Below are positions 1-42,536 of a stretch of 42,536 nt of DNA, piece by piece (position 1 is the stretch's first letter; each line of letters begins with the position of its first letter). The DNA comes from Nitrosopelagicus sp. REDSEA-S31_B2 (GTDB lineage: Archaea > Thermoproteota > Nitrososphaeria > Nitrososphaerales > Nitrosopumilaceae), in NCBI GenBank assembly GCA_001627235.1, contig LUPB01000007.1, positions 1-42,536 of the forward strand, in the 5' to 3' direction. Below the pieces are notes generated by a model. It saw only the letters and a list, made by a program, of their open reading frames with translations. It made no database searches and was not told the DNA's origin. The position numbers were made by a program, and so were the translations under genes.

Positions 1-35
1 GTATTAATAAAGAAAATAAGAAAAATAGAGTTATT

Positions 36-797
36 CTATTTTTTTGATTTATTAACAAAGTCTACCATACGCTTTTCTCTATCAGGATCAGAGAAACAGT
101 TTCTCCAGGCCAATAGTTCGACACCTAGTCCGGTATCTAGATCTGCATTTCTGCCTTTGTTAATAGCTGTTTTTGACATGCGAACTGCGAGTGTAGCATT
201 TGATGCAATAGTTTTTGCCATAGCCATAACTTCATCCATTAAGGATTCTAATGGAACAACATTATTGACAAGACCGATTTCTTTTGCTTCATCTGCCTTG
301 ATCATTTTTCCAGTATAAACAAGTTCTTTTGCTTTTGCAATTCCAACTATTCGCATCAATCTTTGTGTTCCACCCCATCCAGGAGGAATTCCAATTGTAA
401 CTTCAGGTTGGCCCATTCTAGCATTTTCAGATGCAATTCTAATGTCACATGACATTGCAACTTCACATCCACCACCTAGTGCAAATCCATTTACTGCAGC
501 AATTGTTGGTTTTGAAACATTTTCAACAGTTGCAGTAACTTCTTGACCAAGTTTTGCATATACTTCAGATTCATCAGCAGATATTTTTGACATATATTCA
601 ATGTCTGCTCCTGCTGAGAATGCTTTATCGCCTTCACCAGTCAAAACAATTACTTTTACACTATCATCTTTATCGAGTTGCTCAAAAGTAGAGATTATTT
701 CTTTTGCAACATCAATATTCATAGCGTTAAGCTTTGTTGGACGATTGATCTTAACGACACAAACGCCTTCATCTTTGCTTGTTGTAATCATTGACAT
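36..797 (-). CDS. Enoyl-CoA hydratase/isomerase family; likely 3-hydroxypropionyl-CoA dehydratase / crotonyl-CoA hydratase of the HP/HB cycle
   Basis: Crotonase motifs ([48 protein letters not shown]); adjacent to an ADP-forming CoA ligase as in Nitrosopumilus. Confidence 0.9.
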
Positions 798-833
798 GAT
801 AGAAAACGAATAGAATGTAAAATTAAATGTTAT

Positions 834-2620
834 CTATTTTCCACGTACTTTGCCCCATTGGGCTAATGCAGAAGCTGCTGCAATCCATGTTCTTAGGTCT
901 TGATAAACTGGGACGTTATGTTTCTCAATTAATTTAATCATTTTTTCAGTATATGGACCACCATTTCCACCACAAAGGATTGGTTTTTTCCTTCTCTTGG
1001 TTAGTGCAGCCAAATAATCTACAATAGTTTCTTCAAGAGGATCATCTTGGAAAACAAACCATGGCATTGCAATGTCAATATTTTTGTCTGCCAAGAATTG
1101 TTCGATAACAAAATTGTAATCACCTGCAGTTGCACCACCTCCAACATCAGCTGGATTTCCACAATAGGCTTTTTCTTTTCTTTCATAACACGTTTTGCAG
1201 TATTGATGAATTTTCTTCCATCACCAAATCCTTCAACGTATAATCCAATAACTTTGGTTTGTGGATCATTTGCAGCATACCAAATCATATCAGCTTCATC
1301 AACATCAGAACGATTACCAAAGCTAATCATTTTTGATAGACCAAATAGATCTGCACTTTCTAACATGCTAATTCCCATGGTTCCACTTTGAGAGAAGAAT
1401 GCAACATTTCCTAATTTTGAACGAACCATTCTTGCTTGTCCTTGGAATGCACAATCTAATCTATTTGCAGCATTAAACATTCCAATACAGTTAGGACCAA
1501 TTACACGAATTTTGTGTTTTAATGATAATTCTTTAACTTCAGCTTCCATTGCTGCTCTGTCACCACCTAATTCTTTTCCACCACCAGAAACTATGACAAC
1601 ATTGTGTATTCCTTTCTTTGCACAAGTCTTCATTATAGGAGGACATGCAGAAAGATCAACACAGACTACAACAAGATCAACTTTTTCTTTAATGTCTTCT
1701 AATGAAGGATAACATTTGATACCAAGAATTTGTTTTTGTTTTGGATTGATTGGAAAAACTTTACCTTTGTAATCTTGTTTTCCAAGTGCATCAAGAACAG
1801 AGTTACCAATTTTTCCTGGAGTTGCAGAGGCACCTACTAGTGCAACAGATTTTGGTGTGAAGAATTTTTCCATGGATTCAATAATTGGTTTTGCTTTTGA
1901 GATAGAGTTCTTTCTTAGTTCTTTATTTAGAATGATTTTTGCATCTACTACAAAGTATGATTTTGGATAGACAATTACAGGGTTAAAGTCAATACTGTTG
2001 ATATAATCTGCATTATCTACACCCATTTTTCCAATTTGTACTAAGGCTTTAGCAACCATGTTTGTGTCAATTGGTTTACTGCCACGGAATCCTTTGAGAA
2101 GTTTTGAACCTTTTAATTCATCTAACATCGATTTTGCATCAGCAGTTGTAATTGGAAGCATTCTGAATGCAACATCTTTGAAGACTTCAGTCATGATTCC
2201 ACCCAGTCCAGCCATAATCATTGGACCGAATTGTGGGTCATTTTGTATACCAACAATTAGTTCAACACCACCTTTTGGAACCATTTTTTCCAAAAGAATT
2301 CCTTTTACGTCAACGCCTTTCTTTTTTGATAGACGACCATACATGTCATTGAATGTCTTTTTTACATCTGCAACATTGTCTAATCCAACTTTTACTCCTC
2401 CAACATCAGTTTTGTGTAAGATTTGTGGAGAAACAACTTTCATTACTAATGGGAATCCCAGTTTTTTTGCCTGTTTTGCTGCATCTTCTGCAGAAGTTAC
2501 TAGTGCAAATCCGGGTACTTTGATTCCATATTTCTTTAGAATTGATTTTGATGATTCTTCAGTGATAACTTTATGATCTGTGTTTATAATTTCTTCAAAG
2601 GTTTTTTTTACAAAGGACAT
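834..2620 (-). pseudogene. ADP-forming acyl-CoA synthetase (likely 3-hydroxypropionyl-CoA synthetase), interrupted by an internal deletion/frameshift near 1150-1175
   Basis: ATP-grasp domain at N-terminus, then CoA-binding domain ([22 protein letters not shown]) and flavodoxin-like domain ([20 protein letters not shown]); frame lost after KEKKKPIV; C-terminal part ([20 protein letters not shown]...[17 protein letters not shown]) continues in another frame (ORFs 1019..2620 and 834..1094). Confidence 0.85.
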
Positions 2621-2676
2621 TATTCGATCGATGAAAAAATTTTTCGCTATATTAATCTTTGATCAAAAATTTTTGA

Positions 2677-3951
2677 TTATGGCCAAATGCCTTTATGTTC
2701 AAATGCTTCCATGACTCTTTGAACTGCAAGAACCATTGCTGCACGTCTCATATCAATTTTGTATTTTTTTGAAATATCGTGAGTGTCTTTTAGACCTCTT
2801 GTGATATTTGCTTCCATTTTTCCTGCAACTTCATCAAAGCTCCAATAATATCCCATATTGTTTTGTACCCATTCAAGATAGGAGATACAAACACCGCCAG
2901 AGTTTGCAAGTATGTCTGGGATAACCATAATTTTCTTGTTGTAAATTATTGGATCTGCTTCAGGAAGTGTTGGTCCATTTGCTGCTTCTCCAATAATTCT
3001 ACATTGTAATTTTTTTGCAAGTTTAGCATCAATTTGATTTTCAAGTGCACCTGGAATTAGAATTTCACATTTTGTTGTGAGTAATTGTTCAGTTGAAACT
3101 TTCTTACTACCAGGGAAACCAACAACACTACCTTTCTTTTGTTTATGTTCAATTAATTTACTTACTTTGAATCCATTTGGAACAATGATTGATCCTTTAG
3201 AATCACTTGCACCTATACATTTAGCTCCCATTTTTTCAAGATATTCACCAGCAAAAGTGGATGCATTTCCAAATCCTTGTAATACAACTTTTGCACCTTT
3301 AAGTTTAATTTTTAATATTTTAGAAGCCTCTCTAACACAATATGCAGTTCCTAATCCAGTTGCAACATTTCTTGCAAGTGAGCCTCCCATAGGGATTGGT
3401 TTTCCAGTAATTACTCCTGGAGAGTATTTGTTACCATTCATCTTGCTCCAAGTATCCATAATCTGTGTCATTTCTTTTCCAGTTGTGTAAACATCAGGGG
3501 CAGGAATATCTTTTTGAGGTCCGATTATTTCACCAATTTTATATGCAAATCCTCGAGTTAATCGTTCTAATTCACCTTCACTAAGTTTGTCTTTCTTTGG
3601 ATTTACAAAAATTGCACCTTTACCACCGCCAAGTGGAACATCAACAACAGCACACTTCCATGTCATCCAAGATGACAATGCCATAACTTCGCGTTCCATG
3701 TATTGAACACCACCTTCTGGATCAAAGTATCTAATTCCACCTTTGTATGGACCACGATCATTGTTGTGTTGTGATCTAAATCCGGTAAAGACACGTATTT
3801 TTCCATTATCCATTTTTACAGGAATTTTAACACGTAGAACTTTGTTTGGCATTGCAAGATATTCTCTTAATCCTTTATCTTTAATTTTTAAAACATCACA
3901 AGCATCGTTTACTTGTTTTGTTGCATTAGCAAAAGGGTCATGTTTTACCAA
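2677..3951 (-). CDS. gdhA: Glu/Leu/Phe/Val dehydrogenase (glutamate dehydrogenase)
   Basis: GGIRYFDPEGG, MTWKCAVVDVPLGGGKGAI, NSGGVCISYLEWVQN motifs; 424 aa. Confidence 0.93.
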   Translation of the reverse strand: MVKHDPFANATKQVNDACDVLKIKDKGLREYLAMPNKVLRVKIPVKMDNGKIRVFTGFRSQHNNDRGPYKGGIRYFDPEGGVQYMEREVMALSSWMTWKCAVVDVPLGGGKGAIFVNPKKDKLSEGELERLTRGFAYKIGEIIGPQKDIPAPDVYTTGKEMTQIMDTWSKMNGNKYSPGVITGKPIPMGGSLARNVATGLGTAYCVREASKILKIKLKGAKVVLQGFGNASTFAGEYLEKMGAKCIGASDSKGSIIVPNGFKVSKLIEHKQKKGSVVGFPGSKKVSTEQLLTTKCEILIPGALENQIDAKLAKKLQCRIIGEAANGPTLPEADPIIYNKKIMVIPDILANSGGVCISYLEWVQNNMGYYWSFDEVAGKMEANITRGLKDTHDISKKYKIDMRRAAMVLAVQRVMEAFEHKGIWP

Positions 3952-4036
3952 GATGAATATTGTGTAATTTCAAATTATACTTAAAAGTATCTTTTACAAT
4001 ATCAAATTTTTTATCATCTAAGAGGATAGATAATTT

Positions 4037-4915
4037 ATGAAAGTTTTAGTTACAGGAGCAGGTGGATTCATAGGTTCCAGACTAGTAAAGAAACTGATTT
4101 CAGAAGGACATGAAGTTTATGGTACAATTCACGATTCACCATCCCAAGTAGAAGGAATGCAAATTATTAATGCAGACTTAACGAATGGTGAATTTGAAAT
4201 TCCAGATGTAAGGTTTGATGTGGTTTTTCATTTGGCAGCTGCAACACCACTTGTTAAAGATAAGAAAAAGCAAAAGAGGATCAATTATGATGGAACCGTT
4301 AATTTATTTAATAAAATTAAAGACAAAACAGATTTCATAATTTATGCATCAGGTTTAGGCGTATTTGGAAACCCAAATGGAGTGGTTGATGAGCAAAGTA
4401 ACATAAAACCAGATACAGATTTTGTTAAGATAAGACTAGATGCACAGAAATTCCTTGAAGAATCCTGTAAAGATAATAACATTGGATTTTCAGTGTGCTA
4501 TTTTGGAGATGTTTATGGAGATGGCAGTTGGTTTACAGAAATGGTAGTGAAGAAATTAAAGTCAGGCATGATGAAAGTTCCTGGAAAAGGAGATTACGAC
4601 AAATGTTTCATACACGTTGATGATGCAATAGGAATTCTAACAACTGTTGCAAAAGACAATCTAAGAGATCAGTCGTATGTATGTGCAGATTCAACGTCTG
4701 TTACTTTCAAAGATTTTGTAGATTATGCAGCTGATAAAATTGGCGCAAAACATCCAGGCGGAGTCCCAATGTTTCTTGCAAAAGGAATACTAGGAGGAGA
4801 CTTGGTAAAATTATTGACGACTCCAATGAAAATTTCAAATCAGAAGGTTTCAAAAATCTATAATTTCATCTATCCATCATACAAAGATGGGATCGATGCA
4901 ATTCTCAAAAACTAA
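4037..4915 (+). CDS. NAD-dependent epimerase/dehydratase (extended SDR)
   Basis: N-terminal GAGGFIGSRLVKKL Rossmann motif. Confidence 0.88.
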   Translation: MKVLVTGAGGFIGSRLVKKLISEGHEVYGTIHDSPSQVEGMQIINADLTNGEFEIPDVRFDVVFHLAAATPLVKDKKKQKRINYDGTVNLFNKIKDKTDFIIYASGLGVFGNPNGVVDEQSNIKPDTDFVKIRLDAQKFLEESCKDNNIGFSVCYFGDVYGDGSWFTEMVVKKLKSGMMKVPGKGDYDKCFIHVDDAIGILTTVAKDNLRDQSYVCADSTSVTFKDFVDYAADKIGAKHPGGVPMFLAKGILGGDLVKLLTTPMKISNQKVSKIYNFIYPSYKDGIDAILKN

Positions 4916-4974
4916 TAGTTTCAACCTACAAAAGAACTAACCCTTAAATTGACTCAGTAAGTAAGTTTTTCATT

Positions 4975-5700
4975 ATGATGCCAAATCGCGGTTATGATAT
5001 GACGCCTACCATGTATTCACCTGATGGAAGAATCTATCAAGTAGAGTATGCATTAGAGACAGTCAAACGAGGTACACTTGCAATTGGCATAATGACAAAA
5101 GATGGAATAATTTTAGCCGTTGAAGAAAAAACAAGACCGTTACAAGTAGATGGAATTACACAAAAAATATTTCAAGTTGATGATCATATAGGAGTAGCAG
5201 CAGCAGGATACATTCCTGATGCAAGAGTTGAAGTTGACAATGCAAGATACTTTTCTCAAAGTAACAAACTAACTTATGACGAACCAGTAGATATTGAGAC
5301 TGTTGCAAAACACTTAGCAGATCAAAATCACCAGTTTACACAATATTCAGGCGTAAGGCCATTTGGCGTTGCATTGATTATTGCAGGAATTGATAGAAAA
5401 GGAGTTAACGTATACGTAATTGATCCTAGCGGAACATACAACTCTTATTCTGCAATAGCAATTGGAACAGGTTCAGATGAAGTAAATGAATTCCTTGAGA
5501 AAAACTACAAAGAAGGACTAACTGTAGATGAGGCCGCATCATTGGCAATTGCTGCAATAAATCTCAAAAGTGAAGAGAAATCCGGTGTAGAGCATATCAA
5601 GATGTCAAAAATACTAGTAGAAGGAAAAATGATAGAGAAGATTTCTCCTGAAGATTTAAAGAAATTTGACGAGGCTGCAAAAGGCAAATTTGTCAAATAA
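4975..5700 (+). CDS. psmA: Proteasome subunit alpha (start may be 4978)
   Basis: RGYDMTPTMYSPDGRIYQVEYALETVKRGTLAIGI is the classic alpha-subunit N-terminus. Confidence 0.97.
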   Translation: MMPNRGYDMTPTMYSPDGRIYQVEYALETVKRGTLAIGIMTKDGIILAVEEKTRPLQVDGITQKIFQVDDHIGVAAAGYIPDARVEVDNARYFSQSNKLTYDEPVDIETVAKHLADQNHQFTQYSGVRPFGVALIIAGIDRKGVNVYVIDPSGTYNSYSAIAIGTGSDEVNEFLEKNYKEGLTVDEAASLAIAAINLKSEEKSGVEHIKMSKILVEGKMIEKISPEDLKKFDEAAKGKFVK

Positions 5701-5744
5701 AATTTCTAAGAAAGCGAATTATTAGACCTAGATTTTGATGAGAT

Positions 5745-7382
5745 ATGGGTTTAGGAAGTTATTGGGGAGAAGTAATCGATGTACTTCGAGAAATTATACC
5801 AGTTTATGATAAAGTAAATTCATTCATTTCATTAGGTAAAGACGTAGAACATAGAAACAGGGCAATTAAGGGAAGAGTGAAGAAAGGTGATAAGATACTT
5901 GATGCCGGTTCAGGATTTGGTAACATGTCAAAGACAGCAGCAAGAATTGTAAATGATGATTTGAAAATAATTCTTTATGATCCTTTAGTTCCAATGCTAA
6001 AAAATACAGATAGACTATTCAACAAGAAATTAGATTCTGCATGTGGAGTTTTTGAACACGTACCATTTCAAGACAAAGAATTCGACGCAGTGTTATCAGG
6101 ATATTCATTACGTGATGCAATTAGTCTTAAGACTGCAATTTCAGAAATGCACAGAGTTCTAAAAGAAGATGGAAAATGGATTATCGTTGATTTAGGAAAA
6201 CCAGATGAATCATTTTTTAGATTTGGAGTTACATTTTATCTTAGAATGATTTTACCAATTATTGCATTTGCGGCAGGTGGAAGACTTGGATTGAAATTTG
6301 GAACACTTTATGGAACATACAAGCTTTGGCCAAAGAATAAAAAATTAGAATCCATGTTGCTTGAGAAATTTTCAAGAGTGGAATTTGAACCATTATTTGT
6401 GGGAATTTTGCTCAATCGTTTTAACAATGCACATCTTTTATCATTAGGAATTGGAATAAATTCGATTTCAGTCTACTTACTCTCAATTTCACAATCAGTT
6501 CCAGAGATTATGGGGTACAGAGTTCTAACAGGAATTGCACATGCATTTTTTTGGCCACCATGTGAAGCAATAATTTCAAACGTTAGCAAAGGCAAGACGC
6601 GTGTAAGAAATATTGCAACGTTTACAGGATTCTTTACAACGGGATTCATGATAGGCCCACTCATAGGTTCATTTTTGCTAGAGAGTTTCCATGAAGATTA
6701 TAGATTCATTTTTGAAATTGCAACTTATGTGTTAGTGGCATCAATTGTATCAGCTATTGGATTATCAAGAAACAGACCAATTGTAAAGCGTGACAAATTT
6801 TCATTTTCATCAGTTAGAGAAATTGTAAAATTCCCACATGTCATCATGATGTTAATTTATTGTACAGCATCATTTGGAATAATTTTGAGCATTTATCCTG
6901 CATTTTTGAATGACAGAACTATGACTCCAGTCAATATTGAGATATTATTTTTCATTTTTGGAGTATCGAGAATTATTACGTTGATAATGGCAAGCAAACT
7001 TGCCAAAAATACTAGCTTAACACTAATTGTAGCTACGTTTGCAATAGCTGGCGGATTAGGTCTTTCATTTTTCGTAGACAGCATCATAGAATTTGCAGTT
7101 GCAATGATATTGTTAGGATTTGGATTCAGTATATTTTTCCCACTAACTCTAGAAATTGTTTTGAGTAAAACACGAAAGGAGATTTCGGGTACAATGATTG
7201 GAGCGTATGAAACAGTATTTGGTATAGGATGGGCAACTGGACCTGTAATTGCAGGAATAGTGTCGCAGATGTTTGGTAATGAAATACCATATTTGGTGTT
7301 CTGTGTAATAGGAATTGGAGTAGCAATTCTATCTATAACAAAAAGAAGACTGCTTGAGCCTAACAAGAATACAAATCTTTAA
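5745..7382 (+). CDS. Fusion ORF: UbiE/COQ5-like methyltransferase (aa ~1-213) joined to an N-terminally truncated MFS transporter (aa ~214-545)
   Basis: ILDAGSGFGNMSK and VLKEDGKWIIVDLGKPDESF methyltransferase motifs; then FVGILLNRFNNAHLLSLGIG... with MFS-type TM helices starting around TM2. Confidence 0.8.
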   Translation: MGLGSYWGEVIDVLREIIPVYDKVNSFISLGKDVEHRNRAIKGRVKKGDKILDAGSGFGNMSKTAARIVNDDLKIILYDPLVPMLKNTDRLFNKKLDSACGVFEHVPFQDKEFDAVLSGYSLRDAISLKTAISEMHRVLKEDGKWIIVDLGKPDESFFRFGVTFYLRMILPIIAFAAGGRLGLKFGTLYGTYKLWPKNKKLESMLLEKFSRVEFEPLFVGILLNRFNNAHLLSLGIGINSISVYLLSISQSVPEIMGYRVLTGIAHAFFWPPCEAIISNVSKGKTRVRNIATFTGFFTTGFMIGPLIGSFLLESFHEDYRFIFEIATYVLVASIVSAIGLSRNRPIVKRDKFSFSSVREIVKFPHVIMMLIYCTASFGIILSIYPAFLNDRTMTPVNIEILFFIFGVSRIITLIMASKLAKNTSLTLIVATFAIAGGLGLSFFVDSIIEFAVAMILLGFGFSIFFPLTLEIVLSKTRKEISGTMIGAYETVFGIGWATGPVIAGIVSQMFGNEIPYLVFCVIGIGVAILSITKRRLLEPNKNTNL

Positions 7383-7406
7383 TTTTAAATTCATACAGTA
7401 GCAGAT

Positions 7407-7760
7407 ATGGAATATTTCCTGAACATTATGGGAAGCGAATGGATGATAATTATTTTTGTTGCACTAATCTTGTTATTTGGAACAAACAAACTTCCTGAAG
7501 CAGGAAAAAAAATTGGAAAGATGGTAGGCGAATACAATAAAGCTAAAACAGAGATGCAAAATCAAATTAAAGATATGACGAAGACCGAAGTAGACAATCC
7601 TACTATTGAGGGTCCAGTTCAATCTGAGAGACAAAAGCTTGAGAAAATGGCACAGATATTGAAAATAAAAACCGAAAATAAATCAGATGTAGAATTAAAA
7701 GATGCAATTGATGCAAAGTTTGGAACTCAAACCAATTCAGAAAATAAATTTAAAAATTAA
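7407..7760 (+). CDS. tatA: Sec-independent translocase TatA/MttA-like protein
   Basis: Short N-terminal TM followed by LLFGTNKLPEAGKKIGKMVGEYNKA amphipathic helix. Confidence 0.85.
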   Translation: MEYFLNIMGSEWMIIIFVALILLFGTNKLPEAGKKIGKMVGEYNKAKTEMQNQIKDMTKTEVDNPTIEGPVQSERQKLEKMAQILKIKTENKSDVELKDAIDAKFGTQTNSENKFKN

Positions 7761-8533
7761 TTTTTTTCATTTAATCTATAAACATTTTTTCGTAGTCGTT
7801 TTTGTGCAAAATCATAATATTCTTTTACAATTTCAAATCCACAGTAACGTCTATCTAACATTTTTCCGACAACTGCAACCTGTCCAGAGCCAAGGAAAGG
7901 ATCAAAAACTATATCATTTTTTTTACTGGAGTACAGTAGAATTTTTTTAATTATTTCAGCAGGTAATTTGGTAGGAGTTTTTTCCTCTCCGGTCCAATAT
8001 TCACGTTTGATTTCCCATACATCTTCCTTATCTCGATAATGTAAGCTATGCCCATCTTCAGTTTTTTCATTTTTCTTAAATCTAGAAAACGGGAAAAATT
8101 TTCTTTTTTTTGGATTTTTGCAAACGTAAAGACAGTGGTAATGAGAAGTTACAAACTTATTTTTAGTTACAACGCCAAATTGGTATTTCCAAATAATATG
8201 ATTCACTAATGTCAATCCAACATCATCAATAGCAATTAGAATATCTTTGAGGTTGTTCCAACCTGAAAATATGTACATACTTCCAGATTCTTTTAGGATA
8301 CGATTAGATTCAGATATCCAATCATAACTAAATTGAAGGTAATTTTCAGGTAAAACTTCGTTGTAACCTTCTAAGACTCTAGAACTTTTTCGGTTATAGT
8401 TTGCTTTTTTTGCTTTGAAATCAATTGCAAATGGTGGATCAGTAATTATTAGATCAATTTTGTTCTTGGGAATTAGTTTCATTCCTTCAAGGCAGTTTTT
8501 ATTATAGATTTTATTATAATCGATTTTTTGCAT
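7757..8533 (-). CDS. Site-specific DNA methyltransferase (N4/N6 adenine or cytosine, beta-type motif order); ORF extends to 8554
   Basis: TDPPFAIDF (motif IV) near N-terminus, DPFLGSGQVAVVGKMLDRRYCGFEI (motif I) near C-terminus. Confidence 0.88.
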   Translation of the reverse strand: MQKIDYNKIYNKNCLEGMKLIPKNKIDLIITDPPFAIDFKAKKANYNRKSSRVLEGYNEVLPENYLQFSYDWISESNRILKESGSMYIFSGWNNLKDILIAIDDVGLTLVNHIIWKYQFGVVTKNKFVTSHYHCLYVCKNPKKRKFFPFSRFKKNEKTEDGHSLHYRDKEDVWEIKREYWTGEEKTPTKLPAEIIKKILLYSSKKNDIVFDPFLGSGQVAVVGKMLDRRYCGFEIVKEYYDFAQKRLRKNVYRLNEKN

Positions 8534-8601
8534 AACTGATTTTCTATTAGTCATTACTTAAAATTTCATAAAAAGAAAAATTGTAATGTCATACACTACA
8601 A

Positions 8602-8796
8602 TTAACGGTAAGGAATTTTTGCTTTTTTCTTGTTTACTGCTGCGAGTTCTTCTTTTAGATGTTTTTTGAGAAGATTTTCGTGCTCTTTTTTATGCTTCCA
8701 GTATGCATTTAGACATGCTTGTCTTGTTTTTGCACGATTCAAAGCGTTTGTGAATTTTTTATGGCTTTTAGCCACATCAGATGTATAACCGGCCAT
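8602..8796 (-). CDS. Small basic hypothetical protein (64 aa)
   Basis: Intact ORF, lysine-rich helical; codon content consistent with coding. Confidence 0.55.
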   Translation of the reverse strand: MAGYTSDVAKSHKKFTNALNRAKTRQACLNAYWKHKKEHENLLKKHLKEELAAVNKKKAKIPYR

Positions 8797-8891
8797 ATTC
8801 GGTATCCAGCCACATGATAGTTAACCTTTTTTCTTTTTATGAACTGGTGCCAAAGAATAAAACTATTACATGGTTATATCAAAAAAGAAGC

Positions 8892-9725
8892 ATGGAGAAA
8901 GTTGCAGTTGTAACAGGGAGTTCTAGTGGAATTGGATTTGAAACATCTCTAGCATTAGCAAGAGAAGGTTATTTCACATATGCAACAATGAGAGATGTAA
9001 AAAAAGCAGATAAAATACAGAAAATTGCAGATGAAGAAAATATCTCATTAAAAGTCATAGAATTAGATGTGGATGATGAAGAATCTGCTGAAAATGCAAT
9101 AAATACAATCATTCAAGAAAAAGGCAGAATTGACGTACTAGTAAACAATGCAGGATGGGGAATATGGGGAACTGGAGAAGATGTTTCAGTAGAGGAATTT
9201 AAGGAGCAATTTGAGACAAACTTTTTTTCTGTTGTAAGAATGGTACAAAAAGTTGCACCGACAATGAGAAATCAGGGTTCGGGAAATATTGTTAACATAA
9301 GTTCAGTTGCAGGAAGAATAGGATTACCAGCATCAACTGCATATGTCAGTTCAAAATTTGCAGTAGAGGGTCTTTCAGAATCACTTAGATACGAACTAGG
9401 ACAGTTTGGGGTAAATGTAATAATTATTGAGCCTGGCGTAATCAAAACAAACTTTTTTGATTCTATGAAAACTGCAAAAAAGGCAGATGAAGGCGGAGCA
9501 TACAGAGACATAACAATCAAAGTGATAACAGGAGTGAAGATGATGGCAGAAATGGGAACATCACCAAAAGAAGTAGCACAAGTAATCATCAAATCACTAA
9601 AAGAAGAAAAACCATTACCGCGATACATTGTTGGAAATGACGCTGCTATGTTTATGGAATCTAAAAAGATGAAAACAGATATCGAATTTGAGAATTATAT
9701 GAAAAAAGAGCTTTACAGTGAGTAA
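8892..9725 (+). CDS. Short-chain dehydrogenase/reductase
   Basis: VAVVTGSSSGIGFETSLALA, VLVNNAGWG, YVSSKFAVEGLSE motifs; ATG at 8892 fits better than the 8781 ORF start. Confidence 0.92.
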   Translation: MEKVAVVTGSSSGIGFETSLALAREGYFTYATMRDVKKADKIQKIADEENISLKVIELDVDDEESAENAINTIIQEKGRIDVLVNNAGWGIWGTGEDVSVEEFKEQFETNFFSVVRMVQKVAPTMRNQGSGNIVNISSVAGRIGLPASTAYVSSKFAVEGLSESLRYELGQFGVNVIIIEPGVIKTNFFDSMKTAKKADEGGAYRDITIKVITGVKMMAEMGTSPKEVAQVIIKSLKEEKPLPRYIVGNDAAMFMESKKMKTDIEFENYMKKELYSE

Positions 9726-9790
9726 TTCAAGGTTAGAATATATACGCCAAAGTTTGATTTTTGTCAAAGTCCGCAAGATTGTGAATTATA

Positions 9791-11461
9791 ATGAAATGGA
9801 AAAAATTAGAACATAATGGAATACTTTTTCCGCCAGATTTTGAGACCAAAAAAATCAAGATTACGATAAAAGGTGAAAATGTAGATTTAGACATTAACCA
9901 AGAAGAAATGGTGTATCAATGGGCAAAAAAGAAAGATACACCATATGTCCAAGACAAAGTTTTTCAGAAGAATTTTCTTGCAGATTTTGCAAATACATTT
10001 GGTTCAAAATATAAAAAATTAGAATTAGAAGATGTAGATTTCAAAAATGCATTCAAAGTTGTGGATAAAGAAAAAGATGCCAAAGAGCTTTTAACAAAAG
10101 AAGAGAAAAAAGCCCTTGCAGCCAAGCGTAAAGAACTCAGAGAGGAGATGAAAGAGAAATTTGGTAAAGGGAAAATGGACGGAAATGAGGTTGAAATTGC
10201 AAATTACATGGCAGAGCCACCAGGAATTTTCATTGGAAGAGGAGAACATCCACTACGTGGCAAGTGGAAACCAAAAGTCACATCAAAAGATGTTACATTA
10301 AACTTAGGTAAAGAGGCAAAAGTACCAAAAGGAGATTGGGGCAAGATAGTTCACGACCAAGATTCAATGTGGATGGCTAGCTGGACTGATTATTTAACAC
10401 AAAAAAGAAAGTACGTATGGCTAGCAGACACTGCAGGAATAAAACAAGATAGAGACAAGGCAAAATATGACAAAGCCAAGAAATTGGCACAAGAAATTGA
10501 AACCGTAAAAACTAAGATTGTCAAAGACATGGAGAGCAAGGATGCAAAGATTAGACGAATATCAACAGTATGCTGGTTAATTTATAGAACAGCAATGAGA
10601 GTCGGAGACGAAAAAGATCCAGACGAGGCAGATACTGTTGGTGCCACTACACTAAGAAAAGAACATGTTGAACTAACATCAGATGCAATAAAATTTGATT
10701 TTCTTGGAAAAGATAGCGTACGATGGCAAGAAACAGTCCCAGCAGTAGGAAACGATAAGCAATTTCATGCAAATCTCAAAGAATTAACAGCAAAGATCAA
10801 GCCAACAGACGAAATTTTTGGAAATCTTACATCAAGAGATGTTAATGAATATTATAAAACAGTAGTAAATGGATTGACAGCCAAAGTTTTCAGAACATTT
10901 AGTGCATCAACAGTTGTCTCAAAATATCTAAATGAAAATGGAGATGTGAAGACTAAATCTGCTATGGAAAAGCTATATCATGCAAAACTTGCAAATCTAG
11001 AAGCAGCAATAATGTGTAATCATAAAAGAACAATTCCTAAAACATTTGAGCAATCACTTCAGAAGAAGAGAGATACGTTGAAAGTTGCACAAAAAGCAAC
11101 CCCCTGGAAGAAAAATGAAGAGACATTGAAGAAAGTAGAGTCTACAAAAACAAAGACTGATGCCCAAGAAAAGAAGAGAAAAGAAAGAATTACAAAAATC
11201 AAACAAATGATAAAGAAATCAAAAACAAAACAAAAGGAAAGAGTAGAGAAATTACAATTACAGTTAGATCTAACAGAGAAGACTAGAGATTATAATCTAG
11301 GCACATCCCTTCGAAACTATATTGACCCAAGAATTTTCAAGTCTTGGACAGACGAGGTTTCAGCAGATTGGGAAAAACTCTACACATCGGCATTACAGAA
11401 AAAATTCCTCTGGGTAAAATCAGAGAACGAATCTTGGAAAAACGTCTCAAAACATTATTGA
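9791..11461 (+). CDS. DNA topoisomerase IB (eukaryote-like, thaumarchaeal)
   Basis: IFIGRGEHPLRGKWKP, WLADTAGIKQDRDKAKYDKAK, TAMRVGDEKDPDEADTVGATTLRKEHV, C-terminal LGTSLRNYIDPR active-site context. Confidence 0.95.
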   Translation: MKWKKLEHNGILFPPDFETKKIKITIKGENVDLDINQEEMVYQWAKKKDTPYVQDKVFQKNFLADFANTFGSKYKKLELEDVDFKNAFKVVDKEKDAKELLTKEEKKALAAKRKELREEMKEKFGKGKMDGNEVEIANYMAEPPGIFIGRGEHPLRGKWKPKVTSKDVTLNLGKEAKVPKGDWGKIVHDQDSMWMASWTDYLTQKRKYVWLADTAGIKQDRDKAKYDKAKKLAQEIETVKTKIVKDMESKDAKIRRISTVCWLIYRTAMRVGDEKDPDEADTVGATTLRKEHVELTSDAIKFDFLGKDSVRWQETVPAVGNDKQFHANLKELTAKIKPTDEIFGNLTSRDVNEYYKTVVNGLTAKVFRTFSASTVVSKYLNENGDVKTKSAMEKLYHAKLANLEAAIMCNHKRTIPKTFEQSLQKKRDTLKVAQKATPWKKNEETLKKVESTKTKTDAQEKKRKERITKIKQMIKKSKTKQKERVEKLQLQLDLTEKTRDYNLGTSLRNYIDPRIFKSWTDEVSADWEKLYTSALQKKFLWVKSENESWKNVSKHY

Positions 11462-11501
11462 TTTTAACATTTAAGTGACATATACTTGGATGAAAATTCG
11501 T

Positions 11502-11617
11502 GCCGGGGTAGCTCAGCCTGGTTAGAGTGCCAGTTCAAATGGTAATCTCTAACGGTTCTTCCATTGAAGGCAATACTCATAATCTGGAGGTCGTGGGTTC
11601 GAAACCCACCCCCGGCA
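11502..11617 (+). tRNA. tRNA-Met (CAU), containing a 41-nt intron at 11534..11574
   Basis: GCCGGGG/CCCCGGC acceptor stem, GCTC D stem, GTGGG-TTCGAAA-CCCAC T arm, anticodon loop CTCATAA; stem CCAGA/TCTGG is completed only if the intron sits between positions 30 and 31. Confidence 0.9.
11534..11574 (+). other. Putative tRNA intron (non-canonical position, ~30/31)
   Basis: Removal of TTCAAATGG...GGCAAT restores a 5-bp anticodon stem and 7-nt loop; exact boundaries may shift by 1 nt or so. Confidence 0.7.
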
Positions 11618-11625
11618 TTCACAGT
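11607..11625 (+). repeat. att-like direct repeat copy 1 (tRNA 3' end)
   Basis: CACCCCCGGCATTCACAGT, identical to 14282..14300. Confidence 0.85.
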
Positions 11626-11661
11626 TTCAGCTAAAGCCTTGACAACTGTTGTTTCTTAACT

Positions 11662-12507
11662 TTATAATTTTTCAGACATTGAGACGAGGTTGGTTTCAAG
11701 TATTTTGGGACTTGCAATGTAAAAATCCGCATAAAAATGACCGTCATCTTCAAGCCATTTTGTATCAATTCCCTTGCCATGTAAAAGAGAGATTGTCTTG
11801 TATTTTTCTTCTGAATCGGAGAAACTCCTCTGTCTGATTGGTTTTATGTCGCTTTTCACAAGAGAGTAACCATAATGATCAAAGACCTTCTGAATTTTCT
11901 CCATATCAAAAATCCGCAAAACAGAGAATGCAAAGACAGGGCCTTTTTCTGACGATTCCAAGTTAGATTCAGATTGCTGTTTTTTAATTAACTCAAAAAG
12001 ATTGGAGAATGCCTTGTATCCAATATAACCAATGCAGCCAGTTGCAATTATCATGTCAGCTTGTGGCAGATCTTGGATTGGTAGATTCCCAGATTCTAAA
12101 TTTACACATATTCCTTTTTTGCAAAGCCCTATATTTTCAGAGAATTTAAGTGCAGGTTGAGAAATATCTATTTGATAAAAATCAAGCGTATCATCAGATG
12201 AAAGATTTTCGAAAAACTGTTTTGATTGTTCAATTGATGGCTCCTGTTCCAAAAAGAAATCATCAAGATCAGACATTGTAAGATTGTATTTCATCAATGC
12301 AGAATTAATTCCATAAGAACTTCCAATGTCAATAATGTTTATTTTTTTTGAGAGTTTTTTGTAAAGTTGTTTTGCAATTGAAAGATACAGTGGTTTTGTT
12401 TCATTAGGAATGCGATAGTCTAACCTCTTCATTTCTTTGAGATATGCATTTGGAAATTTTTGTATGTAAATATTTGTAAAATCTTTTTTTACTTCCAGCT
12501 CTTTCAT
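11662..12507 (-). CDS. SAM-dependent methyltransferase-like protein
   Basis: INIIDIGSSYGINSALM motif I-like; QADMIIATGCIGYIG motif IV-like. Confidence 0.6.
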   Translation of the reverse strand: MKELEVKKDFTNIYIQKFPNAYLKEMKRLDYRIPNETKPLYLSIAKQLYKKLSKKINIIDIGSSYGINSALMKYNLTMSDLDDFFLEQEPSIEQSKQFFENLSSDDTLDFYQIDISQPALKFSENIGLCKKGICVNLESGNLPIQDLPQADMIIATGCIGYIGYKAFSNLFELIKKQQSESNLESSEKGPVFAFSVLRIFDMEKIQKVFDHYGYSLVKSDIKPIRQRSFSDSEEKYKTISLLHGKGIDTKWLEDDGHFYADFYIASPKILETNLVSMSEKL

Positions 12508-12604
12508 GGGTATTAACTGCTATTGTAGCACATGTATAAGAGAATCGGCTAAAATACTACTCCTTTATGCCTAGCAGTGGTCACTAGTCAAATCATGTAA
12601 TTTA

Positions 12605-14050
12605 CTATGCATCTGCATACATTGAAATTTCCCACGCAGTAGGAGTCTGTGCAAATGCGACATATTCTTTGTACTTTAGTTCAGTGTATACATCAATGAA
12701 ATCTTTTGTAAAAACGTCTTCAAGGAATCCAGAATCGGATTTAAGGGAATTAAGAGCTCCTTTTAGAGATACAGGAAGAGAACCAATTTTGTATTCTCGT
12801 TTCTTTTCAGCAGAGAGTTTGTAGACATTTTCTTCAATTGGATCACCAGGATCTATCTTGTTTTTAATTCCGTCAAGACCTGCCAATAGCAATGCCGCTT
12901 CTAGAAGATAGATATTGGCAGTGGGGTCAGGGACTCTGTATTCAAGTCTCTTGCTTTTTTCTATGTTTCTGTTATACATAGGAACTCTGATTGCAGCTGA
13001 TCTGTTGGCCAATCCCCAACAAACATTTGTGGGAGCCTCAAATCCGGGGACAAGACGCTTGTAAGAATTTGTAGTAGGATTGGAAATTGCACAAAGTGCA
13101 GATGCGTGGCTCAAGATTCCTCCAATGTAGTATCGTCCAGTCTGACTCAACTGCGCAAGCTTGTCATTCTCATCATACATTATGTTTGAATTTCCATTCC
13201 AAAGACTTTGATGAGTGTGCATGGCAGATGCATTGTCACCAAAAATTGGCTTTGGCATAAAAGTTGCAGCTTTGTTTCTTGCCTTTGCCTTTACTTTAAC
13301 CAGATTTTTTACTGAAACCACATGATCAGCCATTTTAATCATCTCGTCATAAACAAGATTAATTTCACACTGACCAGATGTTGCGACTTCGTGGTGTTCA
13401 GCTTCAATGTTTATTCCAAAATAGTTGTGTAGATCATCACAGACATCCTTTCTGAATCCTTCAAGTGTGTCTTTTGGTTGGGATGGATAGTATCCTTCCT
13501 TGATATCTATTGCAGTGCTGACGTTTCCCTTTGCCCATGGAGACTCTTTTGATTCAATTGAATATCCAGAGCCACCATAAGAGTGAGTTGCAGCATATGG
13601 AGATGGGTAGACGTTGATGGCATCAAATACAAAGAACTCTATTTCAGGTCCCCAGTTTGTATGAGTAATTCTAAATTTTTTTAATTCTTTAGATGCCTTG
13701 TGCGCAATACTTCTAGAATCCCGATTGTATCTGGAGTTTTCTGAGGTACTCCCATCATACAGATCACAAAAAATTCTAGCATTTTTTCTATGGCCTGGAT
13801 CATATTCTGATGGAAGAATTTTGAAAGAATTTGGGTCAGGTAACAATATCATATCAGAATCATTCACACTCTTGAAACCAGTTATGGAGCTAGCATCCAG
13901 TTTTTCCAAACCGTTAACAAAGCTATTCTCGTCTATTGCATAGCTAGGCATTCCAACATTATGTAACTCTCCAAAAATGTCTACAAACCAAAAATCAATA
14001 AACGAAATTTTTTCTTTGTGAATTAATTGTAACAATTGTTCAGGATTCAT
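12605..14050 (-). CDS. glnA: Glutamine synthetase family protein
   Basis: NWGPEIEFFVFD, SAMHTHQSLW, NSYKRLVPGFEAPTNVCWGLANRSAAIRVP. Confidence 0.93.
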   Translation of the reverse strand: MNPEQLLQLIHKEKISFIDFWFVDIFGELHNVGMPSYAIDENSFVNGLEKLDASSITGFKSVNDSDMILLPDPNSFKILPSEYDPGHRKNARIFCDLYDGSTSENSRYNRDSRSIAHKASKELKKFRITHTNWGPEIEFFVFDAINVYPSPYAATHSYGGSGYSIESKESPWAKGNVSTAIDIKEGYYPSQPKDTLEGFRKDVCDDLHNYFGINIEAEHHEVATSGQCEINLVYDEMIKMADHVVSVKNLVKVKAKARNKAATFMPKPIFGDNASAMHTHQSLWNGNSNIMYDENDKLAQLSQTGRYYIGGILSHASALCAISNPTTNSYKRLVPGFEAPTNVCWGLANRSAAIRVPMYNRNIEKSKRLEYRVPDPTANIYLLEAALLLAGLDGIKNKIDPGDPIEENVYKLSAEKKREYKIGSLPVSLKGALNSLKSDSGFLEDVFTKDFIDVYTELKYKEYVAFAQTPTAWEISMYADA

Positions 14051-14281
14051 AATATGACCAGTAATTCACATTACTAGAGTTGTTTTGTGAGTTAGAATTG
14101 TCAATATTGTCAGGTTAAGCAAAAAAACGACTAGACAGTTTTAGAGGCCAGTAGAAATTAGCACTCTTTTTTCAAGCTGGGATAAATTTCTCAAAAACAC
14201 AACATTTTTTCCTCAGAAGTTCCTATCATACACATGAAATCCACTGTAAACAAGTGGGTTTTAGCTGGATTAGACGGGTCA

Positions 14282-14300
14282 CACCCCCGGCATTCACAGT
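14282..14300 (+). repeat. att-like direct repeat copy 2
   Basis: Exact 19-nt repeat of 11607..11625. Confidence 0.85.
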
Positions 14301-14309
14301 ATATCTGCA

Positions 14310-15161
14310 CTAAGAAAATTTTGTGAATATGTAAGGAGTTTCAGTTGTTTGATTAAAGCTCCATGCAGTAGGTAAAGAATTTGACTGAATTATTTCAAGA
14401 CTATACTCATCAATTAGTTTTTTCCAACCTCCATCTCTTGTATCATTAAATGAATATTTTTCAGAATAGCTTCCAGTCAAGACCATGCATGATTTTTGTT
14501 TCAAATTATTATTTAGATTTGAGATAATTTTGCTAGCCAATACATCGCCTCCCATTTGGGGCAATCCGCCTATAAAAAATGCAGGTTGAGATAATTCTAG
14601 AGCATTATAATCAAATTTTACAGCATCAGAACAAATTGGATTAAAGTCTATCATTATTTTTTTTGAAATATTATTTTGCAAGTCAACTAGCATATCATCA
14701 ATTTCAATTCCATACACATTCAAGCCTAAAACTTTTCCACAAAATGCAATTCTACCATCACCAGAGCCAATGTCAAGAACTTCGCTATAGCCTAACATTT
14801 TAGCCATTGAAGTTATTATGTAAGCAGTTAACATCCAAGTTGGAGAAAATGGTTGAGTACTTGATTCATGTCCAATACTGTTTAACCAATATTTGTTGAT
14901 GTCACCTTCATACACCATACAATTAACATTGTTAATTTTTGTTTCAAATTTATCATAGTAAATAGAATTATTTTGTAAGAAAGTATGAAGAGAATCAAAA
15001 TCATCTTGAGGGATGGGAAAATCATCAGATTCATCTAGGGGCATAATTTCTTGAACATGGCTAGTTCCACAATAAACACGTCTGAATTCTTGTTTTAGAG
15101 CTATAAGATTTTTGGAAATGTTTTCAATCATCTTTGATTCCGGTTTCATATTGTTCAACAA
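14310..15161 (-). CDS. SAM-dependent methyltransferase-like protein
   Basis: YSEVLDIGSGDGRIAFCGKVLGLNVYGIEID. Confidence 0.75.
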   Translation of the reverse strand: MLNNMKPESKMIENISKNLIALKQEFRRVYCGTSHVQEIMPLDESDDFPIPQDDFDSLHTFLQNNSIYYDKFETKINNVNCMVYEGDINKYWLNSIGHESSTQPFSPTWMLTAYIITSMAKMLGYSEVLDIGSGDGRIAFCGKVLGLNVYGIEIDDMLVDLQNNISKKIMIDFNPICSDAVKFDYNALELSQPAFFIGGLPQMGGDVLASKIISNLNNNLKQKSCMVLTGSYSEKYSFNDTRDGGWKKLIDEYSLEIIQSNSLPTAWSFNQTTETPYIFTKFS

Positions 15162-15582
15162 ATTCCTTAGTGCTCATTAATTCACGTAATTCCTTATAGA
15201 GTAAGGCTTCTTTTTCAATAGTTTCTTTAGTTTTCGGTTCAGAGTTCTGACCAAGTTGTTTCAGATTATCAGTAGAAACTTGTATCGAACTAGTTAATTC
15301 AGATAAAATTTCAGGGTGAAGAGACTTTGAGAATTTCTCATTCATGTATTCTTCAGTTTTGTTTATTTCATCAAATAGATTCTGGTTTTCAGTAGGGGAT
15401 TTGAGGTCAGATTTGATCTTTTTTGCCAAAGTTTGAACCATTGTTACTTGATAATAGAGATTAATTATGTCAGATAATTTTTTTTCAGACGTTTTTGGAA
15501 TGGAATCAATGATTTTTTGTAATTTTTCTGATTCAGATGTGAAAAGTTCTAATGTTTCATTTTCATTTGTTTCAGTTTCCAT
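15124..15582 (-). CDS. Hypothetical coiled-coil protein (152 aa)
   Basis: Intact ORF, Glu/Lys-rich helical; overlaps the next gene by 38 bp. Confidence 0.6.
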   Translation of the reverse strand: METETNENETLELFTSESEKLQKIIDSIPKTSEKKLSDIINLYYQVTMVQTLAKKIKSDLKSPTENQNLFDEINKTEEYMNEKFSKSLHPEILSELTSSIQVSTDNLKQLGQNSEPKTKETIEKEALLYKELRELMSTKEFVEQYETGIKDD

Positions 15583-15678
15583 AAAATACTCTAGTATTGA
15601 GTATTTTTATTTCATTCACACCAAATGAGATGTGTTTTGTACTAATGGATTAAATAATTGAGAATTGTGGTTTTTCAT

Positions 15679-16713
15679 ATGTCTAAAAAAGTTGCAATAA
15701 TGAGAGGAGATGGAATTGGACCTGAAATTGTTGATGCAATGACTGGAATCTTGAAAGAATGTAACTTACAAGCAGAGATGGTATTTTGTGAAGCCGGTTC
15801 AGAACAATGGGAAAAAAATGGTGGAAAAGATGCATCATACATACCTGAATCAACCATGCAAACACTAGAAGAAGTTGATGCATGTTTCAAAGGACCAACT
15901 ACAACCATACCAAAACCTGGAGCACCTAGAAGTGTTGCAGTTACATTAAGACAAAAATTTGAATTATTTGCAAATATTAGACCAGTTAAAACTTTCAAAA
16001 GATTGACTCCAAATAGAGATGTAGATTTTGTGTGTTTTAGAGAAGCAACAGAGGGTTTGTACACAGGAGTTGAAACACAACTTAGTGATGATGCTGCAAT
16101 TGCAATTAGAAAAATTTCAAGAAAGGGTTGTTCAAGATTTATGGAATCAGCTCTTGACTGGGCAAAACACTATGAATTAAACAAAGTTGTGGCAATTACA
16201 AAACGAAATATTTTGAAAAAAACAGATGGATTATTTTTTGAAGAGGTTGAAAAATCATTAAAACCATATCCAAATATGGAACTTGAAGAAATTTACATCG
16301 ATAATATGGCACAACAATTAGTTATCAATCCAGAGCAGTTTAACAATTCAGTTCTTGTTAGTACTAATTTATTCATGGATATTATTTCAGAACTTGCATC
16401 TGGAATAGTTGGTTCTATAGGATTGATTTATTCTTCAAACATGGGTAAAGATTATGCAATGTTTGAGGCAGCACATGGAAGTGCACCATCATTCAAAGGA
16501 CAAAATAAGGTAAATCCAACTGCCACAGTACTTGCAGGAGCATGGATGGCCGATTATCTCGGAGAAAGAGACATCAGAGATGCAATTTTTTCAGCAACTG
16601 AACAGGTAATCAATGAGGGCAAATATGTTACATTTGATATTGGCGGAGAGTCTACAACAACACAAATGTCAGAAAAAATTACAGATCTTGCAAAAGCTAA
16701 TTTAAGAAAGTAA
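15679..16713 (+). CDS. Isocitrate/isopropylmalate dehydrogenase family (likely NADP isocitrate dehydrogenase)
   Basis: KKVAIMRGDGIGPEIVDAM, IDNMAQQLV, YAMFEAAHGSAPSFKGQNKVNPTATVLAGAWM; ATG at 15679. Confidence 0.9.
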   Translation: MSKKVAIMRGDGIGPEIVDAMTGILKECNLQAEMVFCEAGSEQWEKNGGKDASYIPESTMQTLEEVDACFKGPTTTIPKPGAPRSVAVTLRQKFELFANIRPVKTFKRLTPNRDVDFVCFREATEGLYTGVETQLSDDAAIAIRKISRKGCSRFMESALDWAKHYELNKVVAITKRNILKKTDGLFFEEVEKSLKPYPNMELEEIYIDNMAQQLVINPEQFNNSVLVSTNLFMDIISELASGIVGSIGLIYSSNMGKDYAMFEAAHGSAPSFKGQNKVNPTATVLAGAWMADYLGERDIRDAIFSATEQVINEGKYVTFDIGGESTTTQMSEKITDLAKANLRK

Positions 16714-17262
16714 GTGTTTTACTTCCACAATAATTAATTCTTCATAAAATAATTTCTTCCTATCAATGATTTTTGCTTTAAAATTTTTTGATTGTACAAA
16801 ATCAATTAATCCCATATAATCAGATAATGATGATGTAACAAATAGAAATTTTCCTTGTTTAGAAAGATGTGGTAGTGCTGAAGAGATAATTTTTTGGGGT
16901 ATTTCCAGTCCGTCTTTTCCACCATCAGTTGCAACATCAATGATTTCATCAGTGGCAAGATATGGAAGGTTGCATATTATAACATCAAAATCTAGGTTCA
17001 ATGCATCAGCAGAATTACAACATATTACATTTTGAGTTTTGAAATTTTGTTCAACAAGAGTATTAAAACTAATATCAGTTCCAACTACCAAACGAAAAGT
17101 TGATTTTAAAATATCAGTTAGATAACCAGAGCCACAACCAATATCAAGAGCAGAATCACCACTTAGACCCTCCAAATGATCCGCAAGAAAAAAGGTATCT
17201 TCAGCAGGAAGATATTGTTCAGATTTTTTTAATGTTTTTTGCAAATTTGATGATTTCATCAT
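16702..17262 (-). CDS. HemK/Mtq2-like protein N5-glutamine methyltransferase
   Basis: LPAEDTFFLADHL, ALDIGCGSGYLTDIL, VIICNLPYL (NPPY-type motif). Confidence 0.85.
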   Translation of the reverse strand: MMKSSNLQKTLKKSEQYLPAEDTFFLADHLEGLSGDSALDIGCGSGYLTDILKSTFRLVVGTDISFNTLVEQNFKTQNVICCNSADALNLDFDVIICNLPYLATDEIIDVATDGGKDGLEIPQKIISSALPHLSKQGKFLFVTSSLSDYMGLIDFVQSKNFKAKIIDRKKLFYEELIIVEVKHLLS

Positions 17263-17923
17263 TATTCATTTCCTCAAGTCTCTCATTAGACTCTATTTCT
17301 AACCCTAATTTCTTTCCTATATTTTGAAGTTTTTTCCTTCTAAATGAGAACATAAGATTTACAGATTGAATAATCTCCTTTGAAAGAGTTGTTTTTCGAA
17401 CAAAAGACATTATCGAAGAATTGATTTTAGGTTGTGGGGTAAAGTTTTCTTTTCCAATAGTTTTGAGAATTTTCATTTCAAATCCGGTTTGCGCAAGAAC
17501 AGATATTGCTTTTCTATCATGTTTGTTGGCAAGTAATTTGTTTGCAAAATCATGTTGAACCATAACGATTCCACGTGAGAAATTGTTCAGTAACATCCAT
17601 TGGATGGCTTTCTTACTCTCAGAATAGGGTAAATTTGAGACAAAAATATCAAATTTTTGATTTTGTTTGAAACCATCACCATGGATGATTTTGAGATTTT
17701 TTAGATTTGAAAATTTTTGTAGACATTCTTCATAAAGTTGAAAATCTTTTTCAGCAGATATCACATTTTTTGATTGTTCACATAGAAAAGGTGTGAGTAT
17801 TCCTTTACCAATTCCTATTTCATATACAACATCATTTTTTGATATATTTGCAGAATTTACAATGAACTTTGCAATTGATTTTGAATTTAGAAAATTCTGT
17901 CCTAATTGCTTTCTAATATTCAT
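17219..17923 (-). CDS. ksgA: 16S rRNA adenine dimethyltransferase
   Basis: RKQLGQNFLNSKSIAKFIV, YEIGIGKGILTPFLCE, VSNLPYSESK. Confidence 0.93.
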   Translation of the reverse strand: MNIRKQLGQNFLNSKSIAKFIVNSANISKNDVVYEIGIGKGILTPFLCEQSKNVISAEKDFQLYEECLQKFSNLKNLKIIHGDGFKQNQKFDIFVSNLPYSESKKAIQWMLLNNFSRGIVMVQHDFANKLLANKHDRKAISVLAQTGFEMKILKTIGKENFTPQPKINSSIMSFVRKTTLSKEIIQSVNLMFSFRRKKLQNIGKKLGLEIESNERLEEMNNDEIIKFAKNIKKI

Positions 17924-18495
17924 TTTTTGACAAATAATCTGAATTGCGTTTCGCCAGAAATTTCTTCAATTATTCTTTTTGATAGATGATTAACTGGATC
18001 TTTTACTCCTGCACGTGATTCAAGATCATCATAATTTTCAAATTTCTTTTTATTAATTTCATCAATAATTAATTTTAGATACGTTTTGCCAATTCCAGGA
18101 ATTAATTCCAGAGAATGTTTTCGGGGAGTTAGTGGTTGTGCATTATTAATATAATTTACAAATCGTGATTCATTGTTTTTAACAATAGTTGAGACTACAT
18201 TATTCAGTTCAGTTTGTGCAGAATCAGATATTTGTTCAAAATCAAGTTTACCCAAAACAGATTGAACTTTAGTGCGCCCCTCTTTACCAATGTAAATTTT
18301 TTCTCCGATTTCAAATTCCGATTCATCCAACCCAAGTATTTCTAGTAAGGTGAGACGTTCTTCTCCCAATGCAGTTACAATTATTCCTTCTCTACCTCTA
18401 ACAGTTTTTGACCTTCCTCTTGTAGAAAAGTCTAGGACATATGCATATTCTTCATATTTGCGTGACTGGGTAGTTCCCCTTTCCAAAAAAATCAC
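17920..18495 (-). CDS. DUF655-type protein
   Basis: EEYAYVLDFSTRGRS..., HhH-like LELIPGIGKTYLKLIIDE; located between ksgA and rpoF as in many archaea. Confidence 0.8.
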   Translation of the reverse strand: MIFLERGTTQSRKYEEYAYVLDFSTRGRSKTVRGREGIIVTALGEERLTLLEILGLDESEFEIGEKIYIGKEGRTKVQSVLGKLDFEQISDSAQTELNNVVSTIVKNNESRFVNYINNAQPLTPRKHSLELIPGIGKTYLKLIIDEINKKKFENYDDLESRAGVKDPVNHLSKRIIEEISGETQFRLFVKK

Positions 18496-18503
18496 CTAAT
18501 TAT

Positions 18504-18839
18504 CTAGCTATTGTCCTTGATTATTTTGAGAATTTTTTCTAAAGTTTCAGTTAGAATTAATTTTTTCCATCCAAATGTAAAAGAACGTAATTCAGACATT
18601 GTTTGCGGACAAATGTTGATTAGTTCAACTGCTTCTTCTTCAGTAATATCACACTCTTTGACTAGTTGTTGTTTCATTTTTTTTGCCGAGTCAGCTTCCA
18701 ATGTTGAAACTTTTGAAACATAATCAAATGTCCATCTTTGGATTTGATCCATAGTCTCAGGATCTTGGTTTTTTAACAATTCTTTTACTTCAGAGAGCGA
18801 AACAGCTTGTTTCTTTTTTACTTCTTCCATTTTATACAC
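18504..18839 (-). CDS. rpoF: DNA-directed RNA polymerase subunit F (Rpb4-like)
   Basis: Size, helical composition and L21e-rpoF-DUF655-ksgA gene order. Confidence 0.82.
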   Translation of the reverse strand: MYKMEEVKKKQAVSLSEVKELLKNQDPETMDQIQRWTFDYVSKVSTLEADSAKKMKQQLVKECDITEEEAVELINICPQTMSELRSFTFGWKKLILTETLEKILKIIKDNS

Positions 18840-19131
18840 CGAATGGTTTGATATGGTCTAATCTAGTGATTAAAGTTTTTGATTTTTCACCTAGTTTTAC
18901 ATCCAGAATTACATGTCTTCTTCCAACTTCAGTAACAAGTCCCACTTTTCCGTGATAACGTCTGTGTGGGAGTCCTTTATGTTGTGAAGAATCGATTTGA
19001 ACTAGGGCTCTATCGCCAACATTGTATTCTCTGAGCAAGAAAGATACTCCACGAGGACCTTTCTTTGTCATTACAGATCTAGATTTGTGTTTAAATCCAT
19101 GAGAACGACCAGATGTCTTTTTAGTTGCCAT
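18832..19131 (-). CDS. rpl21e: 50S ribosomal protein L21e
   Basis: RSHGFKHKSRSVMTKKGPRG..., LPHRRYHGKVGLV. Confidence 0.93.
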   Translation of the reverse strand: MATKKTSGRSHGFKHKSRSVMTKKGPRGVSFLLREYNVGDRALVQIDSSQHKGLPHRRYHGKVGLVTEVGRRHVILDVKLGEKSKTLITRLDHIKPFGV

Positions 19132-19223
19132 ATTAAAAAAATCACTAGTTTGCCCTTATTTTAAGACTAGTATGGGTTAGGCATGAAATTACATGGATAA
19201 AATGAAAAGAGGAGGAATTGAGA

Positions 19224-20297
19224 CTATTCTAAATCAGCAGATTCAGAATCTAGTGGTTCTGCGCTTACATCAGGAGTTTCTGGAACTTCTTCTTTAGGCT
19301 CAGACTTTTTTGTAGTCTTCTTTTTCTTCGTTTCAGAGTCTGGGTCGATTACACCGGCTTCACCAAGTGCAAATATAACATCCATCTCAGGATGATGAGG
19401 ACTATCAACCATTCTTGCAATTCTCTTTTTACCTGATTTTTTCAAGTAAACACGATATGTACTTGTGTGTGCAACTACGTTTCCACCAACAGGTTTTGTT
19501 GGGTCACCAAAGAATTGGTCAGGAGAAGACATGACCTGGTTTGTTGCAATTGCAGCAATATTGTACGTTTCAGCTAGTCTTACTAACAAATGAACAAATT
19601 TGTTCAATTTTTGCTGACGTGTTGCAAGAGTACCTCTTCCAAGGTATTCGGATCTAAATAGACCGACTGCAGAGTCTGCTACGACTAATTTGATATTATG
19701 TTCTTTGATTAGAGTACTGGCTTCTTCAAGAATAAGTATTTGATGAGAGCTGTTATAGGCTCTTGCAACAACAATGTTGTCAAGTACTTTCTCAGGATCC
19801 ATTCCATTTGCTTGTGCAATTGAAACAATTCTTTCAGGTCTGAATGTATTTTCACTATCAATGTATAATACACCGCCTTCAAGACCACCTTCTTCTTTGG
19901 ATTTTTGAACCTGTACACACATTGTGTGACAGAATTGTGTTTTACCACATCCAAATTCTCCATAAATTTCAGTTAATGCTTGAGTTTCGATACCACCAGC
20001 AAATAGTGTATCTAGAGCCTCAGTTGCAGTGGTAATCTTACCAATGGACTGTCTCTTTTTGTATAACTCGTTTGCGCTAACAAAATCCTTCTGAATTAAT
20101 CCACCTTCAACTAAACCTTCTCTTGCTTTTTCAACAAGTTTTCCTGCAGTATCAATATCCATACTTGTTAGTTCGGCTATTTCTACAGGACCACGTACTA
20201 CCAGATCCATGATATTATGAATTCCAGCATCGTTGAGTTTTCTAGTTGTTACAGGACCAACTCCGGCCAGACTTTCTAAGGTTATCTCTTCAGTCAT
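19224..20297 (-). CDS. radA: DNA repair and recombination protein RadA
   Basis: LAGVGPVTTRKLNDAGI HhH; GEFGCGKTQFCHTMCVQVQ Walker A; ATNQVMSSPDQFFGDPTKPVGGNVVAHTSTYR. Confidence 0.97.
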   Translation of the reverse strand: MTEEITLESLAGVGPVTTRKLNDAGIHNIMDLVVRGPVEIAELTSMDIDTAGKLVEKAREGLVEGGLIQKDFVSANELYKKRQSIGKITTATEALDTLFAGGIETQALTEIYGEFGCGKTQFCHTMCVQVQKSKEEGGLEGGVLYIDSENTFRPERIVSIAQANGMDPEKVLDNIVVARAYNSSHQILILEEASTLIKEHNIKLVVADSAVGLFRSEYLGRGTLATRQQKLNKFVHLLVRLAETYNIAAIATNQVMSSPDQFFGDPTKPVGGNVVAHTSTYRVYLKKSGKKRIARMVDSPHHPEMDVIFALGEAGVIDPDSETKKKKTTKKSEPKEEVPETPDVSAEPLDSESADLE

Positions 20298-20302
20298 ACT
20301 TT

Positions 20303-20323
20303 AAAGTACGGTACCAGTACTTT
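20303..20323. promoter_or_regulatory. Inverted repeat at the radA promoter (AAAGTAC-GGTACCA-GTACTTT)
   Basis: Perfect 7-bp arms (8 with the flanking T/A pair) overlapping the TATA-like box and expected start site. Confidence 0.5.
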
Positions 20324-20373
20324 ATAACCATTGTGTTTGAGAAATTTTAGATTGAATATCAATAAAATGAATC

Positions 20374-20577
20374 CTAGTTGCGTCGTCTTCTTTTTGCACT
20401 AGCTTTGTTTTGACCAGGCATTTTTCCACCATGGCCTAGAGTAGCCAAAACAAATCTTTTTCTAAAGTTACTTTTATTTCGCAGTTTGGAATTAGTACCT
20501 ACGATCTTTCTTCCCTCTACTTTAGGAGTTTGACCTCTAACTTTGCCTGCTTTTGTAAGCGAACCGTGTGTTGCCAT
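20374..20577 (-). CDS. rps30e: 30S ribosomal protein S30e
   Basis: HGSLTKAGKVRGQTPKV...LRNKSNFRKRFV. Confidence 0.92.
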   Translation of the reverse strand: MATHGSLTKAGKVRGQTPKVEGRKIVGTNSKLRNKSNFRKRFVLATLGHGGKMPGQNKASAKRRRRN

Positions 20578-20616
20578 GATATTACGCTAGAAATTAGGAA
20601 TTTATGTATTTGGAAA

Positions 20617-22353
20617 CTACCAATATTCAGCCTTAATTTTCTCAATTACACGTTCGTGTTCGCGGCCTTTTCTTCTGGCATATCGTTCCATAGCGCCTAA
20701 TGGCACACCACCCAATGAACGTGCAATTCCATTAAAGGCCATTGCCTTTATCTTTCCTGCACTACCATGTTTTCCAGTCTTAGTCATGAATTTTTGAATT
20801 CCATACTTGAAATTATGTTGCCAAGTTTTGTACATGACACCTAATTGCGTTGGATCATTATCCTGGCCCATATCATAAAATTCTGATTTCTCTAAAAGAC
20901 CAATTGGAACAAAAGTCAAAGGAGTTGCAGTAAACATTGCTTCAGGCTGTTCTCTTTCTAATTCACTAATTAATCGAATAGTTTCCCATCCATCTTCAGG
21001 TTGTTCATCATTATCCAGTCCCATAATAAGAGTAAATGCAGGAATCCAGTAATTCTCATTAAGAGTTTTGACACCTTCTTTTACTACCCAGTGCCATTCA
21101 TCAGGACTGTATGGTGCTAATTTTCTATCAGCATATTTTTCAATTAATCTTGTACTACCAGTTTCAAATCCACATTGAATTCCGGTAAGATTATCAGGGC
21201 CAGCATTGATTATTTTAGAAAGACTTGGAACTAATTTTTCATCAGCAATTGCACCAGAAAGAGTTCCGTGTGTTGGGTTTGTATGTTTGATACCAGTCGA
21301 CATTACTGCTTTAAACAAATCTTCTAATGCATCACGATTTGGTTCCATATTTTTTGCAGTTTTGATATCCATTCCATAAACAAAAATATCATCACTGTGA
21401 AGCCATGCTCTATCTAGTCCTGTTTTTTTAATATTGACCTCAATTTCTTTTTTAACTTTTTCTGGTGGATAATATCTTAAAGAACGGAGAGTTACATCGC
21501 AAAACTTACAGCCACGTCCACAACCACGCATTACCTCAACCATTCCGTGCATGCTTGGTTCGACAATTTCAGGAATTTCATCTAGTTCGGGCCTATCCCA
21601 GAAGTTGACAAATCGTCCATGCATTGTTTTATCACCACGTTTGAATTCTTTGATATCAACTTTGAAGTCTTTTCTTTTTCTAAATGGGTCCATGTTTTCA
21701 AATTGACCGTCAATCAAATAATTAAAGAAACGACCAGCATGACCGTCAATTTCAGGAGCAATTCCGCCCATCTCTCCTTCTAAAATTGCATACAAACCAT
21801 ATTCTTCAATTTTTTCTGGAGCATAGTTGTATTGCCAGGTACCTGATGCGCCTGCAATAACTTTTGCATTACTGCCATTCTTTTTCTTGGCTGCATTGAT
21901 TCGTCTATGTAATTCTGCATTATAGTATTCATCATAAGAAGTCTGTTTTCGACCAAACGTGAAAGTCATTGTTACAGGACCCATTCCAAGTGGGTCCATT
22001 TCATATGTTCCAACTACTTCAGTTTCTGGACCAATAAATTTTTCAATATGATTTGGGTGTGCAATTACTACATCACTTCTTGCAAATCCATCTCTAAGTA
22101 GTCCCGCCTCAACTTTTCGTAATCCATATGGAGCAAATTTTGCAACTCCGTTAATGTCAGGAGACCAATTACATATGAAATCAAATAAGACTTTTGGAGT
22201 AACTTGATTTTTTAATATTTTATACCAAAAGCTGTTTTTATCACGATTAGGATCAATTGCAGGTGCACATCCAAAGAAAGTTGCTAGAGAAATTCCCCTA
22301 TAAGGTGACATCAAAGTTCTGTCAGCAGTGAGAACTATTTTTGGAGTTGCCAT
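20617..22353 (-). CDS. Radical SAM protein, B12-binding-like N-terminal region
   Basis: RGCGRGCKFCDV (CxxxCxxC); large N-terminal domain. Confidence 0.85.
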   Translation of the reverse strand: MATPKIVLTADRTLMSPYRGISLATFFGCAPAIDPNRDKNSFWYKILKNQVTPKVLFDFICNWSPDINGVAKFAPYGLRKVEAGLLRDGFARSDVVIAHPNHIEKFIGPETEVVGTYEMDPLGMGPVTMTFTFGRKQTSYDEYYNAELHRRINAAKKKNGSNAKVIAGASGTWQYNYAPEKIEEYGLYAILEGEMGGIAPEIDGHAGRFFNYLIDGQFENMDPFRKRKDFKVDIKEFKRGDKTMHGRFVNFWDRPELDEIPEIVEPSMHGMVEVMRGCGRGCKFCDVTLRSLRYYPPEKVKKEIEVNIKKTGLDRAWLHSDDIFVYGMDIKTAKNMEPNRDALEDLFKAVMSTGIKHTNPTHGTLSGAIADEKLVPSLSKIINAGPDNLTGIQCGFETGSTRLIEKYADRKLAPYSPDEWHWVVKEGVKTLNENYWIPAFTLIMGLDNDEQPEDGWETIRLISELEREQPEAMFTATPLTFVPIGLLEKSEFYDMGQDNDPTQLGVMYKTWQHNFKYGIQKFMTKTGKHGSAGKIKAMAFNGIARSLGGVPLGAMERYARRKGREHERVIEKIKAEYW

Positions 22354-22409
22354 TTGTACCTACACGGCTTGAAAAATCATTTATTTTAAACCTTGCTGGA
22401 ATTCTAGGT

Positions 22410-23237
22410 TCAGATTTCTTCCAATATGCCAGATTTGGTTCTATGTAAGTGGCCAAATTCAGATTTTTGTGATAAATGTTTGCCGTCAAAGACAGTTCCA
22501 TCTCTACAAGCAAGATCATCATTTACACAACAGCTTCCACATATTCCAACACCACATTTCATCATTCTTTCCAGACTTGCTTGAACAAATATTCCCTTTT
22601 TGTTAGCCATTTGTACAGTTTTGTACATCATCAATTCAGGACCACATGTGTATATTGCATCGTATGTATTTTCTTCTAATAGTTTTTCCAAGATATCAGT
22701 GACGTATCCTTTTTCACCATAACTGCCATCTTCAGTAACAGGGATAATCGCATGATCATTTTTTTCTAATAATTTTTTTGCAGTTGTTTCAAAAAAGACT
22801 TCATTTTTTGTTTGTGAGCCCATTAAGACAGTTATGTGATTTGACGGATTTGAGAATTTTATGAGTCGCATTAATGGAACCAAGCCTGTTCCACCGCCAA
22901 TCAATAAAATTTTTCCATCTTTGATGTCAAAGGAATTTCCATATGGACCTCTAACGCCAATTTGTTGACCCTCTGATAAATTATACAATGCAGTAGAAGA
23001 TTCTCCACGTTTTCTTACAGTTAATGCCGCTTGATCAGGAGTTTCAGAAACCATAACACTCATTGGTAATTCATTTACACCAGGAATCCAAACCATTGCA
23101 AATTGTCCAGGAGAAACATTGGCAAGTACAGAGTCATTGAAGTATAATGTTCTTACCGTGGGAGTTTCATCTACAATTTTTTCAATTACACAAATGTGTG
23201 GATGATTATTGTCTCTTTGCTCTTCCAACCATTTCAC
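22410..23237 (-). CDS. pyrK: Dihydroorotate dehydrogenase electron transfer subunit
   Basis: FAD/NAD-binding reductase fold; C-terminal CGVGICGSCCVNDDLACRDGTVF 2Fe-2S cluster; overlaps pyrD. Confidence 0.93.
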   Translation of the reverse strand: MKWLEEQRDNNHPHICVIEKIVDETPTVRTLYFNDSVLANVSPGQFAMVWIPGVNELPMSVMVSETPDQAALTVRKRGESSTALYNLSEGQQIGVRGPYGNSFDIKDGKILLIGGGTGLVPLMRLIKFSNPSNHITVLMGSQTKNEVFFETTAKKLLEKNDHAIIPVTEDGSYGEKGYVTDILEKLLEENTYDAIYTCGPELMMYKTVQMANKKGIFVQASLERMMKCGVGICGSCCVNDDLACRDGTVFDGKHLSQKSEFGHLHRTKSGILEEI

Positions 23238-24117
23238 CTATTGTTTTGTAGTTTTTCTTTTCCATATAATTTTGAATTCCAGAATTAATTTCTCCAAAAG
23301 TTTCAACCCAATGATCACCCATGACACTACCAAATTGAACTGCAGAGGAACCTGCCAAGATGAATTCAACAGCATCTTCCCAATTAGAGATTCCACCACA
23401 TCCCATTATAGGAATATCAAATTTTGAAGATATTTCATATACGCATCTTAATGCAATGGGTTTAATCGGAGTACCAGATAATCCGCCAATTTTATTACTT
23501 AAGATTGGCATTTGTGTTTCAACATCAATTGCCATTGCTCTAACGGTATTAATTGCAGTAATAGCATCAACACCACCAGATACTGCTGCATCTACAGTAT
23601 CGAGATAATTAGATTTTCCAAGTCCTACTTTGGCAAGAATTGGAACATTTGTAATAGATTTGATTTTTTTAATAATTTTTGATACCAATTCGGTATCATC
23701 TCCAACCTCCAATCCTACTTTGGCAACATGTGGACATGATAAATTTAGTTCATATGCAGTAACATTACAATTTTCAAATTTTTTGATCATATATTCAAAA
23801 TCATCTTCTACAGAACCAACTAGACTTACAATGATTGGGACATTCTTGTTTGGTTCAATCATTTTTGCAAAAGTTTCAGCACCGGGATTTGAAAGTCCAA
23901 CAGCATTAATCCAACCACCACCCTTTACACTAAAGATGGTCGGGTTTGGATAGCCCTCCCACGGTTCCTTACTAAGTGATTTTGTAACAACGGCACCAGC
24001 GCCAGCATTATGCAAACGTTTGAAGACATCAAGAGAAATTCCAAGAATTCCAGAGGCTAAGACTGTTGGGCGTTCTAATTTTAGTGAACCAAGAGTAGTT
24101 TCCAGACTGGAGTCCAT
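23206..24117 (-). CDS. pyrD: Dihydroorotate dehydrogenase
   Basis: NPTIFSVKGGGWINAVGLSNPG, ELNLSCPHVAK, GLSGTPIKPIALRCVYEI, GCGGISNWEDAVEFILAGSSAVQ. Confidence 0.96.
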   Translation of the reverse strand: MDSSLETTLGSLKLERPTVLASGILGISLDVFKRLHNAGAGAVVTKSLSKEPWEGYPNPTIFSVKGGGWINAVGLSNPGAETFAKMIEPNKNVPIIVSLVGSVEDDFEYMIKKFENCNVTAYELNLSCPHVAKVGLEVGDDTELVSKIIKKIKSITNVPILAKVGLGKSNYLDTVDAAVSGGVDAITAINTVRAMAIDVETQMPILSNKIGGLSGTPIKPIALRCVYEISSKFDIPIMGCGGISNWEDAVEFILAGSSAVQFGSVMGDHWVETFGEINSGIQNYMEKKNYKTIGEMVGRAKRQ

Positions 24118-24201
24118 CTGAAGAAGATTATTGGAAATGGCTTATAACAGTTGATTTGAGATATGTAGATTTTTTAATGAGGATTTGATTGGTATGATAT
24201 T

Positions 24202-25437
24202 ATGTTATCAGTCATACTTACTGAATTAGGAATTGCTGTCTTTGAAGAAGAAAAATGTATCAAAACATTTCCATTTTCAGAACCAGCAGAAGATTACGTA
24301 TTTGTAAAGAAAGGTAAATCCAGACTAAGTGAATTGACTAGATTCCTGCAAGAAAAAGACATCGATGTTCTTGTAAATGATTTAGGATTACAGGATCATC
24401 TCAAGAAAAAATCTATAGAATCACAATTAATGAACGAAGTCAAATTAGAAGATATTCAATTAACTAAACCACAGATTTTAGTTGATGCAGGTTTAGCAGA
24501 AAGTCATGATGATGCAATTCAGAAATTAAGAGAATTTGCAATTAATTTATCATCATCAAAAGTAACAGAAGTTTCATCTAGTCCAGATCTACATATTGTT
24601 CAAAGTATCAATACACTGGATGATACTGATAAAATAATCAATGGAATGAGTTCAAGATTAAGAGAATGGTATGGATTACATTTTCCTGAACTAGACAATA
24701 TTATAGATAGTATTAACGGATATGCACAAATTGTTGTTGCAGGGAAAAGAGAGAATATTACAGATGACGTATTTGTGAATGCAGGATTTCCAGACTCGAA
24801 GGTACAAATGCTATCGCTTGTAAAAGAGAAGAGTAGAGGAGGAGATATTACAGAAAAAAATCTTCAGATTGTACAAAATCTTGCTAAGAATATTTTAGAA
24901 TTATTTGATTTAAGAAATGAATTAGAAAAACAAGTGGATGAACAAATGAGCGATATTGCTCCAAACCTTTCTGCAGTTTTAGGTACAACAGTTGGTGCAA
25001 GAATTTTGGCAAAAGCAGGAAGTTTGCAAAAAATGGCAACAATGCCTGCAAGTACAATTCAAGTTTTAGGAGCAGAAAAAGCATTATTCCGTGCACTAAA
25101 GACAGGTTCTAATCCACCAAAACATGGATTACTTTTCCAACATGCAGTTGTCCATGCAGCCCCAAGATGGCAGAGAGGAAAAATTGCAAGAGCCATAGCA
25201 GCAAAAGCGGCAATAGCTTCAAGAGTAGATGTTCATGGAGGTGGATTAAACAGCACATTACTAGACAAATTAAATATCAGAGTCAAGGAAATCGAAGAAA
25301 AATATTCTAAACCAGTGAAAAAACCTCAACCACAAGGACAACAAAGAGGAAATTTCCATAAGAGCAAAGAATCTAAGCAAAAGAGAAGAGCTGATAGATT
25401 CAAGAACAGAAAGCGAAAGAATTTTGGAAGAAGATAG
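24202..25437 (+). CDS. Nop5/Nop56/Nop58 family C/D box RNP protein
   Basis: MSDIAPNLSAVLGTTVGARILAKAGSL...PASTIQVLGAEKALFRALKTGSNPPKHGLLFQHAVV. Confidence 0.96.
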   Translation: MLSVILTELGIAVFEEEKCIKTFPFSEPAEDYVFVKKGKSRLSELTRFLQEKDIDVLVNDLGLQDHLKKKSIESQLMNEVKLEDIQLTKPQILVDAGLAESHDDAIQKLREFAINLSSSKVTEVSSSPDLHIVQSINTLDDTDKIINGMSSRLREWYGLHFPELDNIIDSINGYAQIVVAGKRENITDDVFVNAGFPDSKVQMLSLVKEKSRGGDITEKNLQIVQNLAKNILELFDLRNELEKQVDEQMSDIAPNLSAVLGTTVGARILAKAGSLQKMATMPASTIQVLGAEKALFRALKTGSNPPKHGLLFQHAVVHAAPRWQRGKIARAIAAKAAIASRVDVHGGGLNSTLLDKLNIRVKEIEEKYSKPVKKPQPQGQQRGNFHKSKESKQKRRADRFKNRKRKNFGRR

Positions 25438-26095
25438 AAACTATTTTTGGTTTGAACTAGATGGAGAGAAAAAGCTCTTTACTGAAAACCTTTCTCCAGG
25501 AAAACAGGTTTACAAAGAAAAATTACTCAATAAAAAAGGCATAGAATATAGAAATTGGGAACCATTTAGAAGTAAATTGGCGGCATGCATAATGAATGGA
25601 TTAGAAGAATTTCCATTCAGAGAAAAATCAAGTGTTTTGTATTTAGGAGTGTCTACAGGAACAACAATTAGCCATATTTCAGACATAGTAGGTCCAAAAG
25701 GAATGATTTTTGGAGTTGAGCATTCAAGTAGAGTTGCAAGAGATTTTCTTGACAGAGTTGCAGTTTACAGAAAAAATATTGTGCCAATAATTCAAGATGC
25801 AAAGAAACCCGATGAGTATTTTTCAGTGTTCAGTAAAGTCGATGTAGTTTATGTAGATATTGCACAACCCGATCAAACAAAAATTGCTATTGCAAATTGT
25901 AAAATGTATCTTAAAAAAAAAGGGATCTTGTTTTTAGTAATTAAAACAAGAAGTATAGATGTAACAAAAGAACCGAACAGAATAATTGATGAAGAGATAC
26001 AAAAACTACAAACTAATTTTGAGATTCTTCAAAGAATTGATTTAAAACCATTTGATAAAGATCATGCAATGATCATTGCAAGATCAATTGACTGA
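25424..26095 (+). CDS. flpA: Fibrillarin-like rRNA/tRNA 2'-O-methyltransferase
   Basis: YLGVSTGTTISHISDIVGPKGMIFGVEHSSRVARDFLD; overlaps nop5. Confidence 0.95.
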   Translation: MEEDRNYFWFELDGEKKLFTENLSPGKQVYKEKLLNKKGIEYRNWEPFRSKLAACIMNGLEEFPFREKSSVLYLGVSTGTTISHISDIVGPKGMIFGVEHSSRVARDFLDRVAVYRKNIVPIIQDAKKPDEYFSVFSKVDVVYVDIAQPDQTKIAIANCKMYLKKKGILFLVIKTRSIDVTKEPNRIIDEEIQKLQTNFEILQRIDLKPFDKDHAMIIARSID

Positions 26096-26707
26096 ACCAA
26101 TTATTTTTTGTACAGGTTTCCAACTTTTACGTATTGATGATGGAAGTGGTTTTTTTGAAGAAACAATTTTTTTAACATAGTTAACACTTTTTTTATCTGA
26201 AGGATATCCACTTCCAAGATTTGAAATCTTGTTTAGGCGATTTATAGAACGATCTCGTGACACTTTGGCTATAATTGAAGCAGCTGAAACTACAACAAAT
26301 CTGGAATCAGCATAATGATAGGATTTTACCTTTGATTTTCCAGATAAATCAGATATTTCACGACCAAATCTACTAGCATTTACATCGCATGAATCAACAT
26401 ATGATAATTGTGGTTTTAGATTTCTTATTACCTCAGCCATTTTTTTGGCTTCCAAATGATTCAGATTGTGTTCAAAAACGAATTTGTCAATAGTTTTTGG
26501 AGGAATTCGAACAACATGATAATCATCAACAATTTTTATGATTTCTTTGTAAAGTTGTTCACGTTTTTTTGGAGATAGTTTTTTTGAATCACGGACACCA
26601 AGTTTACGTAATTTACTGATATTTTTCTTATCGATACTAATTCCTGCTATAACCAGAGGTCCAATCATAGAACCTCTTCCTGCATCATCAACACCGCATA
26701 TTTTCAC
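26084..26707 (-). CDS. rnhB: Ribonuclease HII
   Basis: CGVDDAGRGSMIGPLVIAG; AASIIAKVSRDR; GSGYPSDK. Confidence 0.95.
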   Translation of the reverse strand: MKICGVDDAGRGSMIGPLVIAGISIDKKNISKLRKLGVRDSKKLSPKKREQLYKEIIKIVDDYHVVRIPPKTIDKFVFEHNLNHLEAKKMAEVIRNLKPQLSYVDSCDVNASRFGREISDLSGKSKVKSYHYADSRFVVVSAASIIAKVSRDRSINRLNKISNLGSGYPSDKKSVNYVKKIVSSKKPLPSSIRKSWKPVQKIIGSVN

Positions 26708-26767
26708 AAATTTTGACTTGTATACACGTATTAGAATATAGGGGATTTACTTTCATAGACGACAAGA

Positions 26768-27907
26768 ATGAATGAAGAGATTACAGAGATAATGGAAGGT
26801 AGTACAAAGTTGTTAGTTCCAAAAGGTTCTATGACAGAAAGAGTTCCTCCAAAAGAACCGGCATTTTTCAATCCAAGAGCAAGTTTGAGTAGGGATCTAT
26901 CAATAATTGCATGTTCAGCGTTTTGGAAAAGTTTTGAGTTTCCAAAAATTTTCTTTGATGGACTATCAGGATTAGGAGCAAGAGGACTCAGAGTTGCAAA
27001 TGAAGTGAAAGATGTTGAGAAGGTAATCATAAATGATGTGAATGCAGATGCGCTTGAAATTGCATCAGAATCAGCAAAAATAAACAATTTAGAAAATTTT
27101 GAAATTTCCGAAGATGAGACATGTAGATTTCTTAGTTCACATTCCAAAAAGAATTCAAGAGCATCAATTGTAGATATAGATCCATTTGGTTCACCATCCA
27201 GATACATTGATTGTGCAATTAGAGCTACAATGCATGGAGGTATGTTAGCATTAACTGCAACAGATTTGCAAGTATTACACGGATTATTCAATAAAGCTGC
27301 AAAGAGAAGATATTATGGAACTCCAATAAAGACCGAGTTTAGTAATGAAATTGCTATTAGATTGATTATAGGATGCGTAAGTTTTGTTGCAGGTAGATTA
27401 GATATTTCATTTCAGCCATTGTTTGTTGATCATGATATGCATTATTACAGAACATATCTAAAAATTCTAAACACTCCAGACCAGGAAGAAAATATTGGAT
27501 ACATTATATTTTGTAGAAATTGTAAAGACCGCTATTCACATACTTCAAGACTAACAAAATGTCGAAAATGTAATCATGAAACAGAAATTGCAGGTCCACT
27601 ATGGATAGGAAAACTTTTTGAAAAAGAGTTTGTGAGTCAGATGAAAAATATTAGAAAAGAATTGACAGTGCATAAAAGATGTGAGAGAATTCTTGACAGA
27701 TCAGAGGAAGAAGCAGATATGCCAGCTACATATTATACATTAGATGAAATTGCATCAAAGATGAATTCTGCACCGTTAAAGCTAAGTGATGCGATTAGTA
27801 AAATAACATCAAGTGGATTCAAAGCATCTACAACATCATTGAACCCATCAGGATTTCGAACAGATTGTGAAATTGATGAAATAATTAAGATTTTTTCAGC
27901 TAAGTAG
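26768..27907 (+). CDS. trm1: tRNA (guanine-N2)-dimethyltransferase Trm1
   Basis: DGLSGLGARGLRVANEV, VDIDPFGSPSRYID, LTATDLQVLHG. Confidence 0.94.
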   Translation: MNEEITEIMEGSTKLLVPKGSMTERVPPKEPAFFNPRASLSRDLSIIACSAFWKSFEFPKIFFDGLSGLGARGLRVANEVKDVEKVIINDVNADALEIASESAKINNLENFEISEDETCRFLSSHSKKNSRASIVDIDPFGSPSRYIDCAIRATMHGGMLALTATDLQVLHGLFNKAAKRRYYGTPIKTEFSNEIAIRLIIGCVSFVAGRLDISFQPLFVDHDMHYYRTYLKILNTPDQEENIGYIIFCRNCKDRYSHTSRLTKCRKCNHETEIAGPLWIGKLFEKEFVSQMKNIRKELTVHKRCERILDRSEEEADMPATYYTLDEIASKMNSAPLKLSDAISKITSSGFKASTTSLNPSGFRTDCEIDEIIKIFSAK

Positions 27908-28334
27908 ATTCTGGTTGAGTGTTTTTTGATAGTCCATTTTTTATAATTTCAAGAGCCTCAGTGGTTCTTTCAGGTTTGGGCAATTGTATCATGAAAATTT
28001 TTTCTGGATGGTCAACAGAGGCAATTGCAAGCATAGTAGTCTCAGCAAGTGATTCAAAAAACTCAACATTGTCATTTGCATTAACTAGAATTTTTTCATT
28101 GATTCCACCATGAGAGAATGTTAAGAGCATTTCAACAAAAACATGGCCTAAACCATCTTGTAAGATATTCAAATTGGTATCCACAGACAGAGGTTTGCCA
28201 GATACCTTACTTAGCATGTCATCAAATTTTCGTCCTTCAAATCCAATACATGGAACTCGTTTACCTTCAAAATCTTCCACAGACAAATCCTTGTGAGATT
28301 TGTTTAGCAATTCATCTAGCTCATTGCTTGCCAA
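27900..28334 (-). CDS. Conserved hypothetical protein (144 aa)
   Basis: Intact ORF overlapping the antiporter gene by 14 bp. Confidence 0.65.
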   Translation of the reverse strand: MASNELDELLNKSHKDLSVEDFEGKRVPCIGFEGRKFDDMLSKVSGKPLSVDTNLNILQDGLGHVFVEMLLTFSHGGINEKILVNANDNVEFFESLAETTMLAIASVDHPEKIFMIQLPKPERTTEALEIIKNGLSKNTQPEST

Positions 28335-29658
28335 CGTCTTTCCTCGTTAGTTTTGGAACCACGTAGTCACTTGCTTTTACCAAAAATGGCGTGATAAATG
28401 CAGTTATGATAGAAATTATTCCTATCAAAGGGAACAAAAATGCGCTAACAACTCCAGCATCCACACCAACTTTGATTATAACAATAGAGAATTCCCCTCT
28501 TGGGGCACCAAGAGTGAATGCTGAACGAAGTGATTTTCCTCGCGGTTGACGCATTAGTATATTTCCCAACATATTTCCTCCAAACTTCATTCCCATTGCA
28601 ATTCCAATTAAAGCGAGAGCTATGAAAATATAATTTTCTAATTGACTTACATCCATCAATGCGCCAACAGATACAAAGAAGATTGCAACAAACATGTCTT
28701 TAATCGGACTGGATAATATTTTTGAAACTTCTGCAGATTTTGATTCAGCAACAAGGACACCTGCAAGAAATGCACCTATTGCCACAGATAGGCCTACAAC
28801 ATTAGCCAGTAAAGCGTAACCAAAGCATACACCTAAAACACTAAGTAATAGAATTTCTCGATTCTCAGCACTTGCAACTTTATCTATTAATTTTGGTACC
28901 GTGCGTATACCAACCGTAAATGTACCTACAATCAAAATAGTGGCAACTACTACTACTGTAACTGCACCCTCAATGGAAACAGTGCCTGCTAATGCAATTG
29001 ATTCCAATGATGCAATTAGAATTACGGCTATAACGTCCTCAACAATTAAGATTCCTAATACAAGAATGGAAGATTCTTTTTTGATTTTTCCCGCTTCTTC
29101 TAAAACTTTGACGATGATTGCAGTACTGCTAATTGATAATGCCGCAGCTAGGAACAAGGAATCCATGAATCCAATTCCAAGCATTCCACAAACATAGAAC
29201 ACAGCAATTAATGTTAAGAAGAGACCTAAACTTCCTACACCAATAGCTACTTTTCCAATAGAACGGATTTTTGCAAATGGAAATTCTATTCCTATTACAA
29301 ATAATAGTAAAATTACTCCAATTTCTGCAAAGACGTTTAGTGCAGCAATATCAGAGAGTATACCTATTGAAGCACCACCATGATCACCAGACCCAGTTTC
29401 AGGAAGGAATGATGTCCAGATTGGCGATAATGGTCCAATCAACATTCCTGCAAAAAGATATCCAATGATTAGCGGTTGTCGAATCTTAAAGAATGCTAGA
29501 GTAACTATTCCTGCAAGAATCATTATGACTGCCAAATCAGTAACAAAGTTGTCATGAGGCATCTGTAATGGATTAATTTTATCAAGTAAAGTCCAGATAC
29601 CTCCTTCTATGGCACTTTCACTTTCTCCAGTACCCAACTGAAGGAAAAAATTCTGCAT
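28321..29658 (-). CDS. Cation:proton antiporter (CPA2/KefB-like, no TrkA domain)
   Basis: RQPLIIGYLFAGMLIGP, LSISSTAIIVKVLEEAG, multi-TM. Confidence 0.92.
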   Translation of the reverse strand: MQNFFLQLGTGESESAIEGGIWTLLDKINPLQMPHDNFVTDLAVIMILAGIVTLAFFKIRQPLIIGYLFAGMLIGPLSPIWTSFLPETGSGDHGGASIGILSDIAALNVFAEIGVILLLFVIGIEFPFAKIRSIGKVAIGVGSLGLFLTLIAVFYVCGMLGIGFMDSLFLAAALSISSTAIIVKVLEEAGKIKKESSILVLGILIVEDVIAVILIASLESIALAGTVSIEGAVTVVVVATILIVGTFTVGIRTVPKLIDKVASAENREILLLSVLGVCFGYALLANVVGLSVAIGAFLAGVLVAESKSAEVSKILSSPIKDMFVAIFFVSVGALMDVSQLENYIFIALALIGIAMGMKFGGNMLGNILMRQPRGKSLRSAFTLGAPRGEFSIVIIKVGVDAGVVSAFLFPLIGIISIITAFITPFLVKASDYVVPKLTRKDVGKQ

Positions 29659-29734
29659 CTATACACTATGTACTAGTTTACTTAAAACAATTTTCTGGAT
29701 ACGGCTTTATTTTAACAAAATTTTCACTATAATA

Positions 29735-29796
29735 TCTGGGATGATGATCAGAGTGTCGGATTCATGAAGAAATAAGCTCTGGGGTATCTGACCAGA
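29735..29796 (+). ncRNA. C/D box sRNA candidate
   Basis: Terminal stem TCTGG/CCAGA; C box ATGATGA 29741-29747; D'-like CGGA 29757-29760; C' ATGAAGA 29764-29770; D box CTGA 29788-29791. Confidence 0.7.
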
Positions 29797-29852
29797 AATG
29801 GTTATTTTAGTAGAACCTTTGTTATATATGGTACGGTACTATACGGTAATAC

Positions 29853-29960
29853 ATGATACAATGTGAATATTGTAACAAAGGCTTTATCGAAAGCCAAAAT
29901 GGATTAGCTGAAAAGACATTTCATCAGTTATTGCATGACCCGGAGATTATCAACAAGTAA
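29853..29960 (+). CDS. 35-aa C2H2-type zinc-finger microprotein
   Basis: MIQCEYCNKGFIESQNGLAEKTFHQLLHDPEIINK*; CxxC...HxxxxH; TATATATG ~26 nt upstream fits a leaderless transcript. Confidence 0.7.
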   Translation: MIQCEYCNKGFIESQNGLAEKTFHQLLHDPEIINK

Positions 29961-30023
29961 TCCCGCACGTTTTTCTTTTTTTATACTCCACTTTTTAAAC
30001 CAGCAATGTAATTTCAGATTGTC

Positions 30024-31235
30024 ATGGTTGATAAAAAACGGGCAAAAAAACAACCAAACAAAACAAAGAGAGACCCAAATCCAACACAGTTATTCAATAA
30101 AGTAAATTCTGTTTCAGAATCAACAAAAGCATTATCAAAAGAGATCAAAGGAATGGCAAGGATCTTCAAAGAAAATCAAAAGATTTTGGTATCAATGAGC
30201 AGTATGATGGAGTCATTGAACGCAGCAATGGCACAAATGCAAAAACAGGCAAAGCAGATAGACATTATCGAGGAAGATACACAGAGATTATTTACAGGAT
30301 TGAATCAGGTAAAGGTTCATGAGAAGTTTATAACAAAATTGAACAGTCAAACAGAGCAATTAGATAAGAAAATTTCTAAAATTAGTGCAAAACAAGATGC
30401 AATGCCAAAAACTAGCGATATTATGAAGACAATTTCAGAGAGCAAACAATCAATTAAAAATAATTCAGAAATGATCATGAAAATTGCAAATAGGGTTGAT
30501 GAAGTAAAGGACAAGATTAATGAAAAACCAGGCAAAGGACAGAATGATATTACAAAACAGATAGAAGAACTAAGAGAAAATATCAAATCAATAAGCAGTA
30601 GAACAGGCGATATAGGAAAGGATATGTCAAATCTCAAAAATGAGATTGGTGGTTTGGTATCAAGTCCAAAAATTTCATCTTTGATAGGAGATGGAATGAA
30701 GACATTCAAATCAGAAATTGAGGAGAAGATATCAAATATTTCAAATATGATTAACCGTTCAGATCAATTAGCCTCAGAATTTCATCAAAAAACAGACAAA
30801 GTTATTCATGAATTACAAGGAGTAAAAGGAGTAACAAACAAGGCGTCAGATGATGCGTCAAAAGAAGTTATGGCAATTTTGAAACTAAACGAATATCAAT
30901 CAAGCATAAGAATGCAAGCAGAATCAAAATATGGAGATATAAAAGATGTTGAGAAGATGGCCATGCAGACAACAGAATTGATCAATTTGTTTGATAAGCT
31001 GTCAATTGAGACTGAAGATAAGATTCCGTTACCACATGAAGTAAGACGATGGGCAGTAGGCAAGATTTTTGATTGTGCAGATAGATGGGAACTAAGATTT
31101 TCAGAAGTGTTTGGCATATTGATAGACAACTTGGGAAGAGATTTGTTAAAAGAAGCAATTAGAATTCCTCAAGTTAGAGATATTTTTGGAATTCGTGCAG
31201 TTGATGAAATTAGAAATGAATTAAATATTTCTTAG
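30024..31235 (+). CDS. Long coiled-coil protein with lysine-rich N-terminus and globular C-terminus
   Basis: Extended heptad-like region, then IPLPHEVRRWAVGKIFDCADRWELRFSEVFGILIDNLGRDLLKEAIR. Confidence 0.8.
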   Translation: MVDKKRAKKQPNKTKRDPNPTQLFNKVNSVSESTKALSKEIKGMARIFKENQKILVSMSSMMESLNAAMAQMQKQAKQIDIIEEDTQRLFTGLNQVKVHEKFITKLNSQTEQLDKKISKISAKQDAMPKTSDIMKTISESKQSIKNNSEMIMKIANRVDEVKDKINEKPGKGQNDITKQIEELRENIKSISSRTGDIGKDMSNLKNEIGGLVSSPKISSLIGDGMKTFKSEIEEKISNISNMINRSDQLASEFHQKTDKVIHELQGVKGVTNKASDDASKEVMAILKLNEYQSSIRMQAESKYGDIKDVEKMAMQTTELINLFDKLSIETEDKIPLPHEVRRWAVGKIFDCADRWELRFSEVFGILIDNLGRDLLKEAIRIPQVRDIFGIRAVDEIRNELNIS

Positions 31236-33250
31236 ACATCTTGTGAGACATCATATTCTTGCATTTTTTGTTTCTTTTTATTGAGAACAGCAAATATTCC
31301 TAGAATTGCTGCAATCCAAATAGAACTGAAAATTATATTTGAGAAACTGACATACATGTAAGGAATAGCATCAGCAATATTTTCTTGAATTAATACAGCA
31401 CGGCTGTTAATATCTAACATTCCAGTATGGTATGCGGCGCTATCAGTTGGAACTGCTGCAATTTTTTCTGCGCTAATCAACATTGTATCTAGATCAGCTT
31501 GAATTCTTACAAAGTTAGTTGAATCAGTTGGAAATATCCATACAGGATTACCAGTTTCAGGAAGATTTGCCTTAATGGAATTAATGTCAGCAATGATAGT
31601 TTGAGGATCTGATGTTGCAACAATTCTATCTAAGAAACCAACTGATTGATCAAGTGGATAGACATCATTTGCATAACCAGTAAATGCCATGTATGCACCA
31701 ATTACAATAATTGCAAATATTCCTCCAAGTGCAAGTTTATAGAAATTATTAGCCATTTTTTCTTCCTTTGTTATTTTATGCTTTGTAGATTGTGGTCTTT
31801 TATATCTTGTATGAGAGAAACTTAGCCACGCAATGTAAAAGAATCCAACTGCTTGTAAAGCAATTATAGGCACAAATATTGGATTATTGGAAAATATTGC
31901 AATGAAAATTCCTAGTATTCCATATACAGCAAAGAACATTTCCAACAAAGTGGTCTTTGAGAATGGTAGATTGTATGCTTTATCTCTCCAGTCATCATCA
32001 TTTTTAACGATTCCATATTTTGGAGTTCTAAGAAATTCATTCTTTTTCCCAAATACACCATCAAAGACTGCTACCGTATTATTTACAGACATTCCAATGG
32101 AATAAACAAGAAGGTATGGCAACGCTTTCGCTTTTGCTTTCCAATCATTTTTGTACATTTTATGAATAACAAGAAGGTATGCGCCAGGTCCCATAGCAAG
32201 ATATGTTGCTAGTGTTAACGCAGGCAGAAAACTGACAATGTAAAGATTAACTTCAGACGCAAGAAGTATTGGAAGTGTGATGAACTGTATGAGCATCAAT
32301 GGGAAGACTATGTGTCTAGTAAGTTGAATAAATGCTTGTAATTTGGTATCAAAAGCTATTTTTCTTTTAACTAGAATATCTCCAAGAAGTTTTACCGCAC
32401 ATTGTATAGATCCTTTAGCCCAACGGAATTGTTGTCTTTTTGCACCATTCATTTGAACAGGAAGTTCAGCATCTACTACAATATCAGGTAAGAAAAGACA
32501 TTTCCAACCTTTCATTTGAGCCCTATAACTCAGATCCAAATCTTCAACAAGTGTAGCAGTATGCCAACCACCTGCATCATCAATACACTCTTTTCTCCAG
32601 ATACCAGCAGTGCCATTAAAATTCATGAAAAGTTTAGAGTTGCTTTTTGCTTTTTGTTCTACCAAGAAATGAAAATCAAGATTTAGAGCTTGAGCCTGTG
32701 TTAGAGCAGAATAGTTTTCATTGATATGTCCCCATCTACATTGAACTAAACCTATATTTGATTTTGCAAAATGAGGCATTGCCTTTTTCAAATACCAATT
32801 TGGAGGAATAAAGTCAGCATCAAAAATTGCAACAAATTCACTATCAGTAGATTTCATTGCATGTTTTAGAGCACCAGCTTTGTATCCATTTCTTGTTCCT
32901 CTACGAATATGTTGAATATCAAATCCTAAATTTTGGTATTTTTTTACAGTGTTTGACATTGTTGTAACGGTATCATCATCTGAATCATCTAAAACCATAA
33001 TTCGCATCTTATCTTTTGGATAATCCTGTTGACATACAGCATCAACTAATCTTGTTGCAACGTATTTTTCATTGTAAATTGGAAGTTGGATTGTGATAGT
33101 TGGTTCGCCTACCTCAACAACAGAATTTTTGTCTTTTCTGTGACTGGATAGAAATGCCAAATAATAGAAATTACAGGTATAACCAATAATCAGGATTGCA
33201 CAAAATATGAAGATTTGAAATACAAATTGAGTGAACGGATTACCTTCCAA
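31232..33250 (-). CDS. Family 2 (processive, cellulose-synthase-like) membrane glycosyltransferase with extra C-terminal TM-flanked domain; TTG start
   Basis: VLDDSDDDT, FDADFIPP, LVEDLDLSYRAQMKGW, QQFRWAKGS (Q/RxxRW). Confidence 0.92.
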   Translation of the reverse strand: MEGNPFTQFVFQIFIFCAILIIGYTCNFYYLAFLSSHRKDKNSVVEVGEPTITIQLPIYNEKYVATRLVDAVCQQDYPKDKMRIMVLDDSDDDTVTTMSNTVKKYQNLGFDIQHIRRGTRNGYKAGALKHAMKSTDSEFVAIFDADFIPPNWYLKKAMPHFAKSNIGLVQCRWGHINENYSALTQAQALNLDFHFLVEQKAKSNSKLFMNFNGTAGIWRKECIDDAGGWHTATLVEDLDLSYRAQMKGWKCLFLPDIVVDAELPVQMNGAKRQQFRWAKGSIQCAVKLLGDILVKRKIAFDTKLQAFIQLTRHIVFPLMLIQFITLPILLASEVNLYIVSFLPALTLATYLAMGPGAYLLVIHKMYKNDWKAKAKALPYLLVYSIGMSVNNTVAVFDGVFGKKNEFLRTPKYGIVKNDDDWRDKAYNLPFSKTTLLEMFFAVYGILGIFIAIFSNNPIFVPIIALQAVGFFYIAWLSFSHTRYKRPQSTKHKITKEEKMANNFYKLALGGIFAIIVIGAYMAFTGYANDVYPLDQSVGFLDRIVATSDPQTIIADINSIKANLPETGNPVWIFPTDSTNFVRIQADLDTMLISAEKIAAVPTDSAAYHTGMLDINSRAVLIQENIADAIPYMYVSFSNIIFSSIWIAAILGIFAVLNKKKQKMQEYDVSQDV

Positions 33251-33301
33251 TATCTATCACTTTAGAATTTGTACGGTGGTATATATCTGAAATCAGAGAT
33301 A

Positions 33302-34255
33302 TTACTTTTGTTCAAAGATCTTAATGGCTTTTGGAGGACAAACACCCTCACATGCAAGACAGAATATACAATCTGGTTCTTTTGACATTAATGGTTTCTT
33401 ATCAGATGCAGCGTTTCCAGGGAATTCTGCAAATTCGTATACTCCAACAGGACATGCATCAATACATGCACCATCTGCAACACAAATATCAAAGTCAACG
33501 GATACAAATTCTCCCCATACACCCATAATTGCATTCTCGGTTCCAACTCTACCCCAAGTTTTAATCTCATGGCCAGTCTCAGCTTCAAATGATGGAGATT
33601 GTTTCATTTTAGATTTGTAATCAACATCAATTGGACCAGGTTTTGCACCATCAAATGCTTCAGCAGCAGATTCATCAAGTTCTTCAATTTCCTCTTCTTC
33701 TGCAACTTTCACTTTTGGTTTTGCGTTTAGTACAATCATTGCAAGTGGTGTTAATTCTTCTAAACGTTTGATTGATTCTTTTTCAGAAATTTTTTCAAGT
33801 TTCATTAATGCTGCACGGAATTTTTCTTCAAGTATAGTATTACGTAAAATTGTATCAGTAACCATTTTTGCAAAATGATCAGCCTTTTTTCTATAATCTT
33901 TCAACCAATGTGGGTCACCAAATTTATCAATTGGCCAAATTTGGTAAATGATGTCAACTACTTCGCCAGTTACAATCTCTACTGTAACTTCCAAGTCGAC
34001 TTTTTCGTAACCTTTGGCAAATTGATCAGACATGTTTTCTTCAGACCAATGATATGTAGCAAAAATTCTATCAGCATAAACTTCCATTTCAAATGCTTTT
34101 TTGAGACCATCATGGATGGATTTGATTTCTAAAGGATCATCTAATCGAAATGGTAAACGATACAAACCAAGCTTAAAACCATGTAATGGATAAACTCCTC
34201 TTTTTGCAGTAGGGGATTCCATTGTGTATACTCGATCTTTGAGTAAGAGTGACAT
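33302..34255 (-). CDS. Ferredoxin-type protein with ~230-aa N-terminal domain
   Basis: C-terminal CVADGACIDACPVGVYEF and CIFCLACEGVCPPKAIKIF cluster motifs. Confidence 0.88.
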   Translation of the reverse strand: MSLLLKDRVYTMESPTAKRGVYPLHGFKLGLYRLPFRLDDPLEIKSIHDGLKKAFEMEVYADRIFATYHWSEENMSDQFAKGYEKVDLEVTVEIVTGEVVDIIYQIWPIDKFGDPHWLKDYRKKADHFAKMVTDTILRNTILEEKFRAALMKLEKISEKESIKRLEELTPLAMIVLNAKPKVKVAEEEEIEELDESAAEAFDGAKPGPIDVDYKSKMKQSPSFEAETGHEIKTWGRVGTENAIMGVWGEFVSVDFDICVADGACIDACPVGVYEFAEFPGNAASDKKPLMSKEPDCIFCLACEGVCPPKAIKIFEQK

Positions 34256-34307
34256 TTACTTTGAAGCGTTTTCAATTATTTAAAAACGTTATCGAGTAAA
34301 TATTGAA

Positions 34308-34358
34308 AAAAATGATCACTTGGTGAGAATTAAGCGTGAAAACCGCACTATCATTTTT
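34308..34358. promoter_or_regulatory. Inverted repeat with internal hairpins in the divergent intergenic region
   Basis: AAAAATGAT...ATCATTTTT (9-bp arms); inner CAC-TTG-GTG and GCG-TGAAAAC-CGC; right arm merges into the nadK TATA-like TTTTTAAATG. Confidence 0.4.
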
Positions 34359-34385
34359 AAATGCGATATAGGGTGAAGAGACTGC

Positions 34386-35201
34386 TTGAAACTAAACAAA
34401 GTAGCCATAGTGAGTAAATTTGGATCAAAAATTTCTGAAGACGCTGCAGAAATGATTGCAAAAAAAATGATTGCAAAAAAGATCAAAGTCTATACAATTG
34501 CTCCTGTTAGCGTACAAGGAGCCGAGAAAGTTGAATCGTTGGATGACTTTACAAAGATAAAATTAGATTTGGTAGTTACATTAGGAGGAGATGGTACTAC
34601 ATTAAGGGCATTTAGGAATTTACGTAATGAGACTCCAATTTTGACAATCAATGTAGGCGGAAATCGTGGCATATTGTCAGAAATAACATTAGATGATTTT
34701 GACGATGCAATAACCGCAATCACAAAAAATGAAATTTGGTTAGATAAAAGAACAAGAGTTGTTGCATCATGTAATGGTGAAGAATTTTCACCAGCATTAA
34801 ATGAGATTTATGTAAACCGTAAAAATTTAACAAAAACTGCCGAATTTGAAATTAGATTTCAAAGTGATACAGTAAAACAAAAAATGGATGGAGTGATAAT
34901 TTCAACACCTAGTGGCTCAACAGGTCATTCTTTTTCAATAGGAGGACCATTATTACATGAGAGTTTGGATGTGTTAATTATCACACCTGTTGCACCAGTT
35001 CATAGATTACCATCAATTGTTGTACCTGATGAAAAAATTGAGATAAATTGTTCACATGATTGTAACATAGTAATGGATGCACAGATGATAAAATCATCTG
35101 AATTTGATCAGAAAATTACTATAAAGAAATTCAAGAAGCAAGCAGTTTTTGTGAGATTAAAGAAGAAAGGTCTAAGACAAATGAATAAACTTGGTTTTTA
35201 G
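34386..35201 (+). CDS. nadK: NAD kinase
   Basis: LVVTLGGDGTTLRAFR, STPSGSTGHSFSIGGPLLHESLDVLIITPV. Confidence 0.95.
   Translation: MKLNKVAIVSKFGSKISEDAAEMIAKKMIAKKIKVYTIAPVSVQGAEKVESLDDFTKIKLDLVVTLGGDGTTLRAFRNLRNETPILTINVGGNRGILSEITLDDFDDAITAITKNEIWLDKRTRVVASCNGEEFSPALNEIYVNRKNLTKTAEFEIRFQSDTVKQKMDGVIISTPSGSTGHSFSIGGPLLHESLDVLIITPVAPVHRLPSIVVPDEKIEINCSHDCNIVMDAQMIKSSEFDQKITIKKFKKQAVFVRLKKKGLRQMNKLGF
34452..34480 (+). repeat. 15-bp near-perfect tandem duplication in nadK (MIAKK MIAKK)
   Basis: ATGATTGCAAAAAA repeated back-to-back. Confidence 0.8.
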
Positions 35202-35676
35202 AGTTTTAGATGCTACTGCATTTTATGCAGGAATACCATTTTCTTCTAATGATTCTTTTATGACAACAAGTGTAGTATATGGAGAAATAGAACACATCAA
35301 ATCAAAACAGGGTGCATTAGAAATGTTACAACAAACAAATAGACTTCAAGTTAGAGACCCAAGAGAAGAAACTATCAAAATAGTTAATGAAACAGCAGAA
35401 AAAACAGGTGATAAAATAACAATATCTGAACAAGATGCATCAATCATAGCATTAGCATTGGAAAATAATGCTGAATTGATTACAGATGATTTTGCAGTTA
35501 CAAATATTGCAAGACAGTTAGAAATTAAAACATCCTCATTAATGACAGATGGAATTAGCAAAGTAGGCAAATGGATCAGTTATTGTTCAGTGTGTGGAAA
35601 AGAATTTCAAAAAGAAAGAGAATGTCCAATTTGTGGTAATAAATTAAATAGAAAATTAATTAAAAAATCAATTTAA
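35191..35676 (+). CDS. nob1: Nob1-like endoribonuclease (PIN domain plus zinc ribbon); TTG start
   Basis: VLDATAFYAG PIN start, CSVCGKEFQKERECPICGNKL zinc ribbon. Confidence 0.9.
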   Translation: MVFRVLDATAFYAGIPFSSNDSFMTTSVVYGEIEHIKSKQGALEMLQQTNRLQVRDPREETIKIVNETAEKTGDKITISEQDASIIALALENNAELITDDFAVTNIARQLEIKTSSLMTDGISKVGKWISYCSVCGKEFQKERECPICGNKLNRKLIKKSI

Positions 35677-36359
35677 GATTCGTGTAATGTTTTTTGTCCA
35701 GACTTTTTGAAGTTTTTGTTCTTATTTTGTAACATTTTTTTAATTTTTTTTGCCTTTGCTTCACCCAAACCAGGTGTTTTTGCAAGTTCGTTGATAGGAG
35801 CACATAATGCATCAAGAGGGGTGCCAAATTTTTCGAGTAACCGTATTGCAGATTTTTCACCAACACCAGGAAGACTAGACAGTACAGATAGTTGCTGTTT
35901 CTCAATATTGTTTGATTTTTTAATTTTCTTAAGAAATGGACCTTTTGTTACTTCTTTTCGTGAAGAAAGAGAAACAAGTAGTTTTGCAGTATGTGTTGCG
36001 CTGGGAGTAGGGATTATTGGGATTTTGAATTCTAATGCCACAGTAGACAGTGCACCGTAAAAAATCAGAGGATTGTCAGTTAATTCTTCAATTTCATCTA
36101 CATTTCCTTCAACTAGCAATATTGGGTGTTGATAATGTTCAGTTAGTCTATTACATTGATCAAACAAACGTCCATCAAAAATTGAAGAGAGTAAATCACT
36201 GATACTTTTTCTTTCAACTACAGTTTCAGGTGCAACAATATAATCTCCTATTGGAAGCGTTTTTACTTCAGTTTTTACACCAATTGCAGATAATAATTTT
36301 GGAATTCCACTCTTTTTTTCTCTCTCATCAACTATAATTCGTAATTCTTCAATTTTCAC
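35673..36359 (-). CDS. XPF/ERCC4-type structure-specific nuclease (no helicase)
   Basis: IVDEREKKSGIPKLL, VVERKSISDLLSSI, C-terminal tandem HhH. Confidence 0.93.
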   Translation of the reverse strand: MKIEELRIIVDEREKKSGIPKLLSAIGVKTEVKTLPIGDYIVAPETVVERKSISDLLSSIFDGRLFDQCNRLTEHYQHPILLVEGNVDEIEELTDNPLIFYGALSTVALEFKIPIIPTPSATHTAKLLVSLSSRKEVTKGPFLKKIKKSNNIEKQQLSVLSSLPGVGEKSAIRLLEKFGTPLDALCAPINELAKTPGLGEAKAKKIKKMLQNKNKNFKKSGQKTLHES

Positions 36360-36398
36360 AATTAGGTTACAGGTTCTATGTTAAAATTTGTTAAGGTG

Positions 36399-36779
36399 TT
36401 ATGACGATGGTTTATCAGTTGGAGGGTTTGGATTTTTTAGCATCTCTTGAATTTTTTGTTCTTGTTCTTGAAGACTAGTTTTTAGTCGTTCTTCTTGTTT
36501 TGCGAGAACAGTTGATTTTGTTTTGGATAATTCCTTTTTTTCTTCTAGTTCATCAATTAATGATTTTTTGTCAGATTTGATGAGTATTGTTCCAGCGTAT
36601 TTGAAAACTTGATCATCATCAGATGCTTTTTTTAATTCTTCCAAGGCTCGGTCTGATTCAGCATTCTCCATTTCAACTTGTTGCTTTTGCATTAAGATTG
36701 ATTGGAGATTTTGTTGAGATTGTTGCATTTTTGCAATTTGTTCTTGTAACCAAGGTGGCATCTGTTGTCCTGCTGACAT
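36399..36779 (-). CDS. pfdB: Prefoldin subunit beta
   Basis: Coiled coil with VFKYAGTILIKSDKKSLIDELEEKKE. Confidence 0.92.
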   Translation of the reverse strand: MSAGQQMPPWLQEQIAKMQQSQQNLQSILMQKQQVEMENAESDRALEELKKASDDDQVFKYAGTILIKSDKKSLIDELEEKKELSKTKSTVLAKQEERLKTSLQEQEQKIQEMLKNPNPPTDKPSS

Positions 36780-36803
36780 GATTTAGGATTTATTGTTGTT
36801 TTA

Positions 36804-37049
36804 TTATATCTTTACAGAGTTTATGGTATCATATGAAGCCTGTAATAGACGAAGTGTAGAATTTAGATTTGCTCGTAAGTGAGGTAAGTGTTCAGATTCA
36901 AGTTCAATGAGAATTTCTTTATCAAGAGAGATTTTTGTTTTAGTTGGATTTTCAGGATAAAATTCATTATCAGTATTAATTGAATGATATATTGAAGAAG
37001 TTTCTTTATCAGAAAAGAATTGAATTTTTGCGTTAAATTTTAACGTCAT
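36804..37049 (-). CDS. KEOPS complex Pcc1-like subunit
   Basis: Small protein with ISLDKEILIELESEHLPHLRANLNSTLRLLQAS, located in the exosome superoperon. Confidence 0.78.
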   Translation of the reverse strand: MTLKFNAKIQFFSDKETSSIYHSINTDNEFYPENPTKTKISLDKEILIELESEHLPHLRANLNSTLRLLQASYDTINSVKI

Positions 37050-37254
37050 ATGCAGTTCCAGCTATCTTTAGTCCACATTTTTTGCAGGCCCAAATTCCAA
37101 CTGCTTCACGGATTATAGGACCGCCACATTCTGGACATTTTCTTTTACTTTTCATCAAATGATGAACTTGTGTGTATTGCTTACGAATTTTGATTCCATA
37201 TCTTGGTCCTAGTCCTTTTAGTGTAGTTTGTTTTTTTGCCATTCTAATTATCAC
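37033..37254 (-). CDS. rpl37ae: 50S ribosomal protein L37Ae
   Basis: GLGPRYGIKIRKQY...CPECGGPIIREAVGIWACKKCG. Confidence 0.95.
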   Translation of the reverse strand: MIIRMAKKQTTLKGLGPRYGIKIRKQYTQVHHLMKSKRKCPECGGPIIREAVGIWACKKCGLKIAGTAYDVKI

Positions 37255-37255
37255 T

Positions 37256-38062
37256 TTATTTTGTTTGTTTTATAATCTCTCGTATTTTAGCGCCTGCTTT
37301 AATTGACATCTCAGAGCATTTGATTAGTTCTTCAGCAGTAAATCCATCATGTCCACCTTTTTGCAGTGCGACTACATTACCATCAGAGTTTGTTGTAATT
37401 GTGATTCTGGCATCCATTATGGACCACTCATCAATTGTAGGATCAACTAGAATGTATTCTCCAATTTTTGCCATTGTTACAGATACAGGTAAGGTTGTAA
37501 CCGGAGGTTCTGTAAATTGATCTTCGACTTTTACAGGAGCATCATCTTGCATTTCATATTTTGGGATTTTACAAGAATTGATAGCAGCCGTTGAAGCATA
37601 AGAACATGCATCAAATAAATTTCCATCATGATCAGTTACAGCATTATCACAAAATATTCCAATTACAGATTTGTCTTTTTCTAAAACAAGTTGTTTCATA
37701 TCTAACATTCCACTTTCTCTAATTCCTCTATCAGTAACTCTTGCAAGTTCTACAACATCAGGTGTTGGAGGACCAGTTTCTGCAGAAGGATGTGCAATTG
37801 GTAAAATTTCGGCAGTACAAATCAACATTCCTTTGTCACCAGTATCAGGGAAAGGACGTTCTGGTTGAATTTTTACACCAGCAACAACTTCAGTGTCACC
37901 AAGTCGTGCACGTGCTGAGCCTTCAGCCTTTGGTATTACATTAAGATCAATAGTTAATTGACGTGATTCATCAAATTCACGACCATCAACTCGTTTTCCT
38001 TCTTTAAGTAAATCTAGAATTTGATTTCTCTTTAATTGATCAATAATTAATCCATCACTCAT
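37256..38062 (-). CDS. rrp42: Exosome complex subunit Rrp42
   Basis: RNase PH fold; GKRVDGREFDESRQLTIDLNVIPKAEGSARARLGDTEVVAGVK. Confidence 0.95.
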   Translation of the reverse strand: MSDGLIIDQLKRNQILDLLKEGKRVDGREFDESRQLTIDLNVIPKAEGSARARLGDTEVVAGVKIQPERPFPDTGDKGMLICTAEILPIAHPSAETGPPTPDVVELARVTDRGIRESGMLDMKQLVLEKDKSVIGIFCDNAVTDHDGNLFDACSYASTAAINSCKIPKYEMQDDAPVKVEDQFTEPPVTTLPVSVTMAKIGEYILVDPTIDEWSIMDARITITTNSDGNVVALQKGGHDGFTAEELIKCSEMSIKAGAKIREIIKQTK

Positions 38063-38796
38063 TGTTTCTCACCATTTGCAAAGAACTTGTCTTGTAAAGC
38101 CTTCTTTTGTATTTCATAGACTTGATTACAACCATCAATTCCAATTTCAATACATTGTTTATACTCCTCAGGAGTAAGAATACCATCTAATTGTAATAAT
38201 GTAATCTTTTTCAAATTTGGCATATAACCAATTGGAAGATCAGCTTGTCCTGCCTGGTCTTCTTCGTTATTAACATCTAAGATAACAGCATCTGCAGCTT
38301 TTCCTGCAGCACATCCTGCTACAAGATCACGCATTGGAATTCCAGCATCTGCTAATGCAACTGAAGCACCAGTTAATGCAGCACATCTTGTACCACCATC
38401 TGCTTGTAAAACTTCCATGTATACATCAACTGCAGTTCGTGGAAATTCTTTTAGCATGACAGCAGGTTCTAATGCTTCTTTGATTACTTTACTAATTTCA
38501 ACTTCTCTTCTAGAAGGTGCAGGATTTTTTCTTTCACCAACAGAAAATGGTGCCATGTGGTATCTACAACGTAAAATTCCAGTATCTGTGTCAGACATGT
38601 GTTTTGGATGAACATCTCTTGGACCATAGACACCTACGAGAATCTTGTTATCACCAAATTCTATGTATGCAGAACCATTAGCATTTTTTAATACTCCTGC
38701 CTTTATTGTGACTTTTCTAGTTTCGTTAACTTTTCTTCCGTCACATCTTATTCCATTTTCATCTAATAATACAATATCTGTGTCTCTTCCACCCAT
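38059..38796 (-). CDS. rrp41: Exosome complex subunit Rrp41
   Basis: GIRCDGRKVNETRKVTIKAGVLKNANGSAYIEFGDNKILVGVYGPR. Confidence 0.96.
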   Translation of the reverse strand: MGGRDTDIVLLDENGIRCDGRKVNETRKVTIKAGVLKNANGSAYIEFGDNKILVGVYGPRDVHPKHMSDTDTGILRCRYHMAPFSVGERKNPAPSRREVEISKVIKEALEPAVMLKEFPRTAVDVYMEVLQADGGTRCAALTGASVALADAGIPMRDLVAGCAAGKAADAVILDVNNEEDQAGQADLPIGYMPNLKKITLLQLDGILTPEEYKQCIEIGIDGCNQVYEIQKKALQDKFFANGEKQ

Positions 38797-38798
38797 TT

Positions 38799-39479
38799 TT
38801 ATTCACTTTTTGATTCCAACATTTCTTTTACTTGATCAGTTAAATTTGCAACATGTGCTTGTTCTTCGATCAATTCAATTGCTTGTATCGCCTTTAATAA
38901 TCCATTTGGATCATCAGAGGAAACAACAAGTAATCCGTTTTGACCAATAGTAACTTGACTGTTTGTAGAAGATTCAATCATTTGAATCATTGAACCACGT
39001 TTTCCAATTAATCTAGGAACTTTATTTGGAGATATTTTTACTAATTCACCTGAATCAATTTTACCTAATTCACGACCGCTAATTGTAATTAGAGGATCAC
39101 GAGTTTTATCAAAATTTACAATTCTTGCTGCAATTAAATCACCTTTAGCTAATTTTGCAGTCATATCATCAGAACTTGATGAATAATCTCTTCCAAAAAC
39201 ATCACTAGCTGGAAGCATTCCAACATAACAAGAATTAATGTCTGCAGTCCAAGATAAAGAAGAATGTGATACAATTTTTCCAATTACTAAGTCATCATCT
39301 TTTGGAACATAACCACCAGTTAGAGGTATAACTCTGACACTTCCATCATGTACATCAGATAAACCAACAATAGTAGATACAATATTCTCACCGACTTGGA
39401 CAGTATTTTGTTCAGCCCTATAAGGTCCAGAGGTTATGACTTCACCAGGAATGACATGACGTTTACGTTCAGAACTCAT
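38799..39479 (-). CDS. rrp4: Exosome complex RNA-binding subunit Rrp4
   Basis: VIPGEVI, S1-like domain, VPRLIGKRGSMIQMIESSTNSQVTIGQNG KH domain. Confidence 0.95.
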   Translation of the reverse strand: MSSERKRHVIPGEVITSGPYRAEQNTVQVGENIVSTIVGLSDVHDGSVRVIPLTGGYVPKDDDLVIGKIVSHSSLSWTADINSCYVGMLPASDVFGRDYSSSSDDMTAKLAKGDLIAARIVNFDKTRDPLITISGRELGKIDSGELVKISPNKVPRLIGKRGSMIQMIESSTNSQVTIGQNGLLVVSSDDPNGLLKAIQAIELIEEQAHVANLTDQVKEMLESKSE

Positions 39480-40183
39480 TTTTGTACCTCAACATTTGCG
39501 GTACCCTTTGTAATTGCACCAAGTCTGTCTATCACGTTTGGTCTTGCGGCAGCGGGTATTTCAAGTATTGCTTTTAATGAACCATTTGGTTGCCAATCCT
39601 CTTTTTTTAAGCTTCCAGTTGATTTCAAGACAGTGTAAGATTGAGCAACAAACTGTGCAGGAACTGAAATCTCAAGGGTTAGGTTTTCAGTTTTTAATGG
39701 AATAATTGGTCTTAGTTTTTCAACAATATCTTTGATTTGCTCATCAGCATTTTTGAAAGGATCAATTGAAACACGACCGTCAGTCAATGCTTGTTCGATT
39801 CTTAAAGGAGGATGTGGAAGATGTGTTCTTGGATCAACGTATGTTTTTGAAATAAATGTTACAATTTGTTTACGTTTGTCTGCAGTCATTTTTTTTCTTT
39901 GTTCGGTTGTTAGATTGAGTTCACCTTTTTTCATCATTATTTCAGCAATTTGTGTAGCATCATCTGTTTTGAAGACTTTGAGAAGTAATTCACTTGATGC
40001 ACGTTTGCCTTTTCCAGAATCAGTATAGATTTCATCAGATACAAGGATTTTTGATATCTCAGAAATTTTTCCTAATTTATAATCAAATGCAGGATCAGGC
40101 TTTACCAAAATTTCAAATTTTTCGTTTTCAAAACTGTATTTTACAACGGTTACTTTATCCATAATATATGGATCAAAGCACAT
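39476..40183 (-). CDS. SBDS family ribosome maturation protein
   Basis: KFEILVKPDPAFDYKLG, MTADKRKQIVTFISKTYVDPRTHLPHPPLRIEQAL. Confidence 0.95.
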   Translation of the reverse strand: MCFDPYIMDKVTVVKYSFENEKFEILVKPDPAFDYKLGKISEISKILVSDEIYTDSGKGKRASSELLLKVFKTDDATQIAEIMMKKGELNLTTEQRKKMTADKRKQIVTFISKTYVDPRTHLPHPPLRIEQALTDGRVSIDPFKNADEQIKDIVEKLRPIIPLKTENLTLEISVPAQFVAQSYTVLKSTGSLKKEDWQPNGSLKAILEIPAAARPNVIDRLGAITKGTANVEVQK

Positions 40184-40249
40184 TCGTATTTATCTCTGAT
40201 GAAAAAAGTACTACATTTTTATTGGTACAGTCTGTTTTTTGATTAAGAT

Positions 40250-40852
40250 TTGTCACTAGAAATTATTAACGAGAATGAGCAAAAGATATCTGTAAAGCTA
40301 AAAGGTATCCCAATTCAATATGCTAATGCATTAAGAAGAATTTGTCTTAATGGAGCTCCAATTTATGCAGTTGAAAATGTCGATATTTTAGAAAATACAT
40401 CAGTTTTAGCAGATGAAGGAGTAGCTCATAGAATTGGTTTAATTCCTCTAAAAACAGATTTAGAATCATCAAAGGATGGAAATGAGACTGACAAGATAAT
40501 GCTCACATTAGATTCAGGAGTTTCTGATGAAACTAGAACTGTATTGTCAGGTGATTTAAAATCACAAGATCCTAATGTTATTCCAACATCAAATGATATT
40601 CCTATAGTTACACTAGCACCAGGTCAATCATTAAAGGTTGAAGCTCATGCAAGATTAGGAATTGGAACAGAACATGCAAAATGGAACTCTGCAAATGTTG
40701 CAACATTAACAGATTCAGATAACGATAATGAGAAAATTTTAACAGTGGAAACAACCGGTGCATTAGAACCAAAACATATCATATTATCAAGTGTAGAACA
40801 ACTAGCAACTAGATTATCTGAGTTTAAAACAATCATTTCAGACATAAAGTAA
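40250..40852 (+). CDS. rpoD: DNA-directed RNA polymerase subunit D; TTG start
   Basis: GIPIQYANALRRICLNGAPIYAVENVDI, HRIGLIPL. Confidence 0.94.
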   Translation: MSLEIINENEQKISVKLKGIPIQYANALRRICLNGAPIYAVENVDILENTSVLADEGVAHRIGLIPLKTDLESSKDGNETDKIMLTLDSGVSDETRTVLSGDLKSQDPNVIPTSNDIPIVTLAPGQSLKVEAHARLGIGTEHAKWNSANVATLTDSDNDNEKILTVETTGALEPKHIILSSVEQLATRLSEFKTIISDIK

Positions 40853-40891
40853 GACAACATATTATATTTGGGTAAAATGGCGAATTGACTT

Positions 40892-41239
40892 ATGGCAACA
40901 CAAGCTAAGATAGAAACGCTGAAAATACTCAAAAAGGCATCTAAAGATAATGATGCTCCAATTTGGGCAAAAGTAGCTGATTATGTTCAAAAATCAAGAT
41001 CAAATCAGAAAATTATCAATCTTAAGAGAATTGATGAAACAACAGAGGATGGAAATGCCATAATCATTACAGGTAAAGTTTTAGGAACAGGAAATATTTC
41101 ACATAAAGTATCAGTATCATCATTTTCAATTTCAAACTCTGCAGCAAAAAAAATTAAAGAATCAGGTGGAGAAATATTGAAATTTTCAGAAATGATTGAA
41201 AAGTTTCCAACAGGTAAAGGAGTGAAAATAATTGGGTAA
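40892..41239 (+). CDS. rpl18e: 50S ribosomal protein L18e
   Basis: rpoD-L18e-L13-S9 gene order; GKVLGTGNISHKVSVSSFSIS. Confidence 0.93.
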   Translation: MATQAKIETLKILKKASKDNDAPIWAKVADYVQKSRSNQKIINLKRIDETTEDGNAIIITGKVLGTGNISHKVSVSSFSISNSAAKKIKESGGEILKFSEMIEKFPTGKGVKIIG

Positions 41240-41732
41240 GTGGAGTAACAAACGTTCTCAAGCTCAACAACAGCAACAACAACAAGTTGTTGATACAAGT
41301 AAACCAGTAGTAGTCGATGGAACAAACTTGATTGCAGGAAGAGTTGCATCAAATGTTGCCAAACTACTAAGAAAAGGAAATAGAGTTTCAATAGTTAATT
41401 GTGATAAGATTATGATGAGTGGAAGAAAAGCTAAAGTAATTTCAGAGTATGAAGACTTTTTGAGAATTCACAGTATCATTCATCCACAACATGGACCATT
41501 CCATCCTAGAAGACCAGATACAATTATGAAACGAATGATTAGAGGTATGCTTCCAACTGAAAAACCATCAAGAAAAACAGATTTGGCAAGATTAAGAACA
41601 TACATTGGAGTTCCAAGTGAAGTTAAAGGAATAGAAAAAATTCAATTTGAAAAAGCAAAGATTACAAAAGATTCATCAAAATATACAACAATGGCAGAAC
41701 TAAGCAGATATGTTGGAGGAACTAACTTTTGA
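41232..41732 (+). CDS. rpl13: 50S ribosomal protein L13 with poly-Q N-terminal extension; TTG start
   Basis: VVVDGTNLIAGRVASNVAKLLRKGNRVSIVNCDKIMMSG. Confidence 0.95.
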   Translation: MGKWSNKRSQAQQQQQQQVVDTSKPVVVDGTNLIAGRVASNVAKLLRKGNRVSIVNCDKIMMSGRKAKVISEYEDFLRIHSIIHPQHGPFHPRRPDTIMKRMIRGMLPTEKPSRKTDLARLRTYIGVPSEVKGIEKIQFEKAKITKDSSKYTTMAELSRYVGGTNF

Positions 41733-42181
41733 TTCCAAAAACTGAGATTTACTATGCATCAAGAAAAACTGCCAGTGCACACGTATACATTACTAAAAAC
41801 GGTCATGGTAAAGTTAGAGTAAATAACATACCACTTGAGATGATTGAACCAGAATCAGCAAGAGAAGTGATGATGGCACCATTAGAGATTATTGGTGAAG
41901 AGAATAGAGACAAAGTTGATATTTCAATTAGAGTTAGAGGTGGAGGTTTCATGGGACAAGCATATGCATCAGCAACTGCAATGTCAAGAGCATTAGTTGG
42001 TTGGACAAAATCTAAGAAAGAACCAAAAGATCATCCATTCCCTAAATCAACCCGTCAACAATTACGAGAAAAGATTGCAGACTACGATAAATATTTGATA
42101 AGCGGAGATGCAAGAAGAAAAGAACCAAAGAAGTTTGGCGGACCTGGTGCTAGAAGAAGAAAACAGAAATCATACAGATAG
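41729..42181 (+). CDS. rps9: 30S ribosomal protein S9
   Basis: YYASRKTASAHVYITKNGHGKVRVNN ... GGPGARRRKQKSYR. Confidence 0.95.
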   Translation: MIPKTEIYYASRKTASAHVYITKNGHGKVRVNNIPLEMIEPESAREVMMAPLEIIGEENRDKVDISIRVRGGGFMGQAYASATAMSRALVGWTKSKKEPKDHPFPKSTRQQLREKIADYDKYLISGDARRKEPKKFGGPGARRRKQKSYR

Positions 42182-42201
42182 TCAATTAGAGAATTTTATT
42201 T

Positions 42202-42536
42202 CTAGAAGATTGAAATTATTTTTGAATTATTTTCAAAATTTTCAATATTAGAATTTTCTTTCAAAGTAAGGTCAATATCATCTAGTCCTTCCATTAATCT
42301 AATTTTTCTATGAGAATCAATTTCAAAGTCTATAGATTCATTCCCAAAAGTAATTTTTTGTGAATTCAAATCTAGTTCGACAGAATCTTGTACTTTGAGT
42401 AATTTTTCAACTTGTGTCACATCTAGAATTATGGGCAAAACACCATTTTTGAAGCAATTACTGAAGAAAATATCTGCAAAAGAAGGTGCAATAATTACTC
42501 TAAAGCCAAAATCTTTGAGTGCCCAAACTGCATGTT
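42202..42536 (-). CDS. leuD: 3-isopropylmalate dehydratase small subunit, partial (5' end outside window)
   Basis: Reading frame HAVWALKDFGFRVIIAPSFADIFFSNCFKNGVLPIILD... Confidence 0.88.
   Translation of the reverse strand, partial: HAVWALKDFGFRVIIAPSFADIFFSNCFKNGVLPIILDVTQVEKLLKVQDSVELDLNSQKITFGNESIDFEIDSHRKIRLMEGLDDIDLTLKENSNIENFENNSKIISIF

Follow-up and report, generated by a model that had tools for sequence, protein, structure and literature searches.

C/D box sRNAs, including rRNA guides directed to sites near the peptidyl-transferase centre, are well known (PMC4644070, PMC7994747), and a 10-bp limit of C/D recognition is mentioned in a further paper (PMC8162545). Searches of the open literature turned up no account of C/D sRNAs from the Nitrosopumilus/Nitrososphaera lineage and none of complementarity between the two guides (spacers) of one RNA. 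The locus described here lies in a 42,536-nt stretch of Nitrosopelagicus sp. REDSEA-S31_B2 (Nitrosopumilaceae; contig LUPB01000007.1), hereafter the window. It shares with the archaeal C/D box sRNAs (PMC7994747) the C-D'-C'-D arrangement, a length of about 60 nt, the terminal stem, the D+5 rule and the encoding of the partner proteins Nop5 and fibrillarin.

The sRNA gene and its surroundings

Window positions 29735-29796 (forward strand) are confirmed, on the evidence of comparative sequence analysis, as a C/D box sRNA gene. Consensus boxes in the order C-D'-C'-D and a terminal stem are accommodated within 62 nt, comprising, from 5' to 3' and all on the forward strand, the 5' arm of the terminal stem (TCTGG, 29735-29739), box C (ATGATGA, 29741-29747, with TGATGA invariant in 39/39 aligned family sequences), a 9-nt D' spacer (TCAGAGTGT, 29748-29756), box D' (CGGA, 29757-29760), box C' (ATGAAGA, 29764-29770), a 17-nt D spacer (AATAAGCTCTGGGGTAT, 29771-29787), box D (CTGA, 29788-29791, invariant in the same 39 sequences) and the 3' arm of the stem (CCAGA, 29792-29796), which pairs with the 5' arm. 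An earlier sequence-only reading had placed every one of these boxes, stems and spacers correctly, and its proposal of an unannotated C/D box sRNA is upheld by the conserved boxes, the co-varying stem and the family-wide model matches. With regard to a kink-turn, boxes C and D are conserved and the flanking terminal stem co-varies, with compensatory changes in three of the four aligned pairs and 99% of cells paired. The window species and genome G025, whose copies are nearly identical, have box D' in the degenerate form CGGA; the remaining copies of the 17 aligned from the genus have the canonical CTGA. Box C' reads RTGARGA in these 17 copies; across the family C' is more variable (e.g. ATGTAGA, ATGATGA), and in a few genomes outside the 39-sequence alignment box D departs from CTGA (e.g. 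CCGA in G035). An Rfam scan of the stretch returned no family above threshold; its weak matches were nearly all to C/D box families, with archaeal sR9, sR41 and sR2 among the best.

A TATA-like promoter element, TTTATTTTAA, is located at 29706-29715 (forward strand), as the sequence-only reading had pointed out. Its assignment is based on positional clustering: 111 of 123 family members have a TATA-like motif between -38 and -18 relative to the start of the sRNA, compared with 22 of 123 in a control interval (-60 to -40); most of the motifs cluster at -31 to -27, and a smaller group forms a second peak at -36. The divergent upstream neighbour is a Na+/H+ antiporter gene (28321-29658, reverse strand; PF00999, E=3e-53). 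Downstream, the translation of 29853-29960 (forward strand) gives a 35-aa CxxC...HxxxH mini-protein, a possible zinc finger (ZnF) that has no Pfam match and whose ORF adjoins the sRNA in most Nitrosopumilaceae loci tested. It is followed by a conserved neighbour encoding a 403-aa coiled-coil protein (30024-31235), which has no confident family (a CorA-like match fell below the cut-off). The order antiporter, sRNA, ZnF, coiled coil and glycosyltransferase is kept across genera in most Nitrosopumilaceae loci tested. The window also encodes, in agreement with the sequence-only reading, the C/D sRNP core protein Nop5 (24202-25437, forward strand; PF01798, E=8e-67) and the 2'-O-methyltransferase fibrillarin (25424-26095, forward strand; PF01269, E=1e-85), which form a gene pair (24202-26095) 3.6 kb upstream of the sRNA. 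Elsewhere in the window, a tRNA gene at 11502-11617 was seen by Rfam and missed by ARAGORN at default settings; with some 45 nt more than a plain tRNA, it is probably intron-bearing.

The predicted 23S rRNA target of the D guide

Targets were sought in the 16S, the 23S and the extracted tRNAs of the window genome, which is 85% complete and for which all but 8 of 38 tRNA matches were extracted. The D guide, CTCTGGGGTA (29777-29786, forward strand), corresponds to positions 2-11 upstream of box D and pairs with 23S UACCCCAGGG, U2544-G2553 in the numbering of the window organism. The duplex with 23S UUACCCCAGGGAUAA comprises nine Watson-Crick pairs and one G-U with no mismatch, guide position 1 being unpaired. 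This was the sole 10-bp match with at most one G-U in the 16S, 23S and tRNAs scanned (23S 2543, UUACCCCAGGGAUAACA), and about 2.2% of shuffled guides gave a match as good. A 2016 paper by Yang, Lin and Ye (cited in PMC7089733) reportedly gives a duplex of 10 bp and a position 1 left unpaired as the limits of C/D recognition. By the D+5 rule the fifth guide nucleotide, G29783 (forward strand), lies opposite C2547, the predicted methylated residue, and forms a Watson-Crick pair with it in a register that is supported by co-variation. The sequence-only reading had likewise predicted a C by this rule, and that part stands; the target it had written out, the perfect complement of the 17-nt spacer (AUACCCCAGAGCUUA), is absent from the 16S, 23S and tRNAs scanned, and the actual match is UUACCCCAGGGAUAA. 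Neither spacer has a target among the extracted tRNAs.

C2547 corresponds to E. coli position 2441, via the universal GAUAAC motif, whose last A is A2451. The target corresponds to E. coli 2438-2447, on the 3' strand of helix 74 and adjoining the peptidyl-transferase centre, and 20 other Nitrosopumilaceae 23S genes have exactly the same target sequence. No description of an archaeal modification at the E. coli 2441 site was found in the open literature searched, and the site may already figure in the target list of PMC4644070 for other archaea.

The decisive support for C2547 comes from co-variation between guide and target. With a second model, 51 genomes of a different family in this order (f8) were seen to carry related sRNAs; judging by its placement within the order, f8 is presumably Nitrososphaeraceae. 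In the copies read the guide is CUAGGGUAU, with G changed to A at position 7. The 23S sequence expected of this family, UUACCCUAGGG, was written down before its sequences were read, and all f8 23S genes examined read GUUACCCUAGGGAUAACAGG, with a C to U change that matches the change in the guide. Duplexfold gave the f8 guide -13.4 kcal/mol on its own rRNA compared with -8.8 on Nitrosopumilaceae rRNA; in the opposite exchange a G-U pair accommodates the difference (-16.4 vs -18.7 kcal/mol). The co-variation represents one compensatory event, common to all Nitrososphaeraceae examined, and the guide/23S duplex of that family has only 8 contiguous bp.

The D' spacer and the internal helix

The sequence-only reading had envisaged two working guides, each to be matched to rRNA or tRNAs. 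The D guide does match 23S, whereas the 9-nt D' spacer has no target in the 16S/23S/ITS or extracted tRNAs of the window organism, and against the rRNA loci of six other genomes it gave sporadic weak matches, none of them shared. What the D' spacer does match, in Nitrosopumilaceae, is the D spacer of the same RNA: its sequence co-varies with 29776-29782, towards the 5' side of the D guide, and the two "guides" thereby pair with each other in an internal helix. The paired segments are CAGAG/CUCUG in Nitrosopelagicus, AGGUCAU/AUGACCU in Nitrosopumilus and GGUAUA/UAUACC in Nitrosotalea, with AGGUG/CACCU, AGGC/GCCU and GAGUAUAA/UUAUACUU elsewhere in the family.

In 39 distinct sequences, 96.9% of the cells of this helix are paired and three of its five pairs have changed on both sides; for the whole structure, including the terminal stem, 98% of cells are paired, compared with at most 52% in slid controls. 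The cis score of 15.35 exceeds the permuted value of 11.4 +/- 0.69 (maximum 14 in 5000; 17 distinct cores), in a permutation that ignores phylogeny, and the two-sided changes fall in separate genera (g1/g2, g3, g8, g10 and g19). RNAalifold recovers the helix unprompted, single-sequence folds contain it in six family members (z -2.2 to -3.3) and in neither of two f8 sequences, and at least five contiguous pairs are present in 18/18 genera tabulated. In Nitrososphaeraceae the helix is absent and the D' spacer is variable and unpaired. Judged from these alignments, the D' spacer of Nitrosopumilaceae is an arm of a cis helix and not a second guide. Binding of both guides to opposite strands of helix 74 was considered and rejected, as the D' spacer mismatches the 5' strand (AAGACCCCGUGGAG) and varies between genera while the rRNA is constant.

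Together, the locus is read as a C/D sRNA gene with its own promoter, whose D guide directs formation of Cm at C2547 and whose D' spacer serves as an internal helix, an explanation of the whole to which we assign a probability of about 0.88. As to expression and RNP assembly, the sRNA would be transcribed from its own promoter and would assemble with L7Ae, Nop5 and fibrillarin; pairing of the D guide with 23S U2544-G2553 would then direct 2'-O-methylation of C2547. The D' spacer is predicted to pair in cis with positions about 6-12 (up to 14) of the D spacer. The internal helix would lie between the C/D and C'/D' motifs and bury D positions ~7-12, with a 7-nt seed, GGGGUAU, remaining largely accessible. 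The duplex with the rRNA would overlap this helix and displace part of it, the computed energies of the overlapping duplexes being -18.7 kcal/mol for the target and -8.9 kcal/mol for the internal helix. The helix may serve in proofreading, as an assembly scaffold or as a filler of the empty guide channel. A more specific proposal, which we hold tentatively and at somewhat less than even odds, is that Nitrosopumilaceae have a self-paired guide in which the D' half is a former guide that now covers the 5' part of the D guide, and recognition proceeds from the 7-nt seed to strand displacement, giving mesophilic C/D RNPs a built-in means of proofreading or assembly.

Alternatively, the RNA could be a conventional double guide whose D' spacer targets an RNA outside the scan (a missing tRNA, 5S, SRP RNA or an mRNA): the D' spacer sequence CAGAGTG is invariant within the genus, and the incompleteness of the genome and of its tRNA set leaves room for such a partner. 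The spacer is nevertheless short at 9 nt, the other rRNA loci offer no consistent match, and it differs between genera, changing along with the D spacer, all of which makes this reading unlikely. Slightly less probable again is a main role in chaperoning rRNA folding at helix 74 and the core of the peptidyl-transferase centre rather than in guiding methylation. The guide does match one strand of a long-range helix, the box arrangement is compatible with both roles, and such roles have been proposed for archaeal double-guide sRNAs (PMC4644070, PMC7994747); those proposals, however, build on two guides that bridge two sites, whereas the D' spacer here is without an rRNA match, and both families have G at guide position 5, opposite the target C.

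Action of the D guide on the other 23S match, at 514 (GUACCCCGGAAG), is very improbable: guide positions 2-10 all pair there in the window organism (one G-U), but this site is unchanged in Nitrososphaeraceae despite the change at guide position 7, with which the 2543 site has changed in step. We give scarcely any credence to a reading of the element as a C/D sRNA pseudogene, or as a leader or regulatory part of the zinc-finger mRNA downstream of it. The family does keep the sRNA and the ZnF gene in the same 5'-to-3' order, and D' is CGGA in the window species, yet the ZnF gene remains where the sRNA has been lost, the Nitrososphaeraceae sRNA lacks these neighbours, the sRNA at locus L234 lies more than 2 kb from the antiporter gene, and the boxes and guide are strongly conserved.

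Distribution, loss and relation to known systems

Within Nitrosopelagicus a 141-bp stretch is present in 18 of 31 genomes. Across 17 of the genus genomes the 62 nt are 96% conserved, compared with 81% and 88% for the 60-nt flanks; being more conserved than both flanks, the sRNA is well beyond chance. The 23S match and the conservation of the boxes run clearly counter to two of the outcomes that the sequence-only reading had named as refuting its proposal, the lack of a complementary target and the lack of box conservation in relatives. A covariance model built from 13 distinct genus sequences matches 206 of 250 Nitrosopumilaceae genomes in 19 of 22 genera, and box C, box D and the D guide are near-invariant in the family. 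The invariance of the guide among 126 distinct stretches gathered by pattern is not evidence of this, since [C/T]TGGGGTAT-CTGA was demanded by the search; independent model searches gave the same D guide, the few exceptions being GGGGTAC, GGGGTAA and the degenerate sequence of the G074 copy. One pair is mis-assigned in model R2 (column 15 with 52, not 49), which slightly affects bit scores and on which no conclusion depends.

Thirteen Nitrosopelagicus genomes are without an sRNA match, of which 10 were shown to retain the 23S target; with the sRNA match missing, the predicted modification is probably dispensable there. In G002, G005 and G008 (loci L279-L281) the antiporter and ZnF genes flank an empty sRNA place: the sequence between them, as read for G002 and G005, contains no sRNA, and in G008 no box or guide match occurs between the two genes. 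This looks like true loss in one subclade rather than assembly gaps. The coiled-coil gene is much shorter in the same subclade. A degenerate copy in G074 (L335; G074:C57:15227-15288), mutated in box C, guide (CTGTGGTAT) and box D (CAGA), is possibly an sRNA pseudogene in that one genome. G036 (g3; L288-L290), a complete 2.0-Mb family member, has no recognisable copy and an intact 23S target; its GGGGTATCTGA matches were discarded as sRNA copies, sitting in unrelated sequence without boxes.

Beyond the order, a phylum-wide model search brought up C/D-like RNAs with this D guide in f35 (Sulfolobaceae-like), f18, f23 and f30, with differing second spacers and at modest E-values (4e-5 to 8e-4; the matches L399, L402 and L403 are unrelated). 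An identical or near-identical D guide, CCTGGGGTAT-CTGA, is found at L392, L394-L398, L400 and L401 in distant Thermoproteota families, which suggests, as a lead, a phylum-wide modification site.

For an abundant group of ammonia-oxidising archaea there is now a guide RNA whose predicted methylation site, next to the peptidyl-transferase centre and backed by guide-rRNA co-variation, is specific and testable, and the Nitrosopelagicus subclade that lacks the gene in an otherwise intact locus offers a natural gain/loss experiment, a natural knockout. The mutually pairing spacers bear on why archaeal C/D RNAs retain two halves. Some eukaryotic snoRNAs are known to have short helices adjoining C'/D'.

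Compared with described RNAs, this guide RNA is ordinary in kind and slightly unusual in design. The boxes of Rfam sR9, sR41 and sR2 align with those of the present sRNA and their spacers differ, and the scores of 17.6-20.2 bits lie below the gathering scores of 36-54 (best 20.2 vs 36). The Sulfolobaceae-like C/D sRNAs (L392, L395-L397, L400) have this D guide next to an identical D box and so presumably address the same 23S site, whereas their second spacer differs, is conserved (GTCATGCC in 4/5) and is not complementary to the D guide. Thermoproteus tenax sR152, with its 'empty' D' guide (PMC4644070), likewise has one working guide and a targetless second spacer; unlike in sR152, the empty spacer here co-varies with the working guide. 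Set against archaeal C/D box sRNAs in general, the D spacer is 17 nt rather than 10-12, and the D' spacer has only 9 nt and shows cis complementarity to the D spacer: the function is ordinary and the architecture is unusual.
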